Below are positions 1-64,000 of a DNA stretch of 64,000 nt, piece after piece. Source of the DNA: Liolophura sinensis (lineage: Eukaryota > Mollusca > Polyplacophora > Chitonida > Chitonidae); contig NC_088296.1 of NCBI RefSeq assembly GCF_032854445.1, positions 15,737,485-15,801,484 on the forward strand. Reading direction: 5' to 3'. The translations under genes and the position numbers were made by a program. The notes beneath the pieces were generated by a model. The model was not told where the DNA came from and ran no database searches. It worked only from the letters and a program-made list of their open reading frames with translations. Position 1 is the stretch's first letter; every line of letters begins with the position of its first letter.

Positions 1-244
1 CTCCCACCTTTGCTGTTACAGGGACAATGTGTCATGTATCGAGTATGGTACACATTAAGAGTCGCAGTACAAGGTTCATATCTATACCTGTATATATATA
101 ATAGCAAAACTGCGTATTTTTTTAGTTTTGGAGACCTTTGACATGTTGGTTTAATTCCGGCTTTAAACGAGAAGTATTTTGTATCCGCCAACTATCCTGG
201 ACATTGGAGCCTTGTTTGGTAACAATAAGGAAAATTAGATGAAA

Positions 245-565
245 TCTCTACAGGTTAAAAAAAATCCTACTGTACCATGTGACCTATCAGAAATGTTAGG
301 CAATTATTTTCGATTCCATTTATACTGTGAAATGGGATTTTGAAGAAGTTTCAGAAAAAGATATTTAGAGTTGAAGAAGTATGGAGAAAGTTTGTCAACT
401 TAAAAAGTTCCCGAAGCATAGGACTACCATGTGTGCCTCCTGACCACGACAAGACATGATCGCTAAATTAATTTGAGCAAGTGTGGCGTGATATTTTTGA
501 TGAGTCACATGACACGATATCACTTTTTATACGCTCCCCGCCAGTTGATTCTCCAACTGAAGGTG
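245..565 (+). repeat. Dispersed repeat R1, copy 1 of 3
   Basis: This stretch shares ordered blocks with 28235-28560 and 58955-59235: CTGTACCATGTGACCT, then a TTAGGCAA-like block, a CACATTTACTATAA-like block, a GGG-GTCTGA-like block, an AAAAGTTC-like block, and a CTCCAACT-like block near the end. All three copies lie on the same strand and are strongly diverged. No terminal inverted repeats, tRNA head or poly-A tail were seen, so the class is unknown. It does not encode an open reading frame shared between copies. Confidence 0.5.
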
Positions 566-738
566 TGTGGGTTTGCCCTCAGATTTCGCACGGCACTTAT
601 ACACGTATGTGTGGTCATCATATATTTAGATATAATTTTGCGCACGCTAATAAATCGTTGAATCAATTACCTAAGAAATCGTCCATTAAACCCGTTCCCT
701 GAGCTCTGACTGATAACATTTTCGTCGAACTAACGGGT

Positions 739-835
739 TAATCCGTTATAGATAACGGATTATTCCGTTCCTGAATACGGATTATTCCGTTCCTGAATAC
801 GGATTATTTCGTTAACAGGAACGGAATAATCCATT
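739..835. repeat. Direct and inverted repeat cluster
   Basis: A 22-bp unit beginning ACGGATTATTCCG occurs back to back at 755-776 and 777-798. A third, shortened copy starts at 799. The complement of the same core follows at 816-832 (CAGGAACGGAATAATCC). The stretch can therefore fold into a long hairpin or cruciform. Confidence 0.8.
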
Positions 836-1004
836 TGATACATAAAAATCGAATCCTCCGTCACTCAGGGAACGGATTTAACGGACCATTTCTTTGAGGG
901 CGATCAGTTAATCAACCAGTCATCCAACCAACGAACAAACCAATCAACCACTGCCCATGACCAAATCAATCAATCAATCAACTATATCAGTTAGTAAATT
1001 TGTA

Positions 1005-1318
1005 TTTACTCATTTATTTTTTTTATTTGATTGGTGCTTTACGCCATACTCCACAATATTTCACTTATACGACGAGGGCCAGCATTTTGGTGGGAGGAAA
1101 CCGGGCAGATCCCGGCCGAAACCCACGACCATCCGCAGGTTGCTGGAAAACCTTCCCACTTACGACGGCAGAGGAAGCCAGCATGAGCTGGGCTTGAACT
1201 CACAGCGATAGCATTGGTGAGGGGCAGCCCTCTCTCATGAAAATTTTTTTTTTCATGGATACACCTGGGCCATTACGCTGCGCTAGCGCGCTAACCAGCT
1301 GAGCCACGGAGGCCCCCT
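1005..1318 (-). mobile_element. SINE-A (tRNA-derived), near full length, antisense
   Basis: Read on the minus strand it starts with the tRNA-like head GGCCTCCGTGGCTCAGC. The conserved core follows (ACCTGCGGATGGTCGTGGGT, then a CACCA-AATGCTGG block), then the CGTATAAGTGAAATATT block and an A-rich tail. It is inserted inside an (AATC)n-type simple repeat running from about 900 to 1440. Reading frames here are only translated SINE. The head implies a Pol III type-2 internal promoter. Confidence 0.9.
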
Positions 1319-4300
1319 AGTAAGTTAGTAAGCCAGCCAAGCAGTTTCATGAATCAGTCAACCATTCAGTCAATCAGTCACTCAATCATATAGCCAATCA
1401 GTTAGACCTTCAGTTACTCACGTAATCAGTCAATCAGTTTCATCAGTCAAACCGACACTTACACATACCTCGCTCAGTCTCTTTCAAGACTCTTATAAGA
1501 ACAAAACAGAACAATGTTAGATCGTTTGTACTTTTTTTATTCCCCAATTAACCTGGTGTAGGCATTACAAAGGGAACGGAATGTATTCGAGTTCGTTCTT
1601 TGAGTATCAGTTAGGGTCACACTGATGGTCATACTGGTTTGGATTAAATATAGTTTATATAACTGTGTAATAATCCACCTTAGATGACACACTCAAACGT
1701 AAAGGATTCTGGGTACTGTACATTGCACTGACAACATTGTCACATTAAAAAGTGGAACTGTATCGTGATCGTTTTTTTTTTTTCAACTTTAACATTTAGA
1801 CATTTTCACCTTAAAAATATGGTCTTTGGAATGTTTCTGACCACTCACTGTCACAGGCATATTATATTTAGAATTGCTAAGCATTTTCACATAGGGCTCT
1901 GACTGTACAATACTCTTTAAACACATGATCAAAATCTGACAATCTTTACGACTCAATCTCTAACAATTTTCGTTACCAAGATCATCTTTGACATGCGGAA
2001 AATCTTTAACAGTCTTCAGAGTTCTTAACAACCGCAAAATCTCTAACCATCTTTACAAGTCTTGACTACTGAAAAATGTCTGACTGTCTTCAGAGTTCTT
2101 ATCAACCGGAAAATCTCTAACCATCTTTACAAATCTTGACTACTGGGAAATCTCTGACAGTTTTCAGAGTTCTTAACAATTGGAAAATCTCTAACAGTCT
2201 TCAGAGTTCTTAACATCCGAAAAAACATCTAACAGTTTTGAATTCTTAACATATATATAATATCTAAATGTTGTCACAATTTATAATATCTAAAATATCT
2301 AAAAAGTCGTCAGAATTGTTTACATCCGGTAAATATCTAATAAGTTTTCACAAATCTTTACAATATGGAAATCACCATAATTCCGGAATATATCTCAGAG
2401 TCTGCACTAATCTAAACATCAAAACAAGTCCCTAAAACTCTTCACACGTCCAAGCTTTTGCAGATTTCCATCCATATCATCTCAATTTTAACGCATAAAT
2501 ACAATTTTGGACATGACTTTTCGCACATTTAGAAAACTTTTTCACAAATAAATACATTGCATTTCTTCATATATAGCGAATATGTAGTAGTTAAATACAG
2601 GCAACGTTCATTCACAACATCTTTACAGTTTCCGAACTTCGGAAGAGAATAAAAACTTTCCATGAGGATTTTAAATGCCACTAAACTTTGAATATAACCT
2701 TCGAAACATTACAAAGACGTCTAAGATTCTCTTAAACAAATGAAACGTAGATTATGTATAATGTATAACTCGATGAACTTACACAAAACACAAAACAGGT
2801 GGTAAATACAGATCAGGAATACAACAAATAATTACATGTGGGTAGGCCAAAAAAACAGTTAACTGTCCGACAGTTAAATGCATATAAAGCATAAGAAACA
2901 AAAGGTTGCCATGCAAATATACATTGGGTAGAAACTTAAAGGTAGTCTTTCTTAGGAAATTTTAAGGATTGAATTTCATTGGTTTTCCAATTTTCTACTG
3001 GGTAGAAAATTTTGACAAATGTACTTTGGGAAATATCAAGCGGAGATATTTTTCTTCAGATTTTGACGGCAATACTTAATTTGAGTAGAAAAAAATTGGA
3101 CATAATATGCCTTGAAAATATATCAAGGAAGAGTATTCTTTTGGTTTTCCATACAAATACAATGGTTAGAAAGAGTAAACAGTAGGAAATTCCAAGCTAA
3201 ATATTCCTTTGGGTTAACAAGCAAATACAGTGGGTGGTACAACTGGGCAAAATGTACTGGTGGAAGGAAACATACCACCTGGAGCTATATCTTGCTAAGT
3301 AAAACATGCGGAGATCTGTCCTTTTAAATACCAATCGGAATTATTACTTTGGAATACAAATACCTTTTGATTAATTTACTGATATCTACTTGACGTATTA
3401 CGACACACGTAATTGATGATGTGGTGATGGCGGGGGGTGGGGGCGGGGGGCGGAAGCGGGGGGAGGTAGACAATATTACATGACGATTGACAGTTGTATA
3501 TGACTAGGGTGTATATAACATGGCGAAAAAGAGGACCTGAAAATGTAGGTGACAAGCCGCCATGTGCCATGGATTGGTTTTCTCAATTTCAAACATATTA
3601 TTTAAATAAATATTAAATATTAAGTTAAAATTACCATTGCCATTTTATCCCATCGTTCACCTGGCCCAATATTCTCGAAGCTGTCTAAGACTTTAGTCAC
3701 ACTTAGTCTTAAATTATGGGATTATTTCTGAACTTATATTTGAAGTTAAACGTTAATACTTAAGATTACCACAAAAGGAAACTCTAAGTATTAAGATTAA
3801 GAAAATCCCAAATTTAGTCATAACTTTAGCGCAGAAAACTGTTTTTAAAGTCAACACTAAGCCTAAATTAAGTCTTAGACAGCTTCGTGATCCCGGAACT
3901 TGGTATTTGTCAAACTATATAATCAAGGCTTTCTTAAAACATCAGTATTTCACAGTTTTTAATTGTGCACATTATAGACAATGAAATACTGAATATTACA
4001 TATAATCTGGGTGAAAAATAGCAGATAGTTTATGGGACGGTTTTAACGTTGCTGGGCAAATTTAACACCGTTTCACATGAGTATATAGGTACAAAACAAA
4101 GTTACTGGGCTATATATTCACATGTGCGTGTGCGATTGGCATGCTGGGAATTTGCCCGCATGGCATGGTATTACAACCATAACATAATTAACTCTTCATG
4201 ATTATGACAAATAGCGGCATAAGTTATAGGGGTTGGTAACGGCAGCATCAGCCACAGGTGGAACCACACACTCTAAAATAAGCGTCAATTGCGCATGTGT

Positions 4301-5755
4301 CACTTTTGAAAGCGAGGCTTTCATTGAATGACGTCACAGGGGGCCTTGCCTAAGACCAAGTCGTCATGCTAACATTTCACAAAAGGCACAGTAAAACATG
4401 ACACAAATGCATGGCTCACTATGTGTTTAGTCTGCAGTTACTCCAACATTTGGTATTGTTAAACAACTATATGAAATGTGTCTTAGTGATTTAAGTGGGA
4501 AGCTCTTACTTAATAATGATGTAGGTTGTAAAAATGTATATGTACACCAGATTTCCCTTGGTGTACCTAGACTGGATGCTTTAATACAAAATTTCAAAAA
4601 ACATAAATATATAAAAAAAAAAAAAACGCACTGGAATGTCGGTGGTTTCTGGAATGTTTTATTGTTCATTGTTGTTTCTCTCTGCAATGTATCAATAAAG
4701 ATGAAATTTTCCCCCATTTAATCCAGATAGTCGTGTGTGGATAACTATAAGAAATCATGACGGGCTATACACAACGAGGTTCAAATCTCAGTGGAAACAC
4801 AACGTAGTTTCCTGCTATAACGCTACCGTGTTTGTGTCCTTTCCATAACAGTGTTATGAATTCACGTACACCAAAATGCATGGCATTAAAACAGAGCAGT
4901 ATTAATACTATAGATTTTGTAAAAGATGATATAACACGGAAGTAAAATGTACTACAGGTTATGTAATACGTTAAAATGATAATTGTACTAACTAGTAAAA
5001 GAACTGCTTTAGGATAAAAACGTTTAAACAAATTTGTTTGAAAAGGTTACCCCAATATGTGCAAGCATTGTATATATCTTTGTTCTGGAATGTGTAAGTA
5101 ACAGAAAACATATAAATAAACAAAATACACACCATTGTCTCTAAATACACAAATTAAAGACAGGCACCCTTCAAATAAGTGGGCTGTAGATTCCTACCTT
5201 GCAAAACGACAAAAAGTGGAATTTCACATCAAAATGTGAAAACGTCTATCATAACAGGCAACAAACTCAGGGAATTTACTTGAGGACAACCGAGGAAAAA
5301 AATTGCATTTTTAAACATGCAAATGAAATTACATTGTTTAGGGAACATAAAAATAATTGCTTTTACACGTCCGCATATACTGATTTGCGTAAGTAGAAAA
5401 TTAGTTAAAATCAAATTACAACCGACATATATGTACATATAAATAATTTGTATATTATACCTGAATGGTATTGTTCAATCCGGATGGTTTTCTTACTGGG
5501 ACAATTTAAGATTCAGTATTGGTATTCTTCTACAAGTGACTAGTGTTCTTTATACGCTTTGCTTGGATTGACAGGTGGGACTTGTAGTCCGAAACAGGAA
5601 GTGTAGGCTTTTTGTCATCTGATGACATCCCTGAAAAATTCATTTGTCAAAACAATTTTTGCTTTTTTTGTTTTTTAAATCTTTTTTCTGTTTAACACAT
5701 GCGGCATTGCGCTTTAATTTAGTTTTATACCACAGACGTAATTTGACCAGTAGTG
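1319..5755. other. AT-rich spacer, no gene recognised
   Basis: Simple AATCAGTC-like repeats run to about 1445. Degenerate copies of a roughly 70-bp unit containing AAATCTCTAAC and TTCAGAGTTCTTAACA lie at about 1960-2240. A G-rich low-complexity stretch is at 3425-3465. A CRE-like TGACGTCA is at about 4330. Short reading frames in this interval have AT-driven composition and no splice or homology support. I see no supported exon. Confidence 0.6.
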
Positions 5756-5763
5756 AATGAAAA

Positions 5764-5795
5764 GCTATCGCGAGAGTTGGCTATCGCGAGAGTTG
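5764..5795. promoter_or_regulatory. Tandem TCGCGAGA elements (possible promoter)
   Basis: The 16-mer GCTATCGCGAGAGTTG occurs twice head to tail. TCGCGAGA is eight bases of the TCTCGCGAGA promoter palindrome known from animal core promoters. CpG-containing sequence follows for about 100 bp. No exon can be confidently attached to it. Confidence 0.3.
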
Positions 5796-6460
5796 TCACG
5801 GGAATTAGAGTATCTGCAAAAAATTCGTCGCGTTATGGATACGACTTACCCTCCAGGTGGCTGGCCGATTTTGAATGTGCTAGTTTTTGTGAAAGTCCTT
5901 GGTATGTAAATGTCAGAAGAGATGTTCAGATTTACAGTATTGCTGCTCTGAACTGTGAAAATCGTGTGTGTCCTTCCTAACAAGCACTATTGCAGTTCAA
6001 AACCGTGAACGACTGGCTTGGTCCTATACACGAAACCCTAGTGAGCAGTACTATACATCACAGCTGTTCACGCAGGCCGTGGCACTTCTATCACACCAAT
6101 GAATGTACTGGATGAAGAATCAGAACTGCTGTTCAATGGTTAGTCATGTCTGATCGTTATACAAGTGCAAACGGAACTGTGTCAAAAACCTGAACGTACG
6201 ATGCCCTGTAACACATTTGATATACCATATATGTTCGCTATATATACACATATATACACATATATATATATAGACATAAGTGTCTGGTACAGATGTAATG
6301 TAACCGTGGGACCTAATCAAATTGCTCCAGTGGGAGTATACGCCGGGACTTTGATTCCAGATACTTTGCATCCAGTGAAGCTCACAATCAGATCTCAGTC
6401 ATTGGGTATCAAAAGAACACATCGAGTGGAATAATGGAACGGTCTGTCTGGTATTGAGAG
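5796..6460. other. Spacer, no supported gene
   Basis: A plus frame at 5753-5980 and a minus-strand donor-like ACTTACC at about 5846 exist but do not form a convincing exon. A (TA)n/(CA)n-like tract lies at about 6235-6275. Confidence 0.4.
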
Positions 6461-6466
6461 TTTATT
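6461..6466 (-). terminator. Candidate poly(A) signal of the cytokine-like gene
   Basis: The plus strand reads TTTATT, i.e. AATAAA on the minus strand, about 990 bp after the TAA stop at 7457. It is the nearest canonical signal I noticed downstream of the last coding exon. The resulting 3' UTR would span about 6450-7456. Confidence 0.35.
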
Positions 6467-7456
6467 TGCTATTTGTAATGGTTTAAAGTTTTAACTGTCA
6501 CAATATTGTAAACTATATGAGCCCATGTCATGCTGTATAAATGAAAGTGAGTAACGCCTTCAGTTTTAAGTGGGCTCGTCTGCACATAAGAAAAAGATAG
6601 AGATGTGTATGGAGTAGTCAGTCGTCATTCGGTGTTCGTCATGTCGAAATGTGAGATACTGTGTTCTCAGCCGTCACTGGAAATGCTGAAATGTAAAGTG
6701 ACAGAAGAATAAAAGTGACAATGAAACGGAATCAGATTTTTTGATATAGTTCTTGGCTCCAGTGTCCATTATAGTTGTGTGGCGAACAGCTCTACAGAAG
6801 GACGGCAATGTTGATCATGTTGTTGTTGGTTTTTCATGGAGGGCTTTTTTGATCGTAAACAGGTCATTTTTTTTGTTCTGTGTTGTCTGAGCATAAAATG
6901 AGAGTTTTCGGTTCTTTTCAGGTTCCGCTATCAATCGTCGTGCAGTTGAACTTCCGTAGTTCTTATTCTCCGCAGCTTAACCACTATCAGCAGGTGTTAA
7001 ACTTCACGAGGACAACACATGCCGGTGATTCAAAAAGAGAAAATTCAAACAGGCAAAATTCACGATGACAAGCAAAACAGAACGGATAACGGAATCACAC
7101 GAAACACCTTTAAACATTTAGATCAAAATTGGCGTTGTTGAAGGCTTTTAGGTCACATGCATGGATGTCACAGTTGACTGATTTTCACGCGCAAAGTAGG
7201 TGTGTTTTCTGCTTTGTGTTTTGAAACTCTGATATTTTCGCCAATTCATCAAATGACGTGATACTCTGAGCCAAAACACTGTACTGATACATGGCGTTCT
7301 TAAAACTACTTTGAATTTGACAAATTTACAGTTCTACATTCCTTGTCTTGTAGAAAACTGAATTCCAGACCATCAAAAGAAATCTAAACAAATTCGATTG
7401 TCTCATAGGCCTAGCTTACAATTTACGAAGAACTGAGATGACGTATAAACGTCAAT

Positions 7457-7822
7457 TTACCTTTCTTCTCCAGAAACAGACGCCACAAATTCCTCCATTT
7501 TCTGCAGGTAATTATCAAGGTCCCGAAAGAGCAAGTAGACCCAGACGTCCAATGCGCCTGCGTGGTGCACCCGTCTCATCTGTGCCAGTTCTCGTACAAG
7601 TTGCGTGAGAGCCTCGATGTCGATCTGGACGGTCTCTTCCAGCGCCGCGTGCAATGTGCACAGAACGTTGTTAAGATGGCCGCGAACAAAACAGAGTTTT
7701 CTCTCGAGCGTATTGAGCCTGTGGTCTCGAAGGGCAATCTCATGTTGCTCTGCTTCATTCACAGACACGTAGAAACGTCTGAGATCATCCGCCATGAGAT
7801 GGAATGGTCTGTGATCCGTAGG
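7457..7822 (-). CDS. Cytokine-like gene, exon 3 (remaining helices, stop)
   Basis: The acceptor CTGTTACTCTGTTCCAG precedes CCT ACG GAT in phase 0. The exon gives 121 codons and a TAA stop. Codon use is GC-rich and non-repetitive. It encodes PTDHRPFHL, then MADDLRRFYVSVNEAEQ, a long helix with two cysteines (ERKLCFVRGHLNNVLCTLH), and the last helix WVYLLFRDLDNYLQKMEEF followed by only about ten residues. The stop overlaps a potential donor (AG then GTAAAT), so splicing to a further exon cannot be excluded. Confidence 0.75.
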   Translation of the reverse strand, partial: PTDHRPFHLMADDLRRFYVSVNEAEQHEIALRDHRLNTLERKLCFVRGHLNNVLCTLHAALEETVQIDIEALTQLVRELAQMRRVHHAGALDVWVYLLFRDLDNYLQKMEEFVASVSGEER

Positions 7823-10800
7823 CTGGAACAGAGTAACAGTTAGGTATTTATTGTTTAGATTAGTTTGAATCCGACTTTATTAGCGGACTGATGGCGGTTT
7901 TAAGGCGTGATATTTAAGTACATACATGGTACAGCAGACTGCTCCAGACTGTAGCGAATTCTGAACTATTGTGTTGCTGNNNNNNNNNNNNNNNNNNNNN
8001 NNNNNNNNNNNNNNNNNNNNNNNNNNNNNNNNNNNNNNNNNNNNNNNNNNNNNNNNNNNNNNNNNNNNNNNNNNNNNNNNNNNNNNNNNNNNNNNNNNNN
8101 NNNNNNNNNNNNNNNNNNNNNNNNNNNNNNNNNNNNNNNNNNNNNNNNNNNNNNNNNNNNNNNNNNNNNNNNNNNNNNNAACTATTGTGTTGCTGTTAAG
8201 TGAAATATTCTTGGGTACGGCGTAAAACCGCAATCAAGTAAATAAACAATTAAAAAAAAGTAAGTAACAATCAAACCATAAACTTTACCACCGTCACATA
8301 AGGGAACTATTTTCTATGTATGGTGAGGGAATCAGACCGAACTCGCAAGGAACTACATTATACTTCGCCAGGTAGCCAACACATCTCATGACAGCAGCCT
8401 GTAACAGGCGAGAGCTGGGTTCGAACACACGTTCTCGTTGGCCCAGAACCATAAAGATGGCACAGAGTATAACGGTGACAACCACGACTTACCACGGACT
8501 GTTCTCTCAGATCTACCGGAAGTCTTGTAAGATTGACGACACTAGCTGCACCTGAGTAAGTGAGGTTCACTCGACTCTCCTAAAAAAAAAGATTGATTGA
8601 TTGTTGTTTAATGGCCCGGGCACTCAGCTGTTCAAGCCCGGAGCAAAACCCCAGGCTTTTGATAAGTTACTGACCAACTTTCTGACGACGTACCATTGGA
8701 CCGTCACCGAAAGTAATGTAATTAAGACTTACAGCATAGATAAAAAAAAACAAAAAAAAAAAAAAAAAACAGAGAACCGACGATAGTGTGATAGATGTCA
8801 AATGGTCACGAGTAACCGGCGAAATACGGCCTCTTTTTTTTAAATTTTAAATTTTAAATTTACCTCATTTAGTGTTTTATTCTAACTCTTCATGTAAATA
8901 AATAAATAGTAGCAAATTACACACCCTCTAGCACCATGGCTTAAGCAGAATTAGGTAAAAAAAATGTAGTGAGAATATATGCAATTTATTAGATGTTAAT
9001 AGTCTAGAATTACTCAAAACTTATAGCGGTTGTGAGACGCCTTGAGATCTTGACTTTCTGCTATTTAGAAGGACTTTGAGAATAACGACTCTTAAAACAA
9101 AGTATTTGTGTTGTACAGTGGCCACGGAAAAGAAATATTTACTTCTTGTTTGTTTTATGAAGTACATATGGTAAAATTAGAAGGGCATGCTTAAAAGTAT
9201 ATTATTCTCCGCCTTGCCAGGTAACACTGATACACAGTACAGAGGTATTTGGTATTGTTTTTATAAACGAAAACAGTTTTCACAAGAAGTATAGGGACGG
9301 AACTTGCGAACATGTGCTCAGTTTCTTTTTTTTATTCACATTCATAGCAATGAACTTTAAAAACGTAACAACACATTGTTTTATTGGCCCTCAGAGTTTA
9401 GGGACTACCTTAGACTGTACTGTGAGAGCAGGCATATGGGGCTGATTTCACAAAGACATCTCTGATTTAAGTAAAAATTTAAAACATTGTCACAATGTTA
9501 AGTTTTCGGCACTTGAAGTTGACATTTTGACACAGTTGTCTTAAGACAACATTGATGTGGCGGTCAAAATTTTAATTTACAGGAATCAAAAATAAGCTCT
9601 AAAATCATATTTCAAATGTTTGATTTCAGTCAAAACTGGCTTTTTTGGAATCGGCCCCTGTTTAATTGATTAATGCTCAACACCGACCGCAAAAACTTTC
9701 CTTTCCATGAAGCAGGTAAGGTTTATAGGTGGTTGAAAAATTAGCGCTCCTAGAGCTGCTGGAAAACCTTCCCACGTACAGCCGGAGAGGAAGCTATCAT
9801 GAGCTGGACTTGAACTCACAGCGACCGCATCGATGAGAGGTTTCTTTGTCATTATGCTGCACTAGGGCGTTAACCAACTGAGCCACGGAGGCCCCTGGCG
9901 CCCGTAGCGAACCATAAACCTTCCCTGGGTACATTACAACCCTCCTGACAAAGCCACAACAAAAGCAACAACGGCTAGATTCGAACATGCAACCTCACTG
10001 GTCAAAGGCCTGATAGTTACAACATTTCAACGACTAAACTATCTACACAGAAGGCTTCGAGAATAATATTTTACCTTTAGAAATATAAGTACATCTAAAC
10101 CTTTGAGGTTATGGTCAATGAAACTGGAAAAAAGTTTATGAAAATGGAACTTTGTTTTTAGTGAATGAACAAAACTGTGCCAATAGCTTTGGGTCTTTTC
10201 GAAAATAGACGACATATAAATCCTACTATTATGGAATTTTAAAACAAAACTCTATAAAGTGTTATGACCTGACACACAATATATGAACTGTAGAGCTCTC
10301 ACGGCTGTAGCAGTCAGGGATAGGTTCCGATTAATTGTCATAAAATAAGACTAAAGATTGTAAAAAATAATTTAGTTTTAAAAAAAAATTTTTTTCATTG
10401 CTAAAGTAAACTAAATTAGCTAAAGTTTGAAATTATATATCAGTCTGAAACTTTTTTCTCAATGCACTTTACTTTCTCAATTTTTTGAAATCATAAATAA
10501 CTTACATAAAGGGATTTCAGCTCTCTCACTGCTTGGCGCAAGTAACCCAAGTTCCAGTGCAACGCAAACGATGTCGCTAGAGTTGTCGCCCTTGTTCCAG
10601 GAGGAAGTCTCGTGACGTTGCATGGCGTGACGGACTCGTGGGTCGCCTCAAATGGGTCTCTGCCAGCCTGGTCATGACATCTGTGACGAGAGTTAGCTCC
10701 ATGGCGACGATCCCTCAAAAACTGAACTATAGGCGGATAACTTCCGAGAAAAAATCCGGACGCGGACGACGATGTGAGAAAATGGTTTGTTATAATGCTT

Positions 10801-12596
10801 AGCGCTAAAAGAATCCAAAAGTTTCCTGGGATGAAAAAAGAAAAAAAGAAGAAAGAAATTAAAGAAAATAACCCCTAATTTCCCATAAAGCCAAGAATTT
10901 AACTTCAAACAGGACATGAACTCAAAGAGATCATGAATCCAAACAAGGAAGCATCGTGTTCATTTTTATTATATTTAACAGTAATAAGGGCAAAGCTAAA
11001 ACTCCTCAAAACTAAAGTAAGTCAATCATTTTAAAACAGTTATAAGCCAGATAACAGAAAATAATAATGAATATACAGTCAAATGTTTGACTGATAATTT
11101 GATAAATCTGACTCTTAGTTACCAATCACTCCATCGATTTAACACATGTAACATTAACCCTTTCCAAGATTCCTCGTAATATACTAAATATAACCTTAAA
11201 CAAGAAATTCACAGACTAACTGGGCAAAGTTAATCTTAACTGTTTCCCGGATCTACTGAACAATTCCAATAATAACACGTAGTTTCACACATACACTCTA
11301 TTCTTCATTTTGGATACCAATTTTAATTGTCAACTTGTTCCAACAAGACCCAACTTAATTGTTTCATTGACTAAGCAAACAAGACCCAACTTAATTGTTT
11401 CATTGACCAAGCAAACAAGACCCAACTTAACTGTTTCGTGAACCAAATGAATAAAACTAAACTTAATTGTTTCATAGAATACGTGAACAGAAGACCAAAC
11501 TTAATTGTTCCATGGATTAAGTGGACAGAAGTCCAAACTTAATTGTTTCATGGATTAAGTGAACAGAAGACCAATCTTAATTGTTCGATGGATTAAGTGA
11601 ACAGAATACCAAACTTTTATTGTTTCATGTATTAAGTGAACAGAAGACCAATCTTAATTGTTCGATGGATTAAGTGAACAGAAGACCGGACTTAATTGTT
11701 TCATAGATTAAGTGAACAGAATACCAAACTTAATTGTTTCATGGATTAAGTGAACAGAAGACCAAACTTAATTGTTCCATGGATTAAGTGAACAGAAGAC
11801 CAAACTTAATTCGTGGAACAAATGAACAAAGCCAAACATTTTATTATCAATTTTTTTATTCTCTTTTAACGTCTTGGAGGGTATTTTTTCTATAAACACG
11901 AAATCGAAAAATCATAATGCTTGAATATATGCGATAGTTCTGCGTCATATTGGTGGAGGGCAAGTGGTCTCCAGGAAACATCACAAGGGAACACCGTCAA
12001 CTATATCGCTATTAAGAACCCAAAACATAGTGAATTTAAAAAAAATTCCCGTCATGACTTAGAGTCCAGCTATAAGTCCAGCTGGTTTGTTCTCCGGTCG
12101 TACATGTGAAGGACTGTGAACAGCCTGCGGATTGTCGTGAGTTTCCCCGGGGCTATGCCCTCTTTTCTCCAACCATAAAGCTGATCGCCGTCGTAAAAGT
12201 GAAATATTCTCGTAAAATACTAATAAAATAATTACATGGCTAGAAAATTTCCCCTATGAGAATGAAACTGGTCTTATGTTGGTGTGATTTAACGATTAAT
12301 CATTCACTAATCAAATAAAGCGCATTAACAACTCTTCTGTACAGCTTATATAGAAATCTAAATTCCCGCATATTTCCTAAACGTACATATAATATTTTAA
12401 ACATACATGTACTATTTCTAAGGGGAAAATATCTTCTACACTTACAAGGTAGCTTACACTGGATTTCCGAATCAGAGATGGTAAATACCAATAAAACTAC
12501 CTCATATTCCAAAACTCTAAGCACATGCAGACAAGGATCAAATAGTAGTGAAATCATAAAACCTCTATACTTACTGAAACCAGGAATAGGTGACAT
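7457..12596 (-). CDS. Secreted four-helix cytokine-like protein (three-exon gene model)
   Basis: Joining 12596-12575, 10825-10506 and 7822-7457 gives 708 nt and 235 residues. The product starts MSPIPGFR followed by a hydrophobic core NFWILLALSII and a likely cleavage after Ala-Ser-Gly at about residue 31. An R-D-R-R furin-type site is at 45-48, cysteines are at 57, 76, 158 and 169, and a sequon NVT is at 77-79. Helix-prone segments lie at about 86-114, 119-143, 146-178, 182-198 and 203-230. The last one contains WVYLLFRDLDNYLQKM, which resembles helix D of IL-6-type cytokines (L-x-R-x-hydrophobic-x-x-aromatic-Leu-Gln). Known: vertebrate LIF/CNTF-type genes have a tiny first coding exon, phase-1 then phase-0 introns, and a last exon with the remaining helices; this model has the same plan. 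Caveat: the link between the first two helices is short for an up-up-down-down bundle. If correct, it would act as an extracellular ligand, perhaps for a gp130/Domeless-like receptor (inference). Confidence 0.6.
7980..8179. other. Assembly gap of exactly 200 N
   Basis: The run of N is flanked on both sides by the same 16-mer AACTATTGTGTTGCTG (7964-7979 and 8180-8195). A round-number gap with identical edges suggests placeholder padding between contig ends that overlap or end in a repeat. It lies within intron 2 of the cytokine-like gene and does not touch the proposed coding exons. Confidence 0.9.
8186..8255 (+). mobile_element. SINE-A 3' fragment
   Basis: AAGTGAAATATTCTTGGGTACGGCGTAAAAC-like tail plus an A/T-rich end match the last part of SINE-A. 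The rest may lie in the gap. Confidence 0.7.
8493..8551 (-). CDS. Candidate alternative exon in intron 2 of the cytokine-like gene
   Basis: On the minus strand CCTCACTTACTCAG precedes a 59-nt segment that ends before the strong donor GTAAGTCG. Entered in phase 1 it stays open for 19 codons (AASVVNLTRLPVDLREQSV) and leaves in phase 0. These are the same phases as exon 2, so it could replace exon 2 between exons 1 and 3. It shares N-(V/L)-T-R-L-P with exon 2 but has no signal peptide. Included after exon 2 in phase 0 it would hit a stop after 12 codons. It may be a real alternative or poison exon, or a chance splice-site pair. Confidence 0.25.
8589..8720 (-). mobile_element. SINE-D fragment, antisense
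   Basis: GATTGATTGATTGTTGTTTAA is followed by a Gly/Pro-codon-like CCCGG block and GATAAGTTACTGACCAACTT. The same order is seen at 27895-28055. A poly-A run follows at 8741-8769. Confidence 0.5.
9752..9895 (-). mobile_element. SINE-A 5' part, antisense
   Basis: It carries the tRNA-like head (complement of TGAGCCACGGAGGCCCC) and the core up to the CTGGAAAACCTTCCCACGTA block. The 3' tail is missing. It lies in intron 2 of the cytokine-like gene. Confidence 0.85.
10506..10825 (-). CDS. Cytokine-like gene, exon 2 (signal peptide, propeptide, first helix)
   Basis: The exon is preceded on the minus strand by an unusually strong polypyrimidine tract of about 40 nt ending CATCCCAG and followed by the donor GTAAGTTATT. 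It is 320 nt long, two bases plus 106 complete codons, with no stop, entering in phase 1 and leaving in phase 0. It is clearly richer in GC and CpG than the surrounding introns. It encodes the signal-peptide core, the RDRR site, two cysteines, the NVT sequon and the first long helix ending in VRELKSLY. Confidence 0.75.
11330..11830. repeat. 36-38 bp minisatellite in intron 1 of the cytokine-like gene
   Basis: About 12-13 units share CTTAATTGTTTCATGGATTA and GTGAACAGAAGACC, with drift from the left copies (CATTGACCAAGCAAACAA) to the right copies. The array is the main content of the 1.75-kb intron 1. Confidence 0.9.
12113..12225 (+). mobile_element. SINE-A 3' fragment
   Basis: It matches the core from CAGCCTGCGGATTGTCGTG through the AAGTGAAATATTCTCG block. 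The tRNA head is absent. Confidence 0.75.
12575..12596 (-). CDS. Cytokine-like gene, exon 1 coding part
   Basis: ATG at 12594-12596 opens seven codons plus one base (MSPIPGF, then A), followed by the donor GTAAGTATAG, which is near consensus. The 22-nt coding length and phase-1 intron match exon 2 exactly and create an Arg codon across the junction. The frame continues open upstream to about 12698, so a longer N-terminus is possible. This Met is preferred because it places the hydrophobic core at the usual distance for a signal peptide. The 5' UTR and promoter were not located; CCAAT-like boxes occur at about 12749-12770. Confidence 0.55.
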
Positions 12597-12699
12597 GTTC
12601 TGTGTCTCTGGAACAAATCTCTCCGTCTTTGCCCTGTAGTCTGGTGAAAACTTTACTGAAAATCTGCCTAAAATACTTTTCCAAAGCGCAGTGCCCACG

Positions 12700-13715
12700 T
12701 TTCAAAGTGAAGCCATATCACCGGGTTTAATATTTCACGACATTTCATTGGTTTCTTTATTCGCCCAATCACCTTTATCTTTCACAGTTTCACCGGATCT
12801 GTATTCTGTTCTCTGTTTCATCTACCAGCCTCACTTCAGATTTTCCGACTCACTAATCAGCCGTGCTCATGAACTGGTCAAGCGTTGTGTATACGGATTA
12901 TTAAATATGACATCCGCAAGATATCCAACTTTTCTTAACAGTTGATTCTAACACGCATGTCTCGTGTTTTCAAAAACGCCGCTTTGATTTAGCTGAGCCG
13001 AGTGTGGGCAGCTTATTACTCTATCCTCCAGTGATGCGCAAGTGCAAGGACACAGCAAAGCTCTATTTAGGTATATTTTCTTCAGCATAACCCAGAGTTT
13101 GACCCAGTTTTCTGCTTTGTTCGTTTCCATTTTTGCACTTTATCGTCATAAAGTTATTCATCTTAATTACAATTGCATATAACATCATATTCAGCGTGTC
13201 ATTGTCCAAGTTTTTTTTTAAATGTACAAATTGCGTCCATAATGTAATAATGATAAATTTCTGACGTAAGTCGTTTTTTTAAACGCGAAATTTACTTCAT
13301 TTGCACACTCCTTAAAAAATACATGAAAAGTTTGGTTTTTATTTGTTAATAAACAGTTTTGTGGGTGTTCTAACTTATAAAGGTACAAAAAGCTTGTCAG
13401 GGTTCTTCTTGGCGCGTAAAAGTGGCTTTCAATTGGATATTTCTGACAGGGTCTCAACGGTCAGGCTGCAAAGTGAGCAGTCAAACCAACTTTGTTGGAG
13501 GGTGTGGGTGAGAATGTGATGTAAAATTTGCCTCAGAAAAGAAATTTGCCTCAAAATATCTTTTTTTTTTCACTTTTCGCATGGCTTTCTTCACTTTCAA
13601 TAAAATTATAATCTTTGTTCTAGAATTGCTCCCCATGTACCCTTAAGAAATCAGATGCGCTTCTCTTTGCAACAATTTCATTCTGCAAGTATTTCTATCA
13701 AAAGTGTCTTATCGC
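12700..13715. other. Upstream flank of the cytokine-like gene
   Basis: No supported exon. CATTGG (12749) and CCAATCA (12766) could be CCAAT boxes. TTTCAAAGTGAA at about 12699 faintly resembles an interferon-response-type element. No TATA box was assigned. Short frames here are AT-driven. Confidence 0.3.
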
Positions 13716-13724
13716 TGTAGGGCG

Positions 13725-13830
13725 AGTCCAGGCTGCCACTGAAATATCATGACGAAGACTCCAGACATGACACCGCACCCAGTCAGATTATTCGGACCAA
13801 CCAGTTCTGTTCCCTTGATTTAACCATTTG
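13725..13830 (-). mobile_element. SINE-C fragment
   Basis: CTGAAATATCATGACGAAGAC, CCAGACATGACACC and CACCCAGTCA appear in the same order as in the fuller copies at 17740-17960 and, on the other strand, at 23455-23785. Confidence 0.65.
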
Positions 13831-14267
13831 ACATTTTCCAAAATGGTATACGTTGTAATATATTTTTAAATTATCGTACATGCACTAAAAGGGGACTCTG
13901 GAGGAAGCGTACCAACGGCTATTGCACGGTGAAACTCTACTTGCTGAAAAATACCCTACATGGTTCTGAGAAACCTTGCCTTCAACTGAAAATCTGAAGA
14001 AAGTAACCCAGAGTTCTTCGCTTACCTGTAATCACAAACTATGCTGAGCATTAAGACATTTTAGGGAGCAATTCGAGATGCTTTTCCTCGCTTTGGCCGA
14101 TTTTATAATGCTGAACTGCATGGTGGTGCTCTGACAGCATGTAATAGTTGGACTGGTATGACGTAATTTGGCCGAAAATATTCATAAAATCAGCTTCATT
14201 AACTATCAGTTTTTGTCATAGCACTGGTCAGACTTATGTGCCCCTCTTTTAATTTATTTCAACAGCT

Positions 14268-14448
14268 CCTCTTCGGACCTACGTGGGAAGGTCTGCTAGC
14301 AAAACCTCCAGATGGGCATGAGTTTCCCCCTGGCTCTGGCAAGTTTCCCGGCTCTCACCATAATGCTGGCCGCCATCGTGTAAGTGCAATATTCTTGAGT
14401 AGGGCGTAAAACAGCAAAGAAACGAATAATTAAATAAATAAATAAAAT
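14268..14448 (+). mobile_element. SINE-A, head-truncated
   Basis: It runs from CTACGTGGGAAGGTCTGC through CACCATAATGCTGGCCGCC to GCGTAAAAC and an (AAATA)n tail. Confidence 0.85.
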
Positions 14449-14533
14449 CCTTTACCTAAGTGTGACAATACATACAGAGCTAATTAATTATGAACGAAAA
14501 TAAACCTGCACATCCTTCGAATGTATTTCTTAC

Positions 14534-14655
14534 ACAGTTGTGTTTTAAACGACGTAGACCTGTTCTGTAAGTAGGTTGTTCGTCTTCTACGCCTGACTTG
14601 CCTATAGACGCCATGTTCCTATTCTCTTTACCAGGGAAGAGCCCACAGGGGCCAA
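14534..14655 (-). CDS. Candidate exon of an unidentified gene
   Basis: On the minus strand CTGTAGTACAG precedes TTGGCCCC, and the donor GTAAGAAAT follows 122 nt later. Entered in phase 1 it is open for 40 codons and leaves in phase 0 (segments VGPCGLFPGKENRN and MASIGKSGVEDEQPTYRTGL). An internal ATG at 14612-14614 has an excellent context (AACATGG), so it could alternatively be a first coding exon starting there. Composition is more GC-rich than its flanks. No partner exon was identified and no family recognised. Confidence 0.3.
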
Positions 14656-15208
14656 CTGTACTACAGTCTAGTCTTGGAATGTAAATATGACGCTCGTAGA
14701 CATTAACCAACTGAGTAATTACCTAGCTGTTACAGAGATAGAACTAAACATGTTCCTTCTGTCTTGCCTTACCGTTTAAATCTCAGAACAGCCAGTGTCT
14801 TGATAATAGTGCTCATAAATTTGCATATTCGGTGAAGTCGACAATGAAACTGTATAGTTTTAATCAGTTTTTTCAAAGAAAAGAAGAATATGGTGTATAA
14901 TGAAATAAAAATTTAAGTCTCCTACATTTTTTGGACTTTGATTCAAAATACATGGGTTAATGAACTTGTGTATTGTTACATATAATTGCCGTAAACAAAA
15001 TAAGGCCTTATAGAGGTATATAGAAATTAACAGAGTATACCGTTACCAAGTTTCTATATGGATTTCCGGATTTATTTCTTGTTACTTCGGACATTTTGTT
15101 ACAAGAATAGTTTCCATCCACAACGTACAGATATGGCGACTGTGTAGGGAAAATGCGTGCCACGTTTGCATTCTGGCAAATACTGTATATGACTACATAC
15201 CCTCTACA

Positions 15209-15470
15209 GGGGCCTCCATGGCTCTGTCGGTTAGCGCCCTAGCGCAGCGTAATAACCCAGGAGTCTCTCAACAATGCAGCCGCTGTGAGTTCAAGTCTAG
15301 CTCATGCTGGCCGTAAGTGGGAAGGTTTTCCAGCAACCTGCGGATGGTCGTGGGTTTCCACCGGGCTCTGCCCGGTTTCCTCCCACCATTATGCTGGAAG
15401 CCGTCGTATAAGTGAAATATTCTTGAGTACGGCGCAAAACACCAGTCAAATAAATAACTAAATAAATAAA
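15209..15470 (+). mobile_element. SINE-A, full length
   Basis: A complete copy: head GGCCTCCATGGCTCTGTCGG, the AGTTCAAGTCTAGCTC B-box region, the conserved core, CGTATAAGTGAAATATTC and an (AAATA)n tail. Confidence 0.92.
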
Positions 15471-15654
15471 CATACCTTGTACACAAAACACGGTCTTTAT
15501 ATATGCATAGTTTATTTCAATATTTAAGTTTCTGTTTTAAATAATTTGTTTCTTCGGATATATAAATGTAAATCTAACCAACCAGTTTTCGCAGTCAAGT
15601 TTGTATTGTTAAGCGATGTAGACTGTACCTGATGAAAACACTTCCTTGTCGAAC

Positions 15655-15778
15655 TGTTGTACGTGAATTGATATTTACTGACAAGTGCATAACTGTTGCG
15701 CGTGAATTAGTATTTACTGACAAGTGCATGGAACTATTGCATGTTAATTAGTAATCACTGACAGGTGCTTGACTTATT
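15655..15778. repeat. Short tandem repeat, three units of about 45 bp
   Basis: The block GTGAATTAGTATTTACTGAC followed by AAGTGCAT recurs three times with substitutions. Confidence 0.7.
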
Positions 15779-16109
15779 ATTTATTTATTTCATTGTTGCT
15801 TAATCCCAAACTCAAGAAAAATTTGCATTAATATACCAATAGTGTTATGGGTATAGATCAAGGGGGGGAGGGTGCCCAGGGGTAAACCACAGACCTCTGG
15901 CAAGTACTAAGGAACGTTTTCACGTTTGCTGTACAGATATTTAACCCTTTGATTGCATTATTAGTTTTTTTTTCAAAAATTCTTCTCCATGTATACAACA
16001 AGAAAGTTTCCCTTCTAAAAAACCTCCTGTCCAAGTTGCATTGTTCAATAAAGACATTCACGATGATCATTTGTGAGCAAATTATAGGCTACTGATTGAT
16101 TACAACAAT

Positions 16110-16665
16110 TACAATGATCAACCAGGTATGGGCCAGAGTCACCTTTGAGTGTCTAACATTCGGTTGATAAGTTCAGGCAACTGAGTATTTCACAGCTGCC
16201 ATGAAGTCAGAAATTAGAAAGGGTTACTTTCTAATCTAAGCACAGTAGCTCTGGATTCCCGCGTGTGCTTTTCAAGACAACACATGTTCGATTAAATGAC
16301 CCTTGATATTTGTATATTTTTTCCAACCAATGCTCACGTCAGTTTTCCTTCGAACGCATTTCAACTAAATAATGAATTTAATTTTCATTGGTGCAAGGGA
16401 TGTACCATATTTCATATGCATTTCACATTTTAAGCTGATGAGGTCAAGTTAATGCTTTGCGGAAATCCCCCAAACGTGAATTATGACATTAAGAGTTTGA
16501 TAAACCTGGATCTGAATATCTGGCCTGTTTGTGCAAGGGATTGTGGGATACATTGATTCCACTCAAATTACATCAAAAGTGAATTTATTTCATTTGATAC
16601 GTCTTACATTAAATTCATTGTTTTTTTTCATTAAATGATCCTGGTTTAGTGCCGCTCTTGAAAAT
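16110..16665. repeat. Array module, copy A (diverged)
   Basis: Contains GGCAACTGAGTATTTCACAG, the hairpin TTAGAAAG-GGTTA-CTTTCTAA, then GTTCGATTAAATGACCC and a TTTGTATA element at the octamer position. After that come a GGGATTGTGGGATA-like block and the CATTTGATACGTCTTACATT block. There is no conserved reading frame. Confidence 0.75.
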
Positions 16666-16689
16666 ACTTCACCCTTTTTACCCAGACCC

Positions 16690-17560
16690 TGGTTACCTCC
16701 CCTGATCTGACATCATGCGGCCTAGTACTGACTACCTCCATTGCTCAACTTGCCGCTGTTTCAATAGGCTGAGAGCTTCTCTAGGCATTGGTGCTACAGT
16801 CAAAATTTAAGATTGCCAGGGAGGGCGCAATTGCCTGAGAATTCTCCTTGCAGAAGCATTGCAGCGCTAGAATACCACCTCTGCGAAAAGAGTGCGTCTC
16901 GTTTCCATTGTGAGGAAAACCTTTCTTGGTATGACTCAAGGCGGGAAACAAGGAATCCCGACAGTTCACACGATGCCGCCGAAATGTCTGGTCGGAAGAA
17001 TTCTAGACTGTCTAACATTTATTCTTGTGTGTTAGGCAACGGAGTATTTCACAGTTGCCACAAAGATAGAAATTAGAAAGGGTTACTTTCTAATCTAAGC
17101 ACAGAAGTCCTGTTTTCCCGCGTGGGTTATTTCACACTCTCCCTGTTCGATAAAATGACCCTGAATATTTGCATATTTTTGTTCTGCCAAGGCTCAAGTA
17201 ACTGTTACTTCAAACACCATTTCAACTCATTACTGGTTTTAATTTTATTTAGGAGAGAGGTTTTTCTATAGTTTCGACCACACTCCACATTTTAAGTTCA
17301 TATGTTGCCAAGTTTATGCTCTGGAGAAATAAGCAGAAATGACGAATCTCTGAGAACGTGAAAATTCTCTAAACGTGAATTGTCGCAGTAGAGTTAGAAG
17401 AACCTGGATCTGAACATGTGACCTGTTTGCGCAAGGGATTGTGGGATATATTGAATCGCCCCCTCTATATGCATCAACATACTGTGAATTAATTCCATTT
17501 GATACGACAAATACATTCAATTAGTCTTGGCTCAGCGCCGCACTTCAAAATACTTCACTC
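16690..17560. repeat. Array module, copy B
   Basis: The fullest copy, with a leading block (16690-16935) shared with 18460-18710. It then has the GGCAAC...GTTGCC hairpin at 17035, the TTAGAAAG/CTTTCTAA hairpin at about 17073-17094, ATTTGCAT (the octamer complement of ATGCAAAT) about 85 bp later, and the GGGATTGTGGGATA block. Nearly identical to copy D over about 500 bp, indicating recent duplication. Confidence 0.85.
16697..16741 (-). other. Conserved short reading frame, copy 1
   Basis: The minus strand reads M-E-V-V-S-T-R-P-H-D-V-R-S-G-E before GTAACC, which could be a weak splice donor. The paralogous segment at 18480-18524 reads M-D-V-V-S-T-R-P-Y-V-V-R-S-G-E before GTAACA. The start context has a G at -3 and +4. 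It could be a tandem alternative first exon or simply part of the duplicated non-coding module. Confidence 0.2.
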
Positions 17561-17739
17561 ATACAACACCAATCATGATGGGATGTGAAGTGAAGCTATA
17601 AAACCAAGAGAAACCATTGTCATTTGTTAGATATTTGGCTGACTTACAACCGCAGTCAATCCGTGTTCTATATGTATGTATCTTGGGTTTTCACATTATT
17701 CCGACCAATTTTTCACATGACGATGAGGAGCCATTAGGT

Positions 17740-17960
17740 GTGCTCCAGCCACCGAAATATCATGGCGAATAACGTCACCCACCCAGTCACAATACATTCT
17801 GACAGCGGATAAACTATATAGATCTGTTTCCTTGGTCAAGCCTCTAACAGCGCTGAGTGCAGAGAGGCAGTAACAAGTACCTTTTTTCATGTCTACGGTA
17901 TGACCTGAACCGACAATGCACCGCTGGAGAAACGAATCTCTTTCGTATGCAGACACGATA
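17740..17960 (-). mobile_element. SINE-C, antisense
   Basis: CCGAAATATCATGGCG, CACCCACCCAGTCACA, TGTTTCCTTGGTCAAG, GCGCTGAGTGCAGAGAGGCAG and AACAAGTACC are in SINE-C order. A degenerate tRNA-like end sits around 17900-17950. It lies between array copies B and C. Confidence 0.7.
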
Positions 17961-17964
17961 CAGT

Positions 17965-18440
17965 TAAAACTGGGTGGTTGGAAGGCTTCAGGACTGTGTA
18001 ACGTTTATTCTTGTATATTAGGCAACGGAGTATTTCACAGTTGCCACAAAGATAGAAATTAGAAAGGATTACTTTCTAATCTAAGCACAGAAGCTCTCTA
18101 TTTCCGCTTGAGTTCTTTAAAAAAATCCGTGTTCGATTAAATGACCCTGGATTTTTGCATATTTTTGTTCTGCCGAGGGTCAAGTAACTTCACTTACAAA
18201 CACAATTTGACAAAATACTGATTTTAATTTTATTTGGGAGAGATGCTTTTCTATAGTTTCAACCACATTCCACACTTTAAGTTTATATGTTGCCAAGTTT
18301 ATGCTCTGAAGAAATAAGGGGAAATGACGAGTCTCTGAGAACGCGAAAATTCTCCAAACGAGAATTACAGCAGCAGAGTCAGAAGAACCTGGATCTGAAC
18401 ACGTGACCTGTTTACGCAAGGGATTGTGGGATATACTGAA
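17965..18440. repeat. Array module, copy C
   Basis: GGCAAC at 18021 and GTTGCC form the first hairpin. TTAGAAAGGATTACTTTCTAA forms the second (one loop change). The octamer position reads TTTTTGCATA. The GATCTGAACACGTGACCTGTT and GGGATTGTGGGATATA blocks follow. Confidence 0.85.
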
Positions 18441-18459
18441 TCGACCGTATATATAGTCC

Positions 18460-18725
18460 AGTACCCAGACCATTGTTACCTCCCCTGATCTGACAACATA
18501 CGGTCTAGTACTGACTACATCCATTGCTCAACTTGCCGTTGTTTCGATTGGCTAGGATCTTCTCCAGGCAGTGGCGCTACAGCCAAAATTTAAGACTGTC
18601 AGGGAGAGGGCAATCGCGTGAGATTTCTACTATCAGAGGCATTGCTGCGCTAGAATATCGCCTCTGTAAGGAGAATGTGTCTCGTTGTCACAGTGAAGAA
18701 AACTCTTCTTGGTTTGACATAAATG
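18460..18725. repeat. Array module leader block, second copy
   Basis: Duplicates 16690-16935 with about 15-20 percent visible divergence and small indels. On the minus strand it holds a CCAAT box (GCCAATCG) about 30 bp upstream of the short frame at 18480-18524. Confidence 0.8.
18480..18524 (-). other. Conserved short reading frame, copy 2
   Basis: Reads M-D-V-V-S-T-R-P-Y-V-V-R-S-G-E before GTAACA. Compare the copy at 16697-16741, which differs at four codons, one of them silent. Confidence 0.2.
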
Positions 18726-18942
18726 ACGGATATGTAGGCCTACGTGAACATGACGGACAACACAACCATGACAACCTCACGAAATAAAACTGAGAAGCTT
18801 TTCCTTCTTCAGGTAGGGAATAATTTCGAAAATTTTCCGTGTCCCGGCCGTTGGCCAATGTGCGCAGCGCAATGTTATCCAAACTCATCTTTAAACAATC
18901 CGTCCGTGTGGGTTGAAAGAAATCAAATTCTGAGTTTCTTAC

Positions 18943-19082
18943 TTTGTTAATGCACAACAGATTTATTTTAGTGTTTAGGACAGATGCTGGGTCACGGGTG
19001 GATGAATCTGATAACGATGATACGGCGTACGGCGCCATGTCAGTGAGCGATTCCCCAAAGCCTTCATCCATATATAACTGAC
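18943..19082 (-). CDS. Candidate internal exon of an unidentified gene
   Basis: The acceptor CTCCTTTTCCCAAACAG and the donor GTAAGAAAC bound 140 nt that are open for 46 codons entering in phase 1. The peptide contains QLYMDEGFGESLTDMAPYAV and SSLSDSSTRDPASV, non-repetitive and acidic, unlike the AT-driven frames around it. The last dozen residues (NTKINLLCINK) look less coding-like. No domain recognised; it could be part of a cytoplasmic tail. No partner exon was found with confidence. Confidence 0.35.
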
Positions 19083-19194
19083 CTGTTTGGGAAAAGGAGA
19101 CTATCATGATTTAAAGAGAGATTTGCCAACAGTCAATCAGAAAGCCATTTCCGAAGTAATGGCGGTGGCGTGTACTTGACGCTACATGTCAATC

Positions 19195-20045
19195 GGGTCA
19201 AGCCTCTGGACTACCCCTATACATATCAACAGACTGTGAATTTGTTTCATTTGGTGTCTTACATTAAATTCATCTTTTCATTAAGTGATCCTGGTTAAGC
19301 ACCGTTCTTTAAAATACTTCACCTATACGACGGGTGCGAGCAAACCATATAGACATGTTTCCTTGTACTATCTTTTAACAACGCTGAGTGCCAAGCGAGG
19401 CAGCAACAAATACCATTTTTAAAGCTTTGGTTTGACCCGAACAGGGAAACAAGGAATCCCGACAGTAAGTTGACGCGATGCCGCCGAAATGTCTGGTCGG
19501 AAGAATTCTAGACTGTCTAACATTTATTCTTGTGTGTTAGGCAACGGAGTATTTCACAGTTGCCACAAAGATAGAAATTAGAAAGGGTTACTTTCTAATC
19601 TAAGCACAGAAATCTTGTGTTTCCGCGTGGTTTATTTCTGACTCTCCCTGTTCGATAAAATGACCCTGAATATTTGCATATTTTTGTTCTGCCAAGGCTC
19701 AAGTAACTGTTACTTCGAACACCATTTCAACTATAAATATTGGTTTTAATTTTATTTGGGAGAGAGGGTTTTCTCGAGTTTCAAACCACACTCCACATTT
19801 TAAGTTTATATGTTGCCAAGTTTATGCTCTGAAGAAATAAGCCGAAATGACGAATCTCTGAGAACGTGAAAATTCTCTAAACGTGAATTGTCGCAGTAGA
19901 GTTAGAAGAACCTGGATCTGAACATGTGACCTGTTTGCGCAAGGGATTGTGGGATATGGTGAATCGACGTCTTCCATTACATTTATATTTTTCGTCAACT
20001 CATCATGGTTTAGCGCCACTTTTCGCAATTTTTTCCACTTAGGAC
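19195..20045. repeat. Array module, copy D
   Basis: Begins with the CTTACATTAAATTCAT block (also in copy A) and is interrupted by a SINE-C tail at about 19340-19450. It then repeats copy B almost base for base from about 19465 to 19955: GGCAAC at 19540, both hairpins, ATTTGCAT and GGGATTGTGGGATA. Confidence 0.85.
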
Positions 20046-20429
20046 AGTGATCTCATTTTGAAGTGGATCAAACGTATAAAGCACGCAGGAAACCACTACC
20101 ATTTGCTGGATACTTGGCTGACTTAGAACCGCAATCCGACCAGCTGTACATATACGTGTTGTACAGCACGCGACCTCATTGCTCAAAGACCCGCAGCTGT
20201 GACCAATTAAAGGCCTAGGTCGAAGTGCACAATGGTATTACCTGCTTAGAAATATCAGTATGTTATACTAATCTTCCAATCTTAATATAATAATCACCTT
20301 CACAATGTCGACGGTTCTTTTCGCTTGGTTGCAGGCGATCGCACCAATGAATTCAGTTTTATGACAACCTTTCCTGCCTGAAGAACCTCAGGGCCAAGTT
20401 GTACAGTGTATTGTTCAATCACGCCCTTA

Positions 20430-20805
20430 TGATGACCATTTGTGGACAAACTGGGAACACAGTAGGCTACTTATTTGTTATAATAAGTACAATGGTCAAT
20501 CAGGTATGGGCTCTAGTGACCATTTCGCGGGTTTACGGCATTAGTCAATTTAAACGTTGCACTATGTGTTCGGTTGATCCCGAAATTCTAACATTTTTAT
20601 GCGTTAGACAACTGAATATTTCACCGTTGCCTAGAAGATAGAAATTACAAATTAGGTTAGTTTCTAATCTAAGCATACATGCTCTATATTTCCGTGTGAG
20701 TTTCTTAGGACTATAGATGTTCGATTAAAATACCCTGTATATTTGCATATTTTTGTACTGCCAATTTTTAAGTTAGTTTTACTTCAAACACATTTCCGCT
20801 AAATA
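20430..20805. repeat. Array module, copy E (diverged)
   Basis: GACAACTGAATATTTCACCG then TTGCC, TTAGGTTAGTTTCTAATCTAAGC, GTTCGATTAAAATACCC and ATTTGCATATTTTTGTACTG preserve block order and spacing. Confidence 0.7.
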
Positions 20806-20807
20806 GT

Positions 20808-21185
20808 GACCGGCCCCGATAGCACAGTTAGTAGAGCGCCCGCTTCTGGGGCAGCAGATCCAGGGTCAATCCTGGGTCAACTCACACCTAAGACCTTAAA
20901 AGAGGAAGTTGTATCTTCCGCGCTCGGCTCGTTCGGTATGAAGGGGATAGTGCAACGAGTGGTTGATCCGTATCAGTATAATGCCTCTGACGGGGCCGCT
21001 TACTTGCCTTAGGTAAATCGTCTCAGTGAAGCATCACTAGATACAAGAGCGGTGGAAATCCGTCCTGCAACAAGGAGGCACATTACACGTACATACACCC
21101 TAAGGATTCCTTCGTTGCCATATGACTGAAAAATTGTTGAGGACGACGGTAAACCCCAAACACTCGCTCACTCACTCCGCTAAAT
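20808..21185 (+). mobile_element. SINE-B (tRNA-derived), full length
   Basis: The tRNA-like head GGCCCCGATAGCACAGTTAG and B-box-like region are followed by the AAAGAGGAAGTTGTA-like block, GGATAGTGCAACGAGTGGTT, GAGCGGTGGAAATCCGTCC, CATATGACTGAAAAATTGTT and a CACTCACTC tail. This is the only sense-oriented full copy in the window. Confidence 0.9.
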
Positions 21186-21189
21186 AGTG

Positions 21190-21640
21190 AATTTAAAATT
21201 CAAAATATTTATATTTGTTCGCAATCGAATTGGCAAGTTACCTTACCACGTGTGACGTACAGATATGCACACCATTCTTAGTTACGGAAGACAAGTGGTC
21301 TGCAACGAAACTCACGGGTGTCAGACTAAATCCACGCGCGTTATCGTCCTCTTATTGTCAGGAAGGACCTACAAACAACGATAGAAAAACCCGGCCTGTC
21401 CTAGCGATTGAAAGATAAGTGCCTTAAACAACTAGACGATGCCTGGCCTATTCCCGACTACAGTAGATGTACGGACCTACAGAGTAGATCGTCTATGATT
21501 TGCATGCACCTACCTTTATCGCTATGGAGTAAAGAGGAGTATAAAATACCCTGGTGCTGGAAATCTTCGGATGTGGAGATCTTTTCGCTATTAATTATGG
21601 CTATTGTGAGGCAACAGTATGAAATTCAACTGGCAATATG
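21190..21640. other. Unassigned segment between array copies
   Basis: Two plus-strand frames (21215-21418 and 21408-21641) have mixed composition but no splice partners, no recognisable domain and no start context. I see no supported gene; it may be a decayed repeat. Confidence 0.3.
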
Positions 21641-21775
21641 ATAGTTTAAACACAGGGGTTACTTTCTAATCAAAGCTCAAGTGTGAAAACGTTTCCCGCA
21701 AGATATAATCCCTATGAACCGTGTATGATACAATGGCTATGCGTATTTGCATATGCTGTAGTCAACAAAAGCACA
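21640..21775. repeat. Array module, copy F (remnant)
   Basis: GGGTTACTTTCTAATCAAAGC and, about 80 bp on, GTATTTGCATATGCTG keep the second hairpin half and the octamer. Confidence 0.55.
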
Positions 21776-22016
21776 CTGTCGTACAAATACTAAAAATGAA
21801 TGTCTATTGCTTATAGCCGTATTTGGTAATAACTTTTATGATATTTTTTAAAGTTTTTATTTACAAACTATTCAAGACTTCAGAAAAAAAACAAACAAAC
21901 AAAAAACAAAATCTCACCACTTTCGGGTTCGCCATAATTCATAAGACGCTTTACTCCGGGCATTCCGTTTTCCATCATCACCCATAAAGCTGACCACTGT
22001 CATCTTGAGTTCGATT

Positions 22017-22425
22017 TTTTGGTTTATTTTTTTTAATGGTGTTTTACGCTCTGCTCATGCATATTTCACATATACCACGGCGGCCATGACCATCCGCAGG
22101 TTACAGGCGTGCCTTCCCATGTAACGCCGGAGATGAAGCCAACATGAGCTGGACGGCGTCGGGCTGGTTTCCTGCCACCATAATGCTGGCCATCGTCGTA
22201 TAAGTAAAATATTATTGAATATGGTGTAAAACACCAAGTCCAGCTAATGTTGGCTTCTTCTCCGGCCGTACGTGGGAGGTATGGTGGCAACTTCCGGATT
22301 GTGGTGGGTTTCTATCGTGTTCTGCTCGATTTCCTCTCACCATAAAGCTGTCCGTATAAGTTAAATACTCATGAGTGCGGCGTAAAACACCAATCAAACA
22401 TATAAATGAAATAAATAAGCTTCTT
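22017..22425. mobile_element. Composite of SINE-A fragments in both orientations
   Basis: 22017-22153 is an antisense piece (TTTTACGCTCTGCTCATGC to GAGCTGGAC). 22154-22235 is a sense 3' tail, and 22236-22425 is a second sense copy lacking its head (GGCCGTACGTGGGAGG to GCGTAAAACACCAATC). This indicates repeated insertion and rearrangement. Confidence 0.75.
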
Positions 22426-22689
22426 CATGGACAAAATACAGAACATAATTAATAAACACATGCCTTGTCAATACTCCCATTTGAACTTTTGTTAGTATCT
22501 TTTCAAAATGTTTGAACATCGAACTTCTAACTTTTTAGTTTCACGTTAACGGATATGACAAAACCCGAATCATGTATTAGTCGTTACTTGCAAGTAAACA
22601 CGATTCCTCGCTTGTATACATGCACGTGCATTACAGAACGCTACAAGTAGTCTTTGAGACATGGTATGTTTTCTACTAGCATAGCTACT

Positions 22690-22830
22690 ATCCTCACAGT
22701 TAGGTAACTGAATTCATCCAAGCTGCCATAAAGACTGAGATAAGTAAGCCCATATGTGATTAGATGATCTCGGATATTTGCAAATTTTATGGTAAAGTTA
22801 CAGCTTTACTTTAAAGCTAGGACTGATATA
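22690..22830. repeat. Array module, copy G (remnant)
   Basis: GTAACTGAATTCATCCAAGC then TGCC, and GGATATTTGCAAATTTTATG (itself containing ATTTGCAAAT), keep order and spacing. Confidence 0.45.
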
Positions 22831-23003
22831 ACGTAGTATTATGCGTTTCATTAGTGTCTTGAGTAAAACTATGTGTATACGTACTTTTACATGGATGCAT
22901 TCTATATTTTACATGCACATGGCGTGCAAAGCTCCGGGTTATGAATGGACAAAGATTTGTAAAAAGAAAAGTAATTAAGCAACTGGGAAATCGTATGTTG
23001 ATG

Positions 23004-23370
23004 CTCGAGTGAGTGAGTGCTTGGGGTTTAACGTCGTACTCAACAATTTTCCAGTCATATGACGACGAAGGAATCCTTAGGGTGCATGTACTTGAAATGT
23101 GCCTCCTTGTTGCAGGACGGATTTCCACCGCTCTTTTATTTAGTGCTGCATCACTGAGACGACTTACCGAAGGCAAGTAAGCCGACCCGCCCGAGCCATT
23201 ATACTGATACGGGTCAACCAGTCGTTGCACTATCCCCTTCATGCCGAACACCAAGCGAGGAAGTTACAACTTCGTCTTTTAAAGTCTTAGGTGTGACTTG
23301 ATCAAGGATTGATCCTGGATTTACCGGTCCCGAAGCGGACGCTCTACCAACTGTGCTATCCGGGCCGGTG
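23004..23370 (-). mobile_element. SINE-B, full length, antisense
   Basis: It runs from GTGAGTGAGTGCTTGGGGTT to the complement of the tRNA head (GCTATCCGGGCCGG at 23355-23368). Confidence 0.92.
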
Positions 23371-23454
23371 TTGATGCTCGAAAACTTGATTCTTCCTGTG
23401 ATATGTATCTACCTGCTCGTCAACAAGGAGTCGAATACGTGACCTTAATTGTAT

Positions 23455-23785
23455 AATGACCTCTTCGGTGGCCTAATTGTGATAGCGTCCGGCTCGCAGT
23501 CGGGGCCCCGCGGACTTTAAAAATGGTACGTGTTGCTGTCTCTCTTATCGATCAATGTTGAGAGGCTAGAGCAAGGAAACGAGACTGGCTGACCCGGTGT
23601 CAGTGTAATGTAACTGGGTGGCGTGTCATGTCTGGTGTTTTCAGCATGATATTTCAGTTATGGCAGCGCTTTGGCGGCATGGACTCGCCCACAAACTGAA
23701 GAGACAGTATATGTGCCCATACCCAATGATTCCATGTCGGCATGTGACTGAAAAATTGTTTTGTTCGACGTAAAACCCAAAGCAG
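23455..23785 (+). mobile_element. SINE-C, near full length
   Basis: The tRNA-like head GGTGGCCTAATTGTGATAGC is followed by CTAGAGCAAGGAAACGAGAC, GGTGTCAGTGTAATGTAACT, GGCGTGTCATGTCTGGTGTT and CATGATATTTCAGTTATGG. The end (GTGACTGAAAAATTGTTTTG) resembles the SINE-B 3' end, so the two families share a tail. Confidence 0.8.
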
Positions 23786-24800
23786 ACATACATTTATCCC
23801 ATAAATGTTCATTTTCCCGGGTAATAAAGGCATGACATATCGTTTTGAAATGCACCACGTGTAATATAAATTCCGACATTTTGATTGGCCCGTGTATCTA
23901 TTCATTCATCAAACTGACCAATCCAAAATTACAACTCGGCTGTATAGGCACTACTTTTTTTTTACCAGCTTTTTCTTGTCGTCTGCAAATGTCAACATGG
24001 TCGACTTTCGACCAAGAGATATCATAAAAACTGACAAAAAAGGACGCGATAGTTATAAAAAGTGACAACAGATAATAAGATCAATGTTGAACATCCTCGG
24101 CATTGATTACGACATAGAGCTATCGCCATGAAGGCTCAGTAAAATCCCCAGAACGGAAATATCGGGTAGGCCATTTTTTTTTCTTAACATTATTCTATGG
24201 GCCTAAAACTTTGTGCTGCGCTAATTTTGACATTATCCAGATGGAACCAAATGAATTGTCAACCAAATCTTCACACGAACACTGGCTGATGCTTAAATTT
24301 CAATTAGCCGTTACAACCCTGTAGACTGTTTCGCTTGTTCAACCTTCGTTAAGTTAAACTGTCAGTTGTTTTTTGAAAGTTGCACGGCGTGTACTCGGCG
24401 CACTTGAAATTTGTCTATTTTTAGACCGTAATTGACTGTAGACTGTAGTAAAATGTAATATTCTTGTTATAAATATTAACACATTGAACGATGTATTGTA
24501 TAAAGCAAACTTTTGACGTGTCTATGGTATAAAGAAAGTCGTTATGTAAATAAATTTTGTCTGTACTATATTATACTCCGCCATGTTACTTGTCACTTAC
24601 TGCTGATGCTTCACTTGACGTCTATATGTGATATCATTACGCGGTTAGAAGGCGCAATTTCTGAAAGGTTCAAATTGTAATGATTTTTTCCGCTATAAAT
24701 TTACAATAAGGCATTTATGGGATAAATAGGATACGAAATTCTTGACCTTCGGTATCAAATTATTACACTCGAGTAACAGTTTTCATTTCATTACACATCC
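23786..24800. other. AT-rich spacer, nothing recognised
   Basis: No exon, SINE or array copy was found. The plus frame at 23845-24027 lacks support. Confidence 0.5.
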
Positions 24801-24894
24801 TCTATATATGTATGCTTTGGACATATTGGCCTCCAGAGAGTCTTCACTTATTGTATCACCGATCGTGGGCCTGCACATGCATGAGGCGGGCAGT

Positions 24895-25185
24895 TATGTA
24901 CGGACATTTCACTTGTACGACAGCGGACAGTAACCCTACACAGCCTGTCGCCAACAGACGACGATAAGCAGGTTGCTGAGGACCTTTCCACATACGACCG
25001 AAAGAGGAAGCCAGCATGGACTGAAGGAGAACCAACAGTGATCGCATTGGTGAGAGGCTGAACTAGCATGATACAACTCTTACTCCTCAACAGCGCATGC
25101 CCCGCACTCTTAAGCGAAAGGTATAGAGCGGCGCATGCGCTGTTGAGGAGTATGGCTACTACTAGGCCACAGAGGCCCCTAAGAA
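24895..25185 (-). mobile_element. SINE-A, diverged, antisense, with internal insertion
   Basis: CATTTCACTTGTACGACAGC, the GGTTGCTGAGGACCTTTCCA core, GCATTGGTGAGAGGCTGAAC and the head complement AGGCCACAGAGGCCCC are in order. They are split by a 72-bp foldback element. Confidence 0.8.
25081..25152. mobile_element. 72-bp foldback element with perfect 20-bp inverted repeats
   Basis: The left arm (25081-25100, starting TACTCCTCAACAGCG) and right arm (25133-25152) are exact reverse complements around a 32-bp centre. The element sits inside the SINE-A head and resembles a tiny MITE. No transposase is present. The arms contain GCGCATGC, an NRF1-like half. Confidence 0.75.
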
Positions 25186-25464
25186 CGTGAAGTTAATATC
25201 AATATATGCTCAATGCTCTTACGTATACATCATGTGTGATTTACATGGCGTGTAATTCTAAATGTAAACGCAATGACAAATTATCCGAGTTCAATTTTAT
25301 GAATTTCACACAGATAGCACATCTGAAATATCAGTACATGGTCCCCACGAGAGTTATTTGAAACCGAAGTGAAGCATTCGACAGAACACAGTGTTCAATC
25401 ATTTCCCACCCATTCCTGCTCTTAGTCACAGAAAGAAGCTTAGGCCTTGCTATTTATTACATGA

Positions 25465-25655
25465 GACAACAGGGACGTACCCGTGTTGCCTATAAGAGAG
25501 AAAGTAGAAAGAGTTTCTTTCGTTCTTAGCACTTAACTGCTTACGGAAGATGAACTTATAAATAAGCTTTGTATACGCAAACACAGAAAAGGCAGCTAAT
25601 TTGCATACACAAAAATTAATTGACTATGTTATTACGTAGTTAATTTAAAAACCTC
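25465..25655. repeat. Array module, copy H (remnant)
   Basis: GTGTTGCCTATAAGAG, AGTAGAAAGAGTTTCTTTCG then TTCTTAGCAC, and a TTTGCATACAC element preserve the array order. Confidence 0.45.
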
Positions 25656-26160
25656 ATAAAGTTTACGATATTTAACCAGACTGTTAATTTTTCCGAGTTG
25701 TAATATTATATTTAGCCCAAATCACTGTCGTTTTTGCATAAATATTGGAAAAAAATTTAACCAAGATTAACAAAGAATGAGTTACGATACATGATACTTG
25801 AGTTACCTCCCCTTACCTGGGCACCGCTTGAAAAGCTAACAGCCGGATCGTTGGAGCTGAAACTGGACAGGCCGCTCAAGCAAGGATATGCAGAACTTTA
25901 AACTGAATTCACCGTTAACTCTACTTTATTTATTTATCTAATTTGACTGCTGAATTTTCACTTCTACAATGGCATTCAGAATATGGGTTCAGAAACCGGT
26001 TTAAATCACTCCCATCTGTCAAGTTACTGATGAACTTTCCCTTAGGACGTAAACATAGCTCCACAGTTTGTACTAGTGGAAGAGTAGTAGTTTTTAACAA
26101 ACGTTACACTGGGCCAAATAAGTATTGCCACCGGCTTAGTTGTCATCAAGGAAACCTTGA
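25656..26160. other. Spacer with one donor-like site
   Basis: On the minus strand a frame S-S-N-D-P-A-V-S-F-S-S-G-A-Q runs into GTAAGGGGAGG at about 25821. GGGGAGGTAACTC-type motifs also occur at 16697 and 18485 here and look like a dispersed repeat, so I do not call an exon. Confidence 0.3.
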
Positions 26161-26161
26161 G

Positions 26162-26282
26162 TATTGATTATTTATCTATTTATTTGATTGGTTGTTTTAA
26201 GACGTATAGTCAAGAATATTTCACTTATACGACGGCGGCCAGCATTATGGTGGGCGAAACCCACGACAATGCGGAGTACTGA
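26162..26282 (-). mobile_element. SINE-A 3' part, antisense
   Basis: TTTATTTGATTGGTTGTTTTA and TTTCACTTATACGACGGCGG followed by CCAGCATTATGGTGGG. It is truncated in the core. Confidence 0.85.
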
Positions 26283-26469
26283 TTAAATGTAGGTATCTGG
26301 AAGAAAATAGATAGAAATGCGAGTGGAGAAGAGAGCTAAAGCATGGCTGCATATAAATGTCTTCTGATTGGTGAAAATATAAAACATCGTAGGCGTTAAC
26401 CATTTTTGACATGACTATAATTTTATAGGCTGTAAGTCTTGTTTGTTAGTGGTTTGTGTTGAACGCTGT

Positions 26470-26885
26470 TTTGCATGTCGGGATTGATTACTGGATAATG
26501 GTCTTGGGTTTTGTTATTGGTCTTGGGATTGTTTGCTGGATAATGGTCTTGGGATTGTTTGCTGGATATTGGTCTTGGGATTGGTTGCTGGATATTGGTC
26601 TTGGGATTGGTTGCTGGATATTGGTCTTGAGATTGGTTGCTGGATATTTGTTTTGGGATTTGTTACTGTATATTGGTTTTGAGATTGGTTACTGGGTATT
26701 GGTTTTGAGATTGGTTACTAGGTATTGGTCAAAGGATTTGTTATGGGGTATTGGTCATGCAACTGATTACCGGCTATTGGTCTTTGGGTTTTGTTACTGG
26801 ATATTGCTTTTGAGATTGGTTACTGAGTATTGGTCTTGGGATTTGTTACTGGATATTGGTCTTGGGATTGGTAACTTCGGCGTGG
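26470..26885. repeat. Minisatellite, about 15 units of 26-28 bp
   Basis: Units share TTGCTGGATATTGGTCTTGG and GGATTG. The 155-residue plus frame across it (26456-26923) is Trp/Leu/Gly-rich only because the unit is repeated; it has no start context or conserved motif and should not be annotated as a membrane protein. Confidence 0.9.
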
Positions 26886-26929
26886 GTGTCGAGGTGAAAA
26901 CTGACGCTCAGACCTGGTTTTAACCAGGC

Positions 26930-27680
26930 CTATTAGGTTGATCACATTAATGCATTTGATTATAATCTGCCAGTGATATAGGCCTATTACTGTTAGAAAA
27001 CATAGGCTTCATCTCGTCTATTACAAACTACACATGATTTACGGCAGCTCTGGGACTTCTATATTATTCGAGTACCTGGCTCCCATTATAGCCCGGTGTT
27101 TGCCTCGCTAGGCATTGACAAATAATTCAATATCTCATAGATCACCAGAACACGCCGAACCGTACCACGTGACAGTTAAACAGACTCTCTCTCCGAATAA
27201 TCGATAATATCCAGATTTTATCAGTTCGATTAGAACAATAGCGTTTATATGTACGCTTACCGGCTGTGATATCTCACAGTGAAATCAGCTTCACAGGTAC
27301 ACGATTAGTCTTCACTGAGCATGCGCGCATATTCCACAACAGCATGAACCCAGTCAATAAGCCTCCTTGTGACACCTGCTTGCAGATATATGGACATGCA
27401 GGGTCCTGTTGCTGTAACTGTACAATAGTATTTACGCCCGAAATCGACTTTACAAATCAATTTTGAATTAACAACCGGCGCCAGACCTCACTATTATATA
27501 AAATGTATAGTTCAGTTATTTTTAGCACTAATTTGGGGGATTTATGTTATGGCCCATTTCTTGTGCCCATCAGGGGGTGTCATTTTAAAAGCGCAGATTT
27601 TGAAATTTACGGCCTGGTGCTTGCGTTTTGGTGACCTATATTGGTAACATAAGGAGGACAAAAGTACTTATTTACTCGGT
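26930..27680. other. Spacer, nothing recognised
   Basis: No exon or known repeat supported. A CpG-containing patch (27110-27330) includes GCATGCGCGCAT at about 27320. Confidence 0.4.
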
Positions 27681-27689
27681 GTTTCCTTT

Positions 27690-27860
27690 TCTCCTTGTCA
27701 TTTGCTCACCATTCCAAACACCGATGTATGCAGAGTGCTGTCTAAATGTAAGGTCATGTTGATGACACCAGACGTGACACTGTGTCCATCCACAGTATAT
27801 ACTGAAGGACAGCTGACCGAATAGACTGAACCGCCAATACGGCAAGTTAAGCAAATAAGC
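27690..27860 (-). mobile_element. SINE-C fragment, antisense
   Basis: TGTTGATGACACCAGACGTG, ACACTGTGTCCATCCACAG and GGACAGCTGACCGAATAG correspond to the central SINE-C blocks with heavy divergence. Confidence 0.5.
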
Positions 27861-27894
27861 CAGTTTTAAAGATTTACCACTCGGGCTTGAACCC

Positions 27895-28055
27895 TTTATT
27901 TTTTAATCTGATTGTAATTGCTTAACGCCGTACCCAACAATATTTCACATGCGATGACGGTCAGTATTATGGGCGAAGGAAACCGGAGCTCCCCGTCTAA
28001 ACCACCGAATTTTGGGAAGTTACTGACAAACTTCCTAACACGTGACCTAAATATA
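27895..28055 (-). mobile_element. SINE-D, antisense, partial
   Basis: TTGCTTAACGCCGTACCCAA, CAATATTTCACATGCGATGA and TTGGGAAGTTACTGACAAAC are in the same order as 8589-8720. Confidence 0.6.
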
Positions 28056-28234
28056 TGCTCACCATATTGGTCGAAGATACGTATTTAACGAATGTTTGGG
28101 CGTCTATTGTGCAAATGGCCTCAACTGTGCAAATGGCCTCAACAATGCAAACGGTCTCACTAGAGCGGTCACCTACCGCTTTTTGGCACCTTGGTCCAAT
28201 AGTCGAGTGTCGAGTTTGCACTCTTTTATCGCTG

Positions 28235-28560
28235 GAGCTAAAAACGTCTTACTGTACCATGTGACCTGTCCGAAATCTTAGGCAACTACATTTGATCACA
28301 TTTACTATAACATGGGCGTCTGAGAAAAGCTTCATAAATAGTTATTTAAGGTAGACGGTGAAGAAAAGTGAGGAGACGAACTTTTGTGAAGTTATGAAGT
28401 TCTCGAAGTAAAGCGCTGTTATGTGTGTTAATGAATGACAACAAAAGTTGCGTAATATTTTTGAGAAGCTATATGTCAATTGGAACTACAGAAATATTTT
28501 CACATTTAACGATAAAAAGAGCTCCAACTTGAAACCCCCGTACTGTCACATGGAATGGAC
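28235..28560 (+). repeat. Dispersed repeat R1, copy 2 of 3
   Basis: CTGTACCATGTGACCTGTCC, CTTAGGCAACTAC, CACATTTACTATAACATGGG and GCGTCTGA, then a GAACTTTTGTGAAG block, matching 245-565 and 58955-59235. Confidence 0.6.
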
Positions 28561-28564
28561 ACGA

Positions 28565-29270
28565 GCAAAAGGTAAGCGTCCTTAATATCTTCACCACTGC
28601 TCGCTCCTTCTGCAAATCGGTATCACTTAATGGGCGAACTCTTGATTACGTCACAAGAATCTGTACACGAGTGCTCATAAAACATATATAAAGTACAAAA
28701 GCGCTGCAACGCCACAGCAGAAAACGAGTTGTACCAAGATTGGGGCCTTCTGTGTTCTGCATTTGTCCACACATTGTGGATGATGAGTGAACAAAAAAAA
28801 AAACAAAATACCACAAGAAAAAGAAACATCAAACGACCTTCGTGACAAACAAGAAAAATAAGAAGTGCACAAAATCTAATGATTCTAGAATAATTTATTT
28901 TGTACTTTTTCAATCGTGTTATAATTGCTATATAAACCGTCGTGTTAGAGAGCAGGGATTAGTCAACACATGATTTTGTTTTCTACAAATAAAGTCTCAA
29001 ATCAGCCAAATAACAAGCGCCTATAACTCTACAAAGCTGAAAAATCGTTTGGTGCAATAGCTTGTAATTGATGCAAAACACTGTTTCAGAAAAACACACA
29101 ATAACAATTAACTATAACAGACATACTTTCTATTTAATGGAAAAAGATAATTCCAAATTACGCCGAGCTTCCCAAGAAAGACCAGTAAAGACTACAATGC
29201 AAAATACCTTCAAACATTTTTTCACTAAACTATATGCAATGACTTGTGTGAATCTTGTCATGGGTTTATG
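28565..29270. other. Spacer, nothing recognised
   Basis: A minus frame at 28623-28913 begins with a hydrophobic run, but it is Phe/Leu/Cys-rich from a poly-A/GAAA tract and has no splice or start support. Confidence 0.4.
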
Positions 29271-29274
29271 CATA

Positions 29275-29510
29275 TGACGTCACTGTGTTCACCACTGTCC
29301 GATGTTACGTTACTGCGTTCAAGATTGTTAGATGTAACATCATTGGACTCAACACTGCCAAATGCAGTGTCAATGCTGTCTACACTCTGCCAATTGTAAC
29401 GTCAATATTTTCAACAGTACCAAATGTAACGGCAATGTGCTCAACACTGTCAGAAGTGACGCCGTTAAGCTCGACACTGTCAGATGTGACGTCATTGTGC
29501 ACAGGCAACA
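29275..29510. repeat. Minisatellite of about eight 30-bp units with CRE-like sites
   Basis: Each unit has the form CAACACTGTCAGATGTGACG followed by TCATTGTGCT. The TGACGTCA half or full site is intact in the last unit and at the left edge, and decayed in the middle (TAACGTCA, TAACGGCA, TGACGCCG). Both strands are open across it, which explains the overlapping frames. Confidence 0.85.
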
Positions 29511-29529
29511 CAGCCGGGATCGTCTAAAG

Positions 29530-30745
29530 CCCCCAACAACATTCACAACACGTATGACTGCATTACTAGTATTTTGGGGGGAAAAAACAGAAAGGTACAT
29601 TACGGTATAGTTTTCACTGGTCTTCGAGTGTCTGATGACGATTGGGACAATTTTGAATGTTTCTTACCATAAATATAGTCGCCTCTAGAGACAACTCTAC
29701 ACTGGACAAAAACAATAAATTCTAAGCATAAAATTAACAGCGTGTTAATAATTAATTCACCCGATATAATAACAATCGTAATAAAAGTTAGTATTTTATA
29801 GTCAACTACAGACTTTTATGTAAAAAGGACACTTTCACGTTATGATAGATATAAATGACTGATCAACACAATACAAATGTAATAATAATAATAAATATGC
29901 ATATCAAGAATTCTTGACTGAAAGATGAAACATTCTTTGATCAAATGAGAATTGGAACAACATATCCAGGCATAAAATGACCAGTAACAATCATTCACAA
30001 ATCCATGATGCAAATATTCTGAAGGAAAACCACTGTATCTTTGATCGAGATACGTTTAATCAATTATCTTCAACTCAGTCAAGTAAGTGATCAAAACCTC
30101 GCCCATAACATCTAATAAGGTCTGTCAGAAAAACCTGATTTCAGAAGAAGTAGCTGAGTAGATGTACTCGTGAATCAATGATCCTGATTGGATAGGAAAA
30201 AATTACGATTTGAAATTGAAAATATTGACGAATCAAACAAATAATTGTGCAATTATTAATATTTCCATTTGTGTTGAATGGACAATACTGAAATCATTAA
30301 CAACACTTCATCTAAACCAAATTCGGTCGTACCGTTACATATTTAAAAAAATATCAACAACAACAACAACAAAACCCCCCAACAAAACTACATACCTCAT
30401 GGAGACATGTCTACACTCTTATTTCAACACATATACCACTTGACAAAAACCTTGGTCACTGCTTTCTAAAATTTGAGTGTCCACGGTTCAAATAATTTTC
30501 AAACTTTTGTTCAACTATCTTTTAACACACGCTTTGCATGTTTTCGGCCTCCGCACAAAATACTTATTAAACTGATCCTACACGAAGTTGGTCAGTCAAG
30601 AGCGCGTCTTATAACAAATGATAACAAGGGGGAAATCACACTAATACTACACAACAGCAACTAAATCGCCATGAAGTATACAATAATATCACAGTGTAAA
30701 ACAAAAGTCAAAATCATTAAGCTACTCAAAAACCACCACGAGAAG
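29530..30745. other. AT-rich spacer, nothing recognised
   Basis: No SINE, array copy or supported exon. A (CAA)n tract lies at 30355-30372. Confidence 0.5.
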
Positions 30746-30764
30746 CGGAGTTCAATGTTGAACA

Positions 30765-30805
30765 ACCGACCGGAAGTACAGAGGCAACGCTGCATTGTGG
30801 GTTAA
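30765..30805. promoter_or_regulatory. Possible promoter element pair
   Basis: CCGGAAGT (an ETS-type site) lies 13 bp from GCATTGTGGG, similar to ZNF143-bound promoter motifs. A second pair, TGACGTCA followed by CTTCCTG, lies at about 31383-31396. No transcript or exon could be attached. Confidence 0.25.
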
Positions 30806-31784
30806 TCTGTTTGTGTTTTCGTGCTGTTCGTTGTATTAGAATTACGTGGTTAAAATCTACCAATTATCACCTCTATGATTGTACCAGCAAGAAAGCAGTT
30901 GATACACAGCAGTAATTTCACTTTAAATAAAAACCGAAGAAAACGGAAAATTCCGTGACCTTCTATATCAGGTATAGACCCAGTTGAACTGTACTTAAAT
31001 TTGGTGAATTATATACAAGTACAGCGGATAATTAAACCAAAATAAACACTGCCTGAATTTCCCAGGATAAAATATATTGCCAACTGCAGATTCTGTACAA
31101 AAACTTTAGGTCTACTGCGGGTCAAACCTACCGGCCCATACGGTGAGTTTTATCAACTGATCAACCCTACGTACTCTAGCGCTCTATTATATCACATTTT
31201 CTCATCAATTCAGTCTAGATTGTCGTTCTATCTATCAGCAGACCACACTAAAATCCATAAATAAGGAGATGAAAGAAAATAAGTATAGTAATTTTACATT
31301 CTAAACAACCGCATGATACACAAGGCGTAAGAAACACATTATCAGTTAAAAACCACGCACAAACCGGGCAGTTCTCACGAATGACGTCACTTCCTGTACG
31401 AGTCCGAGAGTCGGCTTTGTTTCTTACACATATACGCACACTGCTCAAAGAGCAAAAGTGACCAACAATTTACAAGATATGTGGTTTAATAATAAGAAAA
31501 AAACAACAACAAGCCTTCGAGTTACAAGGATTCGATTCTACAGGGCAATTTTAGAACTGTCAAAATATAAATTTAGCAATAAACGTAATATAGAGTTCCA
31601 ATATCACCTTTAAGAACTTGACAGTAGTCCATTCTGATCTTAGTAATCTAAAAACTGTATGTTACAATTCTAAGTACTGTACAAGGCGTTACTTATGACT
31701 CAAAATAAATAGTGCTTTGCTGAATACGAAAGATACTTTTAGCTGATCGCTTAGAGCTTAAGGGTAGGGATACGTCAGTAATAC

Positions 31785-32095
31785 AGATAATGACTAACTG
31801 AGCTCTATTATTCACTTGTACAGGGTGTGACTTACACACACCGAGATGAATTGAGTTCTACAGTTTACACGTAGCTGTACACACACTGACTAATTAAGCC
31901 CTAGAGTCCACTTATACAGACTGTGAGTAATTGAGCTCTGTACTGCACGTATACAGACTGTGACTAATTGAGCTCTGTACTGCACGTATACAGACTGTGA
32001 CTAACTGAGCTCGATAGTAAACTTGTAGAATGTGACTGAGCTCCATACCCCTCGTATACAGACTGTGGCTACTTGATCTTTATTGTCCAAGCATT
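31785..32095. repeat. Degenerate tandem repeat, 37-bp unit
   Basis: Units share GTATACAGACTGTGACTAAT and TGAGCTCTGTACTGCAC. Two central units are nearly identical; outer ones are decayed. Confidence 0.8.
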
Positions 32096-32099
32096 TGAA

Positions 32100-35000
32100 C
32101 TGTCAATAATGCATAAAACTCATAAATTAAACAATACAGTCTACTTACACAGTTTCTGACAAGTTGAGACCTTTAGCCCGACAAGTGCATTAAAAGTATT
32201 AAAAAAGCTACGGTTGTAATGGACACTAAATCAGAATACATTACGTGAGTATACCCGTGATTGTGACCAAGGCACCAGTCTTAGATCATATATATAGCAC
32301 ATATGTCTTTTACAAATCTTACTAATGTAAGATCTAGTGGCCTCTTCCTATACAGGCACCTACATGGTTTACTAGATCTGAAGTAAATGCAGCTCCCTGG
32401 CAGTCCGCTTACCAGAATTAAATTTAATGCAAACCCTTTTAGAGAACAGGCTAAGTACTTTTTGTCATTTTTGACGAGCTCGAACGTGTTGACAGTTAAA
32501 AAAATATAATCATAATAACCCCATGCGTATATATATAGGAATGTATAAAATTCCGTGTTTATGGTCTTAAACTGCCAGGGTTTTGAGCCACAAAATTCGA
32601 AAATTTAAGTTTTATGCCTGAATATGAAAATTTTACACAGAGTCAACGCGTACTTTTGCGCCTCTGTTATAGTTTGGAGTTATAAAATCATAGGTACCAA
32701 GATAAAACCGACTATTAGCACGAAGCGCTATGCTGTGGTTCAATCGTATTAAGTTGGAGAGCTATTTATAGCCATGGTACTAGGAAGGGTGGGGGAGCGG
32801 GGAGGGTTTTGTAATTTGCTACTGTTAAGGCATTTACATGAACAGTTCGAATGAAACCCTAACTGAGGTAAAATGGCAAGATGCCGTATATCTCAACGGT
32901 CACGTGTGACCACTTGCAAGCTATTACACTGTCATAATTATGTTATATATGTTTGAGTTAAACTACGGCTATGACTGGATACAGCCAGCGAGCTCTAATG
33001 TTGGAGAATGACAGGCGGTGTAACACAGAGGAAATTAAACGTTTGTCACAAATGATCCGGATCGCCATACTGATACCCAATATCCACATGCAGACAAAAC
33101 TGTCACACCGCACAGGTTGCTAGATGTCATTTATAATGGCCGAATTCGAGATTATCACACGAGTACCTTATCCAGATCCACGGTTAACACTGATAGTGCA
33201 CGGCTTGAAAGCACATCTGTGCGACAGACATGGCCCTGACCTGAGCCGCTTATGACCCGCCACATCAGATAAAATGAAAAACACAAGACAAAGGGCTGTT
33301 TGTTTTGGTTTCAACATCGGTTTCAACAGTATTTCCGATCATATCACGATAATACCTTGGGCCTGTCCCAACACCCAAGAACTTCTTAAACAAAACTGCA
33401 TAAGATTAAAATGTGGTGTGCAAACAAGGTCTAAATAATTAACTAAGTTCTTGAAGGCCCTGGAGACGACAATGCCTGCCTTCGGAGTTAAGTCCTCTGT
33501 TGGAACCTTGCAATTAGTTTTTTTTATGGCAACAGAGAACTCCAAACGCCTAGAGCTGTATAGAAATACTACTTGAACGTCGTGACGAGAGCCCTGTACA
33601 ACTACCGCTGGGTCAACTTGTACACAGTCTGCTTTTCATACGTTTATGCGGACACTTCTCCATGCGTATTCTCCAGTTGTAGTGCGCTTTAGCCCTTGGT
33701 TTGACGGGATGTCGCTGTGATGCCCATGGCAGTCTTGGGAACTGTAAGGCTAACGAAGCTTGCCATACACAATTTTCGCTCCAAGGAAATTTTCACACAA
33801 CATTGTACCGCTTTTGAGCACAACGGAAGCTAATCTGGGAATAGGCCATTTACGAACGAATTCCTTCAAGCTTAAGCTCTAAACAAGATCTAATGCTGGC
33901 GCATTGAGCGGTCCTTTCACGCCTTGGTTGGCGGGCACGTCGCTCACGGAAAAAAGCCATCTGCACTTGAGTGTCATTTCTAAAGCCACTCTGATGTCAA
34001 GTTACGGTAATCGTTATTCCACTCATGTGGTACTGCGCGTACAGGGCTGTCTAGGGCTGTCACTTGGCAATTGCTGTTAACACCACTGGACATTGCAAAA
34101 AAGGAAATATTGAACGCGAAAGACGTCCTATTCAGCTGTCACTTATAATCCAATCTCGATATTCGATTTCCAACTTCATGTTTTTTCCCCCCTCGTCAGT
34201 CCATCATGATAATGTCATATAATCTCATGTGGTAGGATTGCAGGCTAAAAAAGGGAGACAGCAGGAAAGGAACATAAAAATGCAATGCTTCCCAATTTGG
34301 GACTGTCAACTTGTGCGTGAAAATAACAACTTCAAAATTTCAACAAAAAAAACGCAAAGAAATCAGGATTAGAATTATTTTAAAAAAAAAAGCATTTAGA
34401 AACCCCAGACAGCTCAACACATCAAGCTTCATGAGATAAAATTCTATGAACGTTCTAGTAGCTACCTATGATAAATACATTTCGACAAACAATAACATAC
34501 CGAAACTGAGGCAGTATCAAAATGTCGATGAGAAACGGAAAAACAACATCATCAAGATTACACACCTTCTAATGAGAATACTGAGCCCTCAGAGAACACG
34601 GCTCTGCTGCAGCCATGGAACCCAGAGTCGTCATTTTTTCGGCGCTTTCTTCAGTTCGCTAATATAACATTCAAATACTTCACCAAGTCACTGCGTGAGC
34701 ATCCCAGTTCAAAGGGAAATTTAAGTTCTCAATCCTTAATCGATAAAGGACATGGAAAACGGTGTTAAACTGGCTGACAGCATTTGCACGAAACCAGCGA
34801 TCAAAATAGGAGGGAAAAACTCAAGTCCAGACGCACTCTGAAAATGTTAATACAGAGGCTTGAGGTGTGAGTGTAGAAGGGTAGGGGGGGGGGGGGGGGG
34901 GTGCACCATAACAAGGATAGGGATGGTATACAAGTACACAGAATGTGACACAGTAGGAGACCAACAGCGAGTGCAGCAGAGTTGCTCCAATAAGCTCATC

Positions 35001-38000
35001 AGAACGCAGAACAAATAATTAACACACAGTTTAAGGGCAATATTAGACGACTTCGAGATGCTGTAAGACAGCCGACACGCTGAAACCACTTACTTCTTGA
35101 CAGAAGGTTTTGGAGCTCTGTCAATGTCCGGAAATACCCTTCCACTGCTTTACAATCCTTACAAGTTAACTAAACATAGAGTTCAACAAAAGGCACACAT
35201 AAGCTTTGTGTTACACTGAATGTAGGCACAAGTAGCTAAGGACTGTTATACCCTTAGGAATCCGCGCGAAGGCAAAAACCAACTGCGTTACTCACAGTAC
35301 GATTATGCTTTAGACAGATTCCCATGTCTTTTGCAGTTAAACGGCAAGCACATCACTCGCTATCATTGTAGACATAGGAACGGGCTCTCAGTAATGATTA
35401 AAGCTATCTGGATCTCATTAGGCACAGTGTCAGGCGCTTTGTTGACGAAGCCAGTGAATGTACTTCCTTCAAGACAAACAGTTACTGCATTGGACGTAAC
35501 GTTGCAACTGTTGTGTTGATACCACCCCGAATACAACTCGATTAGGCAAAACGTCAGGTTCTACGACAGCAGTTTACATTATTTCGAAGGGCACAAAAAT
35601 CGGCCCCTTAAGACGCAGACTCAACACGGGTTACCTAAAGGCATTAGGACTTAGTGTCGTCAGGTACTCAGGCTCCATCGGGACGTATACAGTACTTCAG
35701 CCAGGCACAGACCTTCACAAGCCGCCCAGACACAGATCTAGGCTCAACAGGTATTCAGGTATGGAGACAAAATTTACAGTGAATTAAAGGGTAAGGCCCT
35801 TGTGGGACGGGACTTCCCACAAGAAACCGCAGCGAAAATTGACATTCCAGTCAATAGGGCCAAGACAATAGTACAGAGCATCAATGCTTATACACAGAAT
35901 AAATTACCTCTGCAAAGTTACAGATTTAGCTCAAATAAAAACCTAAGCAGTTAGACTTACGAAAAGTTATACAATTTCAGGATTTCAGCAGGTTAGCGCT
36001 CCATCGTAACCATTACAGCAGGCTGACATCAAATTATACAATACAAATTGTGTTTAGCTTCGACACACAAAATAGAACATATACTGTGACTATCTGTCAA
36101 GCAACCATTTAAGCCTGCGATGCTAGCATCGATTCCGTAATCACAATTTCATGTCCATAATTACAGATGAACTGAAATCTTAACGAAGGAATTCCCAACA
36201 GACATGATTTCTGCCTCATCTCCTCATCTTTAAACACACATACAGTTTATCTACTGTGCTTTCGGGAATAAAAATTAACCGAGAGTTACAAGAAACACAA
36301 ACATATCATGATTTCTTCCAACCGCCTGACAATCATCCGCCCTCACGTCCCGCCCAAACCCCAACTTGATTATTCCCCACAGTCTGACCTCTCTGAAATG
36401 CGTCTCTTTGTTCCACGATCTACTATCCTCGTTACTACCTCGTTACTATCCTCAACGTCAACAATATAATGATTCTTGAGCTTGCATCATCACCAAAACA
36501 ACACCCAAACTGAAGTCTTCTTCAGTACGGGAGTTTTGAGACCAAACTCTCATCTCTGATGGTAAAAACATTCCAAAAATGTCCGGCAACATTTGATGCG
36601 ATTAATTTAAGGATCATCTATCTCTCTGTGTTGATGACACTCCTCCAGGCACCCCTTAAATTTACAAACGTACAGCTACTAAATTTCGTCCAATATTTGT
36701 CTAGGCTAAGTAACTTTTTGTGAAACTTTTTTCAGACACCTACTTTTTAACAAATACTATTTAAAATAGCTGCCCAACATATCTGACAGGTAAAATGGTA
36801 CAAGAGGACTTCTTTTACCTTCAGTGATAAAAGAATACGAACTCGAAACTCACTAATTCATCAGAAGATGACAATATCTTCCTCTAGGCAAGGTACAAGT
36901 CTCCTTACAATCAAGCCAGGAATTCTTTGATTGGCTGCAGCAGTAATCATAAAGTACGATGATTTGTCAAGGACGTTGACGATTAGACACTGACACAAAA
37001 AAGGGCACAGTAAGCACAAGATATCTACCAAAACACAGCAAGAGAAGATTTAGCCAAGAAACATCTCGAAACTACCAAAAAACGGCCGAATATCTTGTTG
37101 AAAATGACCATACTATTGGTAATCAATACACGAGACCTAATACAGATACGAATATAAACTAGCAAAATCAATTAACTCCCCATACTGAAACCTAGTCCGA
37201 CACTATCTTGCCAAAACATATATTTTGCTATCAACTATCAATCCTTATTAGAAAAGGTAAACGTAAAAGAAGTCTATATTTCAGCGATAATATGACGATA
37301 CCTTTGGTAAAAAGTCAAACCTTATTTCTAAAAGTAGGGCCTCAAACATAATGGATGAGGTAGAAACCATATGGTGACATGTAAGAGCTTTACCATTACT
37401 GAAAACAAAATCAGATAACGTTGTCTAACATAGAGCTGTTACTTTTGCCCAATCCTTACACCGAAACACTGTCCTTCAAGAAAGTATACATTTATCGGAA
37501 GAAGGCGGGCTATTCCTTAGAACTCCCATAGTATGTTTTGTTTTTTCAAATCACAGAGATAAGAAAACTGAAAGAGCATTTTTTTTCTCTCATTGATGGC
37601 AGAAAAAATTACGTTATGAATACAAACTACATTGTTGTAGATGACAGACATGTTCTGATGTTCAAATAGACCATTTTCGCTGGAGTTTCTATGACAGTAT
37701 CTATTCTCACACCTATCAGAAAATACAACATTATTTTGAATTTAAAACAGGGTTTGATTTGTATAACGGTTTTCTGATCAATTGGCCTTTGGTCAATTTC
37801 TGTCGCCACAGGCAACAAAACCATCGTATATACCCTACAGCAACAAAAAAACCTTCACACCCAAGTAGGCACAATGGTTCCTTCTGGCTTGTTTGAAGAT
37901 GGCAAGAAAAGTTACAGTGAACAGTTGCAAGGCGACGAATCCAATATGATAGGAGGTGATATATAGGCAACTTCATGAACAGCGATCAGCAACAGCCAAA

Positions 38001-38882
38001 CGGTAAGTGTAGACATCAGTTTTGAGAAAAGACACGTTTCTGGTGGGTTTTAACCGGTTATTTTTCGGCACAGCGGAATCAGCATCCTGAACCAGGAGAT
38101 TTCATCTAAAGATTAAACATCTATGAAAGACTAATCAGCAAGAAAAGATTTACAAGATGAGATTGTCAAACGGTCACACACAAACACTTGGAAGTTTAAG
38201 TAACACCATCGACAGAAGTGGACAATAACACATAGGGTGGACAGGGACGATTGCTCATGCACAGAAATTATTGCCGTTGAATTCACGAATTGCTCCAATA
38301 TTTTTCTTTTCATTTCCACACACTGCATCAGGGTCATTCTTTATCCTATTAAACTAGCTCAGCAGATAAAGGCCCTTTATCGTGAAGATCAAAGTCAATG
38401 TACATATTGCTGAAGAATGAAGTCAGCAGAAAGGATTTGGTAGAGTTAAAGTAGCTGCGCATCATTTGCTGTGGTAAGTATTACAAAACATGAGTAATGT
38501 TGCGGAATATGAAGGAACTCACGTATGTTGACGTCCTAATAAAGCCTGAAGATATGATGTGCTGATGGTCAACATATACCCCATGTACTACACGCCTCTT
38601 CTTCCGATCGATGATGTTAACGCCCCATAAGAATGTCTTAAATGATCCGAAACACGTTGGAATAAAGACACATATCACTCGTACAATACCATTGTAGCTT
38701 GTTCATAACACACACTGCCATGCACACAATATGTCGTTAGTCACATCAGACGATGTAGAATTATTTGGCAATCATTGGATTTCTTAAGAATTCGGAATCG
38801 TTGCGTCGATGGTTATTTTCCTTCCTTCAAAACTGCACTGTATGTTTTGACACAGGAAATATTTCCTACCAAGAACCAAGAT
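32100..38882. other. 3' flank of the scaffold gene; SINE-free
   Basis: I recognise no SINE, array copy or supported coding exon in this 6.8-kb stretch. That is notable next to the repeat density elsewhere. The nearest minus-strand AATAAA I noticed after the stop at 38883 is at about 32076 (plus TTTATT). The interval could therefore be a very long 3' UTR or a regulatory region (inference). A G-run sits at 34886-34902. Confidence 0.35.
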
Positions 38883-41800
38883 TCACTTAAAAATTTTCCG
38901 CGCGAACCTACGCAGCCCATTCAAAATTCGCCTACCCCTTGATCTTCGAACAGGCGAATCAGAAGGAGAATGATAGGACAATTCGTCATGGCTTCTCCCC
39001 CCAGAAGCGTTGAAGACCGCGTCATCGTAAGCGGGCGGAGGATTGGAAAGGTACTCCTCTCCGGGTGGTCCCCAAGGTAGCTGTAAAGACAACCTGTTAT
39101 TGACTCTATGATCTTGAAAACTTGCATAGTCGAAGTGGTCTTGGTGAACGGATATGGGTCTAACGGCATCGTCATACGAAGGCGGCATTTCCGGTAGGCC
39201 TGGCATCCCGACGGGAAATAGATCAGTGTAGGAAGGCGGGTGCTCTAAACCGTAATCTTCCAGGTTGAGAATTTCGAATTCCAGGAAATCCTGCTCCGTT
39301 CTACTTCGGACTGGTAGCGGCGGACGCCTGTGATGATCGGGCGTTTCTAACGTGCCAGATTCCCGTGTGGATCGGCTGCGAACTTCGAACAACGTCGAAA
39401 TGGACAGAGGATGTTCGTCGTCGGATGAGTCGCCGAGACCGGGATATGGCGAAGGAGGACGGTCACACATTCGGCTCGGCGCAGTCACTGGCAGCAGCAG
39501 CTCCTCTTCTTCTTCGTCGTCACTGCTGTCCAAGAACCCGTCTTCATCGTCGGCGTCCCCATCTTGCGCCGTAACAACACCAAGGCGTGTCAACAGATCG
39601 TCCATTGAGATCGTATCGCTTGAATCCTCGCTAGAACCCGCGTAGTTATCTCCTGAGTCCGACTCATCCTCAGTCTCCGAATCGAAAGAGTCAGAGTTGC
39701 CGAGATTTGGACGTTCCTCCATGATGCAATCCTCCGAGGAGGAATCACTGTCAAGAGAATCTGAACTAAAGCTGTTGTAAAAATCCTCATGAAAACGTTC
39801 TGCTGTACGATCAGAAAAAGAAGTCTTGGGAACTGTCACAGCTTCGTCCACAGATAGGTTCATGGGTTCATCGCCTGTGGATTCCCGGGTTTTGGTGTTT
39901 GCAGCTTTAACATTTTCGTAAGTCGCTAAAGCGACGGACTGCGCTTCCGATGAACTTTCTGCTGGTCTGCACTGCATGTTTTCAAACTCAATCCTATTCT
40001 CTGTGGTGCGAGGCAAGTTTTCGTAGATGATGGCTGGGTGCTCAGTCATCAAAGTGCTCGCCAACTGACTAACCCGATCATCACAACGGGCAACGGGCTG
40101 TGAACAATTCTTCATGTGCGGTTCACTGAGAGATCTGATCAGGAGAATCTTACCGCTCAAACTTGCACTACGTCTTGGAGGTTGTGGTAAAGAGTATGAA
40201 GGGTCCGACAAACGTCGTGCAAATCGTTTCACTCGGTTACTCGAAGGGTTGCGTCTTTCAACATCGTCTGCAGTAGGCTTTGCTATAGAGGCTTGGTTGC
40301 GTTCAGATATCTGGTTGAGAAAGTCAGGCACATTGTTTTTTGTTCTGGAAGACCCAAACCTTGCATGCTTAATAAAAAGGCCAGAGTCCGAAACGGGTCG
40401 TGTGTAACGCCATCCTGTTTCGCGTGACATGGGCGATTCGAACTGGCCTCGCCTCTTCGACGGACAGTTCATGCGGCACAATCCCACGAAACTTGGCGTG
40501 CTTTGGCTGCTTCCCAAGGCATTTACAACCCGGAGATTTTCTGCAGTTTGAGAGGTAGGGAAACTCAGACCGGGTTGTCTTCTTACAACAGGATAGGCAC
40601 TGCGGAGTGATGAGACACCAAGGTTCACTTTACTTCCTGTTTTAACGCCCTCGCGATGATCATCTTGTCTACGACCCCACCACGAGCTACTTCCAGGCAT
40701 TGCGGAGAAGCTATTACTTTGTCTTAGCATGTACGGTCTTCCGTTTTCTGTCTGCGTTTGCCGTGAGGTACAAGAACATCTCGGACTTCCACTTTCAAGG
40801 TGACCAGAGCTGGATTCCCCTGGGAAAAAGTTAGACCGCTGTTCAAGTTCGTGAAGGCTTAATGGTCGTTTAGTGCGTCGGCACGTATGAAGAGGCTCTG
40901 ATGACTGCTGCCAGCAGCAAAAACGATCAGCAGACACCGGTAAAGCCTGAGGACGATTAGAAACTGTAGGAGCACTTTGAAGTGGTCTCTGTGGAGACGC
41001 TCCTTGCACTGGGTCTAAAAAGCCTTGCAGGCTTACGAAGCGCTCTGCTGGAGTGGAAGAACACTTATAATTCTGGGAGCTTCGTGATTTAACCATACCC
41101 CGATTCCGATCAAAATTTTGTGGAAGCCGGGGTTTTACATGTTGAATCAAACGTGCTTCTCGGTCTGCGTTCTTGATCTCAGTGTTCCTGGACAAGTCGT
41201 CTATACCAGCAGAATGACCTGATGGTAGGACCTGGGGGGCTAATGAATTTGACCCTGTTGAAGATGCGCTTGAATCTGAAAAAACGTCACCCATATTGTC
41301 AAAATCAACATTTGCAAAAGGCGTCACATTGAGGGCACTGACAGAACTCACAGACAATCGCGAAGTGTCATAAGGAGACATGGCAAGATTGTTTAGCTTG
41401 ACATGTGTGTCTTCAGGCCTTACAGGAGCACCTGAATTTTGTACTGGGGTAGAGGTCCCATAATCTCCATCGGTAACACTATCAGGCAACACATCCCGTA
41501 AACATCCAGTCTTGTTGCTGTTCAATATTTCAGAGGATGGACTCAGCATGGCTTCATCTTTCTGAGATGCATCATTGAGCAAGAAGTCAGATTGAGATTG
41601 AGGACTGCAGACTTTATCCGAGTCCCTCAAGGCGAGGTACTGGGTAGAACCAAAGCCGTCATCTTCCTCTGAGAGAGAGTCAATGCTGCCTTCGCTAAGC
41701 ACAACATTGGGAGAGGCCTCAGATGATGGCGAGGGAGTTTCTTCGGAAGATTCCATTTGTTGTTCAGCAGTCCCATACTTCAGATAGAACTGCCAGGCAC

Positions 41801-42373
41801 TCTTTGACTCACATGGTGTAGGACAGTCTACAATGGGGCCCTTTAAGATAACCAGATCTTGTGATCTGGAGCTGCCAGTAGAAGTTGTAGAGAATGGAAT
41901 GGTTTCAGTGTTATTATTTGGAGATGTTATGAGAACTATCTTTGATGATTTGTCCGTAAGCCCTTGACCGGAAGAAGATCCAGCTGAACTCGATGGCCTA
42001 TTGGAAGAACTGTCCATTACCCTGACAGACGATAATTGGTCTGTGCCAAGGGAACAAGGTCTTCTGCCATTGAATGCATCAATATTTACATACGCATTTT
42101 CCGGAAGTGTGTCCAGGGATAGAACCGGTTTCTTCCTAGGCATGGGATCTATAATCGTACTTGCATTGACATACTCGTTTTCAGTGGCACTTTGGCTCTG
42201 ATGGTAGTTCACGCCTTGACCGTTCTGTGGGGTTATGTTAGAAAGGTTCCTGTGTCCCTCCATACTTCCCGGTGGTTGCACACCTGACCCGTCTCTCTGA
42301 ATCCCTCTATCCACTTCAACCACAGGGTAAAAGTCACAGGGAGCTTCCAAGTCTGAGGCACTGTCTGTATTGC
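38883..42373 (-). CDS. Terminal exon of a PPxY/YxN-rich scaffold-like protein, 5' incomplete
   Basis: The exon starts after the acceptor TTGTTTGCAATCCTCAG, enters in phase 1, is open for 1,162 codons and ends in TGA. Most is low-complexity Ser-rich sequence and probably disordered. Counting from the first full codon: tyrosine motifs YVN at 67 and 94 and YEN at 783 and 818 fit GRB2-type SH2 ligands; RQTQT at 537-541 fits dynein light chain LC8; RRLSDP (719-724) and RSLSEP (746-751) fit 14-3-3 sites; PMNLS (836-840) resembles a CtBP ligand. A Ser/Asp/Glu-rich block spans about 865-955. PPLPVR (1017-1022) fits a class II SH3 ligand. PPSY (1045, 1063) and PPAY (1112) are WW-domain ligands typical of NEDD4-family recruitment. 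The last 20 residues (RGRRILNGLRRFARKIFK) form a basic amphipathic helix that may bind membrane. No catalytic or transmembrane segment is visible. If the upstream exon is non-coding, Met37 (strong context) would be the start. The family was not recognised. Confidence 0.85.
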
Positions 42374-42532
42374 CTGAGGATTGCAAACAAATGTATTTTT
42401 AACAACATAAGTCAAAAGCAAAGGCAAACTATTGAAGAAGAAAGACTTGGGCAGACTGTGGCGCACAAGGGAAACGATTACATCATAGGAAGTGAACCCA
42501 CAGCAGTGAGTGTTTGTAATATGTAAACTTAA
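42374..42532. other. Intron start upstream of the scaffold exon
   Basis: Minus-strand intron end with polypyrimidine and branch-like sequence (TGACTTAT at about 42410). The apparent frame continuing above 42373 is intronic. Confidence 0.6.
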
Positions 42533-42850
42533 CTGATGAGTGAGTGAGTGAGTGCTTGGGGTTTAATATTATACTCAACAATTTTTCAGTTATATGACGA
42601 CGAGGGAATCCTTAGAGTGCATGTAATGCGCCTCTTTGTTGCAGGATGGATTTCCACCGCTCTTTTATCTACTGCTGCTTCCCTGAGACGACTTACCAAA
42701 GGCAAGTAAGCCGCCACGCCCAAGCCATTATACTGATACAGGTAAACCAGTTGTTGCACTATCCCCTTCATGCTGAACGCCAACCTAGGAAGTCACAACT
42801 TCCTCTTTTAAGGTCTTAGGTGTGATATCGGTGCTCCCGAAGCGGACTGA
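42533..42850 (-). mobile_element. SINE-B, antisense, head-truncated
   Basis: GTGAGTGAGTGAGTGCTTGG through CTCCCGAAGCGGAC. The last part of the tRNA head is missing. Confidence 0.9.
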
Positions 42851-42859
42851 TGAAACTGA

Positions 42860-43980
42860 TGACAAACAGGCCTAGTCACTTTTCCTCAGGTATGTTTTTT
42901 TTTATAGATGTTCATACAGGTAAATGCTTAAATACTAGTATGTAACAATACACACCTCTCTCCCCATGGCTTAGGAAGAATTTGGTTAAAAAAAAAAAAC
43001 GCAATTCATGCACTGGTCTAGACTTAGTCAGATGTTATCGACATCCAAATTAACAAACAATAGAATAAAACCAATGCAAAGTGTGTCAAAAGCTGAGTAC
43101 GGGAACAATTAGAGTCTCATTTCATTTCTTCATTTCAACAGGTAAAAAAATTAAGCATTCGGCCACAATGGTCTGTGTCATGAGAAAACTTTCAGCCGAA
43201 CTCAGCAGGAGTCAGCAGGAGTATTAAAAGATTGATGAAAAGAACTTGCAAGGCAATACACAGCATGCTATACTCCTTACTCTGTATTACTATTATTTAT
43301 CTTACCATTGTAAGTATCAGAGCTCCACCTCTTTTCCATAGGGTATCAGGTCACCTCAAAGCTGTCAATCACATTGCCATAGTAACTACCTCATCATGGC
43401 CACACCAAGTCCCAACTTGCACCACTGAAATGAAAAACAAGACCTGTTTATAAACAACACGAAAGCATTGTTTATGTTCACAATAAACTCCATAAAGAAC
43501 ACCTCTGCCTTTCACAAAGGACTTCCAAAGCAATTGCCAATCCTGCCTGAGCTGCTTAGCACATGTATTAAAAATACATGCAAATTTAGCCCTATAAACT
43601 TGCAGTTTTAGATGAAAATACATGTAATAAAATATTACTTCTGTTATTGACACTTACATATTTCAAGTAGAATTGCATCCTACCATCCTACACAAAACTT
43701 CAAAACACCTTTAAAGACCAACAGAGCTCTCATAACAAGTGCGACATTTACATCGGCAAAAAATCATTTATCACAGTGTGTCAGGCCTCTTGCAGAGGCT
43801 TCCTCTCCTAGCTGAAATATTCTTGAGTATGGTGTTAGCCAGTAACCAACAAACACAAAATTAAATTGTCTGCATGCTTGGGACAATACAGCCCTGTTGC
43901 TCCTAATGTACCACACAGCTTTGGTCGCCTGCATCTCTACCTCAACCATTATTCCTCAGCTGGCATGCCAAGTGCCAACC
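42860..43980. other. Spacer or intron, nothing firm
   Basis: Donor-like sites occur on both strands at about 43305-43320, and a GAAATATTCTTGAGTATGGTG SINE-A tail scrap is at 43813-43833. No exon with matching phase could be built. Confidence 0.35.
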
Positions 43981-43984
43981 CCAG

Positions 43985-44200
43985 CCACAGTCACTGTGAG
44001 TTCAAGTCCAGCTCATGCTGGCTTCCTCTTTGGCTGTACGTGGCAAGGTCTGTCAGCAACCTGCAGATGGTCATGGGTTTCCCATGGACTCTGCCCGCTT
44101 TCCTCCTACCATAACGCTGGCCACCGTGGTATAAGCGAAATATTCTTGACTGAGTACTGTGTAAAACACCAATCAAATAAATAAATAAATAAATTATTTC
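43985..44200 (+). mobile_element. SINE-A, head-truncated
   Basis: TGAGTTCAAGTCCAGCTCAT through CAGCAACCTGCAGATGGTCA to GTAAAACACCAATCAAATAA, with an (AAAT)n tail. Confidence 0.9.
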
Positions 44201-45645
44201 TCACTGCGATTTATGCACCTTTTTAACTTGATTTTTGGAGACAAAACTCTCCTGGTCGCTGTGCATATTCAGGGAATAAAAAAAACCCCTCTGATTGCGC
44301 TTGAATAAACATCTTGCAAACATGCCAAAAAGTCTAAAGACCTTTGATGAAGACATTCTTCACAATTTGTACCTTGCATTCTGTATTCTAGCATTATGAG
44401 TCTTGTTTCTGTACTTTGTCACTGAAGCCTGTCGTATCATACTGGTTTAGTGGACAATTAACCACAGGACTTAAGAATTCATTTGGGAGAAAAACTAAGC
44501 TGTTGTAGAAAGTCTGACAAACACCTTAATAACCCCTGGGCAACCTGAATGAGCCATGGGTATTATAAGCCAACAGTGCCAAAACTAATTACCGTACGGC
44601 TTATGTTGATCACAACAAACAGAGAGCAGCAGGCAAACTTTTCCAATCCTGTACTCACTACTGAAGGTCACTGGTAATGTTAAACTAATTAAACCGATGA
44701 CAGTGTGTCCATGGAAATTGTGTCAACATGGTCCTAGTGATTACTTTCACGCTGACAAACCGGCGCTCAGGAGGGAATTTATTAGTTCCGCAGAAATCAG
44801 AACAGGTCAATTAACAAATAAAATCTGAGTTACTTTTAGGTACAGTTGTAATGCATCTTTGCTTACCATGGATGTAACATAAATGTTAAAACAGAAAAGA
44901 TACATGTGCGAAAAAAACATAATTCCCCCCATGTATCATTGTTAATGGACATAAACTAAATGTTAATATGCAAAAGATCTTATTTGCCTACAGGCACATT
45001 ACCCCATATCAAACCAAAAAATTAAGTTGTTGTGTACAGCATTAAACATAAATGAAACCAGAACTGCCTGCAGTTTTACGGCTTCCAAGCAGTTTTCATG
45101 GATGTTTTTTCAGCTTCTGCTTCCGCACTGTTAAGTTTCAAGACATAAACAGTCACGAACAAGCGCGTATTTTAAGATGCACGACCATACAACTGCTGTC
45201 ACCTTAATGGCATTTGGTTGAGCTGAAGAACCTCTGTTTCTTCCACCCACTGACTGCTATACACATATAGCAAATTGAAAGGTTAAAACAACTGTAACAA
45301 CAACACTACTCTAGCCACTGCAAACATAAACTTCGTAGCAACACATCAAAACCTTACACTAAAAAACACTAAAAGAAATTTACAGAAAAACTACACATGG
45401 GTGGAAAAAGCAGATTCATCTTCACCAAGCCAAAGTGCATCTAACTGCATACTTCCATTTCACATTACGTGACTTTATCAATCAACAGTGAATCTCCAGT
45501 TTACAGCAAAATTTGAATAATTTTTTTCAAATTTTACAGGCGGAATAGGTGTGCATTGACTCATTAAACACAAATGGTTAACTGGTTCTGGAGAAAAAGC
45601 TAAATTATGAAGGGATATCTGTATATCTCCAATATGGAGGCTGGC
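44201..45645. other. Spacer or intron, nothing recognised
   Basis: AT-rich, no SINE and no frame of note. Confidence 0.5.
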
Positions 45646-45649
45646 TAAG

Positions 45650-47380
45650 TATTGTGGTGAGTACTAGTCCAGTAGAGTTGTGATGAGTACTAGTCCAGTA
45701 GAGTTGTGGTGACTACTAGTCCAGTAGAGTTGTGGTGAGTACTAGTCCAGCAGAGTTGTGGTGAGTACTAGTCCAGTAGGGTTGCAATGAGTACTAGTCC
45801 AGTAGGGTTGTGGTGAGTACCAGTCTAGTAGGGTTGTGGTGAGTGATAGTCTAGTAGGGTTGTGTTGAGTACTAGTCCAGTAGGGTTCTGGTGAGTACTA
45901 GTCCAGTAGGGTTGTAGTGAGTACTAGTTCAGTAGAGTTGTGGCGAGTACTAGTCCAGTAGAGTTGTGGTGAGTACTAGTCCAGTAGGGTTGTGGTGAGT
46001 ACTAGTCTAGTAGGGTTCTGGTGAGTACTAGTCCAGTAGGGTTGTAGTGAGTACTAGTTCAGTAGAGTTGTGGCGAGTACTAGTCCAGTAGAGTTGTGGT
46101 GAGTACTAGTCCAGTAGGGTTGTGGTGAGTACTAGTCTAGTAGGGTTGTGGTGAGTACTAGTCCAGTAGAGTTGTGGTGAGTACTAGTCCAGTAGTGTTG
46201 TGGTGAGTACTAGTTCAGTAGAATTGATTTTGATTTTTTTGATTGGTGTTTTACGCCGTACTCATAAATATTTCACTTATATGATGGCGGCCAGCATTAG
46301 GGTGGGTGGAAACCGGGCAGAACCCGGGGGAAACCCACGACCATCCGCAGGTAGCTGGCAGAGAAAGCGGCCGGAGAGAAAGCCAGCATGAGCTGGACTT
46401 GAACTCACAGCGACCGCATTGGTGAGAGACTCCTGGGTCATTACGCTGCGCTAGCGCGCTAACCAACTGAGCCATGGAGGTCCCCCAGTAAAATTGTGGT
46501 GAGTACTAGTCTAGTAGGGTTGTGGGGAGTAATAGTCCAGTAGTGTTGTGGGGAGTACTAGTCCAGTAGGGTTGTGATGAGTACTAGTCTAGTAGGGTTG
46601 TGGTGAGTACTAGTCCAGTAGGGTTGTGGTGAGTACTAGTCCAGTAGGTTTGTGGTGAGTACTAGTCTAGTAGTGTTGTGGTGAGTACTAGTCCAGTAGA
46701 GTTGTGGTGAGTACTAGTCCAGTAGGGTTGTGGTGAGTACTAGTCCAGTAGGGTTGTGGTGAGTACTAGTCCAGTAGATCTGTGGTGAGTACTAGTCCAG
46801 TAGGGTTGTGGTGAGCACTAGTCTAGTAGAGTTGTGGTGAGAACTAGTCCAGTAGGGTTGTGGTGAGTACTAGTCCAGTAGGGTTGTGGTGAGTACAAGT
46901 CCAGTTGAGTTGTGGTGAGTACTAGTCCAGTAGGGTTGTGGTGACTACTAGTCCAGTAGTGTTGTGGTGAGTACTAGTCCAGTAGGGTTGTAATGAGTAC
47001 TAGTCCAGTAGAGTTGTGGTGAGTACTAGTCCAATAGGGTTGTGGTGAGTACTAGTCCAGTAGAGTTGTGGTGAGTAGTAGTCTAGTAGTGTTGTGGTGA
47101 GTACTAGTCCAGTAGAGTTGTGGTGAGTACTTGTTTAGTAGGGTTATGGTGAGTACTAGTCTAGTAGTGTTGTGGTGAGTACTAGTCCAGTAGATCTGTG
47201 GTGAGTACTAGTCCAGTAGGGTTGTGGTGAGTACTAGTCTAGTAGGGTTGTGGTGAGTACTATTAGTCCAGTAGGGTTGTGGTCAGTACTAGTCCAGTAG
47301 GTTTGTAGTCAGTACTACTCTAGTAGGGTTGTGGTGAGTGCTAGTCCAGTAGGATTGTGGTGAGTATTAGTCTAGCACGC
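45650..47380. repeat. 26-bp minisatellite, about 55 copies
   Basis: The unit contains GTGGTGAGTACTAGTCCAG. Single-base variants (CTAG for CCAG, GAGTT for GGGTT, ATCTG) recur in blocks. A higher-order repeat of several units at 45875-45990 reappears at 45995-46110. A SINE-A at 46213-46487 splits the array. It probably lies in an intron of the scaffold gene or just upstream. Confidence 0.95.
46213..46487 (-). mobile_element. SINE-A inserted in the minisatellite
   Basis: Near-full antisense copy (GATTGGTGTTTTACGCCGTA to GAGCCATGGAGGTCCCC). Flanks CAGTAGAATTG and CAGTAAAATTG form an 11-bp target-site duplication with one mismatch. Both derive from the array unit, so the array predates the insertion. 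Confidence 0.93.
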
Positions 47381-47384
47381 ATCC

Positions 47385-47965
47385 CAAGAGGATTATTAGT
47401 CTTAATTTACTCGAGAACAATATGGCAAAGCAAGATACAAGAGCCGTTTTCATTAAAATTACTATTACATGTAATTGTTCGTTTTCATATTTTCTTATCT
47501 AGGACGAGTGTTCACCGTTCATGAACTGTGTTTACAATACAATCAGCTGTGACTGCTGTGTGCCCTGTAACCAATCAAACATGTCAAGTCAATAGCTCAG
47601 TCCAATGCTTGTATTCAGCATGCCCAGTAACAGTATAATAACCTACCAAAAATCAATAAGCATACATTTTACATGAATCTGTCAGGTAAATATGGAATAA
47701 CATGAAAAACAAAATACTTCCTATTTTCGTATTAGACTGTTACTGGTAATGATGACATATACTGAAACACTTTTAAAAAAGCATACACTGTAAATGACAA
47801 ACAAGTAGTATTAACTTATTTTTAACGGTAAACAGGTTTATCAGTCGACAAACCACAGAAGACCAGGTATCACACCAGAATTTACCACTCATAAATGCTA
47901 TGTTTATCTCAATATTCTTTTTTTCTTCTGCAGAGTTACATATAAATTTCACAGACCCCTAGCTT
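47385..47965. other. Spacer or intron, nothing recognised
   Basis: AT-rich sequence without exon or repeat signal. Confidence 0.5.
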
Positions 47966-47967
47966 CA

Positions 47968-48250
47968 AACAAAATGGAGGGGCATCCGTGGCTCAGTTGG
48001 TTAGCGCGCTAGCGCAGCGTAATGACCCAGGAGTCTCTCACCAATGCAGTTGCTGTAAGTTCAAGTTCAGCTCATGCTGGCTTCCTCTCTGGCCGTACGT
48101 GGGAAGGTCTGTCAGCAACCTGCGGATGGTCGTGGGTTTCCCTGGGGCTCTGCCCGGTTTCCACCCACCATAATGCTGGCTGCCGTTGTATAAGTGAAAT
48201 ATTCTTGAGCACAGCGTAAAACACCAATCAAAAAAAAATCAAAAAAAAAA
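47968..48250 (+). mobile_element. SINE-A, full length
   Basis: Head CCGTGGCTCAGTTGGTTAGC, B-box AGTTCAAGTTCAGC, intact core and 3' GTAAAACACCAATCAAAAAA, with an A-rich tail. The best-preserved copy for defining the consensus. Confidence 0.95.
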
Positions 48251-48985
48251 ATCAAACAAAATGGGCAATGTCGCATTTTTCCAAAAGAACACTTTTTAGC
48301 CTGAAAACTAGTTTTAAAGTTCACGGTTTTCTGCTTGCGTCTTTAACGATAAATGTGATTAATAAACATTCTACATATATTTAGCAGTAAAAATAATGCA
48401 CTCAGCACTAACCTATGCATTTGTATAGGGTAATCCTCCTGATTTTCAGGATATGTTAAATGAAGAACTATATATGTTGTTTGCTGGATGTACTAACCAT
48501 GTGGGAAAAATATTTGTCCCTTTTACAATTAGGCCTACAATGTATATTGGTTAAAAAGTGTAGGCAAGATGTCCCAAAAAATAGAAGAATTGTAATAAAT
48601 TCACTTACTTCAGTGTTATTCATTTTCAAGGTGTGTGGGTATACATGCACAGCTAGGAGCACTGTGCAGTCGTTGATTAATTCACAATCTATGACATAGC
48701 AGATTTCGGCGACAGGCCTGATTTTAGTTAAGCTCTGTTTATTTATGTTGCATACAGAATAAGTTTTTGACTTATTACATGATCCATTCAAGTTTCAGTT
48801 GTCAAAGAAATTGGCATGAAACCAGTAGGTTTATTACAAGGTCAACAGCTACCTGTAGCATACACTACTTCTTTACAAAACTGCCCAGGTAGCTGCCTAC
48901 TTTAATAAAAGCTCCAAAGTTTATTCACTTAATTCTCGGTCAGGTAGTTGGTCACTATTCCAGGGTAGACTATTCCTCAAAAAGA
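48251..48985. other. Spacer or intron with one exon-like segment
   Basis: On the minus strand AACTAAAATCAG precedes a 110-nt frame (segment AEICYVIDCELINDC) ending at GTAAGTGAAT at about 48608. The donor is strong, but the polypyrimidine tract is poor and the phase does not match the scaffold exon, so it is not called as coding. Confidence 0.25.
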
Positions 48986-48987
48986 TA

Positions 48988-49355
48988 ATGAGTGAGTGAG
49001 CGCTTGGGGTTTAACATTGTGCTCAACAATTGTTCAGTCATATGACAACAAAGGAGTCATAAGAGTGCATGTATGTATAATGTGCCTCCTTGTTGCAGGA
49101 CGGATTTCCACCGCTCTTTTATCTACCTCTGCTTCACTGAGACGACTTACCGAAGGCAAGTAAGCCGGCCCGCCCAAGCCATTATACTGGTACGGGTCAA
49201 CCAGTCATTGCACTATCCCCTTCATGCTGAACACCAAGCAAGGAAGTTACAACTTCCTCTTTTAAGGCCTTAGGTGTGACTTGACTCAGGACTGATCCTG
49301 GATCTACCGCTCCCAATGCGGACGCTCTACCAACTGTGCTATACGGGCCGGTTAA
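48988..49355 (-). mobile_element. SINE-B, full length, antisense
   Basis: GAGTGAGTGAGCGCTTGGGG to the head complement CAACTGTGCTATACGGGCCG. Confidence 0.93.
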
Positions 49356-50440
49356 AAGATAATGAAAGCCATGTGAAAAGCCTGTAATTTGCAGAATTGT
49401 GTGTGGTGGCAAAGCTTACAACACTTACTACAGGAAGAAATGCACCAACTGCTGCATCAACGTGCACACTCAAAACTGTTATCAGGTTTTTTTTAATATT
49501 TTTTAAATTACTCCCACCTACTTTATTTCTTCTAATTTTGGGGACACCTGGTCTTGCACATTTTAGCCAATATAATTTTCTATGTAACTGTACCAGGAAT
49601 ACTGGGTATGGTTAGACCATCTAATGAACAACATACTCATATCTTTACTTTTCCAAAAGGCTGGTAAAGAAATGTGATATTCTACTTTCAACACTACTAA
49701 TATCTGTCCCAAATATTAGAAGAATTAGGTACAAGCTTTACTCACATTGACATGGCTGTGAAAACATTGTCTTGATAAATGGAAGAAAATACACAACTAC
49801 CTCAAATTTTTTTTGGGGGGGGGGTGATGGGGGGAGGGGGGAGACATAATTTACGTATAACATACCAGTACTATAAGTTCTAGTTACTATCAACTGTGGT
49901 TCTCAGAATATCATTCATTGTGTTTCCCTTCCTGTTATCTTCCACCTGGTTTCCTGTTAGCTCAGCCATTTCAAGACAGAGGTAACTTGACATACCTAGA
50001 ATTGTGCAGTTTCGAATTACATGTACTTTTGTAATTAAACTTGCTAGCATCACACCACACATCACATTACACAACAACATCTACACTATGTAAGGCCGCT
50101 TTACTGTAAGCTAAGACGTAGAGGAAAATTTATCCTATAACATTTAGTGCACGATACTGTGGAAAGCATTCAGTCAAATAAAACTGATAATGACGGATTC
50201 CATTATAACACTCACCATATCACAACAACACAATTTCCTTCTCCAGAAAGCCTTGGTATACACAAACTAAAGTTGTTACAGCATTATAAAGCAACTGAGA
50301 AGGCCACATAAGCAGTCGCTGACATACGTCTAGGAAGCCATACTAAGTCTACGCGTCATACAGACGCCAAATTCCGATACATATAATACAGAACATTAAA
50401 ATATGATCGCATTTTTTTATCTACAAAAAACAACACTAAT
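49356..50440. other. Spacer, nothing firm
   Basis: A G-rich tract is at 49813-49842. There is a donor-like ACTTAC at about 49427 on the minus strand without a usable frame. Confidence 0.4.
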
Positions 50441-50700
50441 ATCTAATCGCTCACCACGTCAAAACGTCGATCCTCACATCGCAATGGCAGGACTCGGGGT
50501 GGAGGAGACAATTAACTTGGTTATGTGACAGTGAAATTTAACACGATCAACAAATTTCACGCTCAATTGGTATATTTTTACGTCAAATTGCAGCTTTTCC
50601 GGTTTGGGAATATTTGCGTGACGTCATTAAAGGGAGATAATAGGGGGCGTAACGTTGTAAATCTTGTCTCTACAACAGTTGTCCGCCCTTCGTCGGTGTT
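50440..50700. promoter_or_regulatory. CpG-containing, promoter-like patch
   Basis: Locally enriched in CpG (ACGTCAAAACGTCG, GACGTCAT, GGGGGCGTAACG, CCTTCGTCGG) in an otherwise CpG-poor region. On the minus strand GTTTTGACGTG precedes GTGAGCG, a possible donor of a non-coding first exon. It is a candidate start for the scaffold gene, which would imply an 8-kb first intron. Position and composition are the only support. Confidence 0.25.
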
Positions 50701-51835
50701 TGCCAATTCATGGATTTTAACTGCACGGGTTCATTAATAAATATAGTAAGCCTGAAAGAGTAAAGTGTATGGAAGAGCAGCGGCCACACGTGATAAATTA
50801 TTACACGGAATCACTAGTCATCTAGGTTGATGGTTTGGGGTTGATGGTTGGTATACGAATGACGTCTTGATTCACTTTCAGATCAGAGTGCACATTTAAC
50901 AATCTAATATCTCGTTTCAGGATGTTTTGAATTTAACTTTTGAAACATTTTCCAGGTGATAGATGGATTGCGATCAGAATGCATGAACATGAAATCTGAA
51001 ACGAAGAATAAGTTTTTCAGGGAAATGCCCCTCCACCCAAGAAGAAGGGAGTCCTTCTTGAGATATGTATATGTATCTTCTTATATACCTGAAAAACCTG
51101 TAGCTCTACTTTATACATATTTTCCGTCAATGGTTGGGAACGTTCTGAAATAATCCCGTCGACGAACCTTCTACAGGAACTCGCGACCAGTTCAGCGCCC
51201 CCTTCCCCTTCCCTCAGACCCTGTCGTGCTCTTCCTCCCACGAGGTTGTTTTGGTAGTTTCAAATATCACCGTTAACGTCACGACTGCAGGCAACATAAT
51301 TACATGTCTAATTTATGGACTTACCCACTGGGACCATAAAAAAACTGTAGTTTAAAGCTTATAAGGTTTATTGTATTGTTGTGTGTTGTGACACATTCTA
51401 AACAGCATAATAAGAAATATTTTGAGTTCATTAAAAAGCTGGTTTTAGCAATTGTTTTCGCAGATTAATAGCCCAGGAGGTAAAAACGTGCTTAACTAAG
51501 CAGAACTCATGGACTGACGTCATTGTTGAGAGATATATTCCTAGGAGATATTCTTTTGATTTACGTTGGTTTACATCACTCTTTTTAATGATTTTTGGCC
51601 GGATGCCATGAATCAAAATTTTGACAAAAAAAAAAACAACTCCAAATATTAAAGAAAAATGTCGACATTACGACCCTCACTTCGGGCGCCATTATTGCCC
51701 AACCATGACACCATATCCAGACTTTCATACCAAGGCCCCAACTTTCTAAATGAAATTGTATACAGTACATACAATGATGTTTAACACAGACACACATTAA
51801 TAGTGAAAAAAATTTACACGACCATTATACTGAGT
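50701..51835. other. Spacer with a pyrimidine-rich tract
   Basis: CCCCCTTCCCCTTCCCTCAG at about 51198-51217 resembles a plus-strand acceptor, but no coding frame continues from it. Confidence 0.35.
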
Positions 51836-51854
51836 AGCTTGCATACATCATCTT

Positions 51855-51980
51855 TATGCATGCCTACACATATACACATCTTGTTGACATCGCGGGCTGC
51901 ACAAATAAATGTGTACCTGTGATACACGTCTTGTTTACACCGCGCGCTGCACAAACAAATGTGTACAAAATATGATATAC
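51855..51980. repeat. Direct duplication of about 57 bp
   Basis: ACACATCTTGTTGACATCGC with GGGCTGCACAAATAAATG is repeated as ACACGTCTTGTTTACACCGC with GCGCTGCACAAACAAATG; each is followed by TGTAC. Confidence 0.8.
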
Positions 51981-51984
51981 ATTT

Positions 51985-52840
51985 GTAGTAATCTAATATC
52001 AGTATCGTAACTATATTTTTAGTGCACAGGTTTTTTTTCTTTGATCAGTGTGTGAGTGTTTCAAATTGTAATATTATAGTATAGGCTATTATATATATAC
52101 TTCTTAGAATGCTCGCAGCAATGGTGTGCTTGGTGTCTTTGAAATGGCGATCCAGTGAGTCAGCGCAATGCGCCACCATTAAATCATATCTTGTAGCACG
52201 GTTTGAAATACGTTGTCAGCACTAATCTCAACACCAACAAGAATGGCCCATAAATTAGATTCGCCTATACTCGCAGGCTAATTCAACACAGTCCTGTATT
52301 CTGGAAAAAACTGTGAATTTTTGACTAAACTAGTTTACGACGCTGAAGTACAGATCGCAACTGCCAAGAGCCTGGGACAATAATGGCATCCTAATCTCAC
52401 ACACTTTTTTTTTATAATTTTGATAGCAAAATTTTAAACGCAGCCAGCAACCACCAAGTTCCCACATTATTCACCTATATGCAGAAAATGGCAAGAATAT
52501 GATGCCTGGATGGAAATCAGCGAAGTGCCTCATCTGATTACAAGAAGACTACTAACAGAAGGCGACTAACTTCACCAGTAATCTGGTAAGGTGGCTCACC
52601 ACGCGTAATATCTACGGAATGGCCATGTCACGTCTGCATGAGCCTGAACTCTCGTCTGCAAGTCTCGTGTGAATAACAGGAAAACCAGGTCTGATTTGTG
52701 ATAAGCGGATATGGCATTTGAAGGGAGTCCACTTGAAACGTTAACTTTATCACAGAAAAATAGCATGAATTTAAAAAAAATGTTACAAGCACTCTATAAG
52801 ATGATGTCATAATACCAGTGGCTTATCTAATCAGTTTTAG
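51985..52840. other. Spacer, nothing recognised
   Basis: No exon or known repeat supported. Confidence 0.45.
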
Positions 52841-52844
52841 CGGA

Positions 52845-53065
52845 TCGAATGAGTGTGAGTGCTTAGGGTTTAACGTCGTACTTAACAATTTTTCAGTCAT
52901 AAGACGACGAAGGAGTTCTTAGAGTGCATGTGAGTGCATTTCTTTGCTCAAACCTCTCTTCGCTGAACGCCAAGCAAGGCAGCAACAAGTACCATTTTAA
53001 GATTTTTGGTACGACCTAGACCGAGTTTGATCCCAGTCCCCAGTCTCCCGGGCATTACACGCAGA
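52845..53065 (-). mobile_element. SINE-B / SINE-C hybrid, antisense
   Basis: 52845-52935 matches the SINE-B 3' half (GCTTAGGGTTTAACGTCGTA, CAGTCATAAGACGACGAAGG). 52945-53065 continues as the SINE-C 5' half (CGCTGAACGCCAAGCAAGGC, AGCAACAAGTACCATTTTAA, GACCTAGACCG). Confidence 0.75.
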
Positions 53066-53239
53066 AATAATGATAGGGAGCCGTTATTAAAATATTGGGT
53101 TGGCCCATCAAAAATTTGATAAAAGGACCAACTTAAAACTTTTATGAGAAAAAATTTAAAAAGATACAAGGGTGGTTTCCATTTCCAATACCAGTCATAC
53201 CAACTATCGAGGGAAGTTTTACGTCAGCTGGTTTGGGAG

Positions 53240-53345
53240 TTGTTTAGTGAGATGCATCTAGTTTCGGCTGCGTGGACGGTTTCCTCCACCTATATATGTG
53301 AAATATTTCGGAGAATGGCATTAAAACAACAAATAATATCACCTG
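53240..53345 (+). mobile_element. Very diverged SINE-like tail
   Basis: GGTTTCCTCCACCTATATAT and GTGAAATATTTCGGAGAATG recall the SINE-A 3' end. Confidence 0.35.
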
Positions 53346-53884
53346 AGTTATTTAGACGCAATGGGGCACAGACTTCAAACCTGCTTGGTAATTTTGAATC
53401 AGAAATTTTTACACTACATAATTACTAATTAATCTAATTTTTAGGACCGATGTAAGAAATGCTGAAACAAAGAATAACATTTCTCTCCTAGTTTTTAAAC
53501 AAAGTAAAGATATGTCTGTGTTGTTCATTTGATGGACTAACATCATGAAAAAAAAGAAACTAAATATTCTTACTGCAATTACATGTACATTAGTCAAAAA
53601 GAGCAGAAAATTTGAAGGATTAGTGTGCCTATAAACACATTATGTGGGTACGTTATATGAATAAATAGCGCTCTGTTACATCCATGGTGATTTAGCTGTT
53701 CAGCTAAAATGTGACACAGGCCTTTAATATAATTCAGATAAGCGTGTATTTTAAGACATGTCCTGTTTTATAGGACATTAGTGAAGTGCTATAGGGGTTT
53801 GGTATTTCAAGCGGAACAAAAGACATGATCCGTATGAACACTGAGATGACGTATGTGCGTTTTTCCTTCGGCAAATATAGTTCA

Positions 53885-54168
53885 TTTACTTATTTTATTT
53901 GATTGGTGTTTTAGTATACAAAAATAATAAAATAGTATATATAAGTATATTTCACTTACGCGACGGCGGCCAGCATTATGGTGGGTGGAAACGGGGCAGA
54001 GCCCGGGGGAAACTCACGACCATCCGCAGGTTGCTGCCAAACCTTCCCACTTACGGCCGGAGAGGAGGACAGCATGAGCTGGGCTTGAACTCACAGCGAC
54101 CGCATTGGTGAGAGACTCCTGGGTCATTACGCTTCGCTAGCGCGCTAACCAACTGCGCTATGGCCCCC
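53885..54168 (-). mobile_element. SINE-A, near full length, antisense
   Basis: TTTATTTGATTGGTGTTTTA, ACGCGACGGCGGCCAGCATT, core, GCATTGGTGAGAGACTCCTG and the head complement to CTATGGCCCC. A short (TATA)n insertion sits near the 3' end. Confidence 0.93.
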
Positions 54169-54589
54169 GGCGTATATAGTTAATCCATACTATGATTAAA
54201 GGTTAAATTAGAAAGCACTGTTACAGCACTGCCACTTTATGAATTTCGTGAATAAGACGCGATTTATCTCTATGGCCCAAGAGGGCAGGTGTTCCCGCTA
54301 GGGGGCGTACCACGTGTATGTAAGAATACATGTTTTGGACACCCATTCGACTGCTGCGTCGAATTACTCTTTTACAAGCTTCTATATACAGCACCTTAAA
54401 CAGCATTGTGAAAAGCTTATATAATAATAATAAGCAGTAGTTTTGCGACATCTTCGTGCTTCGTGAGACCTTTTTCTTTCTTTATTGTACTCCACGGTTC
54501 AATCTAACCACCAATTACAAACTCTAGATTTGCTTGTCAACCTGTCGAGATAATGAAATAATATTCCTAAAAATTCCTTCCTTCTCTTG

Positions 54590-54666
54590 CACATCAGGAA
54601 AAAATGTGATGTGACGTCAGAAAAAAAGGTGATGTGACGTCAGAAAAAAAGTGATGTGACGTCAGA
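54590..54666. repeat. Three tandem CRE-bearing units
   Basis: Exact TGACGTCA occurs at 54612-54619, 54635-54642 and 54657-54664, each in the context GTGATGTGACGTCAGA after an A-run. Spacing is 22-23 bp, about two helical turns. Could bind CREB/ATF factors or be a simple satellite. Confidence 0.8.
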
Positions 54667-54669
54667 GTT

Positions 54670-55985
54670 CTACAAGCCGTCTGTGTGGCTCATAAAGCCC
54701 GCCATATTTTTCAAATATTTGAATGCTTTTCAACACTCTCCCAAAAAAATCTCAAAAAAATAAATGAAAGTACTTTCAGCCATAATTTTCAGTTGTTTTT
54801 ATGATGAGCCTTACTTTGCATTTCAGCTTTCTTTTACTTTAAACCCATACAGCTGTGTCACACCACTTGGCCAACACGCACACAACACATCTTTTTATAA
54901 ACAAGATATATTCTGTAACCAGTGTAGAGTTAAATTTATTCAGTAGGTGGGAAATTGTTCTGATTTTTATTATTTTTTCTTCGTTTTCACTTTTTTATTT
55001 ATTTATTTTTTTTTTTTTGAAAACTTTTTGAAAGCTTTAAGAGTTGTAAAAAGAAAAGTTTTTATCGGATGTTTTTGAAATTTGGAGGTTTTTAGGAATA
55101 AGGTTACCAGGCAAGTCCAGGCTACTTTTGGTAACTTTGGTCCACGTGACATGGTGGCCATCTTGGATTGTGATCAAAAGCTTTAAAAATCTGCTTCTCA
55201 AGAACGAACGGGTTCGTCTGGAATTTTATATACTTGTAGAGTGATTCCAGTTAGAACAAGTTCGAAAAAATCTTGGACATGCATTGAAAACTTTGGAAAC
55301 TCGCCACTGGTCGAACTTATGACGTCATAAAAAGTGTACAAGCTCGATAAAGTATATTCTGGTGTATTTGGCAATGCTGATTCCGAATCTGCTTTCGGGT
55401 TTTGCCTATCTTTGTAACCTTTTCAGGCATGGCCAAAAACTTTTTCAGTTAGGTATTTTGGCATGGTTTGTAACTGGAGAACTATGAAAGCTACAAATTT
55501 GAGACTTGCGCCAAATTGTAGCCCAAGACATGTAATTTCTGATGCATGCCAAGGGATTTGCGCTACGGTCTATAGTTTTCTCGCAAGAAATATTAAAAGA
55601 ACACCACCCTACTTCAGAAATAGAAATGTAAAACTGTACATTTAACATAGACTTTGCAGGTATCTGTGTATTACTGTAATTGTGCTTCAGGTAACCTACC
55701 CCCGTAGGTCGGCCGCCTGTCACTCAAACCGAGATATGAACAACTCTCCCTCCTCTCCACAACTATCAACGAACAATTTTCAATGTTTGCACATAAATTC
55801 AGCCCCGCTCGCAAAGCACCATGGGTAATTCTCGACAATTCCTACGGCATTCTCCCGTACCCCCGTGCTATCAAGAATATAAGTCCAAACAAATACGTAA
55901 AGACGGGCTTTGGGATGCCGCATGGAGATTTAACTACCTTACTAAAGCGTATGTCATGGCTTTGGGCTGAAGATCCTTTTATTTT
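54670..55985. other. Spacer, nothing recognised
   Basis: Frames at 55445-55723 and 55783-56079 have no splice or start support. A poly-T tract is at about 55003-55018. Confidence 0.4.

Positions 55986-55988
<3 letters not shown>

Positions 55989-56020
<32 letters not shown>
55989..56020. repeat. (CA)n microsatellite
   Basis: About 16 uninterrupted CA dinucleotides. Confidence 0.98.
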
Positions 56021-56029
56021 CACCGCTTA

Positions 56030-56598
56030 TTCCTTCCACCTATTTAGACCAAAATTCCATATCATTTATAGTCACCTAACATTTCCTGTCACCTACATTC
56101 ACACTCTGTCCTCGCCGCTCTCAAAACTCAATTGAGCTAAGGCAAACCAGATGGGATAATAGTGTAGGGTGACTGCACACGATGTGTCGAGCAACGTGAA
56201 ATGTACATACTTAACCAGGTGATCGCCAAGGCCTAACCCGATCAAGACGTCGTGGTGGTTTTCAGCACTTGATGCACTGTATATGATATCTGGTAGTGTG
56301 GAGTTTTCATTTTTGTCATGCTTTTTCTCCATGTTCCTTTTTTGTAAATGCTGTTACAGTTTGTACATGCAGGTTGAATGTGTTGCATTTTCCATAGTCT
56401 ATGTACTTCGGCAGTTGAATAAAGCTCTTCGTCGTTATGTGTGTAAGCGACTGTTGGTAAACAGATGTTTTCCAAAGCTTAATTTTTCCGATCATGGCAA
56501 ATCAGTTCAGTGCATTACTTCGATAGTGCTTCCTTATTTCACATCCAATTGGGCCTTGCTACTTGGCCCCCGGTATCGCTGTAAGGAATGTAACAGCT
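56030..56598. other. Spacer, nothing firm
   Basis: Overlapping frames on both strands (56242-56475 minus, 56283-56615 plus) are not supported by codon bias or splice sites. Confidence 0.35.
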
Positions 56599-56599
56599 T

Positions 56600-56830
56600 T
56601 AGTTTATTTATTTGATTGGTATTTTATGCCGTACTCAGGAATATTTCACTTATACGACGACGGCCAGCATTATGGTGGGAGGAAAGCGGGCAGAGACCTG
56701 GGGAAACCCATGACGATCAGCAGGCTGCTGCAGACCTTCTCACGTACAGCCGGAGAGCAGGCAGTGGACTTGAACTCATAGCGACCGGATTGGTAGAGGG
56801 CTCCTGGGTCATTGCACGTGCTGGCGTGTG
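56600..56830 (-). mobile_element. SINE-A, antisense, head-truncated
   Basis: TTTATTTGATTGGTATTTTA, TATACGACGACGGCCAGCAT, GGAAACCCATGACGATCAGC and CTCCTGGGTCATTGCACG. Confidence 0.9.
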
Positions 56831-57594
56831 TAGAGCTAAAGAACACCTTAACTATTTTCCATACATGCGTTGCCATCGAAAGTAAATCGAGGAGTAAACC
56901 TAAACAGGCTTACTCCTCCAGGTGAACATAATCAAGCTCCGTGAGTATCTTTATTTGAATAAAGATAAATTAAATGGGGATCAAGCCGGTTACCATATAT
57001 GGCCTTCTTTCGGCCATTTGTACACACCAAAGAAAACCACCCGCCAACCGCTTTGTCTTGTTCTTGGAAACAGCGTTGTTGTCAGCGTGGAAACTAGAAA
57101 AGCAAAATTTGATGAATGGGCGCTCTGTGTAAAGGGTATTCAGTTTGACGTTTAAAAAGATTAAATCAATCAATCGATCAATCGGTCAATAAAAATTAGT
57201 AATCACATGTTATGACTGGGTGACTTTATCCTGCTACCGTACTTGAACAAAGAAGCTTTCGCAACAGGTTTTTCCAGCTTCCATACTTGTACAGGAGGGA
57301 GGTCGCTGACCGTGGAGAAAGAAGAACGAGTAAAAGAAAATGTTCAGTGTTACATACACCTCGGGGTTTAAGACTTTGGCGGTTATACCATGCGTGACTG
57401 ACTTTGAATTAAGGGCATACCGTGTGAAATACTATCGTCCCATTATCCCCCCTCCCGTCCGTCAACCCTACCCAATAACCTATTTAAGACTCCCCCCCAC
57501 CCTCCAAGATATTCTATCTGCCACGTAAAATGCATTCCCAGAGCGTGACCGACTCTCCTTAAACTTCTTCTTCTGTTGCACTCGGTGCTTTGAA

Positions 57595-57714
57595 TTACTT
57601 TATTTGACCCAGAATTGTGTCCAAGACGGTGTTTTTCATTTCGGCGGATTCTAAGATTTCTGGATTGACCCTGAAGTAGCACACAAGCACCACAAGTTCT
57701 CCTGAACTAAACAT
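57595..57714 (-). CDS. Small 39-residue reading frame, unknown
   Basis: ATG at 57712-57714 opens MFSSGELVVLVCYF, RVNPEILESAEMKNTV and LDTILGQIK before TAA. Codon use is balanced and the second half reads like ordinary helical protein, unlike neighbouring AT-driven frames. It may be a short independent frame or the last part of an exon whose other exons I cannot find. CAAATAAAG overlaps the stop and could also act as a poly(A) signal. Function unknown. Confidence 0.25.
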   Translation of the reverse strand: MFSSGELVVLVCYFRVNPEILESAEMKNTVLDTILGQIK

Positions 57715-58543
57715 GCCATCATGACTCGGCCTTTTTTTTTTGGATTATACCCTGCTACAAAACATGCAGTTAAGGGGCAGCATCTGAAGTAATATCTCAT
57801 GACCTTTACTTGCTTCTTAAAATGCATTTTGCTGGGAGACTTATTATTACCAGTGCCGTATGTGTCTTCTCCAGGGCAGAATATAATTTAGGCCCTCTTT
57901 AAACTGATGGCCGTGTCGCTCTGCTGTCAATCTGCCTTTGACCAAAGAAGAGTACTTTAGATCAACTCCAGCTCTCGCTCATTTTTAGTCAGAGCGTTTT
58001 TCCTGGTATCTGTCGAAGTGGGGTGGTTTGCTCTGGGGTCCTGTCCGGTTTCCTCAGTCGATTCTCCAAGGTAGTCAGTTTATTACTTTCATCAGTTTAT
58101 TTGCTTTCATCACTGACGTTTGCCACCGTGTGACGAACACACCACTCACCCCCCCCCCCCCCCCGCTCCAACGCCACCCCAAACAATTTGCCCCCAGCCC
58201 CAAACATTACACCTGACAAGTAATGGGATACCTTTTATCATGCAATGGGGATTCGGGTCGAAGTCGCATTAACCACTGGTACCCTGTTGTACATTGCAAC
58301 CGATGATGTGAAGTGTGCAAATGTATAGACAACAGACTTTCTGTTAACAGATGCAATTCTTACACGCCACGGATGACGGCATATATTCTTAGTGAAGAGT
58401 TGTATAAAGCGATGAGATCCATACACCCGCAGCCAAACGTATACAGGTGACTTAAAGGGTTGAAATAACTTCTCTCGGGTCATATTCCCTCGTGAGTAAT
58501 TTGTCGGGTGGACTTTACTAGATAGAGCGGCGCATTTGTGGTG

Positions 58544-58655
58544 ATGGCGTCAAATAGCTGGACGAAGTTCTGGCCGCAGGTCCTAGAAAAACTTCGAGGA
58601 AGTAAAAAGAAGGACTGGAAAGAAAGACACATGATGTCTGTGTATAACATATCAG
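58544..58655 (+). CDS. First coding exon of a small plus-strand gene
   Basis: ATG GCG at 58544 follows an in-frame TAG seven codons upstream, so translation most likely starts here. The exon is open for 37 codons plus one base (MASNSWTKFWPQVLEKLRGS, then KKKDWKERHMMSVYNIS) and ends at the strong donor CAG/GTAAGGAC in phase 1. The peptide is basic and Trp-rich with good codon usage. It is too short to be found by length filters. The family was not recognised. Confidence 0.55.
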
Positions 58656-58954
58656 GTAAGGACAGCATGCATTCCCATGGTTTACATCTAAATCGGTGAA
58701 ATATTGTTGAAAGCGACGTTAAAACTTTCACGCACTCATCTAAATCGGTGAGTTTGTGCACGTTTGTAACTTACAGCATATCAGTTATCTCAGAAGCGGA
58801 CAAGTTAACAATTTTCTTTAATAAGTTGGATGGCGCCCCAATCATGTATAATGTATACCGTTTTGTTATATCAATAACCGAAGTGTATGGGTGCGAAAAT
58901 CTGCGATTGCCGTCGACTACATACATCTTATTAGTTAGTTGTATTGAAGAGAAT

Positions 58955-59235
58955 CTGAAAGTCATTCTGTATCATGTGACCTGTCAAAAGTGTTAGGGAA
59001 CTATTTTGGATCACATTCACTATAACATGGGCGTCTGAAAAAAGTGTCACAAAAAGTTGTTTAGAATAATCGAATGGTGAACAAACTTGATGTGCTCAAG
59101 GTTTGTGAACTTCAAAAGTTCCTTGAGGAAAAAAAGTGTCATTGGTGCTTGTTTTTTTGTTCAAAAATCACATGGCACAGTGAGACTGTAACGACAATAG
59201 ACTTCCAGCTCGAAACTCCCCTACTCCGACGTAAT
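58955..59235 (+). repeat. Dispersed repeat R1, copy 3 of 3
   Basis: CTGTATCATGTGACCTGTCA, TTAGGGAACTATTTTGGATC, CACATTCACTATAACATGGG and GCGTCTGAAAAAAGTG, then GTTCCTTGAGG and CTCGAAACTCCCCTAC, as in copies 1 and 2. Confidence 0.6.
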
Positions 59236-59239
59236 AAAG

Positions 59240-60750
59240 GGAAGAATTGATGAGTCTACAGCTTTAGGTCGTCTTGATAGAGGCCGGGAGGAGTTCTATG
59301 AGTTCCCCATTGTAGCTGTGTTTGAATGTTTGAAATCTTAAGATTAACATGGGCCCTGCAGAACAACGCTGTAGGCGAACGAGCAACCCTAGGCCTTTCA
59401 GGTATAACATTATAACTTTCTAAGTGGGAGTAACTTATAAAATCGACCCATTTTACGAAAGATAGGTTTAACGTCTGCACGTGAACTGGAGACCACATGG
59501 TCTGGTGTCATGTTATATACTGGAACGCTGCATCCAGTTTTACGGTACTTCTTAAAGGATACTTGAAACGATTTTTTAAATTTCTTAATGTGCAGATTAT
59601 GATGTGTAATAAAATGTAACAGTACAGACAAATTTTTGGCCTTGCTTTGGCTTTCGCTTTGGGGGGTGGTGGTGGGGCTCAAAAATGGCTTGAATGTACA
59701 GTTTTCTTAAAGCCCCAGCGGTCAGTCCGGTAAATAAGTAGCTTGTAGCTGTGGTGTCAACGATGATTCTTGTTTAAAGAGAAATCTGTGGGAGACAGAA
59801 CGGATGGGGGCGGGTGGGTGTGGAACAGACCGATTAGGGGCGGGTGTAGGGGCACGGAGGTGGGGCTAAGTGGGTCTGAAGAAACGATGCGGTATTAGAT
59901 CTCACCTTGCCCACACTGTATATGTACCTGTAGGGCTAGCAGCCCTAAACCAAGACCAAGGTAAATTCCCACACCATGGGAGGCCTGTCATTCAACAAGC
60001 AACGGTTTAATTTTGAACCAAAAAAATCAGCCATTTATTGGAGGAGTTTGACAGTGACAGCTCAGATTATTCTGATCAGGTTATTTGTGGAAAACTTGGA
60101 TCGCTTCATTGTCTTTGCCCATTCTTGTAGAAATGTCACATTAAGAAGGAATCGGAAGAGGCGGATGTCCCAAACCGTACCATTCTTTTTGGAACAACTA
60201 AAATGGCACAAGAAACCATCTCTGAACTTAGGGGAATGTCTATTAATAAATACATAGTGCGCTTGAGGAAATCTCAACGAAAAACAAAATGACCTCGACC
60301 GATCAGTTAAATGTACCCGGGCTCGTGACTATAGCGACTAAGGTTTACGGGGCTCCCGGTACTTCGGGGGGTGGGGGGGGGGGGGGGTGCACGGAGCTCC
60401 GAGCAAGATCAACGTTGACGGAAAATATGCACAATATAGAGGGGGTAATTAACAAGTTTAAAAATATTCCGAAATTTTTTAACAAAGATTTTTTAGACTT
60501 CCTTTTCATGTATCCTTGAGGCTCAATGAATTTCTCAAGTCGGAGGTTTTTGCCTAAGTCCTACATGGAGTGTTTCACGAAAAAACTTAAGTCAAATACT
60601 ACATAAATATAGTATTATTTTGCTTAAGCCAAACACACCTGCTTAAGCCAAACAACTTATGTTTCGTGAAAACGGGCCATACGTCGCTGTTAACCCTTTT
60701 AAAGGTGATCAGAGAATTTGGGATACTGCGTGTTTCCAGAACAGCTGATT
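59240..60750. other. Spacer or intron, nothing firm
   Basis: A plus frame at 60289-60519 begins MTSTDQLNVPGLVTIATKVY and looks protein-like for about 28 codons before running into a poly-G tract (60366-60387). A GGGGGCGGGTG-rich patch is at 59805-59870. Confidence 0.3.
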
Positions 60751-60753
60751 GTC

Positions 60754-60785
60754 CATCACGCCGTGATGTGCCATGCGCATGCGCA
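60754..60785. promoter_or_regulatory. Palindrome pair with NRF1-type site
   Basis: CATCACG-C-CGTGATG is followed five bases later by the perfect palindrome TGCGCATGCGCA, the NRF1 consensus. A second NRF1-like GCGCATGCGTC lies at 61449-61458, next to the candidate exon at 61474. No transcription start was identified. Confidence 0.35.
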
Positions 60786-61127
60786 ATGCAGCGACGTCCA
60801 GTTACTGTACACTACTGAAATGATAGTTTTCGTTTATTTACTTTATTTATTTATTTTATTCAATTACATTTGATTTATTTAATATTTTTTTTTCAAAATT
60901 AACCTGTCGCAAACGCTTCCCTGGTTCTGCAGACAATCCAGTTAAATGTGTAATACCTATATTATATAACACATAGGAGTCATTTACGACAATACTTGTA
61001 GTGGTTCTTATTTATTTATGTCATTGGCGTACAGGAATTCAACTGACACTCTTGCAAGCAATAACGATATGCTCCCTACGTAACGTCCATAGCATCATGT
61101 AGTAAAGATATGTTAAAATGGCTTTAT

Positions 61128-61258
61128 TTTTTTAAGTTTCCTCCGGGCAGCCTTCGGTTTCCTCCCTCCATAATGATGCCCGCCATCGTATAAGTGAAAT
61201 ATTCTTGAGAACGGCGTAATACTCCAATGAAATAAATACATAAATAAATAAAATTCCT
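61128..61258 (+). mobile_element. SINE-A 3' fragment
   Basis: TTCCTCCGGGCAGCCTTCGG, CGTATAAGTGAAATATTCTT and an (AAATA)n tail. Confidence 0.85.
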
Positions 61259-61473
61259 TGAACAGATGCAGTATGTAAAAACACACATAAATAAATAGTT
61301 TAAAAAAATAATAAATCGAGGTTTCATTTGAACACACTGAAAACAATTTTCTAGATTAGCCATTAATCACTGCAAGCAATAAAAGGCTGTTTGTTGCCCA
61401 TAGCCTCACCACACCATTCCGAGACAACCGCTTCAATACTTCTTACAGCGCATGCGTCGTTCTCTACCTTCAG

Positions 61474-61667
61474 CATACTTCATTGCCACCACTGAAGTCA
61501 TGTTTGACCCTTCGGCTCTGAACACTGCACACGGGTCCGTTTTCATCAAGCAACTTAATACTTCAGTCATAAATTACAAGTGCAAGCCAAACTCAAAACA
61601 GAAAAAAAAAACTGAAACTGTGGTGGGTGCAATGTCGTGCAACAAAGAACCAGTGTACAAATTTTAA
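61474..61667 (+). CDS. Probable second exon of the small plus-strand gene
   Basis: The acceptor CGTTCTCTACCTTCAG has a good pyrimidine tract. Two bases complete the phase-1 codon from the exon at 58544-58655, and 63 codons plus a stop follow (starting A-Y-F-I-A-T-T-E-V-M-F-D-P-S-A-L). The joined protein would be 101 residues with a Lys-rich stretch before the end. The second half (from about 61590) crosses an A-run and is less convincing. A more upstream ATG at 61452 in the same frame is an alternative start if the exon is independent. Confidence 0.3.
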
Positions 61668-61811
61668 GCTTCCTTAAGCAAACAATTTAATTGTAGCTGG
61701 GTTTTTAATTTTGGAATTAAGCTTCAGACATTTGATAAGTATTGTTCCTGGGCTTGTTTATAGGCGCGCCTAGCGTCATCACTAATATATTGGTGGGACC
61801 TCGATGACAAT

Positions 61812-61980
61812 TTGTTTTATTTATTTATTTGATTGGTGTTTTAAGCCGTGCTCAAGAATATTCACTTATACGACGGCGGCCAGCATTATGGTGGGAGGAA
61901 ACCGGACAGAGCCCGGGGAAACCCACGGCCATCCACAGGATGCTGGCAGACCTTCCCACTTACGGCCGGAGAGGAAACTC
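61812..61980 (-). mobile_element. SINE-A, antisense, 5' truncated
   Basis: TTTATTTATTTATTTGATTGG, TATACGACGGCGGCCAGCAT and CCTTCCCACTTACGGCCGGA, ending abruptly at AGAGGAAACTC. Confidence 0.9.
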
Positions 61981-61984
61981 TTGT

Positions 61985-62965
61985 ACTCTCTCTTGTACTC
62001 TTCCGTTTGCACAGTCAAACGTTCCTTAAAGACCACCTGTCTTCCACTAATATGGAGTGCCTGTCTGTGCGTCGCACGTACGAAAATTCGTTAGAAATTT
62101 GCCAAAGGTCGATGGTTTTATGCGTTGTGCAAATCAATTACACACCATAAATAAAACCGTGAGAACAAATCAGTATTGTAAACGACAAACATCATTATTA
62201 AATCAGTAATCAGTGAAAAATCAGTATCATCTTGAACAAGCCTGGCATTTTGTAGAATGATATATGTAAATAACAGTAAATCGACATCACTACATAACAG
62301 CTGGCCTATATATCACGTACACCTTATGTATACATCGCTAATTATTCATGCTTGTGTTGTTTACCGATTGTACTCAAAATCCATGGAGCAGAAACTTGAA
62401 AGCAAGCAGGACACGTGAAGCTGGCACACATATACTGTGATAACACAAAAGTGAAATCATCCACCCCTAAAGACAACAGGCAAAGCGTAACAGTAGAGAA
62501 GAATTAAATGTATATTTCACTAATTTTTACTCGGTCACGCAGTGTGTTTCTTTATTTGATTAGGTCTACATTATTGATATATTTGTTGATGTCTTTATTG
62601 ATACATCGAAATATTTACTTATTTCTTTTCCCGGCTTCCCACTGCGTTACTCGTACAATAAAAACCGACAACAAAGTTCTCGAATTTCTGCATTTTAAAC
62701 AACCATGAACCCCGTAGCTGTCTTTCATTAATTATATCCACCAAGCCGCAATCATTATTGACATGTCAAACCTGACTACAAAGTTTTGCACTTTCTTCGT
62801 TTTAAGCAATGATGAATGTTGCAGCTGGCTTTTCATTAATCACGATCATCTGTCCCTTAAACACGTAGCTGAAAAACTGGTGTTTACATGACTTTACCAA
62901 CATGTAACAATTGTATCTATTATAAAAAAAACTAGCAGTTACGCCATGCATAGTTAATGCTTGAA
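61985..62965. other. AT-rich spacer, nothing recognised
   Basis: No exon, SINE or tandem repeat supported. Confidence 0.5.
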
Positions 62966-62969
62966 GGTT

Positions 62970-63145
62970 CCTGGTAATGAGTGAGAGTGAGTGAGTGAGT
63001 GAGTTTTTGGGGTTTAACGTCGTGCTCAACAATTTTTCAGTCATATGACGACGGATCAACAATCGTTTCACTATCCCCTTCATTCTTAACGCCAAGCGAG
63101 GAAGTTACAACTTCCTCTGTTAAAGTCTTAAATGTTCCCAACAAC
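62970..63145 (-). mobile_element. SINE-B, antisense, internally deleted
   Basis: GAGTGAGTGAGTGAGTTTTT, CAATTTTTCAGTCATATGAC, then directly CACTATCCCCTTCATTCTTA and GAAGTTACAACTTCCTCTGT. The central half and the head are missing. Confidence 0.88.
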
Positions 63146-63368
63146 GAGCCATGCATGAAAAGGCCTGATACGCTCAATTTAATCACTGTTGCTTGTTTGT
63201 TCGGATGTTTCTGGGTTTTTTTTTTGTCGAAGACACTAGACACCTCTCCCAGTCACAGTTGTTACGGCCCAAACTGTCTGTATTATAAAGAGACGGTTTG
63301 TTCGAAATACACGACAGTTTAGCCGCACAAAAAACTAACCAAAACCAGTAGATTGTATTTTTCAACAA

Positions 63369-63374
63369 TTTATT
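63369..63374 (-). terminator. Candidate poly(A) signal
   Basis: Plus TTTATT gives AATAAA on the minus strand, followed by a G/T-rich stretch (GGTTTTGGTTAG). Would end the transcript containing the exon at 63784-63848. Confidence 0.4.
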
Positions 63375-63783
63375 AGGTTTAACAAGAACAGATAACAAGA
63401 CTTATACAAATACTAAAGTACTTAATTTTAACAAGAAAGGATAGCAGTATCTATACAAATACTAAAGTACTTACATGTACAACGGTGTCAAGTACAAATG
63501 GACGCATATACTCCACAATGCTTAAAAATGCACAGAGGCAATATTCACAAGAGGGAAAATCCACAGTATAACTGAGTGTATGACGAAATATACACAAAAT
63601 TCCACAGACATGGTCCATGTACTAATAAGCACTGTGTACACAAGAGCACAAATTAAATATATAAGTTCAGACTGAACAAGTACTAGGTGGAGATATGATA
63701 TAACAAAGCCATAGGCTATAAAGACACCAAAATTCAGCACAAAAGGCCTACTAAAGTAATACACAGCGAAAGCATCCAAACTC

Positions 63784-63848
63784 TCAATAATTCTCCTTTC
63801 TTCCTTTTGACTTGCTTTCATAGGTCTTGTATAGACTGGTGGAAGTTT
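63784..63848 (-). CDS. Candidate terminal exon of a minus-strand gene running off the window
   Basis: GAATTTTCTTATTCTAG is a strong acceptor at 63849. Entered in phase 1 the exon gives T-S-T-S-L-Y-K-T-Y-E-S-K-S-K-G-R-K-E-N-Y then TGA, a plausible hydrophilic C-terminus. Entered in phase 0 it would instead give a 108-residue, very hydrophobic AT-driven frame ending at 63522. I favour the short reading because the rest looks like a 3' UTR with a near-duplicate ATACAAATACTAAAGTACTT (63404 and 63454). Upstream exons would lie beyond 64000. Confidence 0.3.
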
Positions 63849-64000
63849 CTAGAATAAGAAAATTCTTGAAGACTTGTCGTAACAAACAGGCCCCGAACTG
63901 AGCGTATTCTGGAACATTCTACGGTAGAGGCAGACAGCAGGCCCCGAGCTCAGCATATGTAAACAGTGGCAAGCTAAATTTAGAAGCTAACGGCAGTTGT

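Follow-up and report, generated by a model that had tools for sequence, protein, structure and literature searches.

The locus described here, on the minus strand of the genome of the chiton Liolophura sinensis, a marine mollusc, is a protein-coding gene of four exons, which, judging from its sequence, is probably transcribed. Its predicted product may be a secreted class I long-chain helical cytokine, a reading to which we give slightly less than an even chance. The resemblance to vertebrate LIF/IL-6-type genes lies in the layout of the gene and not in the overall sequence, and the term "cytokine-like" serves well as a working hypothesis but is not an established result. In the part of PMC13203501 dealing with Mollusca, IL6R, JAK and STAT are described as occurring together without an IL-6-type ligand, and the same 2026 BLAST survey places IL-6 family cytokines in vertebrates only, leaving the molluscan ligand open. 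Among the matches listed in open-licence PMC papers no molluscan class I ligand was found, which is no proof of absence. The four-exon candidate makes the question of the missing molluscan ligand testable at the bench.

Structure and authenticity of the gene

The sequence-only reading had proposed three minus-strand exons (12596-12575, 10825-10506 and 7822-7457; 22 + 320 + 366 nt, 235 residues), and this model was reproduced: all introns are GT-AG, in phases 1 then 0, with the donors GTAAGTATA and GTAAGTTAT, and the AG acceptors are preceded by pyrimidine tracts. The model was incomplete, however, as an exon of 87 nt had been overlooked (8579-8493, minus strand, phase 0/0, donor GTAAGT). This exon sits between the last two of the original three, which brings the product to 264 residues, and it contributes 29 residues including two N-glycosylation sequons. 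The complete four-exon model has intron phases 1-0-0 and strong splice sites. The earlier caveat that the first inter-helix (A-B) link is short is thereby removed, because the additional exon falls exactly there. The parts of the gene are as follows.

12575..12596, minus strand: exon 1, coding part, 22 nt (MSPIPGF + 1 base; phase-1 donor GTAAGTATA)
10506..10825, minus strand: exon 2, 320 nt (remainder of the signal peptide, Cys 57 and 76, sequon NVT 77, helix A)
8493..8579, minus strand: exon 3, 87 nt, phase 0/0 (ESRVNLTYSGAASVVNLTRLPVDLREQSV; opens the A-B loop and carries sequons 119 and 130)
7457..7822, minus strand: exon 4, 366 nt including the stop (helices B, C, short C-D helix and D; Cys 187 and 198)
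7980..8179, no strand: 200-N assembly gap in intron 3, read from the sequence
6461..6466, minus strand: candidate AATAAA polyadenylation signal, about 1 kb 3' of the stop

Upstream, the frame of exon 1 is open no further than 12701. Alternative first exons at 12870 were rejected owing to stops at the junctions. A simple pattern search for promoter motifs found no TATA, NF-kB or STAT sites in 12597-13700. The 3' region contains one ATTTA.

The window, that is, the whole 64,000-nucleotide stretch of DNA analysed, was scanned on both strands for internal exons with a GTAAGT donor, an acceptor in which pyrimidines make up 70% or more, an open frame and a length of 60-450 nt. Both internal exons of this gene were among the seven candidates obtained, and the only other candidate with a GC content of at least 0.49 lies at 14266-14379 (plus strand). 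A second scan looked for chains of compatible phases beginning with a tiny ATG exon and ending in an open last exon no shorter than 300 nt, with stops at the junctions left unchecked. Four-exon chains occurred in 0 of 100 random strands and three-exon chains in 2 of 100. The real plus strand gave no chain and the minus strand nine, of which two belong to a gene at 38.9-42.7 kb and seven use at least one exon of the candidate gene. Three four-exon chains were listed on the minus strand; the two from 12870 are broken by junction stops, and the chain starting at 12596 is the only one open throughout among the chains that the scan lists. The GC contents of exons 2-4 are 0.50, 0.49 and 0.52 against a window mean of 0.40, although the value of exon 3 is equalled in 13% of 87-nt windows. 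The exons have no other match in the window, and the introns contain dispersed repeats. Codon-usage scoring, trained on a single long Ser/Pro-rich ORF nearby, failed to distinguish the true frames and was uninformative.

The terminal frame is preserved on a contig from a different assembly (frame P0001), where 107 of 112 residues are identical; compared with exon 4 it shows no gap and no stop, has the same end and retains both cysteines. The protein database sequence searches found no relatives beyond this one near-identical frame. No second copy was present among the four scored candidates in the 609-Mb genome, of which three are exons of the gene itself and the fourth is a match at E 1.14, and a scan of prokaryote genome contigs gave no match. 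No annotated protein or transcript was found for the candidate, and apart from frame P0001 the protein database searched has no entry of 76-462 aa for it. The annotated protein of the neighbour is present in the same database, and therefore the expression of the candidate gene may be low, narrow or absent.

The predicted protein and its helices

Inspection of the translation predicts a signal peptide with the core FWILLALSIITNHFL, extending to residue 30, with the cleavage site between SAS and G. Many secreted proteins have their signal peptide interrupted by a phase-1 intron, a consideration that counts against the cytokine reading. Hydropathy over 19 residues peaks at 1.29 at the start and does not exceed 1.04 past residue 31, which indicates no other membrane span. 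The predicted sequence therefore has the cleavable signal peptide, and no further span, that characterize class I long-chain cytokines. The four cysteines expected after the signal peptide were found at 57, 76, 187 and 198 (264-residue numbering), and N-glycosylation sequons are present at NVT 77, 119 and 130. The predicted elements of the protein are located as follows.

10758..10825, minus strand: signal peptide, second part (translation inspected; hydropathy)
10506..10601, minus strand: helix A, residues 83-114 (AlphaFold on exon 2; cut by intron 2 after Tyr114)
7718..7810, minus strand: helix B, residues 148-178 (AlphaFold on exon 4, pLDDT 88-91 at exon residues 11-40)
7634..7711, minus strand: helix C, residues 181-206 (contains VRGHLNNVLCTL, resembling LIF LRGLLSNVLCRL)
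7568..7618, minus strand: short C-D link helix, residues 212-228 (AlphaFold on exon 4; amphipathicity)
7472..7561, minus strand: helix D, residues 231-260 (AlphaFold on exon 4; amphipathicity; PDB search)

The AlphaFold prediction for exon 2 places a helix at exon residues 75-105, i.e. residues 83-113, reaching the end of the exon, which closes on Tyr114 in phase 0 with the donor GTAAGTTAT. The sequence-only interpretation is partly supported: the molluscan origin, a spliced gene with a signal peptide, and the phase 1-0 layout with an intron inside helix A are upheld. The prediction for exon 4 gives helical stretches at 148-206, 212-228 and 232-260. Both exon models, each made separately, show helical stretches where these were expected, with B and C merged and the C-D link partly helical; the separation of helix B from helix C is our inference, as the model draws them joined. 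The amphipathicity p values were 0.05 for helix A, 0.13 for B, 0.20 for C, 0.016 for the short helix and 0.02 for D, compared with 0.75 for the loop and 0.59 for the N-terminal part. The helices of the sequence-only reading are in roughly the right places. With the exon-4 model (pTM 0.38), Foldseek listed six matches (best E 4.8), no cytokine among them, and VIA-align gave no usable match and listed no cytokine.

Comparison with cytokines and alternative explanations

Pairwise alignment with ten human class I cytokines was null or marginal and in no case convincing (shuffle p 0.018-0.047 for LIF, 0.042-0.077 for growth hormone, 0.033-0.142 for CLCF1 and above 0.14 for the other seven). When seven human cytokines were aligned with MAFFT, one column contained Tyr in five of them (CNTF, CLCF1, CT-1, LIF and OSM). 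The intron of LIF and CNTF falls after this residue, and chiton exon 2 ends on Tyr114. When the comparison was anchored on this Tyr, LIF LRGLLSNVLCRL and chiton VRGHLNNVLCTL matched at shift -3, with p 0.001 in plain and 0.000-0.001 in pattern-preserving shuffles, before discount for several tests. The anchored test gave p 0.074/0.133 for CLCF1 in a narrow and 0.004/0.015 in a wide window, and for CNTF and CT-1 it was not significant in either. A profile of seven vertebrate cytokines was also compared with the chiton chain by hhalign. The best local stretch was again FVRGHLNNVLCTL; the chain scored 16.1, which 14 of 200 shuffles matched or beat, and so the proposed check against IL-6-type families was not significant and the family profile does not recognise the chain. 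In the leave-one-out controls each of the seven vertebrate members scored above every one of its own 60 shuffles, IL-6 being the marginal case (21.9 at 3.5% probability). No Pfam match lay above the cut-off, and PDB sequence searches with the whole chain, helix C, helix D, and helix A plus loop included no cytokine among the matches listed. Helix D alone listed four PDB sequences, with designed four-helix bundles best (9ugr, E 7.7e-05), a match which probably reflects generic amphipathic patterning.

These results have to be weighed against several other explanations. The product may be a real secreted helical protein of chitons other than a cytokine, with helices of independent origin; a lineage-specific hormone, a carrier, or a protein of mucus or eggs would be examples. 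We regard this as a tentative possibility, which is favoured by the insignificant profile match, the lack of a Pfam match, the generic character of helix D and the absence of homologues beyond one close relative in the protein database searches; against it, the phase-1 exon, the phase 0/0 A-B exon, the helix-A intron after Tyr and the 2+2 cysteines jointly fit the vertebrate class I pattern. It is unlikely that exon 4 forms one long helix or a coiled-coil hairpin and that the protein is no compact four-helix bundle. The best exon-4 model (mean pLDDT 70.0, pTM 0.38) does draw 148-206 as one continuous helix with local pLDDT 89 to 72; the turn presumed between B and C (exon residues 33-37) is helical at pLDDT 89, and as the values stay at 88-91 to exon residue 40 before falling to 79 and 72 in the next two blocks, it is drawn so with good local confidence. 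This model speaks against the up-up-down-down topology assumed earlier, and a weak Pfam match to the CCDC92 coiled-coil (E 0.11, below cut-off) points the same way. However, the model rests on one sequence, the other four models reached a mean pLDDT of 46.6-53.8, and single-sequence predictions often merge adjacent helices.

That the locus is no gene, its exons being chance open frames or the remains of a decayed gene, is very improbable. The missing annotation and transcript, the uninformative codon usage and an open antisense frame in exon 4 would agree with it, but the four-exon chain did not arise in random strands, the terminal frame is conserved elsewhere without gap or stop, and the exons are richer in GC than the window, with the reservation made for exon 3. 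There is also a very slight chance that the product is an interferon-like class II helical cytokine. Beyond teleost type I interferons, class II cytokine genes likewise follow the rule that all coding introns are in phase 0, and the first intron of the chiton gene is in phase 1. For teleost type I interferon genes, part of PMC4929537 gives four introns of phase 0. A helical cytokine of class II type, oyster CgIFNLP, has been claimed in a mollusc, as portions of PMC9756803 and PMC8218723 set out.

On the class I reading, which we prefer, a 264-residue precursor would lose its signal peptide, leaving a glycosylated protein of about 27 kDa without its glycans. The mature chain would most likely fold into a bundle of the four helices A-B-C-D, with a long loop between A and B and with disulphides pinning the N-terminal Cys 57 and 76 to the helix-C Cys 187 and 198. 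Released by one cell, the protein would then most likely bridge gp130/Domeless-type receptor chains on another, and this bridging would activate JAK-STAT. The genome contains exons for STAT domains, on C1. A search of the chiton's own genome for the receptor domain IL6Ra-bind (PF09240) found none, but control genomes gave none either, which makes this negative uninformative.

Likeness to known systems

A tiny phase-1 first exon and later phase-0 introns typify class I long-chain cytokine genes, and the chiton gene has both, with no intron before helix D. Such a first exon is shared with LIF, CLCF1 and CT-1, while CNTF is without it; LIF, CNTF, CLCF1 and CT-1 all have the same phase-0 intron, placed after Tyr within helix A, and encode helices B-D in their final exon. 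LIF-type proteins also share with the chiton protein their N-terminal cysteines and a cysteine of helix C that lies in a LIF-like stretch. The LIF disulphides, and the exon sizes and intron positions of the LIF, CNTF, IL-6, G-CSF and erythropoietin genes, form the background to this comparison. The IL-6, G-CSF and erythropoietin genes have the same separate phase 0/0 A-B-loop exon, which in erythropoietin is also 87 nt long, but they possess an extra intron between helices B/C and D, whereas helices B-D are encoded by one exon in the chiton. The locus could therefore represent a LIF/IL-6-type molluscan cytokine gene that combines a separate A-B-loop exon, as in IL-6 and erythropoietin, with a fused B-D exon, as in LIF and CNTF, implying that a phase 1-0-0 long-chain class I gene existed before the protostome-deuterostome split; this we suggest with clear reserve, as one possibility held at roughly a third. 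If it is true, intron phase and the place of an intron within a helix can reveal cytokines missed by sequence search.

The chiton gene differs from those of LIF, CNTF, CLCF1 and CT-1 in its extra 87-nt A-B-loop exon and in that the profile similarity is not significant, and its protein differs in the helical C-D link and in a helix D without cysteine. The CLCF1 gene is given three exons in part of PMC8780587, and a section of PMC7378365 describes a short helix in the C-D loop of IL-6, as predicted in the chiton. Oyster CgIFNLP, compared by description only, is likewise a claimed molluscan helical cytokine, but it is class II-like. The insect Unpaired (Upd) proteins, ligands of Domeless, are likened by role alone, the chiton protein having no Pfam family over the cut-off; it would be their protostome counterpart, a secreted ligand acting through a gp130-like receptor and JAK-STAT.

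Gene model and the overlooked exon

The three minus-strand exons from which the sequence-only reading had assembled a 235-residue helical, cytokine-like protein were reproduced, but that model was incomplete, as an additional exon of 87 nt between exon 2 and the last exon had been overlooked. This exon 3 is open, with phase 0/0, is flanked by a T run and AG upstream and by GTAAGT downstream, and encodes ESRVNLTYSGAASVVNLTRLPVDLREQSV, which contains two N-glycosylation sequons. The insert falls in the inter-helix link that had been considered too short in the earlier model, and therefore answers that reservation. The four-exon chain comprises 264 residues, arranged as a signal peptide, two cysteines, helix A (83-114), a loop some 33 residues long, helices B and C (148-178 and 181-206), a short helix and helix D, and the 235-residue version would be its exon-3-skipping form. 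The four-exon gene is a better candidate than the one originally described.

Features of the candidate gene and its surroundings
12596-12575, minus strand: exon 1
10825-10506, minus strand: exon 2
8579-8493, minus strand: exon 3
7822-7457, minus strand: exon 4
11345-11845: tandem array in intron 1, unit around 'aacaattaagtttggtcttctgttcacttaatccatg', self-matches 78-82%
9755-9900, 12074-12237, 8197-8259 plus a dozen or more further places: dispersed repeats, in all three introns and in other parts of the window
38883-42398, minus strand: large exon of LOC135462703, encoding an uncharacterised acidic Ser-rich protein

The introns contain both dispersed and tandem repeats, and the dispersed pieces (27-162 bp, mostly 70-89% alike) end short of all four exons. 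Within intron 3 lies a 200-N assembly gap (7980-8179) with the same 16 bases (cagcaacacaatagtt) on either side, so that its true length may be below the one drawn, or it may represent an unmerged overlap. A 133-codon open frame on the plus strand (7442-7843) runs antisense to exon 4.

Chance, coding signal and conservation

Over both strands of the 64 kb, seven stretches of 60-450 nt combine an acceptor, a GTAAGT donor and an open frame, and exons 2 and 3 are two of them. A second-order Markov model was used to generate 100 random strands, and these were scanned for chains in which the phases are compatible, the ATG exon is tiny and the terminal exon stays open for at least 300 nt; none carried a four-exon chain and two carried a three-exon chain. 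The real minus strand yielded nine chains. Seven of these use at least one exon of the candidate gene, and the other two lie in the gene at 38.9-42.7 kb; among the three four-exon chains, only that beginning at 12596 has no stops at its junctions. The GC content of exons 2, 3 and 4 (0.497, 0.494 and 0.515, against window means of about 0.398) is attained by 4%, 13% and 1% of same-size windows, respectively. Codon usage scoring was uninformative. The exons gave no match to the rest of the window at E <= 1e-4, and no second copy was found in the genome, where, of the four candidates scored, three were exons of the gene itself and the remaining one was a match elsewhere at chance level (E 1.14). 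The open frame at 38883-42398 is part of an annotated protein of the chiton Liolophura sinensis (residues 500-1171 searched, 100% identical); the LOC135462703 protein gave no Pfam match at E <= 10 and carries repeated PPSY/PPAY motifs close to its end.

In a protein search with the spliced chain, none of 1075 candidates reached E <= 10; a second search, for which the exon-4 frame served as query, gave one match among 20 candidates. Neither query found an annotated protein for the gene in the database searched. The single match (P0001) is a 112-residue frame in another contig, the longest contig carrying it being 1168 bases, and is identical to exon 4 at 107 of 112 positions, gapless, with the same end and both cysteines retained. 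Its source may be this species or a sister species, and either DNA or RNA. The candidate is very probably a real gene that lacks an annotated protein in that database.

Predicted fold and comparison with human cytokines

The amphipathic moments of the predicted helices (0.33-0.66) exceed those of the other measured segments (0.10-0.22). In single-sequence AlphaFold models, helix A reaches the end of exon 2 (mean pLDDT 60.9, 66-80 in blocks spanning most of the helix), and exon 4 forms helices at 148-206, 212-228 and 232-260 (best model: mean pLDDT 70.0, pTM 0.38; other four models: 46.6-53.8). Such exon-by-exon predictions are too weak for a verdict on the fold, and the predicted fusion of helices B and C in the best exon-4 model, with pLDDT 89 at the presumed turn, counts against a clean bundle. 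No cytokine appeared among the six Foldseek matches listed (best E 4.8), nor among the matches listed in open PDB searches with the chiton helices.

One Tyr column is shared by five of the seven human cytokines aligned, and this Tyr, which we take to be the residue preceding the LIF and CNTF intron, was paired with Tyr114, the last residue of chiton exon 2, as a register anchor. Four families were compared at two window widths, and therefore all anchored p-values need a several-fold discount. Under this limit, chiton VRGHLNNVLCTL matches LIF helix C (LRGLLSNVLCRL) at an offset of three residues from the anchored register (p 0.001 with 1000 shuffles, 0.000-0.001 with pattern-preserving shuffles); with any register allowed, p is 0.017 (300 shuffles). 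Before the same discount, CLCF1 matched in helix A (shift 0) with p 0.074 and 0.133 and, in the wide window only, in helix D (shift -10) with p 0.004 and 0.015; CNTF and CT-1 gave no anchored match. With 14 of 200 shuffles scoring equally well, the chiton protein is not recognised by the profile of the seven cytokines; in the control, all seven left-out members beat each of their 60 own shuffles, IL-6 only just. IL-6 family members are described as not conserved even across vertebrates (PMC13203501), so failure of the profile would be expected for a true protostome member; it is equally expected for an unrelated helical protein.

Proposed ligand and gene layout

Most likely, the gene would encode a secreted, glycosylated four-helix ligand that would draw gp130/Domeless-type receptor chains together, upon which JAK-STAT signalling would begin; we infer its transcription, secretion, disulphides, fold, receptor and signalling alike. 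STAT domain exons are present in the chiton genome, and the PF09240 receptor search was uninformative. The protein is best filed as one acting in the manner of a class I cytokine rather than as a proven IL-6/LIF family member.

The strongest link to class I cytokines is the gene layout. The first coding exon is tiny and ends in phase 1, helix A is interrupted by a phase-0 intron, the A-B loop has an exon of its own (phase 0/0), and helices B-D share the last exon. The cysteines, of which one pair precedes helix A and the other lies within helix C, show a LIF-like split, although LIF has more than the four of the chiton protein. The tiny phase-1 first coding exon, the phase-0 helix-A intron and the last exon carrying helices B-D are all found in LIF, while the separate A-B-loop exon, phase 0 on both sides, is a feature that the chiton gene shares with the IL-6, G-CSF and erythropoietin genes.
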